From: Actinopolyspora alba
GTDB lineage: Bacteria; Actinomycetota; Actinomycetes; Mycobacteriales; Pseudonocardiaceae
Assembly (NCBI RefSeq): GCF_900112765.1
Contig: NZ_FOMZ01000006.1
Location: 173,435 to 237,434 of the forward strand
Direction: 5' to 3'
DNA length: 64,000 nucleotides
Shown here: one piece after another, positions 1 through 64,000 of the stretch
Position numbering within the stretch: position 1 is the stretch's first letter
Layout: every line of letters starts with the position of its first letter
The notes under the pieces: model-generated
What the model saw: the letters and a program-made list of their open reading frames with translations, nothing else
Databases searched by the model: none
What the model was told of the DNA's origin: nothing
Position numbers and translations under genes: made by a program

Positions 1-153
1 CCAGGGCAGCATCCGCAGCAACCACCGCGAGGTGATGCCCTGCATCTGCGGCGCCGACTTCGTCGTCGTCGCCAAATTGCGGGCCGCCTCGGTTCCCAGG
101 CTCAGCCGCGAATACGTGTCTGCTCCGGCCGGATCCACCGTGGTCACGTTCAT
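1..153 (-). CDS. Family 2B encapsulin shell protein (EshA-like), N-terminal 51 residues
   Basis: Only the first 51 codons lie in the window; the gene runs off the left edge. Read on the minus strand from an ATG at 153, the protein contains [14 protein letters not shown] followed by [20 protein letters not shown]. This matches my memory of the N-terminus of actinobacterial EshA/family 2B encapsulin nanocompartment shells, proteins of about 470 residues with an HK97-type fold and an inserted cyclic-nucleotide-binding domain. Shells of this family enclose enzymes such as terpene cyclases or cysteine desulfurases; the cargo gene would lie outside the window to the left. A weak ribosome site (GGTGG) precedes the ATG. 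The assignment rests on N-terminal motif recognition only; the diagnostic domains are not visible. Confidence 0.7.
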
Positions 154-633
154 TCCACCAATCTTGTCGCGCACACAGCGTCGAAACAGTAGTGAGAAAA
201 ACCGAAAATCCGGATCCAGTGTCCGTCCCGATCTGCCTGTATTTCCTGCCCGCCCGGAAGTAAAACCATCGAAGATGGAAACTTTTTTCAACGCCGGACG
301 ATCACGAGATTAGCAGCACACGCGAGCAGCTCAAAGTCGCTCGAAAGTGGAAAGATACGACTTCTTTCCGTGTCCTGTGTTGTTAGCTGTATTTCACCGA
401 ATCAGCCGCTTGATCGGTACGCAGTGTAGTTGGCAATCCGCCGAGTGCGGGTTCGCGTCGGGAGCGATTGTGATTCACGGCATCGAACGTAGCAACACGC
501 ACCGTTCGGACGGACCTCGCGATGCTCCGTCCGAGGGAGGAAAACATCGTTGCGCCTTCCGGGGAGCACTTGCCAACGGCGGGATCAGCCGCTATTAATG
601 TCCGACGGTGTTCGACATTTCTCCGGTGTGAGG

Positions 634-652
634 ATCTCGGGATTTCCGAGAT
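634..652. promoter_or_regulatory. Inverted repeat in the 154-707 intergenic region, possible XRE operator
   Basis: The 550-bp gap between the encapsulin start and the XRE gene holds no convincing gene. It contains a perfect 7-bp inverted repeat, ATCTCGG-N5-CCGAGAT, ending about 55 bp before the XRE start codon. It could be an operator for the downstream regulator or a small RNA hairpin; no further copy was seen. The gap must also carry the promoters for both divergent genes, but I see no consensus sigma-70 pair that I would defend. Confidence 0.3.
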
Positions 653-707
653 TTCCTCCGGTTCTGTGAACAGGGCGTACTTTCGTGATCCGGCGAAGGA
701 GTGACAG

Positions 708-998
708 TTGAAGTGGAATCTGCGGTTGGTGGCCGCGCACCGCGGTATCTGGAAAGCGGGAGAGCTGCAGAACAGACTGGCCGAGTACGGGCTGACCGTC
801 TCAGCGGGCAAGATGTCGGGACTGTGGTCCGGTGCGCCGGTCAGTCTGAAACTGTCCGACCTGGACATCATCTGTGCCGCACTCGACTGCGAGATCGGTG
901 AACTGCTCGTCCCGGAAACAGCGTCGGTTCCGGTCAACGAACTCACCGGGCGCACCGCCGCGGCAACATGTCGCGACGATCAACGTACGGGAACGTGA
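708..998 (+). CDS. XRE-family helix-turn-helix regulator
   Basis: A 96-residue Cro/CI-type DNA-binding protein. The first 65 residues form the HTH: WKAGELQNRLAEYGL and VSAGKMSGLWSG are the two recognition helices, and LKLSDLDIICAALDCEIGEL is the typical closing segment of this short family. The start is TTG, chosen because GAAGGAG ends 7 bases upstream and because the N-terminus then matches the family; the GTG at 701 is in another frame. The last 30 residues have no recognised fold. The stop codon directly abuts the ATG of the DUF4239 gene, so the two are probably translated from one message, suggesting that the regulator controls its own operon. Target unknown. Confidence 0.75.
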   Translation: MKWNLRLVAAHRGIWKAGELQNRLAEYGLTVSAGKMSGLWSGAPVSLKLSDLDIICAALDCEIGELLVPETASVPVNELTGRTAAATCRDDQRTGT

Positions 999-1769
999 AT
1001 GAACACCTACATCAGCGGTTTGCTGTGGGTCATCGCTGCGGCGGTCTCGGCCGGGCTGATCGGATACGCGGTGCGCCGGTTCGGGCTGGACGAGGGCAGG
1101 CCCGGAAACAACGACGCGGCCGGGCAGGTTTTCGTCATCGTCAGCGGCATGCACGCCGTGGTGTTGGCTTTTGTCATGGTGACTCTTTTCGACGCGGTGG
1201 GTGTGGCGCGGGAAGGGGCGTACCGGGAGGCGCAGAGCCTGGTCGCCGTTTCCTGGGCGGCCGAGGCGCTTTCCGGCGACACCGCCGAGCGTGTCCGCGC
1301 TCTCAGCCAGTCCTATGCCCACACGGTCATCGAACAGGAATGGCCCGGCATGCGGCGCGACAACGGCATCTCCGGCAACGGCTGGAACCAGCTCGAGCGA
1401 ATACGTGGGGCCGTTCTCGACGCTCCCGCCGGCGGTGAGTGGCAGGAGGGACGTAAGGCAGAGGCGTTGGATCGTCTCCGGACGGTCTATCAGCAGCGAC
1501 AGGACCGGTTGAACATGGCCTTCAACCGCGACGTGTCCACGGTGGTCTGGTTCGTTCTCATCCTGGGAAGCGTGCTCGTGGTGCTGCTGCCGAACCTGTT
1601 CGGGGGAACGCGACTGATGCCGCACGTCATGATCGTCTCCACCCTGGCGGGTACCCTCGCGCTGCTGGTGTTCGCGATCTATCACCTGCAGAACCCGTTC
1701 GCCGGTGACTCACGGATCGATCCGGAGGCGTTCCGCTGGGCGCTGGAACGACTCGGTTCCGATCGATGA
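999..1769 (+). CDS. DUF4239 (bestrophin-like) membrane protein
   Basis: 256 residues. The architecture is that of DUF4239: an N-terminal transmembrane helix (about 6-26), a second at about 44-66 with the typical GMHAVVLAFVMVTLFDAV segment, a soluble middle with the REAQSLVAV motif, and two C-terminal helices (about 183-203 and 208-228) before NPFAGDSRIDPEAF. DUF4239 is distantly related to bestrophin-like channels, but its function is unproven. It follows the XRE gene with no gap and its stop overlaps the next start by ATGA, so XRE, this gene and the secreted protein form one operon. Whether it conducts ions is inference. Confidence 0.8.
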   Translation: MNTYISGLLWVIAAAVSAGLIGYAVRRFGLDEGRPGNNDAAGQVFVIVSGMHAVVLAFVMVTLFDAVGVAREGAYREAQSLVAVSWAAEALSGDTAERVRALSQSYAHTVIEQEWPGMRRDNGISGNGWNQLERIRGAVLDAPAGGEWQEGRKAEALDRLRTVYQQRQDRLNMAFNRDVSTVVWFVLILGSVLVVLLPNLFGGTRLMPHVMIVSTLAGTLALLVFAIYHLQNPFAGDSRIDPEAFRWALERLGSDR

Positions 1770-2953
1770 GGGGGCGCCGCCGCAGCCCACGGGCGATATC
1801 CGCGCTGCTGACCACACTGGCACTGCTCGGCCTGTCGTCCCCGACCGTGGTGGCACGAGAGCGCGCCGTGGCACCGGGCTGTTCGCTGCTGCACGTCACG
1901 AGTCCGCTCGGAGCCGCCACCACGCTTCGGCGCGTCACGCTGTCCGGCATGACGACCGAGGAACTGCCGCAACCTCCCGGCCCCGTCGAGACACTGGGCT
2001 ATTCCGCCGAGCAGGGGAAGGCCTACGGGCTCAGCAGCACCGGCACGTTCCCCTTCCGTGGCACGCGCGTGATCACCGTCGACCCGCAGGGAACGACGCA
2101 CGACCTCGGTCCGCTACGCGACCTCGCGCCGCGGATGTCGCCACCGCGGACGGGCGAGATCCGGGCGGGGGCCGTCGACGGGTACGAGTGGTATCTGGTC
2201 ACCAGACATCGGCTCTACACCGTCGACATCGATCCCGACAGTGCCACGTATTTGTCCGTCACCCACGTCACGTGGTTGGCGCCCCGGCTCGTCCCGCTGC
2301 CGATCGGAGATCTCGCCGCCACCTCCGACGGAACGCTGCTCACCGTCACGACCAACCACCAGCACGAAGCCGTGCTGCTCGAACTCGCCGTCGACAACGG
2401 AACGGTTGTCTCCACCGAGCCTGTGGCGCTCCCGCCCGCCCGGTACGGAGCGATCGTCATCACCGACGACGGCGGCCGCTACGTCGTCGCCGACAACGTG
2501 GCCGGCCACAGCAGGTTCTACCGGATCGGTGCCGACCCCGCGGAGACCGCCGAACTGGCACGGGGCAGGCCGTTGCACCACAACGACGCGGCGGGGTGCC
2601 TTCCCGCCGCACCACAACCCACACCCCCGCCATCCACCACGTCGCCCCGTCCACCGTCGACGCCACCGGAAACAACCACACCGTCCCCACCCACCGAAAC
2701 CCCTCCAGAGGTGACCACCCAACAGCCCCCCACCAACACGCCGAGTCGGAGCAGTACACCGCGACCGCCCCCCTCGTCGCGGCCACCGAGCACATCCGTC
2801 CCACAGTCCCGCCCACCGAACGCGACCGCTCTACCCGTCCCGACACAGCGTCGGCCCGTGCGGCCCCTCGACACGGAGACCAAACGACAATGGGTGCTGG
2901 CCACGTTACTGCTGATCATCGGGTCCGGAGTCGTGCTGCGGCGACTACGTTGA
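1766..2953 (+). CDS. Secreted, membrane-anchored protein with Pro/Thr-rich stalk
   Basis: 395 residues. A Sec signal peptide (Arg-rich start, hydrophobic core to about residue 30) leads into a domain of about 240 residues whose repeated short strands (for example VETLGYSAEQGKAYGLSS and GDLAATSDGTLLTV) resemble a beta-propeller of the kind classed as DUF6923. Two cysteines, in PGCSLL and AAGCLP, bracket it and could pair. Residues about 280-360 are a low-complexity Pro/Thr/Ser stalk, followed by a C-terminal transmembrane helix and a basic tail (VLRRLR). The picture is a wall-spanning cell-surface protein. No catalytic motif is seen; the ligand is unknown. It is translationally coupled to the DUF4239 gene. 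Confidence 0.65.
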   Translation: MRGRRRSPRAISALLTTLALLGLSSPTVVARERAVAPGCSLLHVTSPLGAATTLRRVTLSGMTTEELPQPPGPVETLGYSAEQGKAYGLSSTGTFPFRGTRVITVDPQGTTHDLGPLRDLAPRMSPPRTGEIRAGAVDGYEWYLVTRHRLYTVDIDPDSATYLSVTHVTWLAPRLVPLPIGDLAATSDGTLLTVTTNHQHEAVLLELAVDNGTVVSTEPVALPPARYGAIVITDDGGRYVVADNVAGHSRFYRIGADPAETAELARGRPLHHNDAAGCLPAAPQPTPPPSTTSPRPPSTPPETTTPSPPTETPPEVTTQQPPTNTPSRSSTPRPPPSSRPPSTSVPQSRPPNATALPVPTQRRPVRPLDTETKRQWVLATLLLIIGSGVVLRRLR

Positions 2954-2989
2954 GCCTTCCGCGCCCGAGAACCACCCGGGAGGCCGGCG

Positions 2990-3805
2990 TCAGGCCGGTG
3001 CCGTCAACAGCGTGGTCAGGGTGGGCCAGGCCACGAACGCCGCGACCACCAGACATCCGGCCTCGACGAACTTCTCGACCCCCGCACCGGCGGGAAACCG
3101 CAGCGATTCGGGAAGCACGTGTTGCCGGTCCCACCTGGCGCCCGGACAACCGGCGCCGCCGCGGCACCGGTCGCAGGCGCGTTTGAACGGCCACACGAAC
3201 GGGATCCCCGAATTGGTGGCCCCGTCGCCGACACTGTGCACGATCATCCCCAGCGCCACGATCGCCCCCAGCCACACACCGGCGTCGGCGACGGCATGGA
3301 CATACACCAACAGCCCGGTGGCCAGCAGGGCGTACAGCGGCGGTGCGACACGACGCTGCAGCTGCAGCGTGCCACGCACCTGAGTGGGCAACGACCAACG
3401 CAGCGAACGCAGCGCCGCACTGGTGAGCACGTACACCGCCACGATGCCCACCCACTTCGAGGCCAGTGTGGCACCGGCCAGCGCCGCCCCCACCAGGAGC
3501 GCGAAAACCGGTGTGTGGATGAGCCCTCGATGCTCGCCGGTCTTGCCGGAAGCCCTGGGGTCGTGGGGTAAGCGGGTACGGCGATAGGTCCACCTGGCCA
3601 GCGTCTGCAACAGCTCCGCCGCCCCTCGAGTGACAGGACCGGCGGATTTGGTGATGGTGGACTGGTCGTGGTCGATATCGGGCAGTAAGGCCGCCCCCGC
3701 CCCGGCCAGCGCACCCAGGGCGATTCCCGGTGGGGTTGGTTGGGCGAAGCTGGCCACCGTGGTGCCGGTCAACAGGCCCGTGGCGGCGTGCGCACCGTTC
3801 ATCAT
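2990..3805 (-). CDS. YdjM-like membrane-bound metal-dependent hydrolase
   Basis: 271 residues with five or six transmembrane segments. The YdjM/DUF457 metal-site signature is present: an N-terminal MNGAHAATG histidine, LLPDIDHDQST, the EHRGLIHTP motif and a late IVHSVGDGATNSGIPFVWPF, so all the putative metal ligands are retained. The C-terminal part has a CRGGAGCPGAR segment that may bind another metal. Members are integral membrane proteins of the phospholipase C/P1 nuclease-like fold, and their substrate is not established. It converges on the secreted-protein gene and stands alone. Confidence 0.75.
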   Translation of the reverse strand: MMNGAHAATGLLTGTTVASFAQPTPPGIALGALAGAGAALLPDIDHDQSTITKSAGPVTRGAAELLQTLARWTYRRTRLPHDPRASGKTGEHRGLIHTPVFALLVGAALAGATLASKWVGIVAVYVLTSAALRSLRWSLPTQVRGTLQLQRRVAPPLYALLATGLLVYVHAVADAGVWLGAIVALGMIVHSVGDGATNSGIPFVWPFKRACDRCRGGAGCPGARWDRQHVLPESLRFPAGAGVEKFVEAGCLVVAAFVAWPTLTTLLTAPA

Positions 3806-4059
3806 CGCAGAAAGACCGTTTCGTCGCGTTCGGAGTGAACCGGCGCCCGAGAAGCGGGCCGCCGGCCGGGCCGGAATCGGCCCGGCAGAAACAAGATCAC
3901 ATCCGCGGTGGTGCTACTCGCTGGGGAACCGCGGCGATTCTGGACCACTGTGGAAAGTGCTACCGTGTCGTGTCGCGTGTCACCGCGCAGTCCTTCGGTG
4001 GCACTGCCGGACCCGGTGACGACTCGGGGCTTCGCCGGACCCCTTGAGGGCGAACTTCC

Positions 4060-5319
4060 ATGAACGTCTGCGACAGGCTGCTCGACACGCGCCCGATACG
4101 TTCCAACGCCGCTTTTCGCCGCTGGTGGGCAGGTAGCACGCTGTCCGTGTTCGGTGGGCAGCTGACGACCGTGGCCGTGCTGTACCAGACCTGGGAGAGC
4201 ACGGGCAGCTCGCTGGCGGTGGGCGGTGTGGGAATCGCACGTGCCGTACCGGCGGTGCTGTTCGGGCTGCTCGGCGGGTCGGTGGCCGACAGCGTCGACC
4301 GAAGGCGACTGGTGCTGTTGACCACCTCGGGACAGTTCGCCTGCGCCGGGGCGTTGACCTCGCAGGCACTGGCCGGTCTCGGCTCGTGGTGGTTGCTGCT
4401 GGTGCTGGTCGCCGCACAGGAGATCTGCGGTGCCACTGGCGCCCCCGCCCGCAGGAGTTTCACCGCCCGACTGCTGCCGGAGTGGCAACTCCCCACCGGG
4501 ATGGCGCTGAACCACCTCGGCATGCGGACGGCCATGCTCTCGGGGCCCGTCCTCGCGGGGGTGATCATCGCCGCTGGGGGAGTGGAGGGCTGCTACCTGC
4601 TGAACGCGGTGACCTTCGCGGCAGCGTTCCACGCCGTGCTGCGCCTGCCGAGCATGTGTCCGGAATCCGGCGGGTACCGCCGGAAACCGGCTGCGATCGG
4701 CGCGGGACTGCGGTTCGTCGCGAGCAGACCCGAGTTGCACGGTGCGTTTCTCGCCGATGTGCTGGCCACCGTCCTCGCGATGCCCACCGTGTTGTTCCCG
4801 ATGATCAACGAGCAGCGGTTCGGCGGAAGCCCCGAGACGCTGGGTCTGTTCTGGTCCGCCCTGTCGTTGGGAGGTATCGCGGCGGGCTTGGCTTCCGGCC
4901 CGATCACGCGGCTTCCTCGTCCGGGGGTGGTCATGCTGACCGCGGCGGGAATCTGGGCGGTGGCCCTGACCGGCTTCGGCGTGAGTCAGCAACTGTGGCT
5001 ACTGCTCGGATGTCTCACGCTCGGTGGAACCGCCGACACGATCTCGGTGATCTCACGGGGTGCTCTGGTGCAGCTGGCGATCCCGGACTCCCACCGCGGC
5101 AGGATCAGTGCCGTGGACCACATCGTCGGTGCTTCCGGGCCGGATCTCGGCGAGTTCCGGGGTGGGCTCGTGGCAGCGGCCACCTCGGCCACGTTCGCGG
5201 CGGTATCCGGTGCGCTCTGCTGCGGCCTGGGAATCCTCGCTCTCGCGGTGACGAACCGACCGCTGCGGCGGTTCACAGTTCCGAAGCGCCCGGCCGGGCA
5301 AGCACTCGAACGCGGTTGA
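4060..5319 (+). CDS. MFS exporter of the EntS/DHA3 type
   Basis: 419 residues with about 12 membrane helices. The FRRWWAGSTLSVFGGQL start and the VADSVDRRRLVLLT loop (the MFS motif A region, between helices 2 and 3) are typical of enterobactin-exporter-like or macrolide-exporter-like members. RISAVDHIVGASGPDLGEFRGG is the late conserved loop of the same subfamily. Such proteins expel siderophores or drugs using the proton gradient. No biosynthetic or siderophore gene is nearby, so the substrate cannot be named. The ATG is preceded by a poor Shine-Dalgarno (GAGGGCG). Confidence 0.8.
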   Translation: MNVCDRLLDTRPIRSNAAFRRWWAGSTLSVFGGQLTTVAVLYQTWESTGSSLAVGGVGIARAVPAVLFGLLGGSVADSVDRRRLVLLTTSGQFACAGALTSQALAGLGSWWLLLVLVAAQEICGATGAPARRSFTARLLPEWQLPTGMALNHLGMRTAMLSGPVLAGVIIAAGGVEGCYLLNAVTFAAAFHAVLRLPSMCPESGGYRRKPAAIGAGLRFVASRPELHGAFLADVLATVLAMPTVLFPMINEQRFGGSPETLGLFWSALSLGGIAAGLASGPITRLPRPGVVMLTAAGIWAVALTGFGVSQQLWLLLGCLTLGGTADTISVISRGALVQLAIPDSHRGRISAVDHIVGASGPDLGEFRGGLVAAATSATFAAVSGALCCGLGILALAVTNRPLRRFTVPKRPAGQALERG

Positions 5320-5358
5320 CGATGCCAGCCGATGCCTCGCCCGCCGAGCTGCCGTGAA

Positions 5359-5613
5359 TCAGCGCTGCTCCGACTCGAGGGCGGCACGGATGTCGTTGAG
5401 CCAACCGGTGAATTCGAACGCCGACAGCCCGGCCCGCTCGCAAACCATGTCGGTGGCGGTTTCGGTGGTGTGGTTCGTCGAGTCCAGCCACGAGCGGTCG
5501 CGCAGCACCAGTGCCACCGCCAGCTGTTCACCCGTCGACCACTGCTGTGACGGATGGCTCTCGTTGTGGTCGCGTGCCCACCGGCACCGTTCGATGATCT
5601 CGTCCTTGGTCAT
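5359..5613 (-). CDS. Small acidic hypothetical protein
   Basis: 84 residues, predicted soluble and mostly helical, with the N-terminus MTKDEIIERCRWARDHNESH. AAAGGAA stands 7 bases before the ATG and codon use is actinomycete-like, so it is probably expressed. I do not recognise the family. It faces the MFS gene tail-to-tail. The 304 bp between it and the NLP gene (5614-5917) contain no other gene and should hold the NLP promoter. Confidence 0.6.
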   Translation of the reverse strand: MTKDEIIERCRWARDHNESHPSQQWSTGEQLAVALVLRDRSWLDSTNHTTETATDMVCERAGLSAFEFTGWLNDIRAALESEQR

Positions 5614-5917
5614 ACCGACGTTCCTTTCCGCCTGTCGTGCCGGTCCCCAGCCGTCCCCGGTCGGCCGGAACCACCGGGCGCCACCGACCGAGCAGGCGGC
5701 AACGTATCACCGAGCGAAGCCGGGTTCCGCACACCACTCGGATTAACCAGCGACCGACGTGTCGTTCGCCGCGTCCCGCACGAGGCAACGCCACCACAAC
5801 ATGTCGGTTCTTCGACGGTGTCCGGTCAAACTTCGTTCAGCGAAACGTGCCTTGTGAGTCCCCCACGATGGTTACGATCATTGCTCGTCGCCACCGCAAC
5901 GAACCGAAAGGGATCGT

Positions 5918-6775
5918 ATGCACCGCAGCGAACCAGCGACGAGCACGAGTGTCCCCTCGGACCCGCCGAAGTCACGTCGTCGAACCCCGTTTCCGATCGA
6001 TCGGGGAGGAGTCGGCAAGCAAGTGTCCAAGCTGTTCTCAACCGTGGGCGGAACGGTTCTGCTGTTGCTCGCTCTGCCGGGCACCGCCCTCGCCGAGGAG
6101 GTTCCGCCCGAGATTCCGGCCGACTTCGCCGCCGAGGACGCCAAGTGGGCGCCCGCTTTCGACTACGACGGCGACGGGTGCTATCCCAGTGTGGCCGTCG
6201 GGGTGAACGGGACGCTCAACGGGGGACTGAACAACTCCGGGGCGCTGGACGGTCAGTGCCACGATCCGTCCGACCTGGAAAACTCCAATGTCTACGCCCG
6301 AGCCAAGCGCAACAACGGGTGGCAGGCCTACCTCTACGACATGTATTTCCAGAAGGACCAGGCCGTTGCGGGACTCGACGCCTTCGGCCACCGGCACGAC
6401 ATCGAGCACGTCGTGGTGTGGGTGCACGAGGGCAGTGCCCGCTACGTCGCCACCTCCGCACACGGTGACTACAACGTGCACCCAGCCTCCGAGGTCGGCT
6501 GGGACGACGGCACCCACGCCAAAGTCGTCTACCACAAGGACGGGCTCGGCACCCACGCCTTTCGAACGGCAGGCAAGGACGAGCAACCGGAGAATCACTG
6601 GAACGACTGGCACTACCCGGACCTGGTGAGCTGGCACCGTTTTCCCGGTGACACGCGTTCGATCCTGACCGGTGCCGACTTCGGCAGCGCCAGCCTCGCG
6701 ATCAGCGACGGCGCCTTCGAGGACAATCTCAGCAACGCCAAACCGGAGGGGATCCCCTTCGACCCCTACGCGTGA
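5918..6775 (+). CDS. Secreted NPP1/NLP-family (necrosis-inducing-like) protein
   Basis: 285 residues. A hydrophobic signal segment ends with the signal peptidase site ALAEEV near residue 60. The mature part is an NPP1 domain: CYPSVAVG, two cysteines (about 88 and 114), WQAYLYDMYFQKD, the signature GHRHDIEHVVVWV at 157-169 and a late HFR-like region. In plant-toxic NLPs the heptapeptide is GHRHDWE and binds the metal needed for membrane damage; here Trp is Ile, while both His, the Asp and the Glu remain. AAAGGGAT stands 5 bases before ATG 5918; a GTG at 6023 behind GGGGAGGAG would give a shorter, more ordinary signal peptide, so the start is uncertain. Its position beside a plant-cell-wall-degrading locus fits contact with plant tissue, but many bacterial NLPs are not toxic. 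Confidence 0.85.
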   Translation: MHRSEPATSTSVPSDPPKSRRRTPFPIDRGGVGKQVSKLFSTVGGTVLLLLALPGTALAEEVPPEIPADFAAEDAKWAPAFDYDGDGCYPSVAVGVNGTLNGGLNNSGALDGQCHDPSDLENSNVYARAKRNNGWQAYLYDMYFQKDQAVAGLDAFGHRHDIEHVVVWVHEGSARYVATSAHGDYNVHPASEVGWDDGTHAKVVYHKDGLGTHAFRTAGKDEQPENHWNDWHYPDLVSWHRFPGDTRSILTGADFGSASLAISDGAFEDNLSNAKPEGIPFDPYA

Positions 6776-6881
6776 CCGGAGCGTCGCAGCGGCGGAGCTG
6801 GTCGCATCGTCACCGTGTCGCTCGCGACAGCTCCGCCGTCGAGGAACCCCACCACGCGGCCTCAACAGCCACGCGCGGGCG

Positions 6882-7004
6882 CTAACCCCCGGGAACGGCT
6901 TCCTCGAACGCCGGCAGGACTTGCTGAGCGCTGTCCACCACGAAACGCGCCACGACTCGGAGCTCGTCCACGATCAGCTCGAAATCACCGGTCACAGTCG
7001 TCAC
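6882..7004 (-). CDS. Possible 40-residue small protein
   Basis: A short reading frame from GTG 7004 giving a helical peptide with FELIVDELRVVARFVVDSAQQVL. GGAGG lies almost against the start and AGGAG about 10 bases upstream, so the start may be the in-frame GTG four codons on. The periodic hydrophobic pattern looks like the first helix of EspC/WXG100-type secreted proteins, which would make it a truncated remnant. It is not recognised with confidence and may not be expressed. Confidence 0.3.
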   Translation of the reverse strand: MTTVTGDFELIVDELRVVARFVVDSAQQVLPAFEEAVPGG

Positions 7005-7266
7005 GCCTCCGGTTCTCCTGTTACAGGTGCCATTCCGGTGACGCGATCTCCAGCGGACATCCGCCGCTGCCGAGCCGGACAGGACAAGCCGTGAACCAAC
7101 GGTGGCCCCGAGCGGACAGTCACGTGACGGTCTCACTTGTCGGTGCTCGACCGTACACTCATCCGACACGAGCGAGACGATCATCGGCCCCACCAGCTCT
7201 TTCGCCCGTCAGACCGTCTCGTGCCCGTGAAGCTCCGCCACGTCTGTCAACGAACGGAACATAGTC

Positions 7267-7851
7267 ATGAGCGCTTCTCGTCGCATCGTCGCCTGGGCAG
7301 GGCTGAGCCTGGATGGTTACACCAGCGGTCCCGACGGCCCGGCCGGTGACAGCTGGCTGCACGAACAGGCGGTGCATCCGCAGACGGCCGAGTACTTCGA
7401 AGGTATCTGGCGCGGTGCCGACACGATCCTGCTCGGACGCACCAACTACGAGGGTTTCCACTCCGTCTGGCCCGGTATCACCCGGGACGAGAACACCGAT
7501 CCACGGACCCGCGAGCTGGGACGCTGGCTCCACACCACCGAGAAGGTGGTGGTCTCGCGTACGTTGACCGAAGCGCGGTGGGAGAACTCGCGCATCGCCC
7601 GCGACCTCGCCTCCGAGGTCGAAGAGCTACGTGACCAGCCGGGGCGCGACATCCTGGTGGCCAACAGTGCCAGCGTCATCGCCGAGCTGCTGCGCCTGGA
7701 CCTCATCGACGACCTGCGGCTGTTCGTGATTCCCGTACTGGTCGGCGGGGGGCTACGCCTGTTTCCCGACGGTGTGAACGCACGCTTCACAACGGCAGGT
7801 GTCACCGCATTGGCGAACGGGGTGGTCGGCCTGCACCTCACCCGTCGTTGA
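7267..7851 (+). CDS. RibD/DHFR-like reductase family protein
   Basis: 194 residues covering one RibD C-terminal domain. The N-terminal strand IVAWAGLSLDGY, the ADTILLGRTNYEGF loop, DILVANSASVIAELLRLDLIDDLRL and VIPVLVGGGLRLFPDG form the NADPH-binding alpha/beta fold shared with dihydrofolate reductase and the riboflavin enzyme RibD. It lacks a deaminase domain, so it is not riboflavin synthetic RibD. Stand-alone members reduce unknown substrates. Two further paralogues lie in the window (40322-40885 and 62575-63132), with different sequences. It is preceded by an approximately 260-bp gap and is probably monocistronic. Confidence 0.85.
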   Translation: MSASRRIVAWAGLSLDGYTSGPDGPAGDSWLHEQAVHPQTAEYFEGIWRGADTILLGRTNYEGFHSVWPGITRDENTDPRTRELGRWLHTTEKVVVSRTLTEARWENSRIARDLASEVEELRDQPGRDILVANSASVIAELLRLDLIDDLRLFVIPVLVGGGLRLFPDGVNARFTTAGVTALANGVVGLHLTRR

Positions 7852-8078
7852 TCCGCTCGACGATGCGTTGAAAGCGGACGCACGGACGTCGAGCGGGTCG
7901 AGCCGGATTCCACTTCGCCGTCCGGCGCGAGAGGGATTCAACTTCACCTTGCTGGCCCGGGTAGCAGCGCGAAACACGCCTCGCTCGGTGGCGGCTCCAA
8001 GGGGCACGGAGTCGCCACCGAGCGGGCACACGGTGTGTGCGGGGAGGATTCCAGGAAGAGGCGATGTTGACATCCCCA

Positions 8079-8099
8079 TGAAAACGAATATCGTTTTCA
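8079..8099. promoter_or_regulatory. Zur-like palindrome in a gene-free stretch
   Basis: A perfect inverted repeat TGAAAACG-N5-CGTTTTCA. Actinobacterial Zur (zinc-uptake regulator) boxes are built on TGAAAACGATTTTCA-type sequences, and the bottom strand reads TGAAAACGATATTCG, two mismatches from that form. A TTGACA at 8067-8072 overlaps as a possible -35. The 7852-8271 interval has no convincing gene: frames on both strands lack codon bias, so the normal Zur targets (alternative ribosomal proteins, zinc importers, metal chaperones) are missing here. Confidence 0.45.
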
Positions 8100-8271
8100 A
8101 TATGGCTGAATCCCAGATCGAGGCAGCACGAGGGGAAGCACTGCTCGGATATCCGCTTCTCGTGGACAGCGGCTCCGAGGTGGCCCCGATCGCGCCCGGT
8201 GGACGAACGGATGTCGACGAGCACCGGACAGTAAGCGTTGACCACCCCGACAGTGCGGAACGGTGCGCCGC

Positions 8272-9276
8272 TCAGTGTCGTTGCGCGGTACTTCGGGCGG
8301 GAGTGAGTCGAGGCGAGAGCAGTCGAACCTCGGGAGACCGCACTCCTTGGAGTTCACGCATCGTCATCTCCACGGCGATCCTTCCGATGTCTTCGGAAGG
8401 AAGCGACACCGTGGTCAGCGGCACGGAGCGGTTCGCGGCCATCTCGTCGGGGGTTACCGCCACCACCGAGATGTCCTCGGGAATTCGCATGTCACGGCTG
8501 TGCAGTTCGGACAGCAAGGGGTCGAGTACCGCTTCGTTGTGCACCACCAGACCGGTCAGCCGCGGCTGTTCGGTGAGAATCCTGTCGAGGCAGTCGCGCA
8601 CCCCTTCGTACGAGGGTAAGCACGCCTGGCTGGTGGCGTGCAGTCCGCGTTCCCGCGCGGCGGAGGTGAACCCCCGCAGGAACCGGCCCGCGAAGCTGGT
8701 ACCGCGTTCGTATACCACGGGTGAGGGACCGATCAGGGCGACTTGTTCGTGTCCGAGGTCGGCCAGGTGTCGAACGCATCGTTTCGCCGCGGCCGAGAAA
8801 TCCAGATCCACGCAGGACAAATCCCCGGGGTCGTTCGGAAGCCCGATCAACACACCCGGACAGGACAACGACTGCAACACCGGCACCCGGGAGTCCTCGT
8901 CCTCGACGTCCATCAGCAGCAACGCGTCGGCCATCGCCGAATCAGCGACCCGCCGCAACCCGGCCGGTCCCTCGTCGTTGGTCAGCAGCAACACGTCGTA
9001 GTCGTAGTTCCGGGCGGTGGTGACCACCGAGTTGACGAACCCCATCAGAACCGGAACGTCTATGTCGGTGCGCAGCGGCATGATCAGTGCCAGCACACTG
9101 GTGCGGCTGCTGGCCAGCGCACGGGCCCCGGCATGGGGATGATAACCGAGCCGGTGGATGCTGGCCTCCACCCGGCGCTGCGTCTCCGAGGAGATCGAGC
9201 GCTTTCCGGACAGCACGTAGGAGACGGTGCTGGAGGAAACCCCCGCGTCCCGGGCTACGTCGGCGATGGAGACCAT
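8272..9276 (-). CDS. LacI-family regulator of the GH3/GH12 locus
   Basis: 334 residues from an ATG preceded by GGAGGA at 5 bases. The upstream in-frame extension is rejected because the LacI HTH begins right at MVSIADVARDAGVSSSTVSYVL. The hinge helix is HPHAGARALASSRT; the rest is a periplasmic-binding-like effector domain with LPSEDIGRIAVEMTMRELQG near the end. It represses or activates by binding palindromes with a central CG. Four related sites lie at 9296, 9478, 12662 and 12849, in front of this gene, the GH3 gene and the GH12 gene, which makes this protein the obvious binder. The effector is unknown, probably an oligosaccharide released by these enzymes. Confidence 0.85.
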   Translation of the reverse strand: MVSIADVARDAGVSSSTVSYVLSGKRSISSETQRRVEASIHRLGYHPHAGARALASSRTSVLALIMPLRTDIDVPVLMGFVNSVVTTARNYDYDVLLLTNDEGPAGLRRVADSAMADALLLMDVEDEDSRVPVLQSLSCPGVLIGLPNDPGDLSCVDLDFSAAAKRCVRHLADLGHEQVALIGPSPVVYERGTSFAGRFLRGFTSAARERGLHATSQACLPSYEGVRDCLDRILTEQPRLTGLVVHNEAVLDPLLSELHSRDMRIPEDISVVAVTPDEMAANRSVPLTTVSLPSEDIGRIAVEMTMRELQGVRSPEVRLLSPRLTPARSTAQRH

Positions 9277-9295
9277 CTCGTCCTCCGGCGTGGTG

Positions 9296-9313
9296 CGTCG
9301 AATCGCATCGAAC
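9296..9313 (-). promoter_or_regulatory. LacI-like operator copy 1, upstream of the LacI gene
   Basis: On the minus strand the site reads GTTCGATGCGATTCGACG, 20 bp before the LacI start. It matches the site at 12849 at 16 of 18 positions and has the central CG usual for LacI operators. Its position implies autoregulation. The surrounding 9277-9624 gap contains no gene. Confidence 0.6.
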
Positions 9314-9477
9314 GATATCGTGCCGAACGGCACTGGTCGGACCGGCTCGCACACCGGCGATGCTGTCGCTCGGCGACAATCACACCCGGTGGGAGAACGT
9401 GTCGGGACCACACCGCTCACCGGGATCGTACTTCGCTCACAGCGCTCTCCTTCGTCCTCGTGCGGTTCCTCGGCACG

Positions 9478-9495
9478 GATCGAAGCGATTCACCG
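9478..9495 (+). promoter_or_regulatory. LacI-like operator copy 2, in the LacI/GH3 gap
   Basis: GATCGAAGCGATTCACCG matches the 12662 operator at 13 of 18 positions, including the shared ATCGAAGCGATTC core. It lies about 200 bp before the LacI gene and 130 bp after the end of the GH3 gene. It could be a distal site allowing looping with copy 1. The right half is degenerate, so this is the weakest of the four. Confidence 0.45.
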
Positions 9496-9624
9496 TGGAC
9501 GGCTCGGTCCCGTGCGAAAACGCACCGGGTCCACCCGTGACCGGGAACGAACCGGCGGCGCGCTCGTGGGCGAGTTCCCGGCCACCCGAACACCACGACT
9601 CGAGGCGAGCACCCTCGGGGCCGA

Positions 9625-12600
9625 TCACCCCTCGAGCCGGAACTCGGCGAGACCTGCCCCGCCCTCGAAAACGAGGTAGAGATCGTGACGGCCGTGTGCC
9701 CGCGCCAGCCGGGACCGCACCGTTCGGTAGGCGTGTTCACCGCCGGTGGGCGGAACGCGCAAGGTCCCGAGCCGTCTCCCCTCCGGGCCGTCGAGTCGTA
9801 CGCGCACGCGCGCGGTGCTCGCGGAGCCGTTGGCCACCAGCGCGGTGATCGTGTCCGCACCCGCCGCGAGGTCGACATCGCGGAACTGGATCCAGCCACC
9901 GTCATCCGAGGCAGTGACCGTGGTGCCGTGTTGTTTCGTCCGGTCGGTGAGCGTGATGTTCGAATAGTCGTCGAAATTGACGGCCTTGGTCCGGTGGTAC
10001 GGATTCCGCGGGGGAATGGTCTCGCCCAACACCCGCAGTGCGAGTCGCCTGCGGACATCGGTGCTGGAAGCGCCGAGCATCAGGTCGTGCGTCGCCGCTT
10101 CGACCACCCACTTCTCCCTGGTGACGTCCCAATGCGCGAGATCGGCGGCACGTAGCGTGAAAGTCACGGTCCGACGTTCGCCCGCCGCCAGGCTGACTCT
10201 GCGGAAGGCGCGTAACCGCTTCCGTGGCTGCGGATCGCGGGACTCCCGCTGGTGCGTGTACAGCTGCACCACCTCGTCGCCGGCACGTCGGCCGGTGTTG
10301 CCGACCGTGACACTGACGCTGACCTCGCCGTCGGCGTGGATCACCGGGGCACTCGTGCGTGCCGCGGTGTAGTCGAAGGAGGTGTAGGACAGGCCGTGCC
10401 CGAAGGGATACAGCGGTGGCGCGGTGGAGTACTGGTAGGTGCGTTCGGCCTTGACGATGTCGTAGTCGAGGATGTCGGCGAGGTCGTCGGCGGAGCGAGG
10501 CCAGGTCTGGGTGAGCCGCCCTGCGGGGTTGGCCGCGCCGAAGAGCACATCGGCCAGCGCGTTGCCCGTTTCCGCACCGGCGTGCGTGGTCCACACGATC
10601 GCGGGCACGTTGTCCTGCGCCCAGGTGATCGTGGTGGGATAGCTGTTCTGCAGCACCAGCACGGTGCGCGGATTGGCCCGGTGCGCCCGTTCCAGCACCG
10701 CTTGTTGCGTCGGAGCCAGCTTCATGTCCTGGCGGTCGTCGTTCTCCCGTCCGTTGATGAACGGCATGCTGCCCGCCACGACGATCGCCACGTCGGCGCC
10801 GGTGGCGGCTTCGACGGCGGCATCGCTGCCGCTTCGCACCACTTCGCGGGTGAAGGTGGTCGCCGCGGCCGGTGAGGAGGCCGTGACACGCAACCGCCCC
10901 TCCCCGTCGACGACGACGTAGGTGCTGTCCCCGAACCACGACTCCCCGGTGTCGTTGCCCGCGTAGCGCAGCACGCATCCCCCGTCGTGATCGATCAACT
11001 CGAACTGCTGCCGCACGTACCAGCCGTTGGGCTGCTCGGCGTTGTTGACCAGGGTGCTGTTCGCGCCGAACGAGACGTACTTGCCGTTGGACACCGCGCG
11101 CAGCGTCACGACCCCCTCGCCCCAACCGAACACGTCGAACCGCGTCGCCGCGTCGGACTCCGAGGTGACCGCCAGCGGCTCCTCAGCTGCCGCGGCGGTC
11201 ACGTAGCTCCCGCTCGGTGCTCGCAGTGCGATCCTGTCGACCCCTTCGGTCGAGGAGACGGTGGTGTTCGGTCCTAGCGCTGCGGTGATGCCGTCGCGCG
11301 GAGTCACCTCGTAGGGCAGATCAGCGGAGTACCAGTCGGTGTAGAGCGTCTGGCTGAGCTGACCGATCACCGCGACGCGTCGTACTCGGTGCCGGTCCAT
11401 TGGTAACGCGTCCCGGTCGTTCTTCAGCAGCACGATCGCCTCGGTCGCGGTTCTTCTGGCCAACGTCCGATGGGCGGGGCTGTCCACGACTCGCTTGTCG
11501 ATCCGACCGTACGGCCCACCGTGTGGATCGAACTCGCCGAGGCGGAACCGCATGTCCAGTATGTGGCGGACGGCCTCGTCCACGTCGTTCTCGGAGAGCA
11601 GCTCGCGTTCGAGTGCGGTCTTGACCGCGGCGATGGTCTTGCCGGAATCGGTGCCGTCGACGGTGAAACTGTCCAGCCCGGCCTTCAGGATCGCCGCGTC
11701 GGCCTCCGGCTGGCTCGCGTAGTAGTCCTGCGCACCGGTGAGGTTGTTCGGCCCACCCGCGTCGGTGACATTGCACAGTGTTCGTCGTGCCCAGCCCCGC
11801 ACCACCTCGTCGATGTCGTGGTGGACGGTCATCGGCCTGCCGTTGACCAGGTTGTAGGCCGACATCACCCCGGTGGCGGCATCGGCCGACAAGATCTGCC
11901 GGAAAGCGGCCTCGTAGTACTCGTGTCTGACCCGTGGCGGCAGCATCGACGAGGTGGTGTGCCGATGGACCTCGTTGTTGTTGGCCAGGTAGTGCTTGAG
12001 TACCGGTGCGGCACGTATCCGATCGGGATCATCACCCTGGATACCGCGCCCGTAGGCGGTGGAGATCGCACCGGTGAGGTACGGGTCCTCGGAGTAGCCT
12101 TCCTCGTTGCGGCCCCACCTCGGGTCACGTAGCAGGTTCACCGTCGGTGCCCACAGTTGTAGCCCCCAGATGTCGGGGGCCTCGGCGTGATACCCCCGTG
12201 CTTCGGTGCCCACGGCCGCACCGACCCGTTCGATCAGTTCGGGATCCCACGTGCTGGCCAGCCCGATGGCCTGCGGGAACACCGTGGCCGTCGCGGTGAC
12301 CACCGCACCGTCCGCCGCTCTGTCGTTGGACCAGGCGAGGCCGTGCAGCGCCTCGGTGCCGGTTTTGAACGCCGCGATGCCCAGCCGGGGAACGGCCGGT
12401 TGGTACTGGTGCAGCATGGCGACCTTCTCGTCGAGGGTCAGCCTGCTCAGCAGGTCCTCGATCCGTGTTCCTCGGGCGAGGGCGGAGTCACGGAACCCGG
12501 ATGTACCGACCGGCTCGGCCGAGGCGGCAGGCGCCTCGCTCCCTGTCAGCGCTGATCCGGCGGCGAGACCGGCGGCCAGGGACAACACGCGGCGGCGGGA

Positions 12601-12627
12601 GAGCAGTTGGGGCGGAACGGAACGCAT
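9625..12627 (-). CDS. GH3 beta-glycosidase with fascin-like insert and C-terminal CBM
   Basis: 1000 residues, exported: a twin-arginine-type signal (SRRRVLSLAAGLAAGSAL) ends near residue 35. The GH3 N-terminal domain follows, with RDPRWGRNEEGYSEDP and the nucleophile region CNVTDAGGP (Asp about 289). The C-terminal GH3 domain is interrupted by a beta-rich insert (SGSYVTAAAAEEPLAV, NGKYVSFGANS) resembling a fascin-like beta-trefoil, then FPFGHGLSYTSF-type residues (here YPFGHGLSYTSFDY), an Fn3-like domain and a CBM6-like end (IQFRDVDLAAG). The family hydrolyses beta-glucosides or beta-xylosides; this architecture is common in xylosidases, but specificity is inferred. The ATG at 12627 excludes a 65-codon upstream extension of poor codon use. 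An operator lies 35-52 bp upstream. Confidence 0.85.
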   Translation of the reverse strand: MRSVPPQLLSRRRVLSLAAGLAAGSALTGSEAPAASAEPVGTSGFRDSALARGTRIEDLLSRLTLDEKVAMLHQYQPAVPRLGIAAFKTGTEALHGLAWSNDRAADGAVVTATATVFPQAIGLASTWDPELIERVGAAVGTEARGYHAEAPDIWGLQLWAPTVNLLRDPRWGRNEEGYSEDPYLTGAISTAYGRGIQGDDPDRIRAAPVLKHYLANNNEVHRHTTSSMLPPRVRHEYYEAAFRQILSADAATGVMSAYNLVNGRPMTVHHDIDEVVRGWARRTLCNVTDAGGPNNLTGAQDYYASQPEADAAILKAGLDSFTVDGTDSGKTIAAVKTALERELLSENDVDEAVRHILDMRFRLGEFDPHGGPYGRIDKRVVDSPAHRTLARRTATEAIVLLKNDRDALPMDRHRVRRVAVIGQLSQTLYTDWYSADLPYEVTPRDGITAALGPNTTVSSTEGVDRIALRAPSGSYVTAAAAEEPLAVTSESDAATRFDVFGWGEGVVTLRAVSNGKYVSFGANSTLVNNAEQPNGWYVRQQFELIDHDGGCVLRYAGNDTGESWFGDSTYVVVDGEGRLRVTASSPAAATTFTREVVRSGSDAAVEAATGADVAIVVAGSMPFINGRENDDRQDMKLAPTQQAVLERAHRANPRTVLVLQNSYPTTITWAQDNVPAIVWTTHAGAETGNALADVLFGAANPAGRLTQTWPRSADDLADILDYDIVKAERTYQYSTAPPLYPFGHGLSYTSFDYTAARTSAPVIHADGEVSVSVTVGNTGRRAGDEVVQLYTHQRESRDPQPRKRLRAFRRVSLAAGERRTVTFTLRAADLAHWDVTREKWVVEAATHDLMLGASSTDVRRRLALRVLGETIPPRNPYHRTKAVNFDDYSNITLTDRTKQHGTTVTASDDGGWIQFRDVDLAAGADTITALVANGSASTARVRVRLDGPEGRRLGTLRVPPTGGEHAYRTVRSRLARAHGRHDLYLVFEGGAGLAEFRLEG

Positions 12628-12661
12628 GGACGCAACCCACTTCCCGGAAGTGTCGAAAATA

Positions 12662-12679
12662 AATCGAAGCGATTCGATT
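12662..12679. promoter_or_regulatory. LacI-like operator copy 3, upstream of the GH3 gene
   Basis: AATCGAAGCGATTCGATT: arms AATCGAA and TTCGATT are perfect inverted repeats around GCGA. Written as a 16-mer it has a central CG and only one mismatched pair, the classical LacI-operator form. It sits 35-52 bp before the GH3 start codon, where it would block RNA polymerase. It is the most symmetrical of the four copies. Confidence 0.65.
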
Positions 12680-12848
12680 GCTTTTCGACGACTTCGCTTA
12701 CACGACAAAAAACGATGACAGGAACTGTGACACCGAGGATCCTGCGGGTCAACAGCTCTTTTTGCAGGAATGCGCCTTTCCTCCAAATGCTTTCCCGTGC
12801 TGTGTTGTGTGGTGCGCCACACTGAACTAACGTCGTTGCTGCTGGATC

Positions 12849-12866
12849 AATCGATGCGATTCGACG
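12849..12866 (+). promoter_or_regulatory. LacI-like operator copy 4, upstream of the GH12 gene
   Basis: AATCGATGCGATTCGACG, 15 of 18 identical to copy 3 and 16 of 18 to copy 1. It lies in the 417-bp divergent gap between the GH3 and GH12 genes, about 180 bp before the GH12 start, so one regulator can control both. Nothing else that looks like a gene is in this gap. Confidence 0.6.
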
Positions 12867-13044
12867 AACCGCGCTGTTGAAATCATCGACGGAAGCCTTC
12901 TACCGCGCGAATGGTTCGTGGTCGGTGATGGAGCCGGCACAACCCGGACAGGGCCACCTCGGATCCCTCCCGTCCGTCTCACCGCGATCGTATGTCGGCT
13001 TCGCGCCCGAAACGACAACCGGCAACAGCACTGGAGAAAACAGC

Positions 13045-13737
13045 ATGCGACTGTCCCGAGTGGCCGTTACGTGTGTGGCCGTTCTCGCCGTCCTCGGCCT
13101 GACCACAACCACCGCCCATGCCGCCGTGTGGGGTTCCTCGGCCAAGTTCGCCACCTGGTCCGACGGGGCCTACACGGTGCGCAACAACGTCTGGGGAAGC
13201 GGGGTGGGCCCCCAGTCGATCTGGGCGAATTCCCACGGAAACTGGGGAGTGTGGGCCAGCCACCCCGATACCGGTGGAGTCAAGTCCTATCCGCACTCGG
13301 CCAGGGCCATCGACAGCCCCATCAGCGATCTCGGCGATCTGACCAGCGAATTCGATGTAACGGTTCCGAACTCCGGGGCGTATGCCACCGCCTACGACAT
13401 CTGGGTCGACGACCACAGCTACGAGATCATGCTCTGGATGAATCAGCACGGTGCAGTGGGCCCGATCGGTTCTCGGGTGGCCACCGTGGACGTCGGCGGC
13501 CACACCTGGAACGTGCACCGTGGATCCAATGGTTCCAACGAGGTGTTCTCCTTCGTTCGGCGAGGAGATACGACCGCGGCGACCGTGGACATCGATTCGG
13601 TGATGTCCTGGATCGTCGGGCAGGGATGGCTGGACGCCCAGGCCTCGGTCGGCGAGGTCCAGTTCGGTTTCGAGATCACCAGCTCCAGCGATGGCCTGGA
13701 CTTCGTCACCGATGAGTACTCGGTGACGCCCGGCTGA
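13045..13737 (+). CDS. GH12 endo-beta-glucanase (secreted cellulase/xyloglucanase)
   Basis: 230 residues. Signal peptide MRLSRVAVTCVAVLAVLGL ends at AHAA near residue 28; GGAG stands 8 bases before this ATG, and the longer in-frame start is rejected. The mature protein is a complete GH12 jelly-roll: YTVRNNVWG near the front, the nucleophile motif SYEIMLWMNQ, and the acid/base glutamate in VQFGFEITSSSDGL. GH12 enzymes are retaining endo-1,4-beta-glucanases acting on cellulose, mixed-linkage glucan or xyloglucan; which of these cannot be told from sequence. There is no carbohydrate-binding module, so it probably acts on soluble or hemicellulosic chains. It is followed by a terminator hairpin and is likely monocistronic. 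Confidence 0.92.
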   Translation: MRLSRVAVTCVAVLAVLGLTTTTAHAAVWGSSAKFATWSDGAYTVRNNVWGSGVGPQSIWANSHGNWGVWASHPDTGGVKSYPHSARAIDSPISDLGDLTSEFDVTVPNSGAYATAYDIWVDDHSYEIMLWMNQHGAVGPIGSRVATVDVGGHTWNVHRGSNGSNEVFSFVRRGDTTAATVDIDSVMSWIVGQGWLDAQASVGEVQFGFEITSSSDGLDFVTDEYSVTPG

Positions 13738-13761
13738 GAAATCGCGATGCGCCTCGTGTCG

Positions 13762-13788
13762 GGGACGACTCGTCGCACGAGCCGTCCC
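13762..13788 (+). terminator. Hairpin after the GH12 gene
   Basis: GGGACG-A-CTCGT, a 3-base CGC loop, then ACGAG-C-CGTCCC: a 12-position stem with one mismatch, 25 bp after the stop codon. No T-run follows, as is common for terminators in high-GC actinomycetes. Confidence 0.6.
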
Positions 13789-14022
13789 GCGGCGGCGTGT
13801 GCTCGACACCGTGGGACGAACACTGCCGATGGGTAGGTGCGTAGTGTCGATTCCTCCGTGAGCGCGCGCGTTCGCCGGTTCGACACCCCCGGCTCACGGG
13901 CCCTGCGTGTCAGCCGCCCCGAGGACGAGGCGGGTTTCGTGAAAGATTCTGTGCTTACCGGGCCTGAACCGGTTCACGCATGGCCACCGAGATCACGTGT
14001 TGTTACTGTGCGAACTCGATTC

Positions 14023-14038
14023 GTGTTAGCGCTAACAC
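14023..14038. promoter_or_regulatory. Perfect LacI-type operator before GH127
   Basis: GTGTTAGCGCTAACAC is a perfect 16-bp palindrome with central CG, 56 bp before the GH127 start codon. It is unlike the GH3/GH12 operators, so a different LacI protein should bind it; the regulator encoded just after GH127 is the natural candidate. Confidence 0.7.
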
Positions 14039-14094
14039 AACTTCGTGTGACTGTTTCCCGACGCTCAGTTCCACTCCGAAGGCAGGAAAACCTC

Positions 14095-16905
14095 ATGGCA
14101 CGCCACTTCAACCGTCGGGACGCGCTCCGGTTCGGGGCGGCCTCGGCGTCCCTTCCCCTCCTGACTTCCATCACGACTCCCGACACCGCCGTCTCCGCGA
14201 CAACACGAGCGGCAGCGACAAGCACCGAACCACCACTACGTGGGTTCTCCCTGTCCGACGTGCGTCTCGAGCGGGGCCTGTTCGCCCGAAAACGTGCTCG
14301 AATGCTGGATTTCGCGCGGGGATACGACGAGAACCGGCTGTTGTTGGCGTTCCGCGCGAACGCGGACCTTCCCACCCACGGCGCCGTCGCACCAGAGGGT
14401 TGGGAAAACCTGGACGGGCAGGGCAACGGCAATCTACGAGGTCATTTCGCCGGGCACTTCATGACGATGCTGTCCCAGGCGCACGCCGGCACCGGTGAAG
14501 CGGTGTTCCACCGGAAGCTGACCACGATGGTCGCCGCACTGCACGAGTGCCGCCAGGCGCTGAACCGGGAACCGGCCATTCGCGGCGCGGCTGGTCCGCT
14601 CGACCGCGCCGTCGAGGTGCGGCGCGGGTCCTGTCTGTACTTCTCTGTCCCCCCGGAGACGGTCAACGGTCTGCGAGCCATGACCTTCGCGGGGTGGGTT
14701 CGCCCGGCAGCCGCCGACGAGTGGACCCGAATCTTCGACTTCGGCAACGACACCGACACGAACCTCTTCCTCACCCCGAGAGACAGCGACGGAGTACCAC
14801 GGTTCGCCATCACCCGGGCAGGTGGTGGCAGCGAGGAACGGATCGTCGGTTCCGAGTCGCTTCCGGTGGGGGAGTGGAGCCACGTCGCCCTGACCCTCTC
14901 CGAGGGCTCCGGCGCGCTCTACATCAACGGCAGGGAGGTCGGCCACAACGCGGAGCTGTCGTTGACCCCGGCCGAGCTCGGCAGCCTCGCGCACTGCTGG
15001 CTCGGGCGGTCGCACTACGACGATCCCGTCCACTCCGGCGGCTACGCGGACCTCAACCTGTGGTCGAGCGTACTGGCTCCGCGACAGATCGAACAGCTCA
15101 GGCACACCGAGGCGGCAGCGACCACCGCCGGTTCCGGTGACCGGTTCTCGTACCCGTGCCGGGAGCGGGGCGGAACCGTACTGCACGACCGCTCGGGCGC
15201 CCACCGGCACGCCACCTACGCCCGGACGTGGGGGAAACCCAGCCACCCCGGTTTCCTGGCCGCCTACCCGGAGACCCAGTTCATCCGGCTCGAATCGCTG
15301 ACCAGCAGCAGCTACCCCGTGGTGTGGGCGCCGTACTACACCGCGCACAAAATCCTGCAGGGAGTACTGGACGCCTACGAAACCACCGGTGACGGGCGCG
15401 CGCTCGATCTGGCCTCCGGGATGTGCGACTGGATGTACTCACGCCTGAGCGAGTTGACCGAGGCCGATCGCCAACGGATGTGGAGCCTCTTCTCCAGCGG
15501 GGAGTACGGCGGTGTCGTAGAGGCGATCCTGCGTACTCACGAGCACACTCGACAACCGCACCACCTGCGGTTGGCCGAGTACTTCGACCTGGACTCGTTC
15601 ATCGACGCCTGTGCACAGAACACGGATGTTCTCGACGGCAAGCACGCCAACCAGCACATCCCGATCCTGACCGGCCTGGTGCTGCTGTACGAGCGAACGG
15701 GTGAGCAGCGCTACCTGCGGGCGGCGCGCAACTTCTGGGGCATGGTGGTACCGACCAGGATGTTCGGAATCGGGGGAACCGGCGAGGGGGAGTTCTTCCA
15801 CCGTCCCGGCCGGGTGGCTCAGCTGTTGAGCTCCGAGGCCGCCGAGACGTGTTGCGCCTACAACATGCTCAAGCTGACGCGCTCGTTGTTCCGGTGGGAG
15901 GGCGAGCGCGATTACGCCGAGTACTACGAGCGCGCTCTGTTCAACCAGATCCTCGGTTCCAAACGTGACCACGACGATGCCGAGAAACCGTTGACCACCT
16001 ACTTCGTCGACCTCGGTCCCGGCGCGATCCGCGATTTCACTCCCAAGAACGGCACCACGTGTTGTGAGGGAACGGGCATGGAAAGCGCGACGAAGTACCA
16101 GGATTCGGTCTATTTCGCACGTGAGGATCGAAGCGCGCTCTACGTGAACCTCTACCTGCCTTCGACACTGCGTTGGAGCTCCAGAGCGGTGACGATCGAA
16201 CAGGACACGAGTTTTCCGTACGAACAGCACAGCAGATTGCGGGTGACCGGTTCGGCATGGTTCGAACTGCACTTGCGTGTTCCGGAATGGGTGGGGCCCG
16301 GTTTCGCCGTCCGGATCAACGGGATCCGCCAACCGGTCGAGACCAGCGAGCAAGGATACCTCGTTCTCTCGCGGGAGTGGCGCACCGGCGACACTGTCGA
16401 CGTCGAGTTGCCGTTCCGGCTACGTGCGGAACGCACTCCTGACGACCCGACGGTGCAGAACCTGATGTACGGGCCGCTCAACCTCGTCGCGCTGGACGAA
16501 CGCTCCGAGTTCCTCCAGTTCACGTTGTACGACACAGCGCGGCTGTCCGGGGATCTGTCGCCGGCGTTGACCGAATTACCGGACAAGCCACTGCACTTCC
16601 TGCTCGGTGATGTGGAGCTGGCTCCGTTCTTCGAGGGGACGACGGATGCCTTTCATTCCTACTTTCGCAGGAGGGAGCCACGAGTCGTGTTCGATTCGGT
16701 CGATTCCGGCGTTCCCAACCGCGGCTCCTCGGGGAGCGTCACTTTCCTCGACGAGATCTGGTCGGCGGCGCCGTTCGAGAGCGGGGGAGAGTTCACCAGC
16801 CACGTCGCCCGCGTTGCGCGACGTTGGCAGCAGGACGGTGTTTTCACCGATCCCGAGCGGGAAAACATCGTCGCGGCCGCGGGCAGAGCACGGTTCGACG
16901 ACTGA
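14095..16905 (+). CDS. GH127 beta-L-arabinofuranosidase with inserted LamG domain
   Basis: 936 residues. Twin-arginine-type signal RRDALRFGAASASLPL at the N-terminus. The DUF1680/GH127 alpha-barrel is split by an insert of about 150 residues (roughly 165-335) with LamG/concanavalin-like motifs (MTFAGWVRP, EWSHVALTLS, LYINGREV). The catalytic part has DGKHANQHIPILTGL, AETCCAYNMLKLTRSLF and NGTTCCEGTGMES; in the characterised enzyme HypBA1 a zinc held by three cysteines and a glutamate activates a cysteine nucleophile, and the TCCEGTG pair corresponds to two of these. The C-terminus is beta-sandwich. It removes beta-linked arabinofuranose from plant glycans. The ATG follows GGCAGGAAAA; the long upstream extension is rejected. 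Confidence 0.85.
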   Translation: MARHFNRRDALRFGAASASLPLLTSITTPDTAVSATTRAAATSTEPPLRGFSLSDVRLERGLFARKRARMLDFARGYDENRLLLAFRANADLPTHGAVAPEGWENLDGQGNGNLRGHFAGHFMTMLSQAHAGTGEAVFHRKLTTMVAALHECRQALNREPAIRGAAGPLDRAVEVRRGSCLYFSVPPETVNGLRAMTFAGWVRPAAADEWTRIFDFGNDTDTNLFLTPRDSDGVPRFAITRAGGGSEERIVGSESLPVGEWSHVALTLSEGSGALYINGREVGHNAELSLTPAELGSLAHCWLGRSHYDDPVHSGGYADLNLWSSVLAPRQIEQLRHTEAAATTAGSGDRFSYPCRERGGTVLHDRSGAHRHATYARTWGKPSHPGFLAAYPETQFIRLESLTSSSYPVVWAPYYTAHKILQGVLDAYETTGDGRALDLASGMCDWMYSRLSELTEADRQRMWSLFSSGEYGGVVEAILRTHEHTRQPHHLRLAEYFDLDSFIDACAQNTDVLDGKHANQHIPILTGLVLLYERTGEQRYLRAARNFWGMVVPTRMFGIGGTGEGEFFHRPGRVAQLLSSEAAETCCAYNMLKLTRSLFRWEGERDYAEYYERALFNQILGSKRDHDDAEKPLTTYFVDLGPGAIRDFTPKNGTTCCEGTGMESATKYQDSVYFAREDRSALYVNLYLPSTLRWSSRAVTIEQDTSFPYEQHSRLRVTGSAWFELHLRVPEWVGPGFAVRINGIRQPVETSEQGYLVLSREWRTGDTVDVELPFRLRAERTPDDPTVQNLMYGPLNLVALDERSEFLQFTLYDTARLSGDLSPALTELPDKPLHFLLGDVELAPFFEGTTDAFHSYFRRREPRVVFDSVDSGVPNRGSSGSVTFLDEIWSAAPFESGGEFTSHVARVARRWQQDGVFTDPERENIVAAAGRARFDD

Positions 16906-17033
16906 ATCGACACGGGACCGCCATCGACCGGTGCAAGCTCCACCGCTGGTTCCGGCCATCCGTCCACTGTCGAACGAGCTCGTGGGAAGGAGGCGGTAAC
17001 GTCGGTTCGGGACCGACACCACGGAGGTTGGCG

Positions 17034-18074
17034 ATGACCCGGAACGACATCTCGCCACGGCGTCCGGCGGTGATGGCCGACGTCGCTCGGTTGGCGGGGG
17101 TTTCACACCAGACGGTTTCCCGGGTGCTCAACGAGCACCCCTCGGTGTCACCGGCGACTCGCGACCGAATCCTCGCCGCGATCGAGCAGCTGGACTATCG
17201 TCCGAATTCCGCCGCTCGTGCGCTGGTGACACGGCGCACGAGGGGTATCGGGGTCGTCAGCTTCACCACCACGTTGTTCGGTCCCGCCAACACGCTGTAC
17301 GCCATCGAACAAGCCGCGCGGCTTGCCGGTTACTTCGTCAGCGTGGCTAACGTGGAAGACGTCGACGAGGACGCCATTCGGCATGCCGTGGAACGTCTCG
17401 GCAGCCAGTTCGTCGAGGGCATCATCGCCATCGCACCGCAGCGGGTGGCGGTCGAGGCGTTGCGGCACGTGCCGTCCGACCTCCCGCTGGTCGTGGTCGA
17501 GGGCGGTGACGGGGGTGGACATCCCGTGGTCTGCGTGGACCAGGTCGAAGGGGCGCGGTTGGCCACCCGGCATCTGCTGGACCGGAAGGTCGGTACCGTC
17601 TGGCACGTCGCCGGACCGATCGACTGGCTGGAGGCGCAGGGACGTGTCTCGGGGTGGCGGTCCGAGCTGGAACGTGCGGCGATCACCGCCCCGGAAGTAC
17701 TGCGAGGTGACTGGACTCCCGCTTCCGGCTATGCCAACGGGCAGCTGTTGGCCGAGCGCGGCGATGTTCGCGCGGTGTTCGTCGCCAACGACCAGATGGC
17801 GCTCGGCGTACTTCGCGCCTTCCACGAGCGCGGTCTCCGAATACCGGATGACGTGCTGGTGGCGGGGTTCGACGACAGTCCGGACTCCGCCTTCTTCACA
17901 CCGCCGTTGACCACGGTTCGGCAGAATTTCGACGCGGTCGGCAGGCACGGCATGGAGCTGCTGTTGCAGCGGATCGACGATCCCACCCAGGCGGCGACCA
18001 GTGCCGTCGTTCCACCGGAACTGGTCACGCGGCAGAGCACCCTCGGCAGTTCGTGGGAGACCTCCGGCCGGTAG
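17034..18074 (+). CDS. LacI-family regulator, likely of GH127
   Basis: 346 residues from an ATG with GGAGG 6 bases upstream. The HTH is VMADVARLAGVSHQTVSRVL, the hinge YRPNSAARALVTRRTRGIG; the effector domain has CVDQVEGARLATRHLL, VFVANDQMALGVL and VAGFDDSPDSAFFTPPLTTV. It follows GH127 by 128 bp on the same strand, and that gap has only a small hairpin (17001-17017), so cotranscription from the palindrome-controlled promoter is likely. It would respond to arabinose or an arabino-oligosaccharide; this is inference from neighbours. Confidence 0.85.
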   Translation: MTRNDISPRRPAVMADVARLAGVSHQTVSRVLNEHPSVSPATRDRILAAIEQLDYRPNSAARALVTRRTRGIGVVSFTTTLFGPANTLYAIEQAARLAGYFVSVANVEDVDEDAIRHAVERLGSQFVEGIIAIAPQRVAVEALRHVPSDLPLVVVEGGDGGGHPVVCVDQVEGARLATRHLLDRKVGTVWHVAGPIDWLEAQGRVSGWRSELERAAITAPEVLRGDWTPASGYANGQLLAERGDVRAVFVANDQMALGVLRAFHERGLRIPDDVLVAGFDDSPDSAFFTPPLTTVRQNFDAVGRHGMELLLQRIDDPTQAATSAVVPPELVTRQSTLGSSWETSGR

Positions 18075-18188
18075 TACTGACTGTTCAGTTCGTGTTGTGC
18101 AGCGAGGGCGCGGCAGCCGACCCGTCGAACAGGTCGGGAACAGCTCCGGGTGGAGCAGCGCCGGTGACGACGACCGGCCGATTGGTAT

Positions 18189-18202
18189 TGGGAGCGCTCA
18201 CA
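18189..18202. promoter_or_regulatory. CebR-like box before the second GH3 gene
   Basis: TGGGAGCGCTCACA differs at one base from TGGGAGCGCTCCCA, the operator of CebR, the cellobiose-responsive LacI repressor of Streptomyces and relatives. It lies 57-70 bp before the GH3 start. CebR itself is not in the window, so this gene would belong to a regulon controlled from elsewhere. Confidence 0.7.
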
Positions 18203-18258
18203 AGCATGCTACGAGCGTGCCAGAAACTGCATCGTTCACGTTCCCGTGAGGAGCCTCC

Positions 18259-20133
18259 ATGTCGCATCGAGCGACCGGTCGCCGCCTTCGGCGATCGTTG
18301 CCCGCCGTGGCGGGCATGGCCGTGGTCACGCTGCTGACCGGCGCGCTTGCCCCCGCCGCGGCGCACACCACGCATCACCACGGTCATCACGATCATCACC
18401 CGCACCATCCGCGGTCGTCCGTGACGGAGCGGGTCGACGAGCTGATGTCGCGCATGTCCTTGCAGGACAAACTGGGACAGATGGTTCAGATCACGCGGGG
18501 TGCGGCCAGCCCCTCCGAGGTCGCCGAACTCCGGATCGGTTCCGTGCTCAGTGGGGGCGGATCCGCACCGAGCCCCAACACGCCCGAGGCGTGGGCAGAC
18601 ATGTACGACCGGTACCAAAGTGCCGCGCTCGACACTCCGCTGGGCATTCCGGTTCTGTACGGCGTCGATGCCGTGCACGGTCACAACAACGTGCGGGGAG
18701 CCACGATCTTTCCGCACAACATCGGTCTCGGTGCCACGCGCAACCCCGAGCTGGTGCGCCGGATCGGCGCCGCGACCGCCGAGGAGGTGGCGGCCACGGG
18801 CGTCGACTGGACGTTCTCACCGTGCCTGTGCGTGGCTCGGGACGACCGCTGGGGCAGAACCTACGAGTCCTTCGGGGAGACCCCGGAACTGGCCTCGGCG
18901 ATGAGCAGCGAGATCACCGGCTATCAGGGTGCCACTCTGGGCGGGGACCCGACGTCGATCATGGCCACGGCCAAGCACTACGTGGGTGACGGCGGAACGA
19001 CCGGCGGGGTCGACCAGGGAAACACCCAGCTCAGCGAGCAGGAACTGCGCCGGATCCATCTCGCGCCGTTCCACGAAGCCATCGAACGCGGCGTGGGCTC
19101 GGTGATGGTTTCCTACAGCAGCTGGAACGGCGACAAGTTGCACGAGCACGAGTACCTGATCAACGACGTGCTCAAGGGCGAACTCGGTTTCGACGGTATC
19201 GTGCTGTCCGATTACAATGCGATTCACCAGCTCGACGGCGACGACAGCACGCTGACGGCCTCCGAGGTGCGACGTTCCGTCAACGCCGGCCTGGACATGA
19301 TCATGCTGTCCAAGGACCACGAGAAGTTCCTGAACCACCTGCGGCGGGAAGTGGAGTCCGGCCGCGTCCCGATGCAGCGCATCAACGACGCCACCCGCCG
19401 CGTGCTGACCAAGAAGTTCGAGCTCCGGCTGTTCGAACACCCGTACGCCCAGCGTGATCTGCTGTCGACGGTGGGAAGCGCCGAGCACCGTGAACTGGCA
19501 CGTCAGGCGGTCCGCGAGTCGCAGGTGCTGCTCAAGAACGAGGGTGTGCTGCCGCTGTCCTCGGGAACGGACAACCTGTTCGTGGCCGGTTCCAATGCCG
19601 ATGACATCGGAAACCAGAGTGGCGGTTGGACGATCTCCTGGCAGGGATCCAGCGGTGACATCACCGAGGGAACCACGATCCTGGAGGGGATTCGCGAGGT
19701 CTCGGACTCCTCGGTGACTTACAACCGCCACGGTGAGGGAATCAACGACAGCTACGACGCCGCCATCGCGGTCGTGGGGGAGAAGCCCTACGCCGAGTAC
19801 CAGGGTGACCGCCCCAACGGGCTCGAGCTCTCCCAGGAGGACCTGAGCACCATCGCCAAGCTGCGTTCCTCCGGCGTGCCCGTGATCGTCGTGCTCGCCT
19901 CGGGCCGTCCCATGGACATCGCCTCCGAGGTCGGTAACTGGGACGCGCTGCTGGCCTCCTGGCTCCCCGGAACCCAGGGCGGTGGGGTGGCCGACGTGCT
20001 GTTCGGCAAGTACGACCCCACGGGTGAACTTCCGATGACCTGGATGCGCTCGTTCGAGCAACAACCCATCAACCAGGGAGACGGTAAGGATCCGCTGTAT
20101 CCCTACGGCTACGGGCTCAGTTATCGCGACTAG
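18259..20133 (+). CDS. Secreted GH3 beta-glucosidase/glucan beta-glucosidase
   Basis: 624 residues. A signal peptide (Arg-rich, hydrophobic to about 35) is followed by an unusual histidine-rich tract HTTHHHGHHDHHPHHP that may bind metal. The GH3 N-terminal barrel has LYGVDAVHGHNNV, DDRWGRTYESFGE, KHYVGDGGT and the nucleophile motif GIVLSDYNAI (Asp318); the C-terminal alpha/beta domain has VLLKNEGVLPL, GGWTISWQG and EKPYAEYQGD, all typical of ExoP/ExgA-like exo-glucanases that release glucose from beta-1,4 and beta-1,3 glucans. GAGGAG stands 6 bases before the ATG. The CebR-like box suggests induction by cellobiose, in step with the GH12 endoglucanase nearby. Confidence 0.9.
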   Translation: MSHRATGRRLRRSLPAVAGMAVVTLLTGALAPAAAHTTHHHGHHDHHPHHPRSSVTERVDELMSRMSLQDKLGQMVQITRGAASPSEVAELRIGSVLSGGGSAPSPNTPEAWADMYDRYQSAALDTPLGIPVLYGVDAVHGHNNVRGATIFPHNIGLGATRNPELVRRIGAATAEEVAATGVDWTFSPCLCVARDDRWGRTYESFGETPELASAMSSEITGYQGATLGGDPTSIMATAKHYVGDGGTTGGVDQGNTQLSEQELRRIHLAPFHEAIERGVGSVMVSYSSWNGDKLHEHEYLINDVLKGELGFDGIVLSDYNAIHQLDGDDSTLTASEVRRSVNAGLDMIMLSKDHEKFLNHLRREVESGRVPMQRINDATRRVLTKKFELRLFEHPYAQRDLLSTVGSAEHRELARQAVRESQVLLKNEGVLPLSSGTDNLFVAGSNADDIGNQSGGWTISWQGSSGDITEGTTILEGIREVSDSSVTYNRHGEGINDSYDAAIAVVGEKPYAEYQGDRPNGLELSQEDLSTIAKLRSSGVPVIVVLASGRPMDIASEVGNWDALLASWLPGTQGGGVADVLFGKYDPTGELPMTWMRSFEQQPINQGDGKDPLYPYGYGLSYRD

Positions 20134-20150
20134 AAACCCGTGATCGACCC

Positions 20151-20190
20151 GGCGTTCCGGCCCGATGGTCCAGTTCCGGGCCGGAACGCC
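20151..20190. terminator. Strong bidirectional hairpin between GH3 and CPBP genes
   Basis: GGCGTTCCGGCCCG and CGGGCCGGAACGCC form a perfect 14-bp stem with a 12-base loop. An alternative small hairpin (AACGCCG/CGGCGTT) follows and overlaps. It lies between two convergent genes and can stop transcription from both sides. Confidence 0.8.
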
Positions 20191-20218
20191 GTTTCCACAC
20201 GGCGTTTTCCGGTTCAAC

Positions 20219-20746
20219 TCAGCGACCGACCAGGTTCTCCAGCCTGGTCTGCAGGAAGCCACGGTAGAAGATCTCCTCGAGAACACCGGCGGTAAGCAAC
20301 GTCACCAGTGAGGCCACAGCCAGGGTCACCGGGTCCGGCAACCCGGTGACCGGATAGGGCGGCGGAGCCAGTGGACTGATTCGCGACAGATAGAACCACG
20401 CCAGGACAACAAGCAGCGGAGCCAGCCAACACGACCGGGGCACTCGGACCGCGATCGCTGAGGTGGACTGCTCCGCCCCGCGGAGCAGCCGGAAGGTGAC
20501 AAGCGGCACCACGAGGAACAGCAGAACTTTCAGTACCGCGTACCACAATCCACGGGATATCCCGGCGGGCAGCACGGCTATCACGGTGGGAAACGCGATA
20601 GCCGCCAGCAGGAGCACCCACATCTCCCGGAACACCAGCGCCTGTCGGGCGCGGGAGAGCGGATCGGTTAACGCGATCCGGAGTGGCACCAGCCGTGTCA
20701 GTACCATCCCGACCAGCGGCGGCAGCATCGTCTGCCACAGCGTCAT
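20219..20746 (-). pseudogene. CPBP-family intramembrane protease, C-terminally truncated
   Basis: 175 residues with four or five membrane helices and the first CPBP catalytic motif LEEIFYRGFLQTRLENLVGR. The frame stops immediately after that motif. Complete CPBP/Rce1-like proteases need two further membrane helices bearing FxxxH and HxxxN/D; none can be found in any frame before the terminator at 20190. The protein therefore lacks half of its active site and is probably a non-functional remnant. The ATG lacks a clear ribosome site, and the open frame continues a little upstream, so the N-terminus is also uncertain. Confidence 0.65.
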
Positions 20747-20970
20747 GGGATGCGCGCCCTCGTCCGACGAGCCTCGAAAGCTGGTGTGCCCGGTAAGCAG
20801 CAGCCACAGCGGGGCGGGCTACGGTCGGCTCTCGCCGAGGCCGGGGCATGCGCCGAAGTCGGGGCGCGTCTTCACCGAGGGCATCGGCGTGGAACCGCCG
20901 CTTCTCGGCCGCGCAGCCACACCACATCTCCGATTGTGCGGGTCCGGTCGTGCCGGAAGTCACCTCGGAG

Positions 20971-22230
20971 TCATTCTTCCCGCCGCGGAACGGTTCGTCC
21001 GCGTCGTGCCGCGGCGACCTCGGCGAGCGTGGCCATCCCCGTGTACACCTCGTTGAATCGGGTGCTCAACGGTGACAGTCCGATGCGGATCCCGTCCGGG
21101 GACCGAAAGTCGGGAACGACACCGCGCCGACGCAGTTCTTCGTTGACCACGTCGAAGTCGGCGCGGCACAGCGTGATGTGTCCGCCCCTTCGGGCGTGCT
21201 CACGTGGGGAGGCGAGCCGTACTCCCAACGGCGACAACCAGGCATCGACGAGCTCCAGCGCGAAATCGCTCAGCAACAGAGACTTCGCGCGTATCGCGTC
21301 GATGCCCGCCTGCTCGAGCAGTTCCACCCCGCTTAGCAGCGGCACCATCCCCAGAACGGGCGGTGTGCCGCTGAGCACGCTCCGGATGCCCGAAGCCGGT
21401 TCGTGACCGGGCCCCATCGTGAAGGGGTGACGGTGCCCCATCCATCCTTGGACGGGTTGGCGGATCGTGTGCTGGTGGCGATCGTTCACGTATGCGAAAG
21501 CCGGTGCGCCGGGTCCACCGTTGAGATACTTGTAACCACATCCGACGGCGAAATCCACGCCCCAGTTGTCGAGTTCGACGGGCACCGATCCGGCCGAGTG
21601 GCTCAGATCCCAGAGCACGAGCGCTCCGGTTTCGTGCGCGAGTCGCGTTATGGCCGCGGCGTCGGCGAGGTAGCCGGAGCGGTAGGCCACGTGGCTGAAC
21701 ACGACCAGTGCCGTGTTCGGACCGATCGCGTTCGCGACCTGGTCGGGCGTGATACCCGCGTCCGGATCGGTCTCGATCCACCGCAGGGTCAGTCCGTGTT
21801 CGTCGGCGATGCCTTCGACGACATAGCGGTCGGTGGGGAAGTTGTCGGTGTCCAGCAGGATCTCCCGACGTTCGGGACGAGTGCGCAGCGCGGCTCGTGC
21901 CAGTTTGTACAACAGCACGGTCGTCGAGTCGGCCACCACGAGCTGGCCGGGTGCGGCCCCCAGCACAGCTTTGCCGAGTCGATCTCCGACAGCGGTGGGC
22001 CAGTCGAGCCACTCGTCGTCCCACCCCCGGACCAGTCGTGCTCGCCACTGGTGGCGAACGAAGTGATCCATGCGCTCGGCGGACACGGCGGGAGGGCGTC
22101 CCAGTGAGTTTCCGTCGAAGTAGGCGACGATGTCGTCGTCGGTCGGCAGGAAGCGGTCCGGATAGTCACCGAGTGGGTCGGCCTCGTCGAGTTCGCGTGC
22201 TTTGGCCGCGAAATCCGTCCGGTCAGTCAT
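20971..22230 (-). CDS. kynU: Kynureninase
   Basis: 419 residues, full length for the family. It is a fold-type I PLP enzyme that splits L-kynurenine (or 3-hydroxykynurenine) into (hydroxy)anthranilate and alanine. Visible signatures: FDGNSLGRPP near the N-terminus, STTVLLYKLARAAL, LWDLSHSAGSVPVEL with the PLP-ring aspartate, the Schiff-base lysine in VGCGYKYLNGGPGAP, and GIRIGLSPLSTRFNEV at the end. Its ATG overlaps the end of the upstream amidohydrolase gene by 8 bases, so the two are translationally coupled. Tryptophan dioxygenase and formamidase genes are not in the window. Confidence 0.95.
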   Translation of the reverse strand: MTDRTDFAAKARELDEADPLGDYPDRFLPTDDDIVAYFDGNSLGRPPAVSAERMDHFVRHQWRARLVRGWDDEWLDWPTAVGDRLGKAVLGAAPGQLVVADSTTVLLYKLARAALRTRPERREILLDTDNFPTDRYVVEGIADEHGLTLRWIETDPDAGITPDQVANAIGPNTALVVFSHVAYRSGYLADAAAITRLAHETGALVLWDLSHSAGSVPVELDNWGVDFAVGCGYKYLNGGPGAPAFAYVNDRHQHTIRQPVQGWMGHRHPFTMGPGHEPASGIRSVLSGTPPVLGMVPLLSGVELLEQAGIDAIRAKSLLLSDFALELVDAWLSPLGVRLASPREHARRGGHITLCRADFDVVNEELRRRGVVPDFRSPDGIRIGLSPLSTRFNEVYTGMATLAEVAAARRGRTVPRREE

Positions 22231-23266
22231 GAGCGCGCCTCTTCCCGGGATGCTTCTCGTCGGTCAGTCGCACCACTCGAGCAGTCGACAGCGCCGTCGC
22301 CAACCCGGTCGGGTCGGAATCCAGGCCTTCGGGGATGACGCACGGTGGTGCGGACAGGTCCGGATCGGTCATGGCCAGCAGTACGTCATCGACCGACATG
22401 CCGGCTTGTTGCAACGCCGCGACCTCGCGAGCGTTGACGCCGAGTGGCAGTGGGCCGTTGCCCAGGTCGGTTCCGTAGCGCACCGTGCCACCGTGCTCCC
22501 GGAAACGACGCAGGTTGTCCTGCGCGCACTCGAGCTCTGCCGTGCGGTGGCCGTAGCCGTGGATATCCAGTGTGCTGATCCAAATCATGCCGCGGGCCGC
22601 GGCCAGTGCTGCCTCGTCGATCCGTTCGGTCCACGGGACGTGGGCGAGCCGGTCGACACCGTGCCGCAACGCTGTCGAGAATGTATCGGTTCCTTCCGTG
22701 TGCGCGACGACGTAGAGGCCGTTGTCGTGGGCGGTGTCCACGATCACCCGCAACACGTCGTCCCCCAGTACCGGTCCGGCACGGGTGTGCAGGGTGATTT
22801 TGATCGAGTTCGCACCGAGATCCCGCTGTTCGGCCACGGCGAGGCGTGCGTCGCGTTCGGAGGTTACCTGCCGGTAGAGGTCCGGTTGTGCCCAGTCCCG
22901 CGTGCTCGGATAGCCGCCGGGGGCGGTGAGCATCGCCCCGGCGAACCGGCAGACCGGCAGGGACGAGTCGTCGTGGGCGAGCAGTTCGGCGATCCGGGTC
23001 GGGCTGCTGCCGAGGTCGTCGACTCGCGCGATTCCGCCGGCTCGAACTTCGCGCAGCTCGACCAGCCCGGAGTGCACGTGCGCGTCGTGAAGTCCCGGCA
23101 GCAACGTCCCGCGAAGATACGTTGCCCGCGCCGAATCCGGCACCTGCTCCCTCGTGCGTGGTGGTCCGGCCGGGAGGCCGTCGTGCAACGGCAGCGCGCA
23201 CCGCCCCCACCACGTGTCCTGTCCCCACCAGGCGGAATCGGCGAGCAACCAGCAGTACTCGGTCAT
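22223..23266 (-). CDS. Amidohydrolase-family metal-dependent hydrolase
   Basis: 347 residues from the ATG behind GGAGGGAC; a 76-codon upstream extension is rejected. The imidazolonepropionase/prolidase-like amidohydrolase metal site is visible: PGLHDAHVHSGL (HxH), NSIKITLHTRAG (bridging lysine), YVVAHTEGTD and DRLAHVPW (histidines) and VRYGTDLGNGPLPLG (catalytic aspartate). It is cotranscribed with kynU and overlaps it, so the substrate may be a kynurenine-related amide or lactam; this is a guess from context. Known bacterial kynurenine formamidases belong to other folds, so a simple replacement should not be assumed. Confidence 0.8.
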   Translation of the reverse strand: MTEYCWLLADSAWWGQDTWWGRCALPLHDGLPAGPPRTREQVPDSARATYLRGTLLPGLHDAHVHSGLVELREVRAGGIARVDDLGSSPTRIAELLAHDDSSLPVCRFAGAMLTAPGGYPSTRDWAQPDLYRQVTSERDARLAVAEQRDLGANSIKITLHTRAGPVLGDDVLRVIVDTAHDNGLYVVAHTEGTDTFSTALRHGVDRLAHVPWTERIDEAALAAARGMIWISTLDIHGYGHRTAELECAQDNLRRFREHGGTVRYGTDLGNGPLPLGVNAREVAALQQAGMSVDDVLLAMTDPDLSAPPCVIPEGLDSDPTGLATALSTARVVRLTDEKHPGKRRAHD

Positions 23267-23456
23267 GTCCCTCCGGCGGGCGGGCTCGTCGCGGATCACA
23301 CATGTTCCGACGATCCGGATCGGGTGCTTTCCGGCTGTGCTCGACGTGACTCTGACGGACTCGGTAAGGATACGTCGGACAGTTACGATTTCGACAGGTT
23401 CCGGCACGAGAAGTCCTGTCCGGCGGTGAGAAAGTTCCGCGGCCGGTGGGAACTTC

Positions 23457-24392
23457 CTATCGGAGGGCGTTTCGGGTCGTGTCGGGGAGTACACGATGTC
23501 GGCGGACGAGCAGGGTGAGTACGCCTGCCACGGTGATACCGCCGAGGTTGATCAGCAGCTGCAGCATGGCCTCGCCGCAGTGGCCCCAGTGGCCGGCGAC
23601 GGCGGCGAGCGCGGCGAAACCGGCGGCGGGCACGGTCGTCACCGAGATGAACACCCCGATGAGGGTGCCGGATTTCTCGGAAGTCAGCGCGAGCATGCCC
23701 GCGGTACCGGCGAGCAGTGCGATGACGATCGAATAGGGGCCGATGTGATAGATGAAGGATGCCGTGTGTAGCCGGCCGAGCTCGGCGGCGTCGAAAATAC
23801 CGACCACACGTCCCAGAACGGCCAGCACGACGGTGACGAGGATCGCGACTGGGTAGCCGACGCCGAGCGCGACGCCCGCCCGGGTTGCCAGGTCGCGGCG
23901 ATTACCGATGGTGGCTACGGCGAGTGCGGCCAGCGGGCCGAAGTCGGGGCTGACGACCATCGCGCCGACGATGGTGATGGCCGACTCGGTGAGCACACCG
24001 ACGGCGGCCAGCAGACAGGCCAGGGTGAGAAATGCCAGGAAGATCCCGTTGAGCCGGGATTCCTCACCGGTGGTCGCCACCAGTTCTTCCCAGATCACGG
24101 CGTCGGCGGGTTGGCCGGGGGTGGCGGCCTCGACGGTGTCGGCGGTGCGCGACAACAGGGTGTCGATGTTGTGCAGACTGATCTCACCACTGTGGCTCAC
24201 TCCGAGCGAGGTGAGCTGGTCGAGCACGTGTTCGGCACTCTCCCGGGCGATCGCCGCCTCGATCAGGTCTCCGGCCGGTCGGACGGCCACCTCACGGACG
24301 ACGACCAGGTGCGCGATGCCGGAGTCGGTGCTCAGCAGGTCGATCACCGAGTCGGTGTGTTCGGACGGGCACACCACGCGCAGGTGCAGCAT
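23457..24392 (-). CDS. DUF389 membrane protein
   Basis: 311 residues. About 100 N-terminal residues form a soluble alpha/beta domain (LHLRVVCPSEHTDSVIDLL), followed by six or seven membrane helices with ESRLNGIFLAFLTLA, ITIVGAMVVSPDFGPLAALAVA and EKSGTLIGVFISVTTVPAAG, which are the DUF389 hallmarks. The function of the family is unknown. I take the ATG before LHLRVV as start; the upstream extension lacks codon bias. The gene stands alone, 65 bp downstream of nothing on its strand. Confidence 0.8.
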   Translation of the reverse strand: MLHLRVVCPSEHTDSVIDLLSTDSGIAHLVVVREVAVRPAGDLIEAAIARESAEHVLDQLTSLGVSHSGEISLHNIDTLLSRTADTVEAATPGQPADAVIWEELVATTGEESRLNGIFLAFLTLACLLAAVGVLTESAITIVGAMVVSPDFGPLAALAVATIGNRRDLATRAGVALGVGYPVAILVTVVLAVLGRVVGIFDAAELGRLHTASFIYHIGPYSIVIALLAGTAGMLALTSEKSGTLIGVFISVTTVPAAGFAALAAVAGHWGHCGEAMLQLLINLGGITVAGVLTLLVRRHRVLPDTTRNALR

Positions 24393-24586
24393 TGGCCCAG
24401 TCTGTCCGTTGTCACGGTGCTTCGCACCGACCGGCACGGCGATTCGAGTACCAGCCTCGCGATCCGGCCCCTTCCTTGACGGTCTCACCGACTCGCGCCG
24501 ACAAGCTGTGGATGGAACCAACCGTTTCGTATAAGATGCGGCGCCACGACTCGTACAGTTGCGGGCTACTGTGATCTGGAGGCCCC

Positions 24587-26119
24587 GTGTTCGTTCCGTT
24601 CAGCGTCTCCGACTTCATCGACCGTGCCGCGCGGGTCTACGCCGACCGCGTCGGTGTCGTCGACGAACCCGACCAGCCGGCACCGTCCCTCGGTGAGCTG
24701 ACCTACCGTGAATTCGCGGGTCTGGCGGCACGGCAGGCCGCCCACCTCGATGAACTCGGCATCGGAGTGGGAGAACGGGTTGCCGTTGTCAGCCACAACA
24801 GCGCGCGGCTGCTCACCTCCTTCTTCGGCGTGGCGGGAACGGGTCGGGTGCTCGTCCCCATCAATTTCCGGTTGCGGCCCGACGAGGTGCGCTACATCGT
24901 CGAGCACTCCGGCGCGCGAGCGCTGTACGTGGATCCGGCCCTCGAAGCGGAACTCGGGGCGGTGACGGCCGAGCATCGCTACACGCTGGGCCAGGACGAG
25001 AACCTGTACGCACCGGGCGGTGCCGAACCACGCGCCTGGCAACCGGACGAGAACGCCACCGCCTGCATCAACTACACCTCCGGCACGACGGCCCGCCCGA
25101 AGGGCGTGCAGATCACCCACCGCAACATCTGGGTCAACGCGCTGACGTTCGGGCTGCACGCGGGTTTGAGCGACCGCGACGTGTACCTGCACACCCTGCC
25201 GATGTTCCATGCGAACGGGTGGGGGATGCCGTTCGCCACCACCGGGCTCGGCATCAAGCAGGTCGTGCTGCGCAAGGTCGACGGAGCAGAGATTCTGCGG
25301 CGTGTCCGTGACCACGGTGTCACCGTCATGTGCGCGGCCCCGGCCGTCGTCGCGGCCGTGCTCGACGCGGCCCGCGACTGGGAGGGGGAGATTCCCGGTC
25401 GCGGCAGCGTTCGGATCATCGTGGCCGGTGCGCCACCTCCCACCAGGACGGTCGCGCGAGTGGAGGAGGAGCTCGGTTGGGAATTCGTCCAGATCTACGG
25501 GCTCACCGAGACGTCCCCGCTGCTGACCATCAACCGCTCCCGTTCCGAATGGGACGAGCTCGCCACCGAGGAGCGGGCCGCCAAACTCGTCAGGGCCGGT
25601 GCTCCCGCGCTGGGCGTACGGCTGGGGGTCTCCACCGAGGAGGACAACGAAGGGGAGATCCTGGCCCGCTCCAACGTCGTGCTCGACAGCTACTGGGAGC
25701 AGCCCGAGGAGACCGCAGCGGTGCTGCGGGACGGTTGGTTCCACACCGGCGACGGCGGCACCATCGGTGAGGACGGCTATCTCACGATCAGCGACCGCAA
25801 GAAGGACGTCATCATCACCGGGGGCGAGAACGTCTCCTCGATCGAGGTGGAGGACGTTCTCTTCTCGCACCCCGCGGTCTCGGAGGTCGCTGTCATCGGC
25901 GTTCCCAGCGACAAGTGGGGCGAGACCATCAAGGCACTCGTGGTGCTGACCCCCGAGGTCGAGGCGCCGAGCGAAAGTGAACTGATCGCCTGGTGCAAGC
26001 AGCGGGCTGCCGGCTACAAGGCCCCCACGTCGGTCGAGTTCCGCGACGAGCTCTCGCGTACCGCCACCGGTAAGCTCCAGAAGTTCAAATTGCGGGCTCC
26101 CTACTGGACGGGGGAGTGA
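24587..26119 (+). CDS. Acyl-CoA synthetase (AMP-forming ligase)
   Basis: 510 residues from a GTG with GGAGG about 5 bases upstream. All ANL-superfamily core motifs are present: YTSGTTARPKGVQITHRN (P-loop-like A3), YGLTETSPL (A5), DGWFHTGDGGTIGEDGYL (A7), SDRKKDVIITGGENVSSIEV (A8) and the catalytic lysine of TATGKLQKFKLR (A10). It activates a carboxylic acid as acyl-AMP and transfers it to CoA. Overall resemblance is to the medium/long-chain or benzoate-type FadD/AlkK group (PMFHANGWGMPF); the chain length cannot be deduced. No beta-oxidation genes adjoin. Confidence 0.9.
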   Translation: MFVPFSVSDFIDRAARVYADRVGVVDEPDQPAPSLGELTYREFAGLAARQAAHLDELGIGVGERVAVVSHNSARLLTSFFGVAGTGRVLVPINFRLRPDEVRYIVEHSGARALYVDPALEAELGAVTAEHRYTLGQDENLYAPGGAEPRAWQPDENATACINYTSGTTARPKGVQITHRNIWVNALTFGLHAGLSDRDVYLHTLPMFHANGWGMPFATTGLGIKQVVLRKVDGAEILRRVRDHGVTVMCAAPAVVAAVLDAARDWEGEIPGRGSVRIIVAGAPPPTRTVARVEEELGWEFVQIYGLTETSPLLTINRSRSEWDELATEERAAKLVRAGAPALGVRLGVSTEEDNEGEILARSNVVLDSYWEQPEETAAVLRDGWFHTGDGGTIGEDGYLTISDRKKDVIITGGENVSSIEVEDVLFSHPAVSEVAVIGVPSDKWGETIKALVVLTPEVEAPSESELIAWCKQRAAGYKAPTSVEFRDELSRTATGKLQKFKLRAPYWTGE

Positions 26120-26211
26120 CGACGGACGCCGATCCCCGTGCGCGGCCAAGCCCGGGGGAGCTGGCTGTCGTGGACGCCGGTGAAGTCCTGCCCTGGTGAT
26201 ACCCCTCCCGC

Positions 26212-26406
26212 GTGGATCCGCAGTACGGCGAGTGGTTGCGCATCGAGCTGGCCACCGGCTCCGTCCCGAGCTCCGACCCGGCTCACGAGCGGGCGGTGCT
26301 GCTGGCCTCGATCCGCGCCCACGCCGTGATCACCGGGCTCGACGAGTTCGCCGCGCACATGACGGCGACGATCCAGCAGGCGGCGATCCGGTCCGACGCC
26401 GGGTGA
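26212..26406 (+). CDS. Small hypothetical protein
   Basis: 64 residues from GTG 26212 (DPQYGEWLRIELATG ... HAVITGLDEFAAHM). Codon use is strongly GC3-biased and the peptide is amphipathic-helical, so it looks coding, but there is no clear ribosome site and I do not recognise the family. It lies 92 bp after the acyl-CoA synthetase and could be read from its message. Confidence 0.4.
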   Translation: MDPQYGEWLRIELATGSVPSSDPAHERAVLLASIRAHAVITGLDEFAAHMTATIQQAAIRSDAG

Positions 26407-26535
26407 CGGGAACTCCACCCGAAGAATCCAGTCGGGATTCGCTGTGGAGCCGTCGGTGCACGAAGCAGCAGATGCTCCGCTACCGGTATGTCTCCTATCG
26501 TCGAGGAAGCAACACCGCCAACCGAAGGAAAGACC

Positions 26536-26788
26536 GTGTCCGATCACTCGCACGCCGTTGCGTTCGATGTGCTCGAAACTCTGCTGAACCTGGATCCGCT
26601 CCGCGAGCGGCTGGAGAAGATCGGGCAATCCCCGCAGCTGCCGCACCCGTGGTTCATACGTTTCCAGCGAGACTCCTTGGTGCGAGCGACTGGAAGGCCG
26701 TTACGGTGACGTCTTCACCTCCCCCGATGTGAGCGGCGCCGACCTTGTCCGGGTCGCCGAACGGCTGCTGCAGCTCTCCGCTGGTTGA
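26536..26788 (+). pseudogene. Haloacid dehalogenase type II (HAD) remnant
   Basis: GTG 26536 behind GAAGGAAAG starts a peptide with AFDVLETLLNLDPLRERLEKIG and HPWFIRFQRDSL, the N-terminus of actinobacterial haloacid-dehalogenase-type HAD hydrolases (motif I normally DVLETL). The frame breaks near 26690; a second frame then reads VRVAERLLQLSAG and stops at 26788. About 150 residues with motifs II-IV are missing. The gene is deleted internally and frameshifted. Confidence 0.7.
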
Positions 26789-26898
26789 GCTTTCCTCAAC
26801 CAGGGACGCACTTGTGGCGCCCGAGCGAGCAGGCGATTCCGGATGCTCACACCAGTCGTCGGACTCCTCTCCGAAGGCGGAATCACGCCTTCCATGAC

Positions 26899-27096
26899 GA
26901 GTTCCGGCCTCGACCACGGATCATGCGCCGGCCGATCCGTGCCACGCCCCCTACTCCGGATGGAATTCCTGCGAGGTCACACGGGCACTTGCCCGCAGCG
27001 GTCCCATCGGAACCTCGGTTTCCGGGCGGCAGGGGTGATGCGACATCTTCTCCACACCTGATGAACATACGTCACCGTGACGATATTTGCCTATAT
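26899..27096 (+). repeat. Diverged direct repeat, left copy
   Basis: This stretch aligns over about 190 bp with 37051-37240 in the same orientation. Shared blocks include CTTGCC.GC.GC.GTCCCAT, GATG.GACATCT.CTCC and the identical GTCACCGTGA near the right end; I estimate roughly two thirds identity by eye. The left copy has lost the reading frame seen in the right copy. The two copies bracket the fructose/fructan gene island. Confidence 0.55.
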
Positions 27097-27290
27097 GATT
27101 GATCCTCCCACAGGAAAGTTCCTGTCCGGTTCGGTCCGAACGAAAGATCATGACGGTCCCACCCCGCCTGCTCCGTACAGGGGCCTCGCCCAGTCCAGCA
27201 GAGTTCCGGTGCAGCCGGAGTCGGCCCACAGGTAGCGCAGGCTGGGGCAGGTGTATGTCACGCGTGCGAACAGGTTGCGGGCGGCTGTCC

Positions 27291-27344
27291 GGGACTCCTT
27301 GGTAGGGCGACTGACTAGACACCAATCGATCTACCAGGAGTCCC
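27291..27344. repeat. Imperfect inverted repeat in gene-free stretch 27097-27754
   Basis: GGGACTCC-TT-GGTAG pairs with CTACC-A-GGAGTCCC across 25 bases, leaving one asymmetrical bulge. The ATTGTCCCCGCACC that follows and the short frame IYQESLIVP suggest the edge of a decayed insertion sequence, but no transposase can be identified. The remaining 27097-27754 sequence contains only short frames without codon bias. Confidence 0.35.
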
Positions 27345-27754
27345 TTATTGTCCCCGCACCCAGCCCAGACACCAAGATCAGTTCAGGAACAGGCTATGAG
27401 GAAGTTTGCCCTGTCGAATTGACGGACGTGCACCAGGAAGCGCTGGTGCGATGCTGTACGAGATCGACAAATTCACAGCGGTGCGCGAGCTCGGGAAGCC
27501 GGAGCGGTGTTTTCCGACGCGGCACGGCCTGACTCCACTTTTCTGGTCGAACATCAACCCCTGTGGCCGGTTCGGGCTCGACTCGGACCGGCGTCCTGGA
27601 CCTCGACACCATCACGTGAGCAGCGTCGGAGCCGGCCACATGATCACAGCACGGAGACAGAGCACGGGTGTTCGCCAAGGGGTGCACGAGGGTGCGAGTA
27701 GTCCCGGCGTAGCTCGGACCGCCGTCCCGTCGGCGGCAACAACCGGTCCCGAAC

Positions 27755-28681
27755 TCACCCGGCAATGAGCTCACCACGATAGGGCGGGTTCGCGCCGGGG
27801 CGCGAGACCGTCACGCTGGCGGCGCGACCGGCGTAGGTCAGGATTTCGCGCCATGTGTCGGGCGTGAGCGCATCCAACCGAGTGCGTGCGTCGTGGCCCA
27901 CTACATCCTTTGCCCAGAGCGCGTCGAGCAGGGCAGCGCCGACGGTGTCTCCAGCGCCGATGGTGTCCGCGACGACCACTCCCATCGGGGCTGGGGCATG
28001 CACTGTGCCGCTGTGTGTCAGCACGAGAGCACCCTCGTGGCTTTTCGTGACCACCACGGCGCGGGGGCCGTGTGCCAGGAGGTCTCGGGCGGCAGCGAGG
28101 TGATCGAGGTCTGGGTAGAGCACATCCAAGTCCTCCTCGGAGGCTTTGACCACGTCGCTGATCGCGACCAAGCGCTGCAGGCGGGCGAGCACCTCGGGAC
28201 CTGATCCGGTCACGGCGGGTCGAGCGTTGAGGTCATAGCTGACCAGAGCGCCCACGCGAAGGCGGTCGACAAGCTCGTAGACCTGCTCACAGCCCGGCAT
28301 GAGTACCGCTCCAAGGGAGCAAGCATGGAGTGCGACCGGCTGCACGCTGTCGGGCAGGGCGAGTGGGTTCAGCCGCCAATCGATGTCGAACCGGTACCGT
28401 GCGGCCCCGTCCGCGGCGATGGTAGCCACCGCCGCGGAGGTGTGGTCGATGGCAGCGACGTCGGTGGCCAGACGTACCTGGTCCCGCCCGAGGTGGTCGG
28501 CGATGAGCCGGCCGTGATCGTCGTCGGTGTAGCTGGTCGCGAACCAGGTCGGCCGTCCGAGACGGGCGAGGGCGACCGCGACGTTGGCGGCGCTGCCGCC
28601 GGGATAACCGATCACTGATCCGTCTCGTTCGTGCACGATGTCGACCAGGGACTCCCCCACGACGAGGGCTCCTTGCTGCAT
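27755..28681 (-). CDS. PfkB-family sugar kinase (fructokinase-like)
   Basis: 308 residues from the ATG behind AAAGGTGAT. Ribokinase-fold signatures: VVGESLVDIVHERDG, YPGGSAANVAVALARLG (sugar-binding glycines) and the anion-hole/catalytic motif DTIGAGDTVGAAL. It phosphorylates a furanose sugar with ATP; fructose to fructose 6-phosphate is the natural reading beside a sugar porter, an AGE-type epimerase and GH32. It is the last gene of the epimerase-porter-kinase operon, 115 bp after the porter. Confidence 0.88.
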   Translation of the reverse strand: MQQGALVVGESLVDIVHERDGSVIGYPGGSAANVAVALARLGRPTWFATSYTDDDHGRLIADHLGRDQVRLATDVAAIDHTSAAVATIAADGAARYRFDIDWRLNPLALPDSVQPVALHACSLGAVLMPGCEQVYELVDRLRVGALVSYDLNARPAVTGSGPEVLARLQRLVAISDVVKASEEDLDVLYPDLDHLAAARDLLAHGPRAVVVTKSHEGALVLTHSGTVHAPAPMGVVVADTIGAGDTVGAALLDALWAKDVVGHDARTRLDALTPDTWREILTYAGRAASVTVSRPGANPPYRGELIAG

Positions 28682-28796
28682 TGGATCACCTTTCGTGGCC
28701 GAGGCGCAGGCACTGGCACTGGGCTGTGCCGGCGCATGGGGGTGCCCCGGGGTGACTGCTCTAGGCCGACCCGGGGCACCCACTGCCGGTGTTCGG

Positions 28797-30260
28797 TCAG
28801 TTATGGGTCAAGGAGTCGGAGTCGCCCCGGACCCTGCCAGCGTCGAGCTGGGTTTCCGGGTTGTGCCGCAGCCCGAGGACGTCCTTCATCTCCTCCAGCG
28901 GCACGCCCTTGGTCTCGGGCATCAGCAACAGCACCCAGACGAGCTGGCCGACCATGCAAACGAAGAAGAAGGTGAAGGCTATCCCGCCACCGATCGCCTC
29001 TGCCAGCAACGGGAAGATCCAGGAGATGGCGGCAGCGAACCCCCAGTGAGTCAGTGAGCCGAATGCCTGACCTCGTGCGCGAATCGAGGTTGGAAAGATC
29101 TCGGAGATGAACACCCAGATGACTGCACCCTGACCGAAAGCGTGCGCGGCGACGAACAGCATCACCATGACCACCACGAGCAGGCTTGCCGTGCCGGAGA
29201 ACGCCTCACCCTGGCTGAGGAAGGTCACCGCGAGAATTCCCAGTGTGAGCAAGTAACCGAACGATCCGACGAGCATCAGCTTGCGCCGTCCGAGCCGGTC
29301 GATCACGACGAGGGCGAGCATCGTCGAGATCAGGTTGATCAGCCCCACACCGGCGCTGCTGAGGAACGAGGCGCTTTCGTCCATTCCGGCCGATTCGAAG
29401 ATCGAGGGAGCGTAGTAGAGCACCGCGTTGATTCCGGAGAGCTGATTGAAAGCCGCGATCGCGAGCGCCAGCAGGATGATCTTGCGGTGCGGGCGGGTGA
29501 AGAACGAGGTTCGTTGCTCGGTGTGCTCGGCCTCGTTCGCCTCGATGATCTCCTCGCGGGCCAGCTGTGCCTGGTGCGCGTCCGAGGCGAGGACCATGAT
29601 CAAGCGATCAGCCTCCGCCACGCGTCCCACCTTCATCAGCCAGCGTGGGCTCTCCGGTACCAGCGCCAGCAACAGCACGAACGCGAGCGCGGGAAGCGCC
29701 TCGACGCCGAACATCCACCGCCAGGCCGTCGTCTCGGGTGCCACCTGGAGCACGACGTAGTTCGACAGGTAGGCCAGCAGAATGCCGAGCACGATGTTGA
29801 ACTGGAACAGCCCCACCATGCGGCCGCGGAGTTTCGGCGGTGCCACTTCGGCGTTGTAGATCGGTGCGACCGCGGCGGCCGCGCCCACCCCGATGCCGCC
29901 GACGAAGCGCATCACCATGAACGACACCCAGCCGGGGGCCAGGGCGCTGCCGAGGGCGGAGATCGTGTAGAGGATCCCGATCGCGTACAGGACCTTCTTG
30001 CGTCCGATCCGGTCGGCCGGCTTTCCGAGCCCGGTGGCGGCGGCACCGACGATGGTGCCGATCAGGGCCGTGGCGACGGTGAAGCCGAGGCCTGCCCCGC
30101 CCAGGGAGAAAACCCGCTTCAGCGCCTCCGTGGTGCCGGAGATCACGGCGGTGTCGAAGCCGAACAGCAGGCCGCCGAGCGCGGCGATGACGGCGCTTCG
30201 GAGTACGAGCTGCTTGCCTGCGAGGTTGCCCGCGGGGGTTGGTGCGGTGCGATCTTTCAT
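28797..30260 (-). CDS. MFS sugar porter (proton symporter)
   Basis: 487 residues with 12 membrane helices and the full sugar-porter signatures: GGLLFGFDTAVISG in helix 1, ADRIGRKKVL between helices 2 and 3, VPESPRWLM after helix 6, AFNQLSGINAVLYYAP in helix 7, IDRLGRRKLML and a final LPETKGVPLEEM. It resembles XylE/GalP/AraE-type importers. The ATG overlaps the epimerase stop as ATGA, so the two are tightly coupled. The substrate is probably fructose or mannose, from operon context. Confidence 0.92.
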   Translation of the reverse strand: MKDRTAPTPAGNLAGKQLVLRSAVIAALGGLLFGFDTAVISGTTEALKRVFSLGGAGLGFTVATALIGTIVGAAATGLGKPADRIGRKKVLYAIGILYTISALGSALAPGWVSFMVMRFVGGIGVGAAAAVAPIYNAEVAPPKLRGRMVGLFQFNIVLGILLAYLSNYVVLQVAPETTAWRWMFGVEALPALAFVLLLALVPESPRWLMKVGRVAEADRLIMVLASDAHQAQLAREEIIEANEAEHTEQRTSFFTRPHRKIILLALAIAAFNQLSGINAVLYYAPSIFESAGMDESASFLSSAGVGLINLISTMLALVVIDRLGRRKLMLVGSFGYLLTLGILAVTFLSQGEAFSGTASLLVVVMVMLFVAAHAFGQGAVIWVFISEIFPTSIRARGQAFGSLTHWGFAAAISWIFPLLAEAIGGGIAFTFFFVCMVGQLVWVLLLMPETKGVPLEEMKDVLGLRHNPETQLDAGRVRGDSDSLTHN

Positions 30261-31552
30261 GCCGGGAAACCCTTCTCGGACCGGTGCTGGGTGCCAGGGG
30301 CTGCGGTCGTGGTCCGTGCCGGTCGACTGCCGTCGGCCAGCGCCGCGGCGAACGAGGGCACGATCGGGAGCTCGGGCAGCAGAGCCGTCTGGTAGGCGTG
30401 GTAGACATCGGGCTTACCGGCCCACACCTCGGCACTGGGAAAGTTGTCGGGACCGAGCTCGTGTCGCCAGGAGCCGTGCTCGCGGTCGACGAAGTAACGG
30501 TCGATGTAGGTCCACCAACGATCGGCGTGGTCGGCATACGCGTTGTCGCCGGTGACTCGGCGCAGCGTCTCGGCGGTGTTGACCGCCTCGGCGAGTACCC
30601 AGTGCATACGTTCCCGCACGACCGGGCGGCCCTGCCAGTCGGTGGTGTACACGAATCCGTCGACGCCGTCGGCCGCCCATCCGTCGGCGACGGCCCGCTC
30701 GGTGAGCGCGACCGCGGCTTCGAGCAGACCGTCCGGGGCTGCCTGCCCCAGACTGGCGTCGACCGCCACGAGCAGCCTGGCCCACTCCAGACCGTGTCCG
30801 ACCGTGGCGCCGAAGGGACGGAAGGGATCCGCCGGTCGGTCGCGGTTGTAATCGAGCATCGGTGTCCAGCTGGAGTCGAAGTGCTCGGGAATACGCCAGT
30901 CGTTGGCCCGGGCCCAGCCGACGATGTTGGCGGCGATCCGGCCGGCGCGGTGGTGCCACACCGCGTCGCCGAGTACATCCCCGACTGCGAGGTAGGCCTC
31001 GACGGTGTGCATGTTGGCGTTGACGCCGCGGTAGTCGTCGAGCACCGTCCAGGCACGATCCCACTCCTCGACCGCCAGGCCCACCTCGTCGTCCCAGAAG
31101 TGGCGTTCGTGTACGTCGAGGGCCTCGCGGAGCAGGGCGTCGGAACCGGAGATCCCCGCTGCCGCCGCGGAACTCGCGGCCAGGCACACGAACGCGTGAG
31201 CATAGGCCTGCTTGGCGTCCTCGACCGGACCGCGTGGCCCCACGGCGGCGAACCAACCGCCGTGTTCCTCGTCGGCGAAGGTACTCGTGAGCGCCCGTAC
31301 GCCGTGGGCCGCGAGATCCGTGAGGACGGCTTGATCGGGACCGCCGGGTGCCGGAGGTTCTTCGGCAAGTACCCCGAGGCTCATGACGTGGGTCATTCGG
31401 CAGGTGATCCACAATTCGACGGGTCGCTCCGCGACGAGCTGACCGGACTCGTCGAGCCAGCCGAAGCCGAGCTCGTGACGAGCGCCCTGGGCGAACCGGA
31501 GGAGGTCGGCGCGCTGTGCGGCGAGATGGGCGCGGTCGCCGGGACTGGGCAT
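30257..31552 (-). CDS. AGE-family epimerase/isomerase (mannose isomerase-like)
   Basis: 431 residues of the (alpha/alpha)6-barrel N-acylglucosamine 2-epimerase family. Motifs: WITCRMTHVMSLG, KQAYAHAFVCLAASS, DDYRGVNANMHTVEAYLAV, GATVGHGLEWARLL and ERMHWVLAEAVNTA supply the conserved arginine and histidines used for proton transfer. The family interconverts aldose and ketose or C2 epimers, for example mannose and fructose. In this operon it would convert an imported aldose into fructose for the PfkB kinase. First gene of the operon, divergent from the LacI gene, with two operator-like sites between. Confidence 0.85.
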   Translation of the reverse strand: MPSPGDRAHLAAQRADLLRFAQGARHELGFGWLDESGQLVAERPVELWITCRMTHVMSLGVLAEEPPAPGGPDQAVLTDLAAHGVRALTSTFADEEHGGWFAAVGPRGPVEDAKQAYAHAFVCLAASSAAAAGISGSDALLREALDVHERHFWDDEVGLAVEEWDRAWTVLDDYRGVNANMHTVEAYLAVGDVLGDAVWHHRAGRIAANIVGWARANDWRIPEHFDSSWTPMLDYNRDRPADPFRPFGATVGHGLEWARLLVAVDASLGQAAPDGLLEAAVALTERAVADGWAADGVDGFVYTTDWQGRPVVRERMHWVLAEAVNTAETLRRVTGDNAYADHADRWWTYIDRYFVDREHGSWRHELGPDNFPSAEVWAGKPDVYHAYQTALLPELPIVPSFAAALADGSRPARTTTAAPGTQHRSEKGFPA

Positions 31553-31633
31553 CTGTTCACTCCTTCGTGATGACCGGCCGTGGCCTGAGTTGCTGTGCCC
31601 GAAACCACAGTTGGCGAGTCAACTTAGCAGGAA

Positions 31634-31647
31634 TGTCATCGATGTCA
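31634..31647. promoter_or_regulatory. LacI-like operator in the AGE/LacI divergent gap, site 1
   Basis: TGTCATCGATGTCA: central CG, six of seven symmetric base pairs. It lies about 80 bp before the epimerase start and shares TGTCATCGAT with site 2. The motif is distinct from the GH3/GH12 and GH127 operators. Confidence 0.6.
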
Positions 31648-31754
31648 AACAGGGAATACAGAGTGCTTGCACAACCAGTGGCCGCCAAAACACCGGCACT
31701 GGAAGGCAAAAAGTGCCTAGTCAGGGAAAAACCGGAAACATCGAGCGACACGTA

Positions 31755-31768
31755 TGTCATCGATAGAC
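31755..31768. promoter_or_regulatory. LacI-like operator in the AGE/LacI divergent gap, site 2
   Basis: TGTCATCGATAGAC, identical to site 1 over the first ten bases and embedded in the larger repeat ATGTC-N7-GACAT. It lies about 70 bp before the LacI start. Two sites 121 bp apart on one divergent promoter suggest looping repression of both directions. Confidence 0.55.
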
Positions 31769-31836
31769 ATGATGCGGGTGGTCCAGACCGAAGCCGTCGT
31801 TGGCGGTTAGGCTCAAGGACGAGGAAGGAGGCGGAC

Positions 31837-32913
31837 GTGACAGCTGAGATCCCTCCGCGGCAGGGGCGCACCACGCTGCAGGATGTCGCCAGGCTGGCCG
31901 GGGTGAGTGCCAAGACGGCCGCGCGTGCGATCAACGGCGAGAGCAACGTCCGTTCCGACACGCGGGAGCGCGTCTTCACGGCGGCAGCGACGTTGAAATT
32001 CCGGCCGAACCGACTTGCCCGCGAGCTGCGTCAGAGCGCGCGTACCGGTGCCGTGGGACTGGTCATCGGCAATCTCGACAATCCGTTCTACTCCCAGCTC
32101 GCCGCAGGCGTCGATCATGCCCTTCGTGAGCACGACCTCGAACTGATCATCGCCTCGACCGACGACGAACCGGAGCGGGAGAAGGTCGTCGTGCAGGCGA
32201 TGCTCGAACGCCGGGTCACCGCCCTGATGCTGGTTCCCTCCGCGACCGACCACAGCTATCTCGAAGGGGAGCGGCAGCTGGGGCTGCCGATCATCTTCCT
32301 GGACCGACCGCCGGTCACGGTGGTCGCCGACAGTGTGCTCTGGGACAACCACACCGACGTGCGGAAGGCGGTCCACGAGCTGGCCACGCGTGGCCACCGA
32401 CGCATCTCTGCCCTGGCCGACAGCCCCGAACTCTTCACCGCCACCGAACGACTCACCGCATTCCGCGAGGCGCTGACCGAAGCAGGTATAGCCCCGGATG
32501 AAACGCTCATCCTGACGAGCATCCACGATGCCACGTCCGCCGCCTCCGCCACTGCCGACCTACTCGCTCGTGACGACCCTCCGACCGCCATCATCGCCCT
32601 CAACAACAGGATCAGCATCGGGGCGGTCAGCACACTACTGCGAGACGACCCGACGTGCGCTTTCGTCGGCTTCGACGACTTCGACCTCGGCGAGACCCTG
32701 GGCATCAGCGTGGTCACCAACGATCCCCGAGAGATGGGCAACTACGCCGGCCAGATCGCGCTCCGGAGAATCAGGGAAGGCACCGGTACACCAGAACGGA
32801 TCTCCTTGCCGACCCGATTGGTCCAGCGGGGCTCGGGTGAGCGCCCGGCGTCATCACCGCACCCCTCCACCAGGGGATCCAGGCCTGCTCCTGGTCTATC
32901 CGGCAGCGACTGA
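31837..32913 (+). CDS. LacI-family regulator of the fructose/fructan island
   Basis: 358 residues from a GTG with AAGGAGG 5 bases upstream. HTH TLQDVARLAGVSAKTAARAI, hinge FRPNRLARELRQSARTG, then a ribose-binding-like effector domain with IGNLDNPFYSQLAAGV, AIIALNNRISIGAV and FVGFDDFDLGETLG. The C-terminus has an extra Ser/Pro-rich tail of about 25 residues (SSPHPSTRGSRPAPG) not usual for the family. It is divergent from the epimerase operon, which it most likely represses until a fructose-related sugar is present. Confidence 0.85.
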   Translation: MTAEIPPRQGRTTLQDVARLAGVSAKTAARAINGESNVRSDTRERVFTAAATLKFRPNRLARELRQSARTGAVGLVIGNLDNPFYSQLAAGVDHALREHDLELIIASTDDEPEREKVVVQAMLERRVTALMLVPSATDHSYLEGERQLGLPIIFLDRPPVTVVADSVLWDNHTDVRKAVHELATRGHRRISALADSPELFTATERLTAFREALTEAGIAPDETLILTSIHDATSAASATADLLARDDPPTAIIALNNRISIGAVSTLLRDDPTCAFVGFDDFDLGETLGISVVTNDPREMGNYAGQIALRRIREGTGTPERISLPTRLVQRGSGERPASSPHPSTRGSRPAPGLSGSD

Positions 32914-33521
32914 TACGTACTTCGTTTTGTCCACGGGGCAGGCAGCAGCGGCGTCCGCGACTGGGTTTGCGGTCTCGGACAGCGGATGCGTCCCGGCCGG
33001 AAAGATAGTCGGTCGCCACACGCTTTAGAGAGGTGCGGTCGCCGTACCTCCCGAAAGCGATGTAGCAGCTACCGTCACTCGACTTCCGTATCGACAAGTA
33101 GGACGGTTCTGCGCGCACTGGATCGTGCTCCGCTCGACATCAGCTCGGACTGGTCCGGAGTCGTCATTCCACCCTAGACCGATGCCCCTTTCGGGGCCGA
33201 TGAAGGCAACCTCGACGAAGGCCCTGCGATGCACAGGGTTCGACGGTGGCAAGGGTGCACCCCGCAGGCATTCGCCGACCACCAGCTGCACGTACGGACA
33301 CGTGTCGAGAGCGAACAGAGCCCGACGCCTATCCAGATTCGAACGTCTCCGGAGAGCACACACCCCGGGATCCCATGGAAGGGGCGGCAACGGTGGGAAC
33401 CGCCGTTGCCCAGTTTTCTGAGCCACGTTGTGTTCAAGAACGAGCTCGCAGCGGGCTCGTGAGCTCGGATGAGGGCTCGGTTTGGATGATCATGATTCTC
33501 CGCCGAGCGGAGACCGCCCCA

Positions 33522-33549
33522 TTGACAACACCGCGACAGCAAGCATACT
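33522..33549 (+). promoter_or_regulatory. Sigma-70-like promoter in gene-free stretch 32914-34055
   Basis: TTGACA, 16 bp, CATACT: a good -35 and an acceptable -10, pointing toward the GH32 gene 500 bp away. The rest of the 1.1-kb stretch has no gene I can support. Between 33728 and 34036 two overlapping frames show partial coding character (for example TYWTPDVTVSSSVPSSIDVV) without a match I recognise; this may be gene debris. Confidence 0.4.
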
Positions 33550-34055
33550 CGGTCAATACCAAAACCAAAGTCACACAGAACCAGTCGAAACCGGTCACTG
33601 TGCTGGCCATCAACCCGTTGACCCGGCTTCGAGTCCGTATCTCTGCGTGCGCCCAGAGATCCTGTGCGTCGCCGTGAGATGAGAGGTCCCGGGGACGAAC
33701 TGTCCGTGCCGAAAAGGGTTCCTGCTTATGTCCACTTCGTTCGCTGCGCCCAATGATCGCAGGGGGTGTCCTCACCGGACTCAGCTTCGCCGAAACGGCA
33801 TTCGCCGCCACCCGACCATCTGGATGTTCAACAGCGAGTTCCCGATGGCGGTGCGCGGCACGGCAGACCGGGCTGGGTACGGCGACGTACTGGACGCCGG
33901 ACGTCACCGTCTCGAGCTCGGTGCCGAGCTCCATCGACGTCGTCACCATGACCGGGCTGTTCTGGAGCTGGACGACTTTCGGCGTGCTCGGCGCGCAGCC
34001 AACACCAAACCACCGCTGGTGCCGTTGCCAGCGTGACAAGGATAAGGAGGTCGGT

Positions 34056-35618
34056 ATGCATCACCCCGACAACCCGTTCGAAGTTCACCGACCGGCTCAC
34101 CTCGGGCGGCGTGGTTTCCTACTCGGAACCGGTGTGCTCGTCACGACCGGACTCATCGCACCACAGCCACGAGCTGCGATCGCGGGCGAGAGCTCAGGCA
34201 CCCCTTACTGGCGTCCCACCGTGCACTTCACGCCGCAACGCAACTGGATGAACGACCCGAACGGCATGGTCTACTTCCGAGGCGAGTACCACCTGTTCTT
34301 CCAGCACAATCCCTACGACGATCAGTGGGGAAACATGTCGTGGGGCCACGCGGTCAGCCACGACCTCTTGCACTGGGAAGAACTTCCGGTCGCGCTCGAG
34401 CCCGACGAACTCGGCACGATCTTTTCCGGTAGCGCCGTTGTCGATCACGACAACACGAGTGGTCTCTTCGACGCCGAACCTGGCCTAGTGGCGATCTACA
34501 CCAGCGCAGGCGAGACCCAACAGCAAAGCATCGCCTACAGCGCGGACCGCGGGCGCACCTGGACGAAATACTCCGGAAACCCTGTCATCGAGAACCCGGG
34601 TGTGGCCGACTTCCGCGACCCGAAGGTCTTCTGGCACGACGAGACGCAGCGGTGGGTCATGTCGCTGGCCGAGGGGGACCGGATCGGTTTCTACGCCTCC
34701 CCCGACCTGCTGAACTGGCAGCGGCTCAGCGAGTTCGGCGCCGACCAGGGGGCACACGGCGGTGTGTGGGAGTGCCCCGATTTGTTCCGACTCCCCGTCG
34801 AGGGGCACCCCGGCCGCAGCAAGTGGGTCCTCATAGTCAGCATCAACCCGGGCGGTCCGGCCGGCGGATCCGGAACGCAGTACTTTCTGGGTGAGTTCGA
34901 CGGGACCCGGTTCCATAACGACGGCGACTCCGACGAAGTCCGGTGGATCGATCAGGGCGCGGACTTCTACGCGGCCGTGACCTGGTCGAACATCCCCGAG
35001 GCGGACGGCCGCCGCCTGTGGCTGGGCTGGATGAGCAACTGGCGGTACGCCAGCGACGTCCCCACCTCACCGTGGCGGGGCAGCATGTCCGTACCGCGGG
35101 AACTGCTCCTCATCGAAACCGATACCGACCTGCGACTGGCCCAGCGACCAGTCGCAGAACTGGAACGGGTGCGCAGGAGACCACGACGCTGGTCCGGCGC
35201 GGTCTCCGACGCGCCGGAGTATCGTGGATCCGAGCTGGACATGACCGCCGAGTTCCAGCTCGCCGGTGCCTCAGCGACGTCGTTCGGGTTGGAGGTTTTC
35301 ACCGGCAGCGACCAGGTCACCCGCGTCGGCTACGATGTCACTGCTCGGCAGCTTTTCGTCGACCGAGCCGCCTCGGGCGCCACTGTCAGCGACGGGTTCC
35401 CGGCACGGCACTCAGTCGAGCACATCCCGAACGACGGCGTCGTGCGGATGCGGATTCTGCTGGACCGCTGCTGCGTAGAAGTGTTCGGTGATCGTGGCCA
35501 GGTCGTACTCACCGACCTTGTGTTCCCGCAGCCGCGCGGCAACCGCGTGCGTCCGTTCGCCGAGAACGGCGAGGTCACCCTGAACTCGTGGGAACTTTAC
35601 GAACTCGACGCCCACTGA
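34056..35618 (+). CDS. GH32 levanase/fructanase (exported)
   Basis: 520 residues. A twin-arginine signal (GRRGFLLGTGVLVTTGLI) ends near residue 45. The five-bladed propeller shows the three GH32 catalytic elements: WMNDPNGMVYF (nucleophile Asp), DFRDPKVFW (transition-state Asp) and VWECPDLFRL (acid/base Glu). The C-terminal beta-sandwich (LDRCCVEVFGDRG) is complete. It hydrolyses beta-fructofuranosyl bonds in levan, inulin or sucrose outside the membrane; the enzyme resembles exo-levanases. ATG behind AAGGAGG; a 101-codon extension is rejected. It supplies fructose to the kinase/porter/epimerase operon upstream. Confidence 0.93.
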   Translation: MHHPDNPFEVHRPAHLGRRGFLLGTGVLVTTGLIAPQPRAAIAGESSGTPYWRPTVHFTPQRNWMNDPNGMVYFRGEYHLFFQHNPYDDQWGNMSWGHAVSHDLLHWEELPVALEPDELGTIFSGSAVVDHDNTSGLFDAEPGLVAIYTSAGETQQQSIAYSADRGRTWTKYSGNPVIENPGVADFRDPKVFWHDETQRWVMSLAEGDRIGFYASPDLLNWQRLSEFGADQGAHGGVWECPDLFRLPVEGHPGRSKWVLIVSINPGGPAGGSGTQYFLGEFDGTRFHNDGDSDEVRWIDQGADFYAAVTWSNIPEADGRRLWLGWMSNWRYASDVPTSPWRGSMSVPRELLLIETDTDLRLAQRPVAELERVRRRPRRWSGAVSDAPEYRGSELDMTAEFQLAGASATSFGLEVFTGSDQVTRVGYDVTARQLFVDRAASGATVSDGFPARHSVEHIPNDGVVRMRILLDRCCVEVFGDRGQVVLTDLVFPQPRGNRVRPFAENGEVTLNSWELYELDAH

Positions 35619-35993
35619 GACCGCCAGCTTCCCATACCAGCACGGACAGAAAGCACTCAACTCGACTCTTGATGCACGGCGCGGCGCGTGCCACCCCGAA
35701 GATGGAAATTCCGCGCCGCGAGGTCTGCTCCGATCCAGAGCTTGGACTGAGCGGGGCATCCCAGGCGCGGAGGGCCGTAGATGGTGGAAACGGACGCGTC
35801 GTCCACAGCGTCCGGTTCCTCCTCACTCACGTCAGGGGCCCGGTTGGCTACGACCGGGGGCTGGGGCTGGCCTACCCGGACCGGAATCTGCCGGAGACCA
35901 AGGGATCCAGCTTGGAGAACGTCGCCCGACCACACTGCGCGGGCGCACGAGCCAGGCAGTCGAGAGGACGTTCTCGACGGCGGCAGGGAAACC

Positions 35994-36730
35994 ATGGGAA
36001 GCGCCATGTTCGACATGTCCCGAAGAGTTCTGTTCCGGCTCGCCGCGGTGGGAACGACTGTGTGGACGATGCCGCCTACCGGGGAGACCGCCCGACTTCT
36101 CTGGAAACCCACCGGTCGGATTTCCACTTTACCGTCCCGAAGGAATGGAAGCATGATCCGCAACGTCCCGTCTTCATCAACGGCACGTACTACTACTACC
36201 TGTACAACGCGGACTACGCCAGCAGTGGGTCAAGCACCACGTGGTGACTGGCCAAGACCGAGGACAACATGGTGTTCCGCGATGAAGGATCGCGACTCCG
36301 AAGAGCACAACGGCCAACGGTGATCTGTGGTCCGGCTCGGCGATCGTTGACACCGACGATACCGCCGGTTTCGGAGCGGGCAGCGTTATCGTGCTCGCCA
36401 CCCAGCGCGATCACGCCAACGGTGACGCACAGGCGCAGTTCCTCTGGTATTCGACCGACTCCGGCCACACCTTCACCACTGGGAGACGGACCGGTGCCGC
36501 CCACCCCCGGTGTGCCGCACTTCCGTGACCCGAAGGTCGGCCGGGACACCGAACGCGGGCACTGGGTTGTGCTCGTCGCCGAGGGAAACAAGATCGGCTT
36601 CTACGCGCGGTCAATCTCCAACGTTGGGCTTAAACCGGCGAGTTCGTCGAGGACGGACTCGGGCTGCTGGAGTGCCCCGATCTGTTCCGGAGCCGAACAC
36701 ATCAGCTCGCCGGGACTGAGCGACGCTCGG
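35994..36730 (+). pseudogene. Second GH32 gene (levan-fructotransferase/levanase type), decayed
   Basis: A signal-like start (MSRRVLFRLAAVGTTVW) leads, after a frame change, into SDFHFTVPKEWKHDPQRP and FINGTYYYYLYNADYA, an in-frame TGA at 36245, then in other frames AKTEDNMVFRDEG, LWSGSAIVDTDD, AGSVIVLATQRDHANG, FRDPKV and LECPDLF. These are consecutive GH32 blades of the type whose nucleophile motif reads KNDPQRP; here the Asn is His. At least three frameshifts, one nonsense codon and loss of the C-terminal half make it a pseudogene. It is not a recent copy of the intact GH32 next door: the motif set differs. The 35619-35993 gap before it holds no gene. Confidence 0.85.
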
Positions 36731-37050
36731 CTACACGGGCGTTCCACACGGATGGAGGAAACCAGTGTTGACCTGTGATGAGGCTCGGTGCAGAACCCTG
36801 ACTCGTTACTGCTGTTGCTGATCGTATTTCGGTTTGATCGATCTGGTGATTTTGTCGGGTGGTGTCGGCTGCCGGTTGGTTCAAGGCGGACGGCGAGCGA
36901 AACTCACCGTGCAGCGAATCGTCCGGCGTGCCCCGCACCACCGTTTACGGCTACCTCACCAACACCAACCAGCAACCCCTACCTTGCGGTTCGCGGGAGC
37001 CCCGGGACGACTGGGCCCAGGGGCCACCACGGCCACCGCGTCCTGTGACG

Positions 37051-37240
37051 AGGTCCGGTCTCGACTACGAGGCATGATCCGGTCGATCATGGCCACGGAC
37101 CTTGCTGGAATCTCGGAGGTCGCACAGCTACTTGCCTGCCGCTGTCCCATTGAAACTTTGTCCCGCCCCGCAGGCGGTGTGATGAGACATCTCCTCCGCC
37201 GCCTGCGGAACATCCGTCACCGTGATTTTATTGGCCCATG
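37051..37240 (+). repeat. Diverged direct repeat, right copy, with HTH-gene start remnant
   Basis: Partner of 26899-27096. Here the repeat still reads as the beginning of a gene: ACGAGGC, ATG, then IRSIMATDLAGISEVAQLL, which looks like the start of small actinobacterial HTH proteins (ISEVAQLL as first DNA-binding helix). Reading then degenerates. It ends about 20 bp from the stop codon of the recombinase gene. Confidence 0.55.
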
Positions 37241-37258
37241 CGGTGAGATTCTCGTTCG

Positions 37259-38533
37259 TCACTCCTCTTCGTCCTCATCCGGTTCCGTCGTGGGGTCGGT
37301 GACCTCGGTGGTCGAGTGCAGAGTGGTGGCGACGAGGTCGGCGGCGCTGCGTTCGGGGTGGCGGGCGGCGTGGTTGTAGACGCTCTGGGTGGTGGCGATG
37401 CTGGTGTGACCGAGGTCGGCCTGGACATCGGCGAGGGCGGCACCGGATTCGACGGCGGTGGTGACGTAGAAGTGACGCAGCGCGTGGGGGTGGAGCGCTT
37501 CGGCGATCTCGCGCAGTTCGGGGCTGGCTCCCGCCAGCCTGCGCAGCAGCTGCCACAGCCCTTGGCGGGTGCATCGACGGCCGCTGCGAGTACTGATCAG
37601 AGGTTGGGGACCGGAGCTGGTCTGGCCGCGTGGGGCTGGACGGTTGCTCTGCTGGGTGGCGTCGCGAGTGTGCAGGTAGTCGGTCAGGGTGGTCTCGACG
37701 CTCTCGGGTAGGTAGACGATGCGGGGTTTGTCGCCCTTACCGGGGACACGCAGCGCGCGGCGACCGCGTGTGGTGTGCAGGTCGGAGCGGTTGAGAGCGC
37801 ACATCTCGCTGACGCGCAGCCCCAGGGTCAGCAGGGCGACCACGGTCGTGGCGCGGGCGGTGTCCTGCGGGGAGGCGCCGCGTCGAGGAGTGGCCGCTGC
37901 GGTGTAGAGCGCGCGCACCTGCTCCACGGTGAGGTTCAGCGCGTGGCCGGTCTCGCGGTTTCCGGACAGCCCGAGGCGGCGACGGTTGAGCGCTGCCGGG
38001 TTACCGCTGGTCAAACCGGTTTCGGCGAGGTGTGCGTAGAGGGCTTTGAGGGTGGCGAGCATGCGTTCGCGAGTGGTGCGGGCCGCCTCGGCGGTGGCCA
38101 GTTCGTCCAGCCAGGCTTTGACGTGGGCGCTGTGGGCTGACAGGGGATCGATCCGGTGAGCGGCGCACCACCGCAGCCAGTGCAGCTCGCGCAGTTTTCC
38201 CGGTGCCGCGGGCGGAGGGCGTCGGGTGGTCGTCTGCGGAGTCGGTGTCCGCGGGTCGAGACCGAGGACTGCGGCGTAGGCATCCACCGTGGCCCCCCAG
38301 CCGGGTGGGCCTGATTCCGCGGCGGCCCAGTCGGCCAGTTCCTCGCGTCCCGCGGGCAGGCCGAGGCCGGTGGCGTAGGTGCGGCGGGTGGCGGCATTGC
38401 CGTAACCGGCCAGCCAGTCGGCGATGGCGGCCAGCAGTCGTACCGGTTGTTCGGCGCCGGGCCACGGTTCATGGGGGTGCCCAGTTTTCGGCGTCCTCGA
38501 TGCGGCTCGCTCCAGCGGGCTGTTCTTAGTCAT
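37259..38533 (-). CDS. Tyrosine recombinase/integrase
   Basis: 424 residues from the ATG behind AAAGGTGAAA. An N-terminal extension of about 100 residues is followed by a SAM-like core-binding domain (HSAHVKAWLDELATAEAARTT) and the catalytic domain: Arg in LLTLGLRVSEMCAL, the KGDKPRIVYLP lysine hairpin, HPHALRHFYVTTAV (His-x-x-Arg), DLGHTSIATTQSVYNHAA (His and nucleophile Tyr). All catalytic residues are present. The C-terminus is very acidic (EPDEDEEE). Typical of mobile-element or plasmid integrases; the partner is the divergent coiled-coil gene. No excisionase was found. Confidence 0.9.
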   Translation of the reverse strand: MTKNSPLERAASRTPKTGHPHEPWPGAEQPVRLLAAIADWLAGYGNAATRRTYATGLGLPAGREELADWAAAESGPPGWGATVDAYAAVLGLDPRTPTPQTTTRRPPPAAPGKLRELHWLRWCAAHRIDPLSAHSAHVKAWLDELATAEAARTTRERMLATLKALYAHLAETGLTSGNPAALNRRRLGLSGNRETGHALNLTVEQVRALYTAAATPRRGASPQDTARATTVVALLTLGLRVSEMCALNRSDLHTTRGRRALRVPGKGDKPRIVYLPESVETTLTDYLHTRDATQQSNRPAPRGQTSSGPQPLISTRSGRRCTRQGLWQLLRRLAGASPELREIAEALHPHALRHFYVTTAVESGAALADVQADLGHTSIATTQSVYNHAARHPERSAADLVATTLHSTTEVTDPTTEPDEDEEE

Positions 38534-38673
38534 TTTCACCTTTCGAATCCTCCTGCGGCACGTCTCATCGAGGTTAGCAACAAAACAACATTTTCGTAGC
38601 AAAGGTAGTTATTTATAATAAAACTCAAAACCAATGTTGCGATATATATAACTTAAAACTAGGCTGATGGATC
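38534..38673. promoter_or_regulatory. AT-rich divergent control region of the recombinase/coiled-coil pair
   Basis: A 140-bp gap that is AT-rich in its middle (38570-38660), including runs such as TTATTTATAATAAAA and GATATATATAACTTAAAA, against a background of roughly 70% GC. It contains a 7-bp inverted repeat CAACATT/AATGTTG flanking the AT core. It must carry both promoters, and could also be a recombination or DNA-bending site, or a plasmid-type origin or centromere. This base composition is the most abrupt in the window. Confidence 0.6.
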
Positions 38674-39804
38674 ATGGAAACTGCCACCGACGACACGGCC
38701 CCGCAGGGCCGGTGCAAGCTGGCCGTCTGCCGCGCCCCACTGCCTCCCGCCGGCCCCCGGGGTGGTCGACCTCCCGAGTACTGCCCGGACCGCACCTGGC
38801 CCGGCGGCAAGACCTGCAAACAACTCGCCGCCGCCCAGTCCGCCCTGCACGAGGCTTTCGGCGACGCCCCCGGTGCCACGTTGGACAGCGCGGCCGGCGA
38901 CTTCGCCCGAGCCGCCGACGCCCTCGCCGCTCCACTGTCCGAGCTGCACGCTGCCCTGGAACAGGTACGCGGCCAGGTCACCGAGGAACTGGGCACCGCC
39001 GCGGCAACCGCCACCAGCGCTCGCGCCGAAGCCGCCGAAGCCCACGAGACAACCCGAATCGCGGAGAACGCTCGTACCGAGGCCGAGCAGGCCCAAGCAC
39101 TCGCCGAGCAGGCCCGATCAGAGGCCGAAACCGCCGCGACCGAAGCCCGAGGAGAAGCCGAGCAAGCCCGGTCCGAGGCCGAGCAGGCCCGCTCGGAGCG
39201 AGCCGCCGCCATCGACGCACAGCACCGGGCCGAAACCCAGGCCGCCGCGCACGAGGCCACCGCGACAGCCGCCACCGACCGCGCCACCACGGCCGAGGAG
39301 CGTGCCGCGACCGCGACCACCGAGCTGACCCAGGCGCGCGAACGCATCGCCGCCCTGGAGGCCGAACGTGACGCGTTGCGGTCCACGCTGGAGACCGAGC
39401 GCCGAACGCACGAGACCACCGAGGCAGACCTCCGGCACGCCCGCGACACCGCCCAGACGGCCACCCAGGCCGCCGAGACTCGCGTCGAACAGGCCCAAAC
39501 TCACCTCAACCAAGCGCTGACTCGCGCGGACAACGCCGAGACCCGTGCCGAACAGGCCGAATCCCAACTCAGCCAGGTCCACCAGCTGGCTACCGACGCA
39601 GCTGCCGACGCCGCCACCGCACGGGCAACCGCCGAGACCGTCACCAGCGAACTGACCCAGGCCAGGACCCGACTACGGAACCTGCACGAGGTCCTTCTCC
39701 AACCGCACGAGACCGACGAGCATCTCCGGAACCGTCTGCTCACGGCCCTGCTCCACGATCCGGCCGAGCAGCCTCCGGACCCCGATGAGACCGGCACACC
39801 ATGA
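38674..39804 (+). CDS. KfrA-like alanine-rich coiled-coil protein with N-terminal Cys motif
   Basis: 376 residues. The first 50 carry a zinc-finger-like set of cysteines (GRCKLAVCRAPLP, YCPDRTWPGGKTCKQL). From about 60 to 350 the protein is an almost unbroken coiled coil, rich in Ala, Glu, Arg, Thr and Gln with heptads (EAEQAQALAEQARSEAETAA). The layout, a DNA- or metal-binding head plus a long coil, is that of plasmid protein KfrA and of structural partition proteins, but the head is different, so function is inferred. It is divergent from the recombinase with only the AT-rich gap between. Confidence 0.7.
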   Translation: METATDDTAPQGRCKLAVCRAPLPPAGPRGGRPPEYCPDRTWPGGKTCKQLAAAQSALHEAFGDAPGATLDSAAGDFARAADALAAPLSELHAALEQVRGQVTEELGTAAATATSARAEAAEAHETTRIAENARTEAEQAQALAEQARSEAETAATEARGEAEQARSEAEQARSERAAAIDAQHRAETQAAAHEATATAATDRATTAEERAATATTELTQARERIAALEAERDALRSTLETERRTHETTEADLRHARDTAQTATQAAETRVEQAQTHLNQALTRADNAETRAEQAESQLSQVHQLATDAAADAATARATAETVTSELTQARTRLRNLHEVLLQPHETDEHLRNRLLTALLHDPAEQPPDPDETGTP

Positions 39805-40094
39805 GCGCCCATGGTCATTCCACCCGCTGATCACAGGTCGTTAGCACGGCATCCGTGGCGGCGGAGTCCCCGGTTCCTACGTCGGGCCGCAGGTTGGGGA
39901 CTGCTCGATCGTGGTGTGCGCCGGATCGCGGTCATCGGGAGTGGGTGGGGTGGGGGAAAACGATGTTCTCCGTGAGCTCGGTGTCGTACGGGGAGTGCTG
40001 TGGTCAACCTCGAGAGTTCTACCGGTGCCCCGGCCGGCGCCGTCCCGACCACCAGTGCTGGTGCCGCGACAGGAATAGGTGCTGGACGGAGTGC

Positions 40095-40157
40095 GAGCTC
40101 GTGCTGCTGCTTGGGCGAGAGCTTGGGCTGCTTGCCACGCAGCTTTCCCCCGGCCAC
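40095..40157 (-). pseudogene. Serine-recombinase C-terminal fragment
   Basis: Minus-strand codons read GKLRGKQPKLSPKQQHEL, the hinge and first helix of the C-terminal HTH of Tn3-type resolvases (usually G-R-P-x-K-L-S/T-P-E-Q). The catalytic domain before it and the recognition helix after it are missing or out of frame. The rest of 39805-40321 has no gene. Confidence 0.4.
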
Positions 40158-40321
40158 GGCACGCCACCCGCTGCGTCTGCGGGTGTGCGTAAGGGCTTCC
40201 CTTCCGTACGCAGCATCCGCTCGGCGTGGTGGTCAACCGGCCCTCACTGTGGCCTGGCCGATGAATCATCCGCGCCGTGTTGGTCTGTACGCCGAATACG
40301 GACTCACGGGAGGCTGACGCC

Positions 40322-40885
40322 ATGCGGAAACTGACTTTTGGCATGAACCTGAGCCTGGACGGCTACATCGCCGCGCCCGGCGACGACCTCAGCTGGAGCG
40401 TGCCGAGCGACGAGCTGTTCCAGTGGTGGTCCGACCGGGTGGGGGAGACGGGCCTGGCGCTGTACGGGCGCAAACTGTGGGAGACGATGAGCTCCCACTG
40501 GCCGACCGCCGACCAGCAGCCTGGCGCCACACCGGCGCAGATCGAGTTCGCCCGTCGTTGGCGGAACATGCCGAAGGTGGTGTTCTCCTCGACGACCAGC
40601 GCAGTCGACTGGAACGCCCGCCTGGTCACCGGCGACGCTGTAACCGAGATCACCCGGATCAAGACTGAGGATGGCGGTCCCATGGATGTCGGCGGCGCCA
40701 CCCTTGCTGCGGCGGCCATGCGGGCCGGGCTGATCGACGAGTACGCGATCGTCGCCCACCCGATCCTGGTGGGCGGCGGCACGCCGTTCTTCACGGCCCT
40801 GGACAACTGGGTGAATCTGAACCTGGTGGAGATCCGGACGTTTCCCGACGACGTGCTTCTGACCAGGTACGAGACCAGGCGCTGA
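40322..40885 (+). CDS. RibD/DHFR-like reductase family protein
   Basis: 187 residues with GGGAGG 8 bases before the ATG. MRKLTFGMNLSLDGYIAAPG, LALYGRKLWETM, MDVGGATLAAAAMRAGLIDE and HPILVGGGTPFF make a complete single RibD C-terminal fold. It is more like the YyaP/YwjB-type stand-alone proteins than the copy at 7267. It probably binds NADPH; substrate unknown. It stands in a region of gene debris but appears intact. Confidence 0.85.
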   Translation: MRKLTFGMNLSLDGYIAAPGDDLSWSVPSDELFQWWSDRVGETGLALYGRKLWETMSSHWPTADQQPGATPAQIEFARRWRNMPKVVFSSTTSAVDWNARLVTGDAVTEITRIKTEDGGPMDVGGATLAAAAMRAGLIDEYAIVAHPILVGGGTPFFTALDNWVNLNLVEIRTFPDDVLLTRYETRR

Positions 40886-40987
40886 ATATCCGACCTCGGA
40901 TCGGCGCGGTCTCGGGCCACCCAGGGATCCCGTCCCGCTGAGGGGGCGGTTTGCGAGACCCGAGCTGCACCGTCGTAGCCTTACCTT

Positions 40988-41056
40988 GTGCTCAGGCTCG
41001 GGATTCCCGTGATCGGCGTGGCCGACATGGATCGCGCTGTCAACTTCTGGACGTGA
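40988..41056 (+). pseudogene. Glyoxalase/VOC-family N-terminal fragment
   Basis: GTG 40988 starts LRLGIPVIGVADMDRAVNFW followed by T and a stop. This is the first beta-alpha unit of vicinal-oxygen-chelate proteins (V-x-D-M-x-R-A-V-x-F-W/Y). Only 22 codons remain; the rest of the gene is gone. Confidence 0.6.
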
Positions 41057-41116
41057 AGATGTCAACCTCGACTGGCCCCGGAGTGACGGCCTGAGATGGA
41101 CCCGCGCGAGCTCTCT

Positions 41117-41656
41117 TCAGACTGACGGTTGTTGGTCGAGCAGCCTGACGGGGTCGGCGCTGTAGGCGACCATCCAGCTGGGGTCGATGCGATACCACAC
41201 GTTCTCGTCCCAGAACGGATCGTCGCCGTCGCCGTCGTAGTGGTTGACGAGGTAGTCGCGGATTGTCGGCCAAGTCGGGTCGCTGCTCGTCCCCTCGGAG
41301 TTCAGCGGAACGGCGTGTCCATGCGTGAAAATGCCGAGCTGCTCGCCGCGCATGAAGGTCGCGCTGATGCCGGGCCGCGCCGCGAGATGACGGGCTTTAG
41401 CGGCCTGACGGTGGGTGCCGACGATCCAACGGCCGTGCAGGAGGTGCCCGTCGGCGCCGCTGATGCGTGGCTCACCATGCCGGGTGACCGTGGCAATGGC
41501 CAGGGTGCACATGCCTTGGCAGACTCGGACGACCTGCTCGGCGTCCAAGGTACTTTCACCTGGCCGGATGATCGATTTGAGGTGGCTGCTGGAGTCAGTC
41601 CAAGACGTGTCGAGCAGGACTTGAAGGCTGCGGAGCTCGTCGAGAGTTTCGAACAT
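41117..41656 (-). CDS. Pyridoxamine 5'-phosphate oxidase-like flavin-binding protein
   Basis: 179 residues of the split-barrel PPOX fold. GMCTLAIATVTRHGEPRISG, HGRWIVGTHRQAAKARHLAARP and ISATFMRGEQLGIFTHGHAV supply the phosphate-binding and dimer-contact segments; PFWDENVWYRIDPSWMVAY closes the barrel. Members bind FMN or F420 and reduce varied substrates; the present one cannot be assigned. No partner gene adjoins; the convergent debris suggests it is transcribed alone. Confidence 0.8.
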   Translation of the reverse strand: MFETLDELRSLQVLLDTSWTDSSSHLKSIIRPGESTLDAEQVVRVCQGMCTLAIATVTRHGEPRISGADGHLLHGRWIVGTHRQAAKARHLAARPGISATFMRGEQLGIFTHGHAVPLNSEGTSSDPTWPTIRDYLVNHYDGDGDDPFWDENVWYRIDPSWMVAYSADPVRLLDQQPSV

Positions 41657-41750
41657 TCGGCTAGTTAATCAGCTCCCACCGACAAAAGCGCCCGTTCGCC
41701 GATGCGGATTAGCTGGGCAGCGACTCTCTCGCCTCTCATCAAGGCCAACC

Positions 41751-41888
41751 GGCTGCTCCGCCGACGAACAAGACCGCACCGCCCAACAACAGCGCCTGAC
41801 CGAGCTCGGCGTCGCTGACGAGCGGATCTATCTTGACCACGGACTGACTGGAACCACCCGAGCCCGCCCTGGTCTCGATACCGACTGA
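41751..41888 (+). pseudogene. Serine-recombinase (resolvase) N-terminal fragment
   Basis: The frame reads SADEQDRTAQQQRLTELGV, then ERIYLDHGLTGTTRARPGL and stops. This is the segment just after the catalytic serine of Tn3-type resolvases (normally RVSTDEQDLTAQRxxL). The catalytic-serine strand before it and the arginine helix after it are absent. Confidence 0.7.
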
Positions 41889-42045
41889 CCCGCCGACCTA
41901 CTCTGCCCCTCAGGACAGCTTCAGGAGCACAGGGCCAAGGAAGAATCCGGGACGAAGAGCCCGCACAGCCGATCGTGTCGTCGAGGGCCACTTCGGCCGG
42001 CGCCTCGTCCCATTACCGCTGGAACTCGTCACGATCGGTGGGCCG

Positions 42046-42243
42046 GTGCGGTCGTTGTCGGCCTGGATGAGCGGAGATCCGCATCTCGGAGAACGAATGG
42101 TCGAGCGGTGTGTGCGGATGTTCGTCGCCGTCGACGACACGTTCCGAGACGCAGGTTCCGGGGCCATTCGTCGCCGCGTCCGGCACGAGCTCCTCTCGGA
42201 AACCGCGGCGAACGTTCTTGACACCCACCGCCCCGGGCCATAG
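42046..42243 (+). pseudogene. Unrecognised coding fragment
   Basis: A 65-codon frame with coding character, open upstream to about 41900 (LVPLPLELVTIGGPVRSLSAW) and ending with VRHELLSETAANVL. It is mostly helical and contains no motif I know. It lacks a ribosome site and lies between two obvious gene fragments, so it is probably the tail of a broken gene. Between 41889 and 42374 nothing else is supported except the inverted repeat below. Confidence 0.3.
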
Positions 42244-42254
42244 CGTGAGATCAA

Positions 42255-43528
<1,274 letters not shown>

Positions 43529-43586
43529 AGTGGTTCGCCCCGCTTCGCCGCACAGGGGCGGAGTCGGCGGATACGTGTGTGATGGG

Positions 43587-44279
43587 ATGTCTGCCGTGCG
43601 AGCTTCACGGTACCCCGCCGCGGCCGTGTCAACATCCGATTGGCGCGTGTTCGCCGGTGAGGAGCTGTCACCGATCCTGCGTGGCGCCCTGGAGATGTTT
43701 CACGAGCACGGGTACCACGGAACGTCCGTGCGGATGATCGCCAACAGGGTGGGGGTCACCGTACCCGCGCTGTACTACCACTACGAGAACAAGCAGGCGA
43801 TGCTCGCCGCGCTGCTGGAGTCCGGCCTCCGGGAACTGGTCACCCGTGCTCACCAGGCGGTCGCCGAAAGCAGCGAGGACCCCGTGGAACGGTTCGCGAA
43901 TCTGGTCGAGTGCCTCGTGCTGTGCATGACACATCGGTTGCAGTGGGCCTCGTTGGACTCCGAGCTGCGGCACCTCGACTCCGTCAACCGGGAACACTAC
44001 GCGGCGCTTCGCAAGGAGATCGAGACCCTGTTCGCCACGATTCTGCACACGGGTACACAGCGGGGGATTTTCGACACCGCTGGTGTCACGGACACCGCAC
44101 GAGCGCTGCTCGGCATGTTTCAGGCCATCGTGACCTGGTACGACCCGGCCGGATCAGTATCGCCGGAGGAGCTCGCCGAACGCTACGTCGGGATAGCCGC
44201 CCGCTGCGTGGGCGTCAGTGAGCGGGTGCTGCGTCGGCTCGATTCACGTGGTGGTACTCGTCCGGATCGGACCGAGTAG
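43587..44279 (+). CDS. TetR-family regulator
   Basis: 230 residues from ATG 43587; a GTG at 43530, one base after the previous stop, is also possible and neither has a strong ribosome site. HTH: FHEHGYHGTSVRMIANRVGVTVPALYYHYENKQAML, the usual TetR N-terminal helices. The C-terminal domain (SELRHLDSVNREHYAALRKEIE) resembles regulators of acyl-CoA metabolism. It is cotranscribed with the nitronate monooxygenase and probably binds the palindrome at 42255. Confidence 0.85.
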   Translation: MSAVRASRYPAAAVSTSDWRVFAGEELSPILRGALEMFHEHGYHGTSVRMIANRVGVTVPALYYHYENKQAMLAALLESGLRELVTRAHQAVAESSEDPVERFANLVECLVLCMTHRLQWASLDSELRHLDSVNREHYAALRKEIETLFATILHTGTQRGIFDTAGVTDTARALLGMFQAIVTWYDPAGSVSPEELAERYVGIAARCVGVSERVLRRLDSRGGTRPDRTE

Positions 44280-44315
44280 CACCACGCGCCGTGCCGCCCG
44301 ACCCGCTGCGTGGTG
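44280..44315. terminator. Hairpin between convergent TetR and isochorismatase genes
   Basis: CACCACGC and GCGTGGTG, a perfect 8-bp stem around a 20-base GC-rich loop, starting at the base after the TetR stop codon. Position between convergent genes supports a terminator. Confidence 0.5.
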
Positions 44316-44335
44316 GGAGCTGTCCCCAGGAGCGC

Positions 44336-44899
44336 TCAGCCCACCGGTTCGAACCCGACCCCATCGGTCGGAACGGTCTGGGCGGCACGTCCCGGCGCAC
44401 CGGAGTGGTTCCAGTAGAGGTTGGTGTAGGCGATCGCCTCCGCGGCACCGATCGGCGAGCCCAGCTGCCGTAGGTCCTCGGTGGTGTGGGCGTCCCCGAC
44501 CAGCACGGTGTCGTAGCCGCGCACCAACGCGCCGTGCAGTGTGGCGCGGATGCAGGCGTCGGTCCGGGCGCCGGTGACCACCAGCCGTCCCACCCCGCGT
44601 GCGGCCAGGACCGGCTCCAGCTCGGTTTCCTCGAAGGAGTCGCCGTAGCGCTTGTGCACCAGCGGCTCGTCGTCGTTCCGGGAGAGTTGGGGAACGTATT
44701 CCCATTCGGGCGAGCCGAAGGCCAGTTCCTCGTCGGAGTGCTGCACCCACACCACCGGGACCGCTTCGGCGCGGGCTCGGTCGACGAGCGCACCGATGTT
44801 GGCGACAACGGCATCGCGGTTGTGGGCCTCGGCGACGACACCGCGCTGCATGTCGATGACGAGCAGGGCGGAACGGGGCCGGTCGGGCAGGCTGGGCAT
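44336..44899 (-). CDS. Isochorismatase-family cysteine hydrolase
   Basis: 187 residues from ATG 44899, chosen because GAGGTG lies about 9 bases upstream; two earlier in-frame ATGs exist (44917 and 44935 region). Catalytic triad of the cysteine-hydrolase branch: Asp in SALLVIDMQRG, Lys in VHKRYGDSF, Cys in GARTDACIRAT. The cysteine makes it an amidase/nicotinamidase-like enzyme, not a true isochorismatase (which lacks the nucleophile). Substrate unknown; monocistronic. Confidence 0.85.
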   Translation of the reverse strand: MPSLPDRPRSALLVIDMQRGVVAEAHNRDAVVANIGALVDRARAEAVPVVWVQHSDEELAFGSPEWEYVPQLSRNDDEPLVHKRYGDSFEETELEPVLAARGVGRLVVTGARTDACIRATLHGALVRGYDTVLVGDAHTTEDLRQLGSPIGAAEAIAYTNLYWNHSGAPGRAAQTVPTDGVGFEPVG

Positions 44900-45205
44900 C
44901 GGAACGCACCTCGGCATCTCGTGTCGGTCGACCACTGAGAAGTCGGACTCTACCGGCGGGCACCGACAGGGCCGCCGGTCTCGACGGCGACGCGTTCCTG
45001 CTCGGCGCCGGTGTGTGGCAGCAGCTCGCGTGTGGCCTCGGGCTGTCGGTCGGCCGCCCTCGGACCGATATCAGGGCCGGTGGTCACGTTCGGAGTTTCA
45101 CTGTCACTTCGCGCACGCCTCCGTTGAGACGATCCTCTCGGAGTGGTGTCGGCGTACGATCAAGACGGTTTTCTGTCCAACTGGCGAAGAACCAACGGAG
45201 GCACG

Positions 45206-45406
45206 ATGAAAATCGAGATCGACGAGGAGAAATGCATCGGCGCCGGGCAGTGCGTCATGAGCGCCCCGGAAACCTTCGATCAACGTGACGAGGACGGAGT
45301 CGCTTTCCTGCTCGAGGAGTCACCGGCACCGAAACGTCGGGCGCGGGTCCATGAGGCCGCGACACTGTGCCCGGCCGCCGCGATCACGGTTGTCGAGGAC
45401 CACTAG
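45206..45406 (+). CDS. Small [3Fe-4S]-type ferredoxin
   Basis: 66 residues with GGAGG 5 bases before the ATG. MKIEIDEEKCIGAGQCVMSAPETF carries two cluster cysteines and ATLCPAAAITV the third; the position usual for the fourth ligand is alanine (CIGAGQ), the pattern of single-cluster actinobacterial ferredoxins that feed electrons to cytochromes P450. No P450 or ferredoxin reductase lies in the window, so it is an orphan. Its stop overlaps the end of the convergent MerR-peroxiredoxin gene by 4 bases. Confidence 0.88.
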   Translation: MKIEIDEEKCIGAGQCVMSAPETFDQRDEDGVAFLLEESPAPKRRARVHEAATLCPAAAITVVEDH

Positions 45407-46368
45407 ATCTGGTTCCTCGGCAGAGTGTTCTCCCGGAACCAGGTCAACACCTGCCCGGCGTGCTCTCGCGGCGCGGAGACCGGGTGGAAGACGTGTTCGA
45501 CCAGGCCCTCGCGCACGATCAGGGTCAGCCGCTCGTACAACCGCAGCCCATCCGCCCGGAACGTGGGAAGCCCGAGCGCTCGGGCCAGGTTGTGCGTGGG
45601 GTCGGACAGCATCGGAAACGGCAGGGCCAACCGTTCGACCAGTTCACGCTGGTACTCGGAGTGCTGGCTGGACAGGCCGAACACCCCTGCCGCGCCCGCT
45701 GTCAGCAGTTCCCGGTGGTGATCGCGAAAACCGCACGCCTCGGAAGTGCAGCCACGTGCTCCGGGGATCGTGTCCCAACCGTCGGGCAGATCGACCCGCG
45801 GGCTGCCGGTGAGCGGGTAGACATAAACCACTGTGCGCCCCGCTCCGAGTTCGTCGAGGCGAACCGTCCCGCCCTGGGTGTCACGCAACGGCAGACGCGG
45901 CATCGGCGTGCCGGGCAGCTCCCTGACGCTGCCGCCGGCAGGCGCGGGCGAGTCATCGGCCGGGGCCGGGTGGGCTCCCGCTTGCCGAACCGTGTCGGCC
46001 TGCGAATCAACCTCGCTGCGGCGGGCGGCCCGCGCGAGCTGCTCGCGCAGCGCCGCCCGGCGGGTGGTCAGTTCGTCGATGCGGTGCGTGAGCTCGTCGA
46101 TGGCGTCCCGGTAGGTGGCAAGTGAGGCGGGGCAGTCGTCGGCGTGCCCGTGACCGGCCGTGAGGCAGTCCAGGAACGGCCGGCTACGTCCCGCGGGAAT
46201 TCCGAGCTCACCGAGCTCCCGGATCTGCCGCACCAGCCGCACGTCGTGCTCCCCGTAATTCCGATAACCGTTGGCCAGCCGCGCGGGATGGAGCAAACCC
46301 AGCGACTCGTAGTAGCGCACCGCTTTGCTCGTCACGCCGGCCCTGCGGGCCACTTCACCGATCCGCAT
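45403..46368 (-). CDS. MerR regulator fused to a peroxiredoxin-like domain
   Basis: About 321 residues. Residues 1-70 are a MerR HTH (MRIGEVARRAGVTSKAVRYYESLGLL, NGYRNYGEHDV), 75-115 the dimerisation coil (TYRDAIDELTHRIDEL), then a linker, then a complete thioredoxin-fold redoxin (GTPMPRLPLRDTQGG, VVYVYPLTGSP, the peroxidatic-cysteine motif ARGCTSEACGFRDHHREL, FPMLSDPTHNLARALGLP). The fusion implies that oxidation of the redoxin part changes DNA binding. The start could be this ATG, or a GTG at 46383/46380, because the promoter at 46387-46417 would place transcription start within 10 bases of those codons. Confidence 0.85.
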   Translation of the reverse strand: MRIGEVARRAGVTSKAVRYYESLGLLHPARLANGYRNYGEHDVRLVRQIRELGELGIPAGRSRPFLDCLTAGHGHADDCPASLATYRDAIDELTHRIDELTTRRAALREQLARAARRSEVDSQADTVRQAGAHPAPADDSPAPAGGSVRELPGTPMPRLPLRDTQGGTVRLDELGAGRTVVYVYPLTGSPRVDLPDGWDTIPGARGCTSEACGFRDHHRELLTAGAAGVFGLSSQHSEYQRELVERLALPFPMLSDPTHNLARALGLPTFRADGLRLYERLTLIVREGLVEHVFHPVSAPREHAGQVLTWFRENTLPRNQI

Positions 46369-46386
46369 CCCTGTCACCACCACGAA

Positions 46387-46417
46387 CGCTAAACCCTGCC
46401 CCCGAGGGCAAGGTCAA
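46387..46417 (-). promoter_or_regulatory. MerR-type promoter/operator before the MerR-redoxin gene
   Basis: On the minus strand TTGACC is followed after 19 bp by TTAGCG, and the spacer carries the dyad CCTTGCCC-N4-GGGCAGGG (one mismatch). A 19-bp spacer with a centred dyad is the diagnostic form of promoters activated by MerR proteins, so the fusion regulates itself. The -10 is weak, consistent with activator dependence. Confidence 0.7.
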
Positions 46418-46584
46418 CTCGAAACCGCCGGGCAGCCCGCGCAGCACCGACCGACAGCTGTGGTGCGGCGAGAGCTGTGCATACCCGGACCAGCGCGGCT
46501 TCGATCCCGTTGGCCGGTGCGGCATCGTGCTCGCCGTGTCCGCGCACTGCCCGGGAACGTGCCGTGCACTCATGCCCGGCTGGT

Positions 46585-47667
46585 TCAAAAGCGTGTCGGG
46601 CGGAACGGTTCGGCCAGCGGGTGCGGGGTGCCGAGCACTTCCTGGGCCGCGATCTCGCCGAGTACCGGGCCCAGCGACACGCCGCTGTGGGTGGCGATCA
46701 CGTAGCAACCGTCATTCCCGGGAACTGGGCCGATGATGGACATGCCGTCACTGGGCATCGGGCGCACGCCCACGAAGACGTTCTCCACCCGGGCCTCGGC
46801 CGCACCGGGCAACACGTGCGGCAACCTGGCGAGTACCCGCTGCGCGAGGGCGTCCGCATCGGGGTCCTCGGTGAGCGTGCGGTCGAAGTCATGGCAGTGC
46901 AGCACCAACCGGTTGCCGGTGTGCGGCCGGATGCTCAGCCCAGGTGCGTGTATCACCCGGGTGACCGGCTCGGCCACTGGTGTGGTGCGCACCAGCAGGC
47001 CACGAGTCAGCCGTTCCGGAACGCCGGGCGGCAGCAACGGCAGGTCGGGTATCAGATCCACATTGCCCCGACCCGCGCAGCACAGCACGGCGTCGGCGGT
47101 GATCTCCGCCCCACTCATCAGCCGGACACTGGAACCGGACACGGCCTCGACCCGCTCACCGCTCCGCACCCGCACACCTGCCGTGCGGGCCCTGGCCAGC
47201 ACGGCGGACAGCATGAGGCCACCGAGGACGTGCCTGTCGTTCGGGTAGAAGTGGACGGGGCCGACGACGTTTTCCAGACTCAATCCCGGCTCCAGGTCAC
47301 GGAGCACCTCGGAGGGCATCTTCCCCTCGACCGGGTAGCCGAGCTCGTGGTACCTCTCGGCGACGAGGCGCTGGGCATCCGCGCTCGCCTCGTCGGAGCC
47401 CCAGTGCAGGTTGCCCTTCCGGAACGACCACTGCGGCGCGTCGACCGTGTCGGCGGCCAGACGTTCGTGTGCCGCCAACGCCTCGACACTCAGCTCGTAG
47501 TAGCCGGTGTGCTTGTTGTCGATGGCGTTGACCCAGCCGAAGCTGTGCGCGGACAGCGTGTCGGCGGGCTCCTGCTGCGTCAGCAGTGTGACTTCGACAC
47601 CGGCTTCGGCGAGCCGTAACGCGGCACAGCCGCCGACCGCGCCCGCACCGATCACCAGGACCCTCAT
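46585..47667 (-). CDS. FAD-dependent oxidoreductase (D-amino-acid-oxidase/glycine-oxidase type)
   Basis: 360 residues with GGAAGGAAG before the ATG. DAO-family hallmarks: MRVLVIGAGAVGGCAALRLA (Rossmann GxGxxG), TLLTQQEPADTLSAHSFGWVNA, AVLCCAGRGN and the C-terminal VGVRPMPSDGMSIIGPVPG with YVIATHSGVSLGPVLGEI. It removes hydride from a CH-NH substrate and passes electrons to oxygen or a carrier; the substrate may be an N-methyl or D-amino acid. The gap to csaA (47668-48004, 337 bp) has one unsupported short frame on each strand. Confidence 0.85.
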   Translation of the reverse strand: MRVLVIGAGAVGGCAALRLAEAGVEVTLLTQQEPADTLSAHSFGWVNAIDNKHTGYYELSVEALAAHERLAADTVDAPQWSFRKGNLHWGSDEASADAQRLVAERYHELGYPVEGKMPSEVLRDLEPGLSLENVVGPVHFYPNDRHVLGGLMLSAVLARARTAGVRVRSGERVEAVSGSSVRLMSGAEITADAVLCCAGRGNVDLIPDLPLLPPGVPERLTRGLLVRTTPVAEPVTRVIHAPGLSIRPHTGNRLVLHCHDFDRTLTEDPDADALAQRVLARLPHVLPGAAEARVENVFVGVRPMPSDGMSIIGPVPGNDGCYVIATHSGVSLGPVLGEIAAQEVLGTPHPLAEPFRPTRF

Positions 47668-48004
47668 GTTCTTCCTTCCGTTGGCCGCATCCGATTCGCG
47701 ACAACTATGGAAAGCAGCGGTCCGTGGTGGAAATATCCATTGCGGACCTTTTGCTGATGGCCACCGGAGGAACGTGGTCAGCTGGCCCTTGCCGTCGGCG
47801 GGAACTCGATGGCGGGAGAGCCGACTCGCGAATCCGCTGTTCGAGGAGTTCCGCCAGCTCGACAACCACGGGAGTGCACGGAACCGCCACGCTCCGTCTG
47901 GGAAACATCACCGACGAGCGGGAAAGAATGTTCCACCGCCGTCGGTGATGTCGACGCAGCAGGATCCGGGACTCATGCTTGACGAAAAGTCCGCGCGAGC
48001 CGCC

Positions 48005-48340
48005 TCAGACGAGGCGGTGGCCGTTCGGGACGGGGAAGTCGAAGCCGGCGAGCACGACGCCCCCGTGCTCGTCGTGGACACCGGTGACCAGCACTTCCGA
48101 TTTCACGCCCGCTACGCGTCTGGGTTCGAAATTGCAGACGCACAGCACCTGCCGCCCCAGCAGGTCCCGGGGCGTGTAGTAGTCGGTGATCTGGGCGCTG
48201 GACGTGCGCACGCCGTGCTCACCGAGATCGACGGACAGCACGTAGCAGGGGCTGCGTGCTGCCGTATTCGGCTCGGCGGCGACGACGGTCCCCACTCGAA
48301 GCTCGACCCGTTCGAAATCGGCCCACTCGATCGTCGTCAT
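48005..48340 (-). CDS. csaA: CsaA-like tRNA-binding protein
   Basis: 111 residues, a single OB-fold tRNA-binding domain: WADFERVELRVGTVVAAEPN, VLSVDLGEHGVRTSSAQIT, GRQVLCVCNFEPRRVAGVKSEVLV. CsaA homodimers bind tRNA and act as a secretion-related chaperone in Bacillus. Length and motif order are those of the family. It is downstream of the beta-lactamase gene on the same strand, 99 bp apart. Confidence 0.9.
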   Translation of the reverse strand: MTTIEWADFERVELRVGTVVAAEPNTAARSPCYVLSVDLGEHGVRTSSAQITDYYTPRDLLGRQVLCVCNFEPRRVAGVKSEVLVTGVHDEHGGVVLAGFDFPVPNGHRLV

Positions 48341-48439
48341 GCCACATCCGTCAACATCGGCCCGTCCCGTTTGACAGGACAGCGCGTTGTCATCGCCGGA
48401 CGGAGTGTACTGGTGCCACTCGCGCCGATGTCCGAGCGT

Positions 48440-49351
48440 TCATCGGAAGGACCGCAGCGCCACTTCGGCCGCTCGGGCGATGAGCGCGTTGTCGTACTCG
48501 GCGTCGGCCGCGTCCCGGTCGGACAGCACCGCGAGCACGATGGGTGCCCGCTCCGGTGGCCACAGTACGGCGATGTCGTTGCGGGTGCCGTAGTCGGCGG
48601 CGCCGCTTTTGTCCCCGACCCGCCAGCCGTCCGGGGTTCCGGCCCGGATGAGCTCGTCACCGGTGGTGACGTTGCGCAGCATCCTGTTGAGCACGGCTCG
48701 TCCGTCCTTCGACAGCGCGTCTCCGGTGGTGAAAGCACGCAGGCTGGTGGCCAGTGCGCGCGGGGTGCTGGTGTCGCGGATGTCACCGGGTTCGGTCGCG
48801 TTGAGCTCTGGCTCGATCCGGTCGACGTGGGTGGTGGTGTCACCGATCTCGCGCAGCACCGCGCCGAGCCCCTCGGGGCCGCCGAGCTCGTCGAACATGA
48901 GGTTCGCGGCGGTGTTGTCGCTGTAGCGCACGGCGGCATCGAGCACGGAACGCAGGGTCATACCGCTGTCGACGTGTTTCTTCGTGATCGGCGAGTACGC
49001 CACGAGATCGGCGCGATCGTAGGTGATCCGCTTGTCGAGTCCTTCCAGCGAGGTTTGCCGCAGCACCGCGCCCGCCGTCAGCGCCTTGTGCGTGGAGGCG
49101 TAGGCGAAGCGTTCATCGGCACGGTGGGACAGTTCCCGACCCGTCGCCGTGTCGACGGCGTAGACACCGAGGCGAGCGTCGAATTCACGTTCGAGTCGTT
49201 CGAAGTCCTCGTGGGAGACGGAAGCGGCGGAGGGTGCGGGCGTCGAGTTCTGTGGCGGAGCTGACTGCTCGGCCTCGACACCGGTGCAGCCGACCAGGGT
49301 GAGCAGGGCCGCCGAAGCCAGCAGAGCTCCGCGGGCACGCCGTATGAACAA
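48440..49351 (-). CDS. bla: Class A beta-lactamase, lipoprotein
   Basis: 303 residues from a TTG with AAAGGAA 6 bases upstream. The lipobox LVGC (Cys22) predicts anchoring in the outer face of the membrane. Active-site elements are complete: STHK (Ser86, Lys89), SDN (Ser144-Asn146), EPELN (general-base Glu180) and KSG in GDKSGAAD in place of KTG. It hydrolyses penicillins and possibly cephalosporins. Divergent from the LysR gene with a 102-bp promoter region, the same layout as Streptomyces cacaoi blaL/blaA. Confidence 0.93.
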   Translation of the reverse strand: MFIRRARGALLASAALLTLVGCTGVEAEQSAPPQNSTPAPSAASVSHEDFERLEREFDARLGVYAVDTATGRELSHRADERFAYASTHKALTAGAVLRQTSLEGLDKRITYDRADLVAYSPITKKHVDSGMTLRSVLDAAVRYSDNTAANLMFDELGGPEGLGAVLREIGDTTTHVDRIEPELNATEPGDIRDTSTPRALATSLRAFTTGDALSKDGRAVLNRMLRNVTTGDELIRAGTPDGWRVGDKSGAADYGTRNDIAVLWPPERAPIVLAVLSDRDAADAEYDNALIARAAEVALRSFR

Positions 49352-49428
49352 GGCGGTTCCTTTCGTCGTCGCTTGTCCTGAGCAGTCTCATCGATCCCGA
49401 CTCATCCTGTACAAGTCACGAACGGATG

Positions 49429-49451
49429 ATTCGATGCCGAATGCGTATAAG
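49429..49451 (+). promoter_or_regulatory. Divergent bla/blaA promoter with LysR-type inverted repeat
   Basis: ATTCG-ATGC-CGAAT (49429-49442) is a perfect inverted repeat adjoining TATAAG (49446-49451), a good -10 for the LysR gene. The -10 ends 2 bases before the GTG at 49454 and 8 before the GTG at 49460, so transcription should begin at or next to the start codon, giving a leaderless message. A LysR protein bound at the repeat would sit over its own promoter and could activate bla on the other strand. Confidence 0.6.
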
Positions 49452-49453
49452 CT

Positions 49454-50350
49454 GTGGCTGTGGACCTGGTAGGTGGTTGCAAGGCGTTCGTGGCAGTCAG
49501 CGAAGCGGGAAGCTTCACTCGTGGTGCCGCCCTGGCCGGCATTCCCCAGTCGGTGGCCAGCCGTCGGGTTTCGGCACTGGAACGCCATCTCGGTGGGCTG
49601 CTGTTCGACCGTTCGGGAAGGAAGGCGGTACTGACGCCGTTCGGCAGGGACATGCTCCCCTCGGCACGACGCCTGGCCCGGCTCGCCGACGTGCTGGAGC
49701 AGGACGCCCACCACGCCAGGTTCCGTCCGCTACGGATCGCCGTCCCCGAAACCTGCACCACTCGAGACCTGGCCGAACTCGACTCCGAAGCACGTGCTCA
49801 CGAGCTGTTCCTCGAGTTTCGCCCGGCTCCACCCGGCGAACGTTCCGAGCTGGTGCGCACGCACCAGGTACGGGCGGCCGTCACGGCGGTGCCCGCCGAT
49901 ACCGGTGTGTGGAGCGTTCCACTGGGGGTGGCCGGCACTACCGCGCTGGCCCCCGGGCCGGTCTACTTGGAAAGCCTGCGTGTGGGACGATCCGGCCGGT
50001 TACCACGGCGTCGGGTCTGGATCCAGCCGGAGGACGATGTTCCACACATCCGGGACCGCCTCGTGCGAACCCGCGACGCCGTCGGACTGCGACCCGCCCA
50101 GGTCACCGTCGCCGGCTCACTGACCGCGGCCACAGCCGAGGTGCTGGGCTCGGCGGACCTGCTGGTGTGCTCGGCCGCGCAGGCCCGTGAGCTCGGGATG
50201 ACGTGGCGCGCGATCGGTGAGCTGCGGGTCGAACGTGGTTTCGGCATCGAGGCCGTTGTCGCCGCCGACGCCACACGCATCCGGGAACGGCTCCGGCACG
50301 TCGTCGCACGAGCCCTCGGAGCCACAGTGGGCGGGCAGGAGACGGCATGA
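49454..50350 (+). CDS. blaA: LysR-family regulator of beta-lactamase (BlaA-like)
   Basis: 298 residues (two fewer if the GTG at 49460 is used). Winged HTH: FVAVSEAGSFTRGAALAGIPQSVASRRVSALERHLGG; the effector domain is of the shorter actinobacterial kind. Its stop overlaps the next start (ATGA). A LysR gene divergent from a class A beta-lactamase and coupled to a BlaB-like gene reproduces the bla locus described in Streptomyces cacaoi, where BlaA activates the lactamase gene. Confidence 0.85.
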   Translation: MAVDLVGGCKAFVAVSEAGSFTRGAALAGIPQSVASRRVSALERHLGGLLFDRSGRKAVLTPFGRDMLPSARRLARLADVLEQDAHHARFRPLRIAVPETCTTRDLAELDSEARAHELFLEFRPAPPGERSELVRTHQVRAAVTAVPADTGVWSVPLGVAGTTALAPGPVYLESLRVGRSGRLPRRRVWIQPEDDVPHIRDRLVRTRDAVGLRPAQVTVAGSLTAATAEVLGSADLLVCSAAQARELGMTWRAIGELRVERGFGIEAVVAADATRIRERLRHVVARALGATVGGQETA

Positions 50351-51249
50351 GCATCGAATCACTGACCAGGGGACTGCGAGCGGAACTCGAGAACGGGGGA
50401 CTGCGAGGATCGTTCCTCGTACGCGACCTGCACTCCGGCCACGAACTCGGCATCGCCCCGGACGTGTGGTACCCGATCGCCTCGCTGGTCAAGATCCCGC
50501 TGGCCGCCGCCACACTCGAACGCATCCGCCTCGGCGAGCTCGACGGCTCCACCACGGTCGAAGTGCTACCGGGCCGCATCACCACACCGGGGCCCACCGG
50601 ACTGAGCCGGTTTCATCACCCGGCTCGCGTGGCGCTCGACGATCTGCTGTACCTGAGCACCTCGATCAGTGATGGAACGGCCGCCGACGCGCTGTTCGAC
50701 CTGACCTCACCCGAGGAGGTCACACGGCTGCTGCGGCAGTGGGAGCTGCACGGCATCACCGCGCGCCACCGAATACGTGACCTCGCCGACACCCCTGCGG
50801 AACGTCTCGAGCCCACCGAGGTGTCGCTCGCTCACACACTGGCCATCACCGCAGGTACCACCGGGAACGGCCACCCCGTGTCCCAACTCGACGTCACTCG
50901 TGCCAACGCAGGCTCGGCCAGAGCCCTCGTCGACCTGCTACAGGCACTGTGGACCCCCTCCGACATACCTCGAAGCATCGGCACGCGGGTACGCGAACTC
51001 ATGGCCAACAACCTGCTGCGACAACGCCTGGCCCCGGAATTCGTCTCCGATGCCTCGACATGGGCGTCGAAGACCGGAACACTGCTCAACCTGCGCCACG
51101 AGATCGGCGTGGTCGAACACGCCGACGGGCGGGCCTTCGGAATCGCCGCGCTGACCGAATCCCGGGTGGCCGCGGCCAATCAGCCCGAAGCCGACGCGCT
51201 GATGGCGTGGGTGGCGCGAACACTGCGCGATCAGCTGCGGCGCGGCTGA
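50347..51249 (+). CDS. blaB: BlaB-like cytosolic serine beta-lactamase-fold protein
   Basis: 300 residues without a signal peptide. It has penicillin-recognising motifs SLVK (Ser46, Lys49), SDG in STSISDGTAADAL and KTG in WASKTGTLL, but no Glu166-type EPxLN, so rapid hydrolysis is unlikely. In Streptomyces cacaoi BlaB has the same SxxK/SDG/KTG set, is intracellular and is needed with BlaA for induction. It may report on beta-lactam or cell-wall fragments in the cytosol; this part is inference. ATGA overlap with blaA. Confidence 0.85.
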   Translation: MSIESLTRGLRAELENGGLRGSFLVRDLHSGHELGIAPDVWYPIASLVKIPLAAATLERIRLGELDGSTTVEVLPGRITTPGPTGLSRFHHPARVALDDLLYLSTSISDGTAADALFDLTSPEEVTRLLRQWELHGITARHRIRDLADTPAERLEPTEVSLAHTLAITAGTTGNGHPVSQLDVTRANAGSARALVDLLQALWTPSDIPRSIGTRVRELMANNLLRQRLAPEFVSDASTWASKTGTLLNLRHEIGVVEHADGRAFGIAALTESRVAAANQPEADALMAWVARTLRDQLRRG

Positions 51250-51419
51250 TCCGAGCGCTCCCGACGGGGAAGCGGTGTGCTCGCTACCGGCACGGCGCGG
51301 TGCTCGCGATCTGGATAGGCTGAACGGCCGTGACGGTGCGAAAACCGGTGCGGAACGGTTGTTCGGGTCCGGTTCCTCGCAGCGTTGCCATCACCGTCTC
51401 GGACGAAAGGACAGGGTTG

Positions 51420-52187
51420 ATGACTGCCGTACAGGGAACCATGGTGGACGTACCCACTCCGGACGGGGGCGCCGACGCCTATCTGACGCATCCCGACGAC
51501 GGGGCCGCGCATCCTGCCGTGCTGTTGTACATGGACGCCTTCGGAGTACGTCCGCATCTGACCGCGATGGCCGACCGGCTGGCCGCCGCCGGCTACACCG
51601 TGCTGGTGCCCAACGTCTTCTACCGGCACGGACGTACTCCGGTCGTGGAGCTGCCCGAGTTCATCGACCCGGGCAGGCGTCCCGAGATCTTCGACGAGAT
51701 CGGTCCGATGATGCGGGCGCTGACCCCTGAACTGGCGATGCGTGATGCCGGTGCCTACCTGGACTGGCTGCGACAGCGGCCCGAGGCCGACGGGGGAGCG
51801 GTCGGTGTCACCGGCTACTGCATGGGGGCGGTGCTGGCGTTGCGCACGGCCGGGACCTATCCGGATCAGGTGGTGGCCATGGCGGGTTTCCACGGTGGTG
51901 GTCTGGCGAGCGAGGAGCCCGACAGCCCTCATCTGCTGGCCGGGAACATCACGGCGGAGCTCTACTTCGGTCACGCCGACCAGGACCACGCCCTGCCGCC
52001 CGAGCAGATCGAGCGGCTCGACCGGGCGCTGACGGAGGCCGGGGTGTCTTTCCACAGCGAGGTGTACCCGGGTGCCGGACACGGCTACACCCAGGCCGAC
52101 ACCGCCGCCTACGACGAACAGGCCACCGAACGGCACTGGTCGGCGTTGCTGGACCTGTTCGGCCGTACGTTGAAACCGGGCTCGTAA
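51420..52187 (+). CDS. Dienelactone hydrolase-family protein
   Basis: 255 residues from an ATG behind AAAGGACAGGG; the earlier in-frame start is rejected. Alpha/beta-hydrolase with the DLH triad: Cys in VTGYCMGAVLALRTA (GxCxG), Asp in FGHADQDHALPPEQ and His in PGAGHGYTQADT. DLH proteins open lactone rings such as dienelactone; cysteine-type members have broad esterase activity. It is transcribed after blaB but 170 bp away, so probably on its own. Confidence 0.88.
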   Translation: MTAVQGTMVDVPTPDGGADAYLTHPDDGAAHPAVLLYMDAFGVRPHLTAMADRLAAAGYTVLVPNVFYRHGRTPVVELPEFIDPGRRPEIFDEIGPMMRALTPELAMRDAGAYLDWLRQRPEADGGAVGVTGYCMGAVLALRTAGTYPDQVVAMAGFHGGGLASEEPDSPHLLAGNITAELYFGHADQDHALPPEQIERLDRALTEAGVSFHSEVYPGAGHGYTQADTAAYDEQATERHWSALLDLFGRTLKPGS

Positions 52188-52277
52188 GGCCAGCAGCCCG
52201 TGGTGGGCAGCGGGTGCACATTCCCGATGTCGGGCCGTGTCCCTCGCTCGGTGCCGTGGTGAGGTCCTGTACTTCCC

Positions 52278-53054
52278 TCATTGGTGTGGGACGGGTACGC
52301 CCGCGCTGCGGAGTTCGGTCTCGATGAGCGCGGTCAACCGGGCCGAGATCGGCATGAGGTCCTGCCGGTGGTAGTTGATCATTCTGTATTGCGGAACAGC
52401 GTCGGACCAGACCCGCAGATCGGTGGGATCCCCCAGCAGCGTGGGGTTGGCGAGAAAGTGCTCGGCCACGGCGGTCGCGAGTTCCTCGATACAGGGGTCG
52501 TCGGGCTGCCAGTTCTCGGCCTCCCAGCAGCGTTTGGCCAGGTTGACGTATCCGGGGTCGTCGAGCCGACGTTCGAGCAGAGTCAGGAAGCTGTCGAAAC
52601 CCTCGGGGACCAGCGCCAGGGACAGCACCAGGGCTTCCCGCTGGGTGGCCACATAGTCAGCTTCGAAGCCGAGGTCGGACATCCGGTGCAGCAGGTCGAG
52701 AGCACGGTCGGGCAGCAGGGCCCGGTCTCCCTCGGCGATCTGGTGCAACGTCTCGCGCCGCGCGATCAGCTCCGTGATCTGCTCGGTCAGGCGCCGCCGC
52801 ACATCGGCGATTGCCGCACCGAACTGCTCGACATCCGCGTCGAGCACGGCCCCGACCTCGGCCAACGGCACGCCCGCGGCCGCCAACGTACGGATCTGAA
52901 CCAGCCGCAGCAACTCGTCCGATTTGTACCGCCTGTAGCCGGAGCGGTCACGCGGTGGTTCCTCGAGCAGGCCAAGCTTGTGATAGTGCCGCACGGTCTT
53001 GACCGTGACACCCGTGAATGTCGCCGCCTGGCCGATCGTGACGCCATAGGCCAT
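52278..53054 (-). CDS. MerR-family regulator (TipA-like C-terminal domain)
   Basis: 258 residues. MerR HTH TIGQAATFTGVTVKTVRHYHKLGLL, RSGYRRYKSDEL, coiled coil (ADVRRRLTEQITELIARRETL), then about 130 helical residues (LGFEADYVATQREALVLSLAL, PCIEELATAVAEHFLANPTLL) that resemble the antibiotic-binding TipAS-like domain. It follows the alpha/beta-hydrolase gene with a 3-base gap, so the pair form an operon controlled from the MerR-type promoter at 53893-53923. The inducer is unknown; a hydrolase substrate or drug is plausible. Confidence 0.85.
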   Translation of the reverse strand: MAYGVTIGQAATFTGVTVKTVRHYHKLGLLEEPPRDRSGYRRYKSDELLRLVQIRTLAAAGVPLAEVGAVLDADVEQFGAAIADVRRRLTEQITELIARRETLHQIAEGDRALLPDRALDLLHRMSDLGFEADYVATQREALVLSLALVPEGFDSFLTLLERRLDDPGYVNLAKRCWEAENWQPDDPCIEELATAVAEHFLANPTLLGDPTDLRVWSDAVPQYRMINYHRQDLMPISARLTALIETELRSAGVPVPHQ

Positions 53055-53057
53055 CTG

Positions 53058-53885
53058 TCAACTCACCTCCCGGACACGTGGGGCTTCGCGGGTGGAGGCG
53101 ATCTCGCGAACCGCGTCGGCGACGGCCCGGAAATCCTTGCGGAGGATCTTCGAGTGATTGCTCGCGACCTTCGAGCTCACCTCGAGGTGCGGGTTGCGGG
53201 TGAGTGCGGGGGTGAGAGTAGCGCGAGCCCGTTCCATCTCCTCGGCTCCGCCACCCAGATTGCCTCCCGAGGCGATCACCCACCGGGCGGGGCAGGCCAG
53301 GCCGTCCAGCACGGGACCGAGGGCGCCGAGGCTCTCGTTGATCTCGATGTTGACCTCGGCGTGCTGCTCGGCGGAGAACCATGCCGCCAGGCCCAACCGA
53401 CGGGCGATCGGAAACATCCAACTCAACCGGTGGAACAATGTCCGGATCCGTTCCCGGGCCGCGTCGTCGATCCAGTCGTACGGCATCGCACCGTCGACCG
53501 GGACCACCCCAAGGACGCGGTCCGGGTTGCGGTTGGCCCAGTGCACCGCGAGCGCGGCCCCGTAGGACCAGCCGACGAGTATCGGCCGGTCCACGTTCCT
53601 CGCCTCGAGGACGGCGTCGATGTCACGGACACACGCCTCGAACGAATAGTCCGCGGACCGCTTCGATTCGCCGCGGGCACGCTCGTCATAAGTGATGTGT
53701 CGCCAGCCGCTGCCGAGTTCACCGATGACGCGCCGCCAGTGCGACTGATCGGCATAACAACCGTTGAGATAGACCACGGGACAGCCGGGCCCACGCGTAT
53801 CGGTCACGGCGAGCGCGGTGTCTTCGACCGGCACCATACCGGTCCAGATCGAATCGGACGAACAGGTCGAGTTCGAGAAGTTCAT
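53058..53885 (-). CDS. Alpha/beta hydrolase
   Basis: 275 residues from ATG 53885. Fold markers: VVYLNGCYADQSHW (oxyanion loop), VGWSYGAALAVHW (nucleophile elbow GxSxG, Ser), DGAMPYDWID, and a C-terminal SNHSKILRKDF with the catalytic His. The promoter -10 lies about 8 bases upstream of this ATG, so the message is predicted to be leaderless; the upstream 54-codon extension to 54047 is rejected for that reason. Cotranscribed with MerR. Confidence 0.82.
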   Translation of the reverse strand: MNFSNSTCSSDSIWTGMVPVEDTALAVTDTRGPGCPVVYLNGCYADQSHWRRVIGELGSGWRHITYDERARGESKRSADYSFEACVRDIDAVLEARNVDRPILVGWSYGAALAVHWANRNPDRVLGVVPVDGAMPYDWIDDAARERIRTLFHRLSWMFPIARRLGLAAWFSAEQHAEVNIEINESLGALGPVLDGLACPARWVIASGGNLGGGAEEMERARATLTPALTRNPHLEVSSKVASNHSKILRKDFRAVADAVREIASTREAPRVREVS

Positions 53886-53892
53886 GCGATGC

Positions 53893-53923
53893 AGTGTGCC
53901 CCCTGACCCGAGGTCAACCTCAA
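53893..53923 (-). promoter_or_regulatory. MerR-type promoter of the hydrolase-MerR operon
   Basis: Minus strand: TTGAGG, 19 bp, CACACT; the spacer contains TGACC-TCG-GGTCA, a perfect 5-bp dyad. The overlong 19-bp spacer with centred dyad marks MerR-activated promoters. Transcription would start at about 53886, one base before the ATG. Confidence 0.7.
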
Positions 53924-54057
53924 CACGCGCCGCGGACCCCGGAGGGAAAATCTTCGAAGCGACCGGGGCGATCGGGGGAGAACGGGTGCCGCCACGCGAC
54001 CGCGGAACCGGGGCATTCGCCGATCCCCGCGCTCTACTCGTCGTCACCGTGACGAAA

Positions 54058-54468
54058 TCATCGTGAATCCGCCCACCCTACATAGTTCCGCTGCGCCAAG
54101 CTCAAGATCCGCGCACGCGCGGGGGAGCGCTGATAGAACCACACCTCGACGGAGAGCTCGCCTGAACCCGCGATCACCAGATCCGGCGTCAGGTGTTCCA
54201 AGGCCCGATGCGATCCAGGCGGCGACGCTGCTGGCGCGCGGCGGATGCGTCGAGATCCTGGTCGCGTCCGGTGAGGGCCTCGACGACGGCGGCGGTGCCC
54301 AGGCTCCGGGAGCTGGCCACGGTGGATGCGTTCGGCGGTCACTCCGCGGGCGAGTAGAACCGTGCCGGCGGGGTAGAGGGCGACGATCACGGCGACGCAC
54401 CGCAGCAGGTGGACCATCCGCGCATCACAGAGGTCACCAGACCCGAACCGCACCGACACGATCCGCAC
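54058..54468 (-). pseudogene. Degraded unidentified gene
   Basis: Minus strand. A plausible membrane segment (MVHLLRCVAVIVALYPAG) lies in one frame; the sequence then reads better in another (SSRSLGTAAVVEALTGRDQD, ending at a stop), and returns to the first frame for SGELSVEVWFYQRSPARARI and LSLAQRNYVGW. This frame-hopping suggests at least two frameshifts. I do not recognise the family. Nothing else is supported between 54048 and 54612. Confidence 0.35.
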
Positions 54469-54612
54469 CCCGACACGTTCGACGACCGCTACCCTGCACT
54501 GTCCACTGGGTACGAATGTGCGGTTGTCCGGTTTCCCGAATCAGGCACAGCGGACGACTCCGGCGAGTAACATCCCCCGACACGTTCACGCAGCCGGATC
54601 CGAGGGGGCTCA

Positions 54613-57405
54613 ATGGAGTCTGATCGATCCCTCCCGCATTTCACGGGGTTGCACGCGCTTCTGACACTGATCCGGAACCTGTACCACCGGCCACGGTTGC
54701 TCACCGCCCCGTCACCGCACGACCGACGTGGCGACCAGCCTCTTCCGCTCGTCTGCCTGCACCGGGACCACTCGGTCACGGATTTCCTGCCGACGCTGAA
54801 GGAGTCCCTGGACACCGCACTGCCGCAGGTTCCCCACGCCCTCATCGACGCGGACGAGGTCGTCGACACCACCACCGACGATCCAACAACCCAGCGTCTA
54901 CTACCCCTCCTGCACGCGATCCAACAGGAACTCGGTAAGGACGAGTTCACCTCGGGCGGCGTCGGCGAGTTCGACAACTACAAGCTCATCGAGTGGCTGA
55001 CACGGCAACACCTGCCGCCGGAACAGGGAAAACGCGACAAGCCCATACTCCACCTGCTGCGGGAGTGGACCGGCGGCCGCCCAGGAACCGGAGGGTTGCG
55101 CACGCTCATCTCCGAAGTTCCACACGCTCTGACCCGCTTCGTGCTGAGCGTATTCCTCTGGATCGGCCAGCTCCTCGGGATGCGGTGGCTGGCGGGGAGA
55201 GTCCCGGGCCTCGGCCGCGAAGCACGCTGGATCATGCGCCAGCCGTTCATGGTGCCGCGGCACTCCATCGGCCTTCAGGGCTTCGCCGAACGCCTGACGC
55301 TCGACCGGCGCGCCTCCGAAAGCCAGGAACAGATCAAGAAACTGCTGCTGCACGCTTTCCTGGAGGATCTCCGCATCGCCTACCGGCGCAGACGATTGCG
55401 AATCCTGCCGCACAGGGCCGGCTGGCGCCGTACCACCTACACCACGGTTCTGCTGGACAACGTCCGCGACACCAACGGTGGCTGGGAATTGTTGCGACTG
55501 ATCAACGAGGTACGCAACGAGACCGGCAAACTCGATCCGCTCCTTGTCGTCGCGGCCACCGACGACCCTCCACAGGCCCCGCAGGACCCCAATCCCTCGC
55601 TGACCGCCGCCGTACACGCGAACGAAGCCCTCTCCGAATGGCAGCGACGGCTGCCCACCCGACGGCAGAAACTCGCTCCCGACGCGCGCTACCTGCACAT
55701 CGAACTTCCAGCCGCCACCCCCGAGGCAGAAACCACCGGCGAGGACCGACAAGCCTGGCAGGACGCGGCGAGCTGGCACCCCCGCCGTGCTCCGCTGCTG
55801 GCACGACGGTACGTGTGCGAGGCACTCGTGCTGGTCCTGCTGGCCGCGGGTCTGATCCAGCCCGCCATCACAGTCAGCCAATCCTGGACATCGAGCTGCG
55901 CCGCGTTCGAGCGATGGTCAGCAGGAACGGTCGCCACCCGCGTGAGTCGTCTGGGGGCCGCCGGCGAGCAGTGTCTCGGCTACAGCGACAGCGCCGTACA
56001 GGTGTTCGGCGCCAACGAGCGGCTGCGTTACGCGCAGTCCGCCGTACACGCGCAGAACGAACGGGCGAAACGGCTACATGCCGATAACCCTCATCGGCCT
56101 TACGTCACACTGATCTATTTCGCTGGGTTGACCAACAGCCGGTTCGGTCCCCGCACCGATCACGCCGTGGCGGAAGAACTGGAAGGACTGCTGCTGCGCC
56201 AGCGAGAACAGAACAAACGGTCCGCGACGGAGCCGCTGCTTCGGATCATCATCGCCAACGGTGGGACAGGAATGCGGGGTGCGCCCGAGGTGACGCGGGA
56301 ACTTCTCGTGCCGCTCGTCGATTCCGATCCCACCATCCTCGGCGTTGTGGGGATGGACCGCAGCGTGACCGAGACCGAACAGGCCATCCGCATCCTCGGC
56401 GAACACGGCATCCCCGTCCTCGGCTCCACACTGACCAGCACCGAGCTGGCCGAGCTCACTCCGCTCTACTTCCAGCTCGTGCCGGGAAACGAGAAACAGG
56501 CCGAGCTGATCGTCAACTACGCGGCACACCTCAACTCGCCGAAGGTCACCCTGTACCACCCGTCCACGAGCGGACGGAACATCTATGCGGCGACGCTCGT
56601 CTCGGCGCTGACCGAGAAGTTCGACAGTACCGACATCGCGCTGGACGAGCGCACGTGGCAGCGTTCGGTCAGCGAGTTGGCACCGCTGTGCGCCGAGGAC
56701 ACCGACCGCAGCCGGGAAATCGCGTTCTACGCGGGCCGGGAGAACACCTTCGGCGACTTCCTGCGCACTGTCCGCCGCAACTGCCCGGACTCAGCCGAAC
56801 TCCCCATGATCGTGGCTTCGGACGCGGTGTCACGGTTCGTCTCCGACCAGCGCAGCCGCAAAACCACCGAGTTCAACGGTGTGACGGTCTCCTACGTCGG
56901 CATGGGAAGCCCCGTGATCCTGGCGGGTGAGGACTGCGTGGCCGGCCGCGCCAACTCGCTGCCCGCGGGAGGAACGCAGCTCAACGCGTTCTGCAGCGGC
57001 TACCGCGAGCTGCGCGAGACACTACGCGCACAGCTGCCCCGAGCGGAAGCGCCGAACATGCCCTGGCCCGGCGAGCGGGTCGGCGGCCTGTACGACGCCG
57101 CGGGGTTGTTCGTCAACGCCGTCATCGCCATCCGCCACGAGCGGGGGCCGACGAAGAGCGGCCTCACCCCACACCGCGCCGAGGTCGCCCAGCAACTTCG
57201 TGACACCTCGTTCGAGGGGGCCACGGGCACGATCGACTTCGGCCGTTCCCAAATCGCCGATGACCGCAGCCTCGCCGTTCTGCGTATCGACAACATCAGC
57301 GAGCTCCGCGGCCCGGCGGGAACACCGACCTGCGCGTACCTCATCGGGACGGTCTACGACGGACGGCACCCCAGCACCGCGACCGGATGCCCACGGATCG
57401 AGTAG
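54613..57405 (+). CDS. Large transmembrane receptor: degenerate NTPase-like domain, TM helix and type I periplasmic-binding domain
   Basis: 930 residues. N-terminal ~390 residues are predicted cytosolic: PLPLVCLHRDHSVTDFLPTL occupies the place of a P-loop strand but has no GxxxxGK, while TYTTVLLDNVRDTNGG and DPLLVVAATDDPP look like Walker B and sensor strands of a STAND/AAA-type fold. A hydrophobic stretch at 174-195 may touch the membrane; a clear helix lies at 400-422. Residues 450-925 form a branched-chain-amino-acid-type ligand-binding domain (VTLIYFAGLTNS, TILGVVGMDRSVTETEQAI, PVLGSTLTSTELAELTPLYFQLVPG, AAGLFVNAVIAI) with six cysteines. Unlike an ABC binding protein it is membrane-tied and no permease is encoded. 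A receptor coupling an outside ligand to an inside domain is the best reading; the function is unproven. Confidence 0.65.
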   Translation: MESDRSLPHFTGLHALLTLIRNLYHRPRLLTAPSPHDRRGDQPLPLVCLHRDHSVTDFLPTLKESLDTALPQVPHALIDADEVVDTTTDDPTTQRLLPLLHAIQQELGKDEFTSGGVGEFDNYKLIEWLTRQHLPPEQGKRDKPILHLLREWTGGRPGTGGLRTLISEVPHALTRFVLSVFLWIGQLLGMRWLAGRVPGLGREARWIMRQPFMVPRHSIGLQGFAERLTLDRRASESQEQIKKLLLHAFLEDLRIAYRRRRLRILPHRAGWRRTTYTTVLLDNVRDTNGGWELLRLINEVRNETGKLDPLLVVAATDDPPQAPQDPNPSLTAAVHANEALSEWQRRLPTRRQKLAPDARYLHIELPAATPEAETTGEDRQAWQDAASWHPRRAPLLARRYVCEALVLVLLAAGLIQPAITVSQSWTSSCAAFERWSAGTVATRVSRLGAAGEQCLGYSDSAVQVFGANERLRYAQSAVHAQNERAKRLHADNPHRPYVTLIYFAGLTNSRFGPRTDHAVAEELEGLLLRQREQNKRSATEPLLRIIIANGGTGMRGAPEVTRELLVPLVDSDPTILGVVGMDRSVTETEQAIRILGEHGIPVLGSTLTSTELAELTPLYFQLVPGNEKQAELIVNYAAHLNSPKVTLYHPSTSGRNIYAATLVSALTEKFDSTDIALDERTWQRSVSELAPLCAEDTDRSREIAFYAGRENTFGDFLRTVRRNCPDSAELPMIVASDAVSRFVSDQRSRKTTEFNGVTVSYVGMGSPVILAGEDCVAGRANSLPAGGTQLNAFCSGYRELRETLRAQLPRAEAPNMPWPGERVGGLYDAAGLFVNAVIAIRHERGPTKSGLTPHRAEVAQQLRDTSFEGATGTIDFGRSQIADDRSLAVLRIDNISELRGPAGTPTCAYLIGTVYDGRHPSTATGCPRIE

Positions 57406-57631
57406 CACCGCGGCTGGCAGAGCCACCGGCGGATCGGTGGTTTCGGGCAACATCACAACCGCGGAGGAGCGGTCAACTCCTCGACCTCCCGGCGGGTGCG
57501 TGAACCGATGCGGCCGCGTCACCAATAATGCGATCATGAGCGGTACGGACATCACCATCGTGGGCGTGACACCGTGGTGCCTGCGCCCGCCGGACAGCGG
57601 ATCGGCAACCAGCGGAGAGGGGAGTGCCACC

Positions 57632-58150
57632 GTGGACCGATCCGACCTGCGCGTTCGCTGTCGCCGACGGGTCGACGAGCTGATCGGCCACATCGGTGTG
57701 CCACACCCGTGGGACATCAACGATTTCCTCGATCGGCTCGAACAACACCGCGGCCGCGACATCGACCTGTGCCCGATCGTGTGGACCCGTGGGGACAGCT
57801 CCGGGTTGTGGCAACAACACGCCGACCACGACGTGATCGCCTACGCCGCCAACACCAGTGGTTTTCACCAGGACCACATCATCCTGCACGAGGTCGGGCA
57901 CATGATCTCACGCCATCGTGGCCACTGTGTCCTGTCCGAACAGGAGGCACAACGCATCGCACCGGATCTGGCTCCGGCGGCGCTGGCGCACCTGCTGGAT
58001 CGGGCAACCGGGGAGTCGCAGGAGCACGAGGCCGAAACAGTGGCGTCGCTGCTGCACCAGCGGGCACGTCGACGTCCCCACGTGGCGGGCGAGGCCCCAC
58101 CTGTGACCGCACGACGTCTCGCCCGGGTCGACTACATCTTCGGAGAGTGA
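57632..58150 (+). CDS. ImmA/IrrE-family metallopeptidase
   Basis: 172 residues from GTG 57632, selected for the strong ribosome site GGAGAGGGGAG 7 bases upstream; an ATG at 57536 would add 32 residues of poor quality. The zinc signature is IILHEVGHMISRH (His86, Glu87, His90), with a downstream EHEAETVASLL supplying the third ligand Glu. ImmA and IrrE cut repressors (ImmR, DdrO) in response to a signal. It follows the receptor gene after 226 bp that contain a small hairpin (GAGGAG/CTCCTC), and it is 2 bases from the 7-TM gene. The usual HTH substrate gene is not adjacent. Confidence 0.85.
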   Translation: MDRSDLRVRCRRRVDELIGHIGVPHPWDINDFLDRLEQHRGRDIDLCPIVWTRGDSSGLWQQHADHDVIAYAANTSGFHQDHIILHEVGHMISRHRGHCVLSEQEAQRIAPDLAPAALAHLLDRATGESQEHEAETVASLLHQRARRRPHVAGEAPPVTARRLARVDYIFGE

Positions 58151-58152
58151 AC

Positions 58153-59382
58153 ATGGGCGTGTCCGTGCTGTTCCTGACCACCGGCTTCGTGGTGTTCTCG
58201 GTAGCCGGTTACCGCATCGTGCTCTGGAACCGAGGACGCAGGCGCCCCACGGAGATACCGCTGATCACGCTCGCCTGCGCACTGGGAACGGCCTTCATCA
58301 CACTGGCACCCGTCGTACAGACCGCCGAGAGCGCACTCCTGCCCAGTCTCGGACGGCTGCTGTCGAACATGTGCACACTCGTGGCGGCGTTCGGATTTCT
58401 GCACCTGATGCTCTACGTCGGCCACCCCGCCGAACAGGTACCCCGCAAGGTCCGTACTCGCCTGCTGAGCCTGCTGCTGACGCTGCTGGGCATGATCGCG
58501 ATGTTCGCGTTCAGCGACCCGCCCGACGGAACCGGTGTGTTCACCGGGCTCTACGCCACCCAGCCGACCCTGGCCGGCTACACACTGCTGTACTCGCTGT
58601 ACCTGGGCACGGCCGTGACCGAGCTGATCCTGCTGACCATGAGCTCGATCCGCTACACCCGAACCTGGCTGCGCGCCGGGATGGTGCTGCTGGCCGTCGG
58701 CAGCACACTGGCAGCCGGATATCTCGCGCACAAACTGTGGTCGGTGCTGTCGGAACTGCTGACCGGATCGGTGGCCGAGCCCTACTGCCCCTCGGCGTTC
58801 GCCACGGTCGACTGCACCTTCGCGATCGGTCTTCCGGCGCTGTCCGTGCTGGCCATCGTGCTGGGGGCCGCTGTGCCCACTCTCGGGCCGCGCTGCGAAC
58901 AACTCGTCCGTTCACTGGCCCACCGGCGTTCCTACCGGCGGCTGTACCCGCTGTGGCACACACTGCACACCGCGATGCCCAATATCGCCTTCACCGTCGA
59001 AGACCCCGAACGAACCGGCACGACACCGGAACGTGGCGATTCCGAACAGCTGTACCGACGTGTGGTGGCCATCCGCGACGGCCTGCTCCTGCTGCGACCC
59101 TACCGATCGGTCGAGGACACCCGCGAGCACCAGACCGCGGTGCGGCGGGACGGTGTCGCCGAGCAGGACCGCGCCGCCGTCGTCGAGGCCCGAGACATCC
59201 ACACCGCGCTGTCCCGACACAACCGCGACGCGCCGATCCCCGAGACCAAGCGCACACGCGCCGCCGAACCCTACGACGACCTCACCGACGAAATCAGCTG
59301 GCTCGTGCGGGTCTCCGAAGCCCTGGCTCGGCAGCCTGCCCCGACCGACGCGGACAACGAGCGGCCACAGCAACCCTACTGA
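58153..59382 (+). CDS. MAB_1171c-type seven-helix membrane protein (DUF6545-like C-terminus)
   Basis: 409 residues. Seven membrane helices at about 2-22, 33-55, 68-88, 101-120, 137-160, 170-193 and 210-235, then about 170 soluble residues with RCEQLVRSLAHRRSYRRLYPLWHTLHTAMP, YRRVVAIRDGLLLLRPY and DEISWLVRVSEALARQ. This is the architecture of actinobacterial MAB_1171c proteins, often annotated as putative transporters and often next to ImmA/IrrE genes. With seven helices and a cytosolic tail it could equally be a sensor. Two bases separate it from the peptidase gene. Confidence 0.8.
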   Translation: MGVSVLFLTTGFVVFSVAGYRIVLWNRGRRRPTEIPLITLACALGTAFITLAPVVQTAESALLPSLGRLLSNMCTLVAAFGFLHLMLYVGHPAEQVPRKVRTRLLSLLLTLLGMIAMFAFSDPPDGTGVFTGLYATQPTLAGYTLLYSLYLGTAVTELILLTMSSIRYTRTWLRAGMVLLAVGSTLAAGYLAHKLWSVLSELLTGSVAEPYCPSAFATVDCTFAIGLPALSVLAIVLGAAVPTLGPRCEQLVRSLAHRRSYRRLYPLWHTLHTAMPNIAFTVEDPERTGTTPERGDSEQLYRRVVAIRDGLLLLRPYRSVEDTREHQTAVRRDGVAEQDRAAVVEARDIHTALSRHNRDAPIPETKRTRAAEPYDDLTDEISWLVRVSEALARQPAPTDADNERPQQPY

Positions 59383-59894
59383 CCACGAAGGACGAACCGC
59401 TCGTACAGCTGCCACCGCTGCCGCAACACCACCAGCCACACCTCACCCAGCTCCACCGCCAACGGCACCGACTCCGCCGCCTCCCGCCGCATCGCCGCCG
59501 CCGTCTCCTCCTCGGCCCCCATCGCCACCGTCACGTGCGGCTCCAGCACGTCGTAACGCCCCTCGTAGGGAACCAACTCCGGCCAGTTGCGCCGGACTGC
59601 CTCGGTCAATTCCCGCAGCGGACCGAGCGGCTCGGGAAGCAGATACACGAATCCGCCCTGCCGGTGGCACCGCTCCAACACCACCCGCAGCGGGGGCTGC
59701 CGGTCGAACAGCGTCCGCAACGTGGTGACCACCCCGGTATCGAGCTCCTCGGCGGTGAGGAACGGATACAGCACCGACAGGTGCGCAGGCACCCCCTCAC
59801 GCACCGCCTGCGGATACCGCTCGACCAGCGGGGCCAGCGCCTCATCGGCGGCGGGAACCGGAATGACCAGACCAGTACGACCCTCTCGTGGCAT
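59376..59894 (-). CDS. 2'-5' RNA ligase/cyclic phosphodiesterase-like protein
   Basis: 172 residues from ATG 59894; a long upstream extension is rejected. The 2H fold has two HxT/S motifs: AHLSVLYPF (His-Leu-Ser) and EPHVTVAMG (His-Val-Thr), with LRVVLERCHRQGGFVYLLP between. Family members cut or make 2'-5' or cyclic phosphates in RNA. Its 3' end overlaps the convergent 7-TM gene by 7 bases. Confidence 0.85.
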   Translation of the reverse strand: MPREGRTGLVIPVPAADEALAPLVERYPQAVREGVPAHLSVLYPFLTAEELDTGVVTTLRTLFDRQPPLRVVLERCHRQGGFVYLLPEPLGPLRELTEAVRRNWPELVPYEGRYDVLEPHVTVAMGAEEETAAAMRREAAESVPLAVELGEVWLVVLRQRWQLYERFVLRGQ

Positions 59895-60084
59895 GGCTCC
59901 GTTGTACCCGATCACGACAGCGGCCCCCACCGACCGACCGTTGCCCGCCGACAACCATCCCGCGAGGGACGTGAGAACGTATCCGGCGCGGCGAACCAAA
60001 GCCACCGACCTGTAGACAAGTCCGCAAACCGGGCACAAGGCGCCGCGGAACAGCCCCACTCCAGGTGACGATACCGTCTCACCG

Positions 60085-62565
60085 ATGACGCTGACGCTGC
60101 CCGAGCTTCCCGACCTGCCGGTCCGGCCCGTTCTCGGCGACATCAACGCCGAGCTGGACCACAGCGGCACCGCAGTGCTGGTCGCCCCACCCGGAACCGG
60201 CAAAACCACGCTGGTGCCGCTGGCACTGGCCGAGCGCGGGCTGCGGGTGGTGGTGGCCGAACCACGCCGCCTGGCCACCCGCGCCGCCGCCACCCGCATG
60301 GCCGACCTGCTCGGGCAACAGGTCGGCGAACAGGTCGGCTACGCGGTGCGCGGCGAACGGCGCGGCTCACCACGCACCCGCGTCGAAGTCGTCACCTCCG
60401 GACTGCTCGTGCGGCGGCTGCAAACCGACCCCGAACTGTCCGACGTCGACGCCGTCGTCCTCGACGAGTGCCACGAACGACACCTCGACGCAGACCTGCT
60501 GCTGGCGCTGCTGCTCGACGCCCGCGACGGCCTACGCCCCGACCTGCGAGTACTGGCCACCTCGGCCACCGTCGACAGCGACCGACTGGCCAACCTGCTC
60601 GGCGACCACGAACCAGCACCGGTCCTGCACACCACCGGCGAAACCCACCCGGTCGAGACCACCCACATCGCCCCCTCGCGCAACGAGCGAACCGAAAACA
60701 CCGTGGCACGCGCCGTACGCACCGCGCTGCACGAACAACCCGGCGACGTGCTCGCCTTCCTGCCCGGCGCCCGCGAAATCACCCGCACCCGCGAGCTGCT
60801 CTCCGACGAAACCGACGTGGACGTGCTACCCCTGCACGGCAGACTGCCCACCAACGAGCAGGACGACGCACTCACCCCCAGAACACGACGCCGCGTCGTC
60901 CTGGCCACCGCCGTGGCCGAATCCAGCCTCACCGTGCCCGGCGTACGCACGGTGGTCGACTCCGGCCTGTCCCGCGTCTCCCGCGTCGACCACCGCCGCG
61001 GCCTGTCCGGGCTGGTCACCGTCCGAACCCCCCGGGCGGTCGCCGAACAACGCGCGGGCCGCGCCGGCCGCGAAGCCCCCGGCAAGGCATACCGGTGCTG
61101 GCCCGAACACGAACACAGCACCCTCACCAGCTACCCCGAACCCGAGATCCGCACCACCGACCTCACCCGACTCGCACTCGAACTGGCCTGCTGGGGAACC
61201 CCGGACGGGCAGGCGCTGCGCTGGTGGGACACCCCACCGCAGGGGCCGCTGACAGCGGGACACCAAGTGCTCTCGGCGCTGGGAGCCCTCGACAACCACG
61301 GAAAGATCACCGAACGCGGACACCGCATGGCCGAACTCGGCCTGCACCCCCGCCTGTCCCGCGCGCTACTGGACGGCAGCGCGCGCGCCGGACGACGCAC
61401 CGCCGCCGAAGTCGTCGCGCTGCTCGACGACGACACCCTCTCGACCGAGACCGAACTGAGCACCGGCCTGCGCAAACTCCGCGACAACGGGCCCGGTTCC
61501 CGCCGCTGGCGACGCGAGGCACGACGACTGGAAAAAATGGTACCCGCCACACCGAACCCACCCGAGGCCGACGACGAGGCCCTGGTGGTGGCCCTGGCAC
61601 ACCCCGAACGACTGGCCAGACGCCGCGCACCCCGCTCCCGGGTGTATCTCATGGCAGGCGGCACCGCCGTGGAACTGCCCCGCTCCGAAGTGCGCGAAGA
61701 CCCCTCCGGCATGCCCACCTCCGAAGGACTGGCCGGCTCGGAATGGCTGGCCGTGGCCGTGGCCGAACGCGACCCCAGCCGCGCACACGGCTTCGTGCGG
61801 CTGGCCGCACGCGCCGACCAACGACTCGCCGAACAGGCCGCCCCCGGGCTCGTGACGGCCGACGACGAGATCGACTGGCACGAGGGCGACATACGCGCCC
61901 GCACCCTGCGCCGCCTGGGATCGATCGTGCTGTCGGACACACCACTGCGACAGCCCCCACCGGAACAGGTGCGAGCGGCGCTGCTCGACGGGCTGCACGA
62001 CGAGGGACTACGGCTGCTGACCTGGGACACCGAAGCACACCAGCTCCGGCGACGGCTGGCCTTCCTGCGCCGCACGTTCGGCGAACCCTGGCCCGGCACC
62101 GACGAGACCGACCTGCTGGCCACGGTCGACACCTGGCTGGAACCCGAACTCTCGGCCGCACACTGCCGCGCCGACCTGGAACGCATCGACATCGGGCAAA
62201 CACTGCACCGCCTGCTGCCGTGGCCCGAGGCCGGGCGGCTCGACGAACTGGCCCCGCCACGGATGCAGGTACCGTCCGGTGCGCGGATCCGCCTCGACTA
62301 CGACGACGAACAACCCGTCCTGCCGGTACGGCTCCAGGAAGTCTTCGGCTGGACCAGCGTGCCCACCATCGCCGACGGCCGCGTCACGGTGCTGATGCGG
62401 CTGCTCGACCCCGCCGGACGGCCCGCCGCCGTCACCGGCGACCTGACCTCGTTCTGGAACAACGGCTACCACCAGGTCCGCGCCGAACTGCGGGGCCAGT
62501 ACCTCAAGCACCCGTGGCCGGAGGACCCGTGGAACGCCGCACCCGACCGACCACGCGGCGGCTGA
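60085..62565 (+). CDS. hrpB: ATP-dependent helicase HrpB
   Basis: 826 residues, full length. DEAH/DECH-box helicase: Walker A VLVAPPGTGKTTLVPLAL, VVVAEPRRLATRAAATRM, DAVVLDECHERHLDADLLLALL (DECH), VLATSATVDSDRL, RRVVLATAVAESSLTVPGV, EQRAGRAGREAPGKAYRCW (motif VI), then the ratchet/OB parts and the HrpB-specific C-terminus (FGWTSVPTIADGRVTV, SFWNNGYHQVRAELRGQYLKHPWPEDP). HrpB is a putative RNA helicase of unknown biological role. Translation appears to start at ATG 60085 without a strong ribosome site. Confidence 0.95.
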   Translation: MTLTLPELPDLPVRPVLGDINAELDHSGTAVLVAPPGTGKTTLVPLALAERGLRVVVAEPRRLATRAAATRMADLLGQQVGEQVGYAVRGERRGSPRTRVEVVTSGLLVRRLQTDPELSDVDAVVLDECHERHLDADLLLALLLDARDGLRPDLRVLATSATVDSDRLANLLGDHEPAPVLHTTGETHPVETTHIAPSRNERTENTVARAVRTALHEQPGDVLAFLPGAREITRTRELLSDETDVDVLPLHGRLPTNEQDDALTPRTRRRVVLATAVAESSLTVPGVRTVVDSGLSRVSRVDHRRGLSGLVTVRTPRAVAEQRAGRAGREAPGKAYRCWPEHEHSTLTSYPEPEIRTTDLTRLALELACWGTPDGQALRWWDTPPQGPLTAGHQVLSALGALDNHGKITERGHRMAELGLHPRLSRALLDGSARAGRRTAAEVVALLDDDTLSTETELSTGLRKLRDNGPGSRRWRREARRLEKMVPATPNPPEADDEALVVALAHPERLARRRAPRSRVYLMAGGTAVELPRSEVREDPSGMPTSEGLAGSEWLAVAVAERDPSRAHGFVRLAARADQRLAEQAAPGLVTADDEIDWHEGDIRARTLRRLGSIVLSDTPLRQPPPEQVRAALLDGLHDEGLRLLTWDTEAHQLRRRLAFLRRTFGEPWPGTDETDLLATVDTWLEPELSAAHCRADLERIDIGQTLHRLLPWPEAGRLDELAPPRMQVPSGARIRLDYDDEQPVLPVRLQEVFGWTSVPTIADGRVTVLMRLLDPAGRPAAVTGDLTSFWNNGYHQVRAELRGQYLKHPWPEDPWNAAPDRPRGG

Positions 62566-62574
62566 CAAGACCGG

Positions 62575-63132
62575 TTACCGGAGACGGTAGCGCACATGGA
62601 CCATGCCATTACCGAAACGACGCTGGTCGAGCAGCTCAAGCTCGGCAGACACCCCGCGCGGAAAGAACGACTTACCACCACCCACCAAGACCGGAGCGAA
62701 AAACAGCCCGCACTCATCGACCAGCCCCGCCTCGAACGCGTGAGCAGCCAGCTCCGGTCCACCCACGGCGAGATCGCGCTCGGCCGAGTTCTTCAGGCGC
62801 CGCACCGCCTCGACGTCGAAGGTTCGTTCGATCCGGGTGCGGGTGGTGACCACCGTATCCAGCGTGCCGGAGTAGACGATCTTGTCGGCCGCCCGCCACA
62901 GTCGCGCGAACTCACCCATGGCGGGGGAGTGTTCGGCCAGCGCGGGATCGGTCTCCCACCCGGTCATCAACTCGTAGAGCCTACGCCCGTACAGATGCGT
63001 ACCGACCGGCCGCTCCAGCTCGTTGATGAAGGCCAACACCTCCTCGTCGGGTACTGCCCAGTCAAAACGGCCGTGCTCGTCGGCGATGTAGCCGTCGAGC
63101 GAGGCCAGCGCGGAACAGATCAGCCTCGCCAT
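62575..63132 (-). CDS. RibD/DHFR-like reductase family protein (third copy)
   Basis: 185 residues. MARLICSALASLDGYIADEHGRF, HLYGRRLYELMTGW, ERDLAVGGPELAAHAFEAGLVDE and PVLVGGGKSFFPRG give the complete RibD C-terminal fold. It is convergent with hrpB (9 bp apart). The pattern differs from the copies at 7267 and 40322, so the three are old paralogues, not recent duplicates. Confidence 0.88.
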   Translation of the reverse strand: MARLICSALASLDGYIADEHGRFDWAVPDEEVLAFINELERPVGTHLYGRRLYELMTGWETDPALAEHSPAMGEFARLWRAADKIVYSGTLDTVVTTRTRIERTFDVEAVRRLKNSAERDLAVGGPELAAHAFEAGLVDECGLFFAPVLVGGGKSFFPRGVSAELELLDQRRFGNGMVHVRYRLR

Positions 63133-63185
63133 GGCACTCCCGTCCTGTGCGACGTGTCCGCTGCGGGCGCTTTCCCGCGGTCTCG

Positions 63186-63818
63186 TCACGACAGCACTTC
63201 ACTGCGGTAGTGGTACCGACACACCTCGGAAAACCCCATGCTCTCGTACAACCGCAGCGCCGGCGAGTTGCCACCGTCGACCTGCAGATACATCCCCTCG
63301 GCTCCCAGGTCCGACGCCCAGTCGGCCAACGACCGCAACACCTCACGAGCCGCACCCCGCCCACGCGCCCGCGGCAGCGTGGCCATCCCGAACACACCGG
63401 CCCACCCGCCGTCGACGACCGCCCGGCCCACCGCCACGAGTTCATCACCGTCGAGCACGCCGACATAGGCACTCGGCCGCTCCACCCGGGCGAGCATCTC
63501 CCACTCCGGCCGGCAACCACCGCCATCACCGTGCACCGCACGCCACACGTCGAACCACGCCCCAGTGGGTGACTCCGTCAACCGAGTCTCCGCACCGCTC
63601 GATCGCGCCCGGGCACGGACATCGCCCACCGACGCCGCCCACAACGACATCGGGGTGTGCCGGTAGTAGCCGCGTTCGGCCAACAGCACATCGAGCTCGA
63701 CCGGGCAGACACCCGGTGTGAGCTGAAAAGTCGTCGCCCTGCCGAACCCCGCGTAGAACCTCTCGACCGCCGAAACCGCACGCACCAGAAGACGGTACCG
63801 GACCGCCCCGCAGCGCAT
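63186..63818 (-). CDS. GNAT-family N-acetyltransferase
   Basis: 210 residues. The acetyl-CoA-binding motif A reads VFGMATLPRARGRGAAREVLRSL (R-x-x-G-x-G/A), and NSPALRLYESMGFSEVCRYHYR is motif B. The N-terminal half (FYAGFGRATTFQLTPGVCPVELDVLLAERGY) is the degenerate first GNAT half seen in two-lobed members. Such proteins normally run about 50 residues longer at the N-terminus, so the true start may be upstream or the gene slightly truncated. It ends about 50 bp before the DHFR-like gene on the same strand. Confidence 0.8.
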   Translation of the reverse strand: MRCGAVRYRLLVRAVSAVERFYAGFGRATTFQLTPGVCPVELDVLLAERGYYRHTPMSLWAASVGDVRARARSSGAETRLTESPTGAWFDVWRAVHGDGGGCRPEWEMLARVERPSAYVGVLDGDELVAVGRAVVDGGWAGVFGMATLPRARGRGAAREVLRSLADWASDLGAEGMYLQVDGGNSPALRLYESMGFSEVCRYHYRSEVLS

Positions 63819-63840
63819 CCCACTGTGGCGCGCCGGACGT

Positions 63841-64000
63841 TCACGCGGCCAGGTGCCGCCAACTGTCCGGCTCGGCCCGCAGGTACTCGGCGAAACTCCA
63901 CGGCCGCCGCCCGGTGACGTGCTCGACCGTGTGGCTGGTCACCGAGGTTTCCCCCGAGGCGATGGCCAAATACGACCCCACCCAGGCGTCGACCTGCCAC
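63841..64000 (-). CDS. NmrA/NAD(P)H-binding family protein, C-terminal fragment
   Basis: Minus strand, entering from the right edge with only the last 52 codons visible: WQVDAWVGSYLAIASGE, TSVTSHTVEHVTGRRPWSFA and EYLRAEPDSWRHLAA then stop. This is the C-terminal end typical of NmrA-type atypical SDR proteins (THTVEHVTGRxP-xSFxEY). The Rossmann part lies outside the window. No gene start can be given. Confidence 0.75.
   Translation of the reverse strand, partial: WQVDAWVGSYLAIASGETSVTSHTVEHVTGRRPWSFAEYLRAEPDSWRHLAA

What the first reader, a model, noticed from the sequence alone, without database searches (positions are those of the whole stretch)
54613..59382. Receptor / ImmA-IrrE peptidase / seven-helix protein module
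Three consecutive plus-strand genes: a 930-residue protein with a P-loop-less NTPase-like inside domain, a single strong membrane helix and an outside amino-acid-type binding domain; a zinc peptidase of the ImmA/IrrE type; and a 7-helix MAB_1171c protein. The last two are a known recurrent pair. The first looks like a ligand-binding receptor that is not part of an ABC importer. Together they suggest an outside-ligand-to-proteolysis signalling route, by analogy with BlaR/ImmA systems. No HTH substrate is adjacent, so the regulator cut by the peptidase may be encoded elsewhere.
Basis: partly seen in the sequence, partly recalled or inferred. Interest (0 to 1): 0.8.

Follow-up and report, generated by a model that had tools for sequence, protein, structure and literature searches.

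The report
Orphan receptor beside displaced peptidase pair
Three neighbouring genes in an actinomycete that look like one signalling module are more likely two separate units: a membrane receptor built on a disabled molecular switch, and a peptidase-plus-membrane-protein pair that has lost its usual regulator gene.

Summary
The receptor is a degenerate STAND-type NTPase (no P-loop in 31 of 31 aligned relatives), one membrane helix and an outside type I binding domain. More distant relatives carry a true P-loop, as long fusions or as two adjacent genes.

The three-gene module is not supported. The trio occurs in the window and three close relatives. Of 39 other receptor loci examined, one has ImmA and MAB_1171c nearby, on the other strand, with its own regulator.

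The peptidase pair belongs to an XRE-ImmA-MAB_1171c operon: 25 of 26 ImmA loci outside the cluster have the XRE and 25 the MAB gene. The window's pair lacks the XRE. An XRE of the matching subfamily lies on another contig of the same genome, beside a PAP2 gene and behind conserved dyads. It is the best candidate substrate.

Most likely: an orphan receptor next to a regulator-less ImmA pair that acts on a distant XRE. The signalling steps are inferred; no structure model was obtained (server busy at 13 attempts).

The parts
54613..57405 (+). Receptor: pseudo-STAND NTPase (residues about 1-395), one TM helix (within 397-419), outside type I periplasmic-binding domain (about 430-930)
54736..54801 (+). 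Degenerate P-loop region (receptor residues 42-63); GxxGxGK[ST] of P-loop relatives aligns to residues 51-56 with two gap columns, motif absent
   Evidence: 0 of 31 family members have GxxxxGK[ST] in the first 120 residues; 8 of 8 selected split or long relatives have it here
57406..57631 (.). Gap where the XRE gene sits in most other ImmA-MAB_1171c operons; no HTH gene seen, no XRE operator motif
57632..58150 (+). ImmA/IrrE-type (M78) zinc peptidase, HExxH intact
58153..59382 (+). MAB_1171c-family membrane protein with C-terminal DUF6545, start 2 bp after the peptidase stop

Best explanation
Two independent units lie side by side. (1) The receptor is an orphan single-pass membrane receptor: an outside type I binding domain is joined through one helix to a STAND-like NTPase domain inside that has lost its P-loop. 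Inferred: ligand binding outside changes the inside domain, which acts as a protein-binding scaffold, not as an enzyme. Its partner is unknown. (2) ImmA and MAB_1171c are two parts of a recurrent XRE-ImmA-MAB_1171c operon. Inferred by analogy with IrrE-DdrO and ImmA-ImmR: the membrane protein senses a signal and activates the peptidase, which removes the XRE repressor. The window's pair lacks its XRE gene; its likeliest target is the matching-subfamily XRE on contig C20 of the same genome, which probably represses its own operon with a PAP2 gene. The juxtaposition with the receptor is recent and probably not functional.
For: Receptor: a profile of its N-terminal part finds P-loop NTPase genes next to separate TM-binding-domain genes (L198, L200, L207, L208, L209) and in long fusions (L203-L205), 8 of 12 loci examined. 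These carry AAA_16/AAA_22/nSTAND/NACHT signals, 2 of 7 tested above a Pfam cut-off, and align over the Walker A, Walker B and sensor regions. Of 39 other receptor loci, 1 has MAB/ImmA nearby; no convincing recurrent neighbour. Receptors of 79% identity in the same genus (L034, L035) lie in other surroundings without the pair. Pair: of 26 ImmA loci outside the cluster, 25 have MAB, 25 XRE, 0 the receptor in the stretch fetched. Own-genome XRE at C20:271166-271537, 62% identical to the XRE of an intact operon, followed by PAP2, no ImmA/MAB in 18 kb; PAP2 also follows MAB in G117 and in 10 of the 26 loci. TGTYRACA dyads before this XRE in six genomes, whose XREs are 96-100% identical.
Against: All four cluster genomes keep the three genes side by side, and the 144 bp before the receptor are 96.6-98.6% identical in the three relatives, so a cluster-specific link is possible. 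G177 has the XRE-PAP2 locus without any close ImmA, so that XRE does not need one. The six orphan-XRE genomes look like one clade (HrpB at least 90% identical), so their co-occurrence with XRE-less pairs (5 of 6) is confounded by descent. The window's MAB groups with operons of other genera, not with the XRE-ImmA-MAB-PAP2 operon of its own genus (28% identity), so C20 and the window pair are not simply two halves of one operon. The XRE tree is poorly resolved (support 0.08). The XRE motif is absent before the receptor and ImmA, and also before the intact G117 operon. No structure model.
Confidence: 0.68

Rival explanations
1. The first reader's module: the receptor senses an outside ligand and switches on MAB_1171c-ImmA, which cuts a regulator encoded elsewhere.
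For: Same order and strand in four genomes; genes under purifying selection; no XRE next to this pair, so a new input could have replaced local control; an XRE candidate exists in trans.
Against: 38 of 39 other receptor loci examined lack the pair and 26 of 26 other ImmA loci show no receptor in the stretch fetched, up to 1.5 kb each side. 226 bp gap before ImmA. In L032 the receptor carries an in-frame stop while ImmA and MAB are intact, and its dS to the window (0.087) differs from ImmA (0.23) and MAB (0.21), so the genes do not share one history there.
Confidence: 0.13
2. The ImmA-MAB_1171c pair here is a decaying remnant: without its XRE it has no substrate and no function.
For: XRE absent; MAB evolves faster than ImmA (dN/dS 0.30-0.32); other XRE-less ImmA-MAB loci exist in the genus (L176, L178, L093).
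Against: No stops in ImmA or MAB in three relatives and ImmA dN/dS 0.10-0.12; catalytic residues invariant.
Confidence: 0.12
3. The receptor is the substrate-binding part of an ABC importer with an unusual N-terminal extension.
For: Outside domain matches ANF_receptor and Peripla_BP_6 and a solved branched-chain amino-acid binding protein (4gnr, E 4.4e-9).
Against: An inside NTPase-like domain of about 395 residues precedes the helix. Among the neighbour clusters listed (present in 4 or more of 39 loci) I recognised no ABC permease or ATPase.
Confidence: 0.05

Closest known systems
IrrE-DdrO (Deinococcus) and ImmA-ImmR (recalled) peptidase-repressor pairs
   Same: M78 zinc peptidase with HExxH; the partner in most relatives is an XRE-family gene. 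PMC7907104 (abstract and passages seen) states that IrrE cleaves and inactivates the XRE-type repressor DdrO, that similar pairs are widespread and mostly unstudied, and that what activates them is unclear.
   Different: Here a MAB_1171c membrane protein is coupled to the peptidase, and the XRE is absent from the locus; a candidate lies on another contig.
MAB_1171c family (NF042915, with DUF6545)
   Same: Nearly full-length match.
   Different: Named a putative transporter. The only paper found reports a Mycobacterium abscessus knockout with about 50% less biofilm (PMC8707978, passages seen); ImmA is not mentioned there.
STAND NTPases, and the TM-plus-outside-binding-domain tails noted in 'System 4' of Kaur et al. 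2020 (PMC7159879, section 33 read)
   Same: Inside domain, TM helix, outside periplasmic-binding domain at the C-terminus, in actinobacteria.
   Different: System 4 consists of an EACC1 gene and usually a caspase-family protein. Here the inside domain is a pseudo-STAND NTPase; no such partner was recognised, though EACC1 was not searched for.

Membership tests
ImmA/IrrE (M78) peptidases | HExxH zinc motif and downstream acidic ligand | tested here: met
   H86, E87, H90, E131, E133, E135 invariant in 10 sequences. Pfam score 16.8 against cut-off 22, so the family model itself is not passed.
XRE-ImmA-MAB_1171c operon | XRE gene directly upstream of ImmA | tested here: not met
   Present in 25 of 26 ImmA loci outside the cluster, or 25 of 28 if the second copies in G097 and G165 (L178, L093) are counted; absent in the window and three relatives.
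XRE-ImmA-MAB_1171c operon | MAB_1171c gene directly downstream of ImmA | tested here: met
   Start 2 bp after the stop; 25 of 26 other loci (the exception, L132, is a shorter stretch, 2797 bp).
STAND NTPases | Walker A (P-loop) | tested here: not met
   0 of 31 family members; 8 of 8 selected P-loop relatives carry it at the aligned place.
STAND NTPases | Homology over the NTPase core, with Walker B-like strand | tested here: met
   N-terminal profile hits at E 1e-14 to 1e-21 for six of eight loci, weaker for L208 (2.6e-6) and L200 (6.5e-4); the reverse profile finds family members down to 1e-22; LLD strand aligned.
ABC importer binding proteins | Linked ABC permease and ATPase genes | tested here: not met
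   None recognised among clusters in 4 or more of 39 loci, nor among the ten neighbours tested in the window.
Kaur et al. System 4 | EACC1 gene plus caspase-family protein | not tested
   Pfam shows no caspase domain in the receptor; EACC1 was not searched.
BlaR-type receptor proteolysis | Ligand binding outside triggers proteolysis of a repressor inside | not testable with these tools
   Needs a bench experiment.

The most novel reading that the evidence does not exclude
In this Actinopolyspora cluster an ImmA pathway has been rewired: an ImmA-MAB_1171c pair without its own XRE took up position behind a pseudo-STAND binding-domain receptor that now supplies the input, and it controls an XRE-PAP2 operon elsewhere in the genome, itself the remainder of an XRE-ImmA-MAB_1171c-PAP2 operon.
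Probability: 0.12. Interest if true: 0.75.

Novelty: new variant of a known kind. Interest (0 to 1): 0.42.

Why it matters
It separates a chance neighbourhood from a real operon and gives the XRE-ImmA-MAB_1171c operon a testable form: gene order, a dyad motif and a named XRE candidate for a peptidase without an adjacent repressor. It also describes a receptor family whose switch domain has lost its nucleotide site while keeping the outside sensor, with P-loop relatives as fusions and as split genes, so signalling without nucleotide can be tested.

Tried and rejected
Conserved neighbour of the receptor: none convincing (on L032, L034 and L036-L072; clusters in fewer than 4 loci not listed). The simple gene caller missed ImmA and MAB in the window, so neighbours could be lost. 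Shared operator between the C20 XRE and the receptor or ImmA promoters: not found. Genome-wide CTGTYRACAG: 8 places, 2 at the XRE promoter, four CTGTCGACAG, and two others on C28, one inside a called gene and one 9 bp into a called ORF. The reversed control pattern has 14 places, so the motif is not enriched in the genome. TGTYRACA stands before 10 of the 28 other XRE domains (two of these 28 are the same G117 locus), so it is not general. Viral contigs for receptor relatives: none confirmed. Defence library: only a weak RmrA match for ImmA. Sigma-70 scan: nothing near the ImmA or receptor start. Co-occurrence of orphan XRE and XRE-less pairs (5 of 6 genomes): confounded by descent.

Structure prediction was asked for 13 times and answered 'busy' each time; no fold search was therefore made.
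Full report
What is there. The window lies on contig C22 of G000, by its closest relatives an Actinopolyspora (L031 A. righensis, L032 A. mzabensis, 97-98% identical receptors). The receptor (54613-57405), the ImmA-type peptidase (57632-58150) and the MAB_1171c protein (58153-59382) are intact and on one strand.

The receptor. Its outside part matches type I binding domains; 8 of 31 relatives match Peripla_BP_6 and 8 of 31 ANF_receptor at E up to 0.1. The window protein has eight cysteines after the membrane helix (429, 454, 693, 724, 775, 794, 907, 926). C454, C693 and C724 are invariant and C429 nearly so over 31 relatives, which fits an outside, disulphide-bonded domain (inference). The inside part has no convincing family match of its own. 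A profile of residues 1-395 from 31 relatives, however, finds NTPase-like proteins in 8 of 12 further loci examined: as separate genes just before, or overlapping, a TM-binding-domain gene (L198, L200, L207, L208, L209) and in 1280-1721 residue frames that hold both parts (L203, L204, L205). The 12 loci were chosen by hand because the outside domain had matched, so they are no random sample. In L199, L202 and L206 only the outside domain was recognised, and in L201 only an outside domain within an 851-residue frame. All eight carry GxxxxGK[ST]. Pfam sees AAA_16, AAA_22, nSTAND or NACHT signals in the seven tested, two of them above a cut-off (L198, L203). Aligned, the P-loop falls on receptor residues 51-56, where 0 of 31 receptor-family members have it, while the LLD strand of Walker B is kept in the window and in several relatives shown.

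How widespread. 93 of 200 genomes of the taxonomic family match the receptor, many only over the outside domain, among them 6 of the 10 of the genus. In the phylum sample 30 of 396 genomes match, most of them weakly and over part of the binding domain.

The module test. From the matches I took 39 receptor loci outside the closest cluster (L034-L072, four of them shorter than 17 kb). ImmA and MAB occur near the receptor in one (L046, opposite strand, with its own XRE, about 2.6 kb or more away). In the two 79%-identical Actinopolyspora receptors the surroundings are different and lack the pair. The trio was found in the window, L031, L032 and L033. At the matching site of G177 and G038 (L192, L193), between the 2'-5' RNA ligase and the hydrolase genes, neither receptor nor pair was found. 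In L032 the receptor has an in-frame stop and a lower dS to the window (0.087) than ImmA (0.23) and MAB (0.21), so the genes have not shared one history.

The pair. 139 of 200 family genomes have an ImmA match. Of the 30 loci returned, 4 are the cluster itself. Of the other 26, 25 have MAB behind and 25 an XRE in front. The two second copies in G097 and G165 (L178, L093) were not among the 30; both lack the XRE, which makes 25 of 28. All three XRE-less loci outside the cluster are in Actinopolyspora. A PAP2 gene was found in 10 of the 26; the stretches are short, so absence in the rest says little. The two other MAB loci of the own genome have an HTH gene in front: in L078 by search, in L079 only by eye. 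By tree, the window's ImmA groups with G048 and its MAB with G005, G048 and G010, not with the intact operon of its own genus in G117 (MAB 28% identical).

The candidate substrate. A search with the XRE of the intact G117 operon finds, in the own genome, one close match at C20:271166-271537 (62% identical) and one distant match, 31%, that belongs to L078. The C20 protein is an HTH_3 protein (above cut-off) and is followed by a gene with a weak PAP2 match (below cut-off); no ImmA or MAB lies in the 18 kb examined. Six genomes of the genus, the own one included, share this XRE-PAP2 locus, and the XRE is 96-100% identical among them. In G117 the operon reads XRE-ImmA-MAB-PAP2, and in G038 and G097 ImmA-MAB-PAP2 without XRE exists, so XRE-PAP2 looks like an operon that lost its middle (inference). 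Before the XRE lie two TGTYRACA dyads in all six genomes, with CACTGTAAAC and GTTTAC arms, one of which is changed in L174. Such dyads stand before 10 of the 28 other XRE domains checked, but not before the G117 operon. This looks like autoregulation (inference). The motif is absent before the receptor and ImmA.

Mechanism. Shown: gene content, motif states, conservation, operon anatomy. Inferred: that MAB_1171c activates ImmA, that ImmA inactivates the C20 XRE, that PAP2 is an output, and that the receptor signals by protein contact. The precedents are IrrE-DdrO (PMC7907104, abstract and passages seen) and ImmA-ImmR (recalled).

Literature. Ten searches. MAB_1171c: 1 paper. DUF6545: 0. STAND NTPase with periplasmic binding protein and actinobacteria: 0. 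'ImmA IrrE' with XRE and Streptomyces: 0 (the slash spelling could not be searched). IrrE, XRE, metallopeptidase, Actinobacteria: 1, a Microbacterium prophage paper of which I saw the listing only. ImmA, XRE, PAP2, Actinobacteria: 0. Substrate-binding protein with NACHT domain and others: 0. None of what I saw describes this receptor family or operon; one search was too loose to be useful and of the listing I opened one paper. Kaur et al. 2020 (section 33 read) note a TM-plus-binding-domain tail in a different, caspase-based system.

Noticed in passing
L170:9146-10253 (G000:C20): XRE gene followed by a PAP2-like gene, with conserved TGTYRACA dyads in front, in six Actinopolyspora genomes; looks like the remainder of an XRE-ImmA-MAB_1171c-PAP2 operon.
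   Followed up: partly
L198:4924-8972, L207:5795-9421, L209:6182-9918; L203:3893-7732, L204:2454-7616, L205:5314-9237: P-loop STAND-like NTPase plus TM-binding-domain receptors, as adjacent or overlapping genes or as single frames of 1280-1721 residues: possibly active relatives of the pseudo-NTPase receptor.
   Followed up: partly
L032:8001-10787: The A. mzabensis receptor copy has an in-frame TAA early in the gene, while ImmA and MAB_1171c beside it are intact; its dS to the window is lower than that of its neighbours.
   Followed up: partly
L176:6092-9478 and L178:3780-9613: XRE-less ImmA-MAB_1171c-PAP2 downstream of a membrane-protein gene (in L178 by eye preceded by a GntR-like and an ABC ATPase-like gene, with an amidohydrolase-like gene between) in two Actinopolyspora genomes.
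   Followed up: no
window 49454-51249: LysR-type regulator gene overlapping a Beta-lactamase2-family gene on the same strand (Pfam).
   Followed up: no
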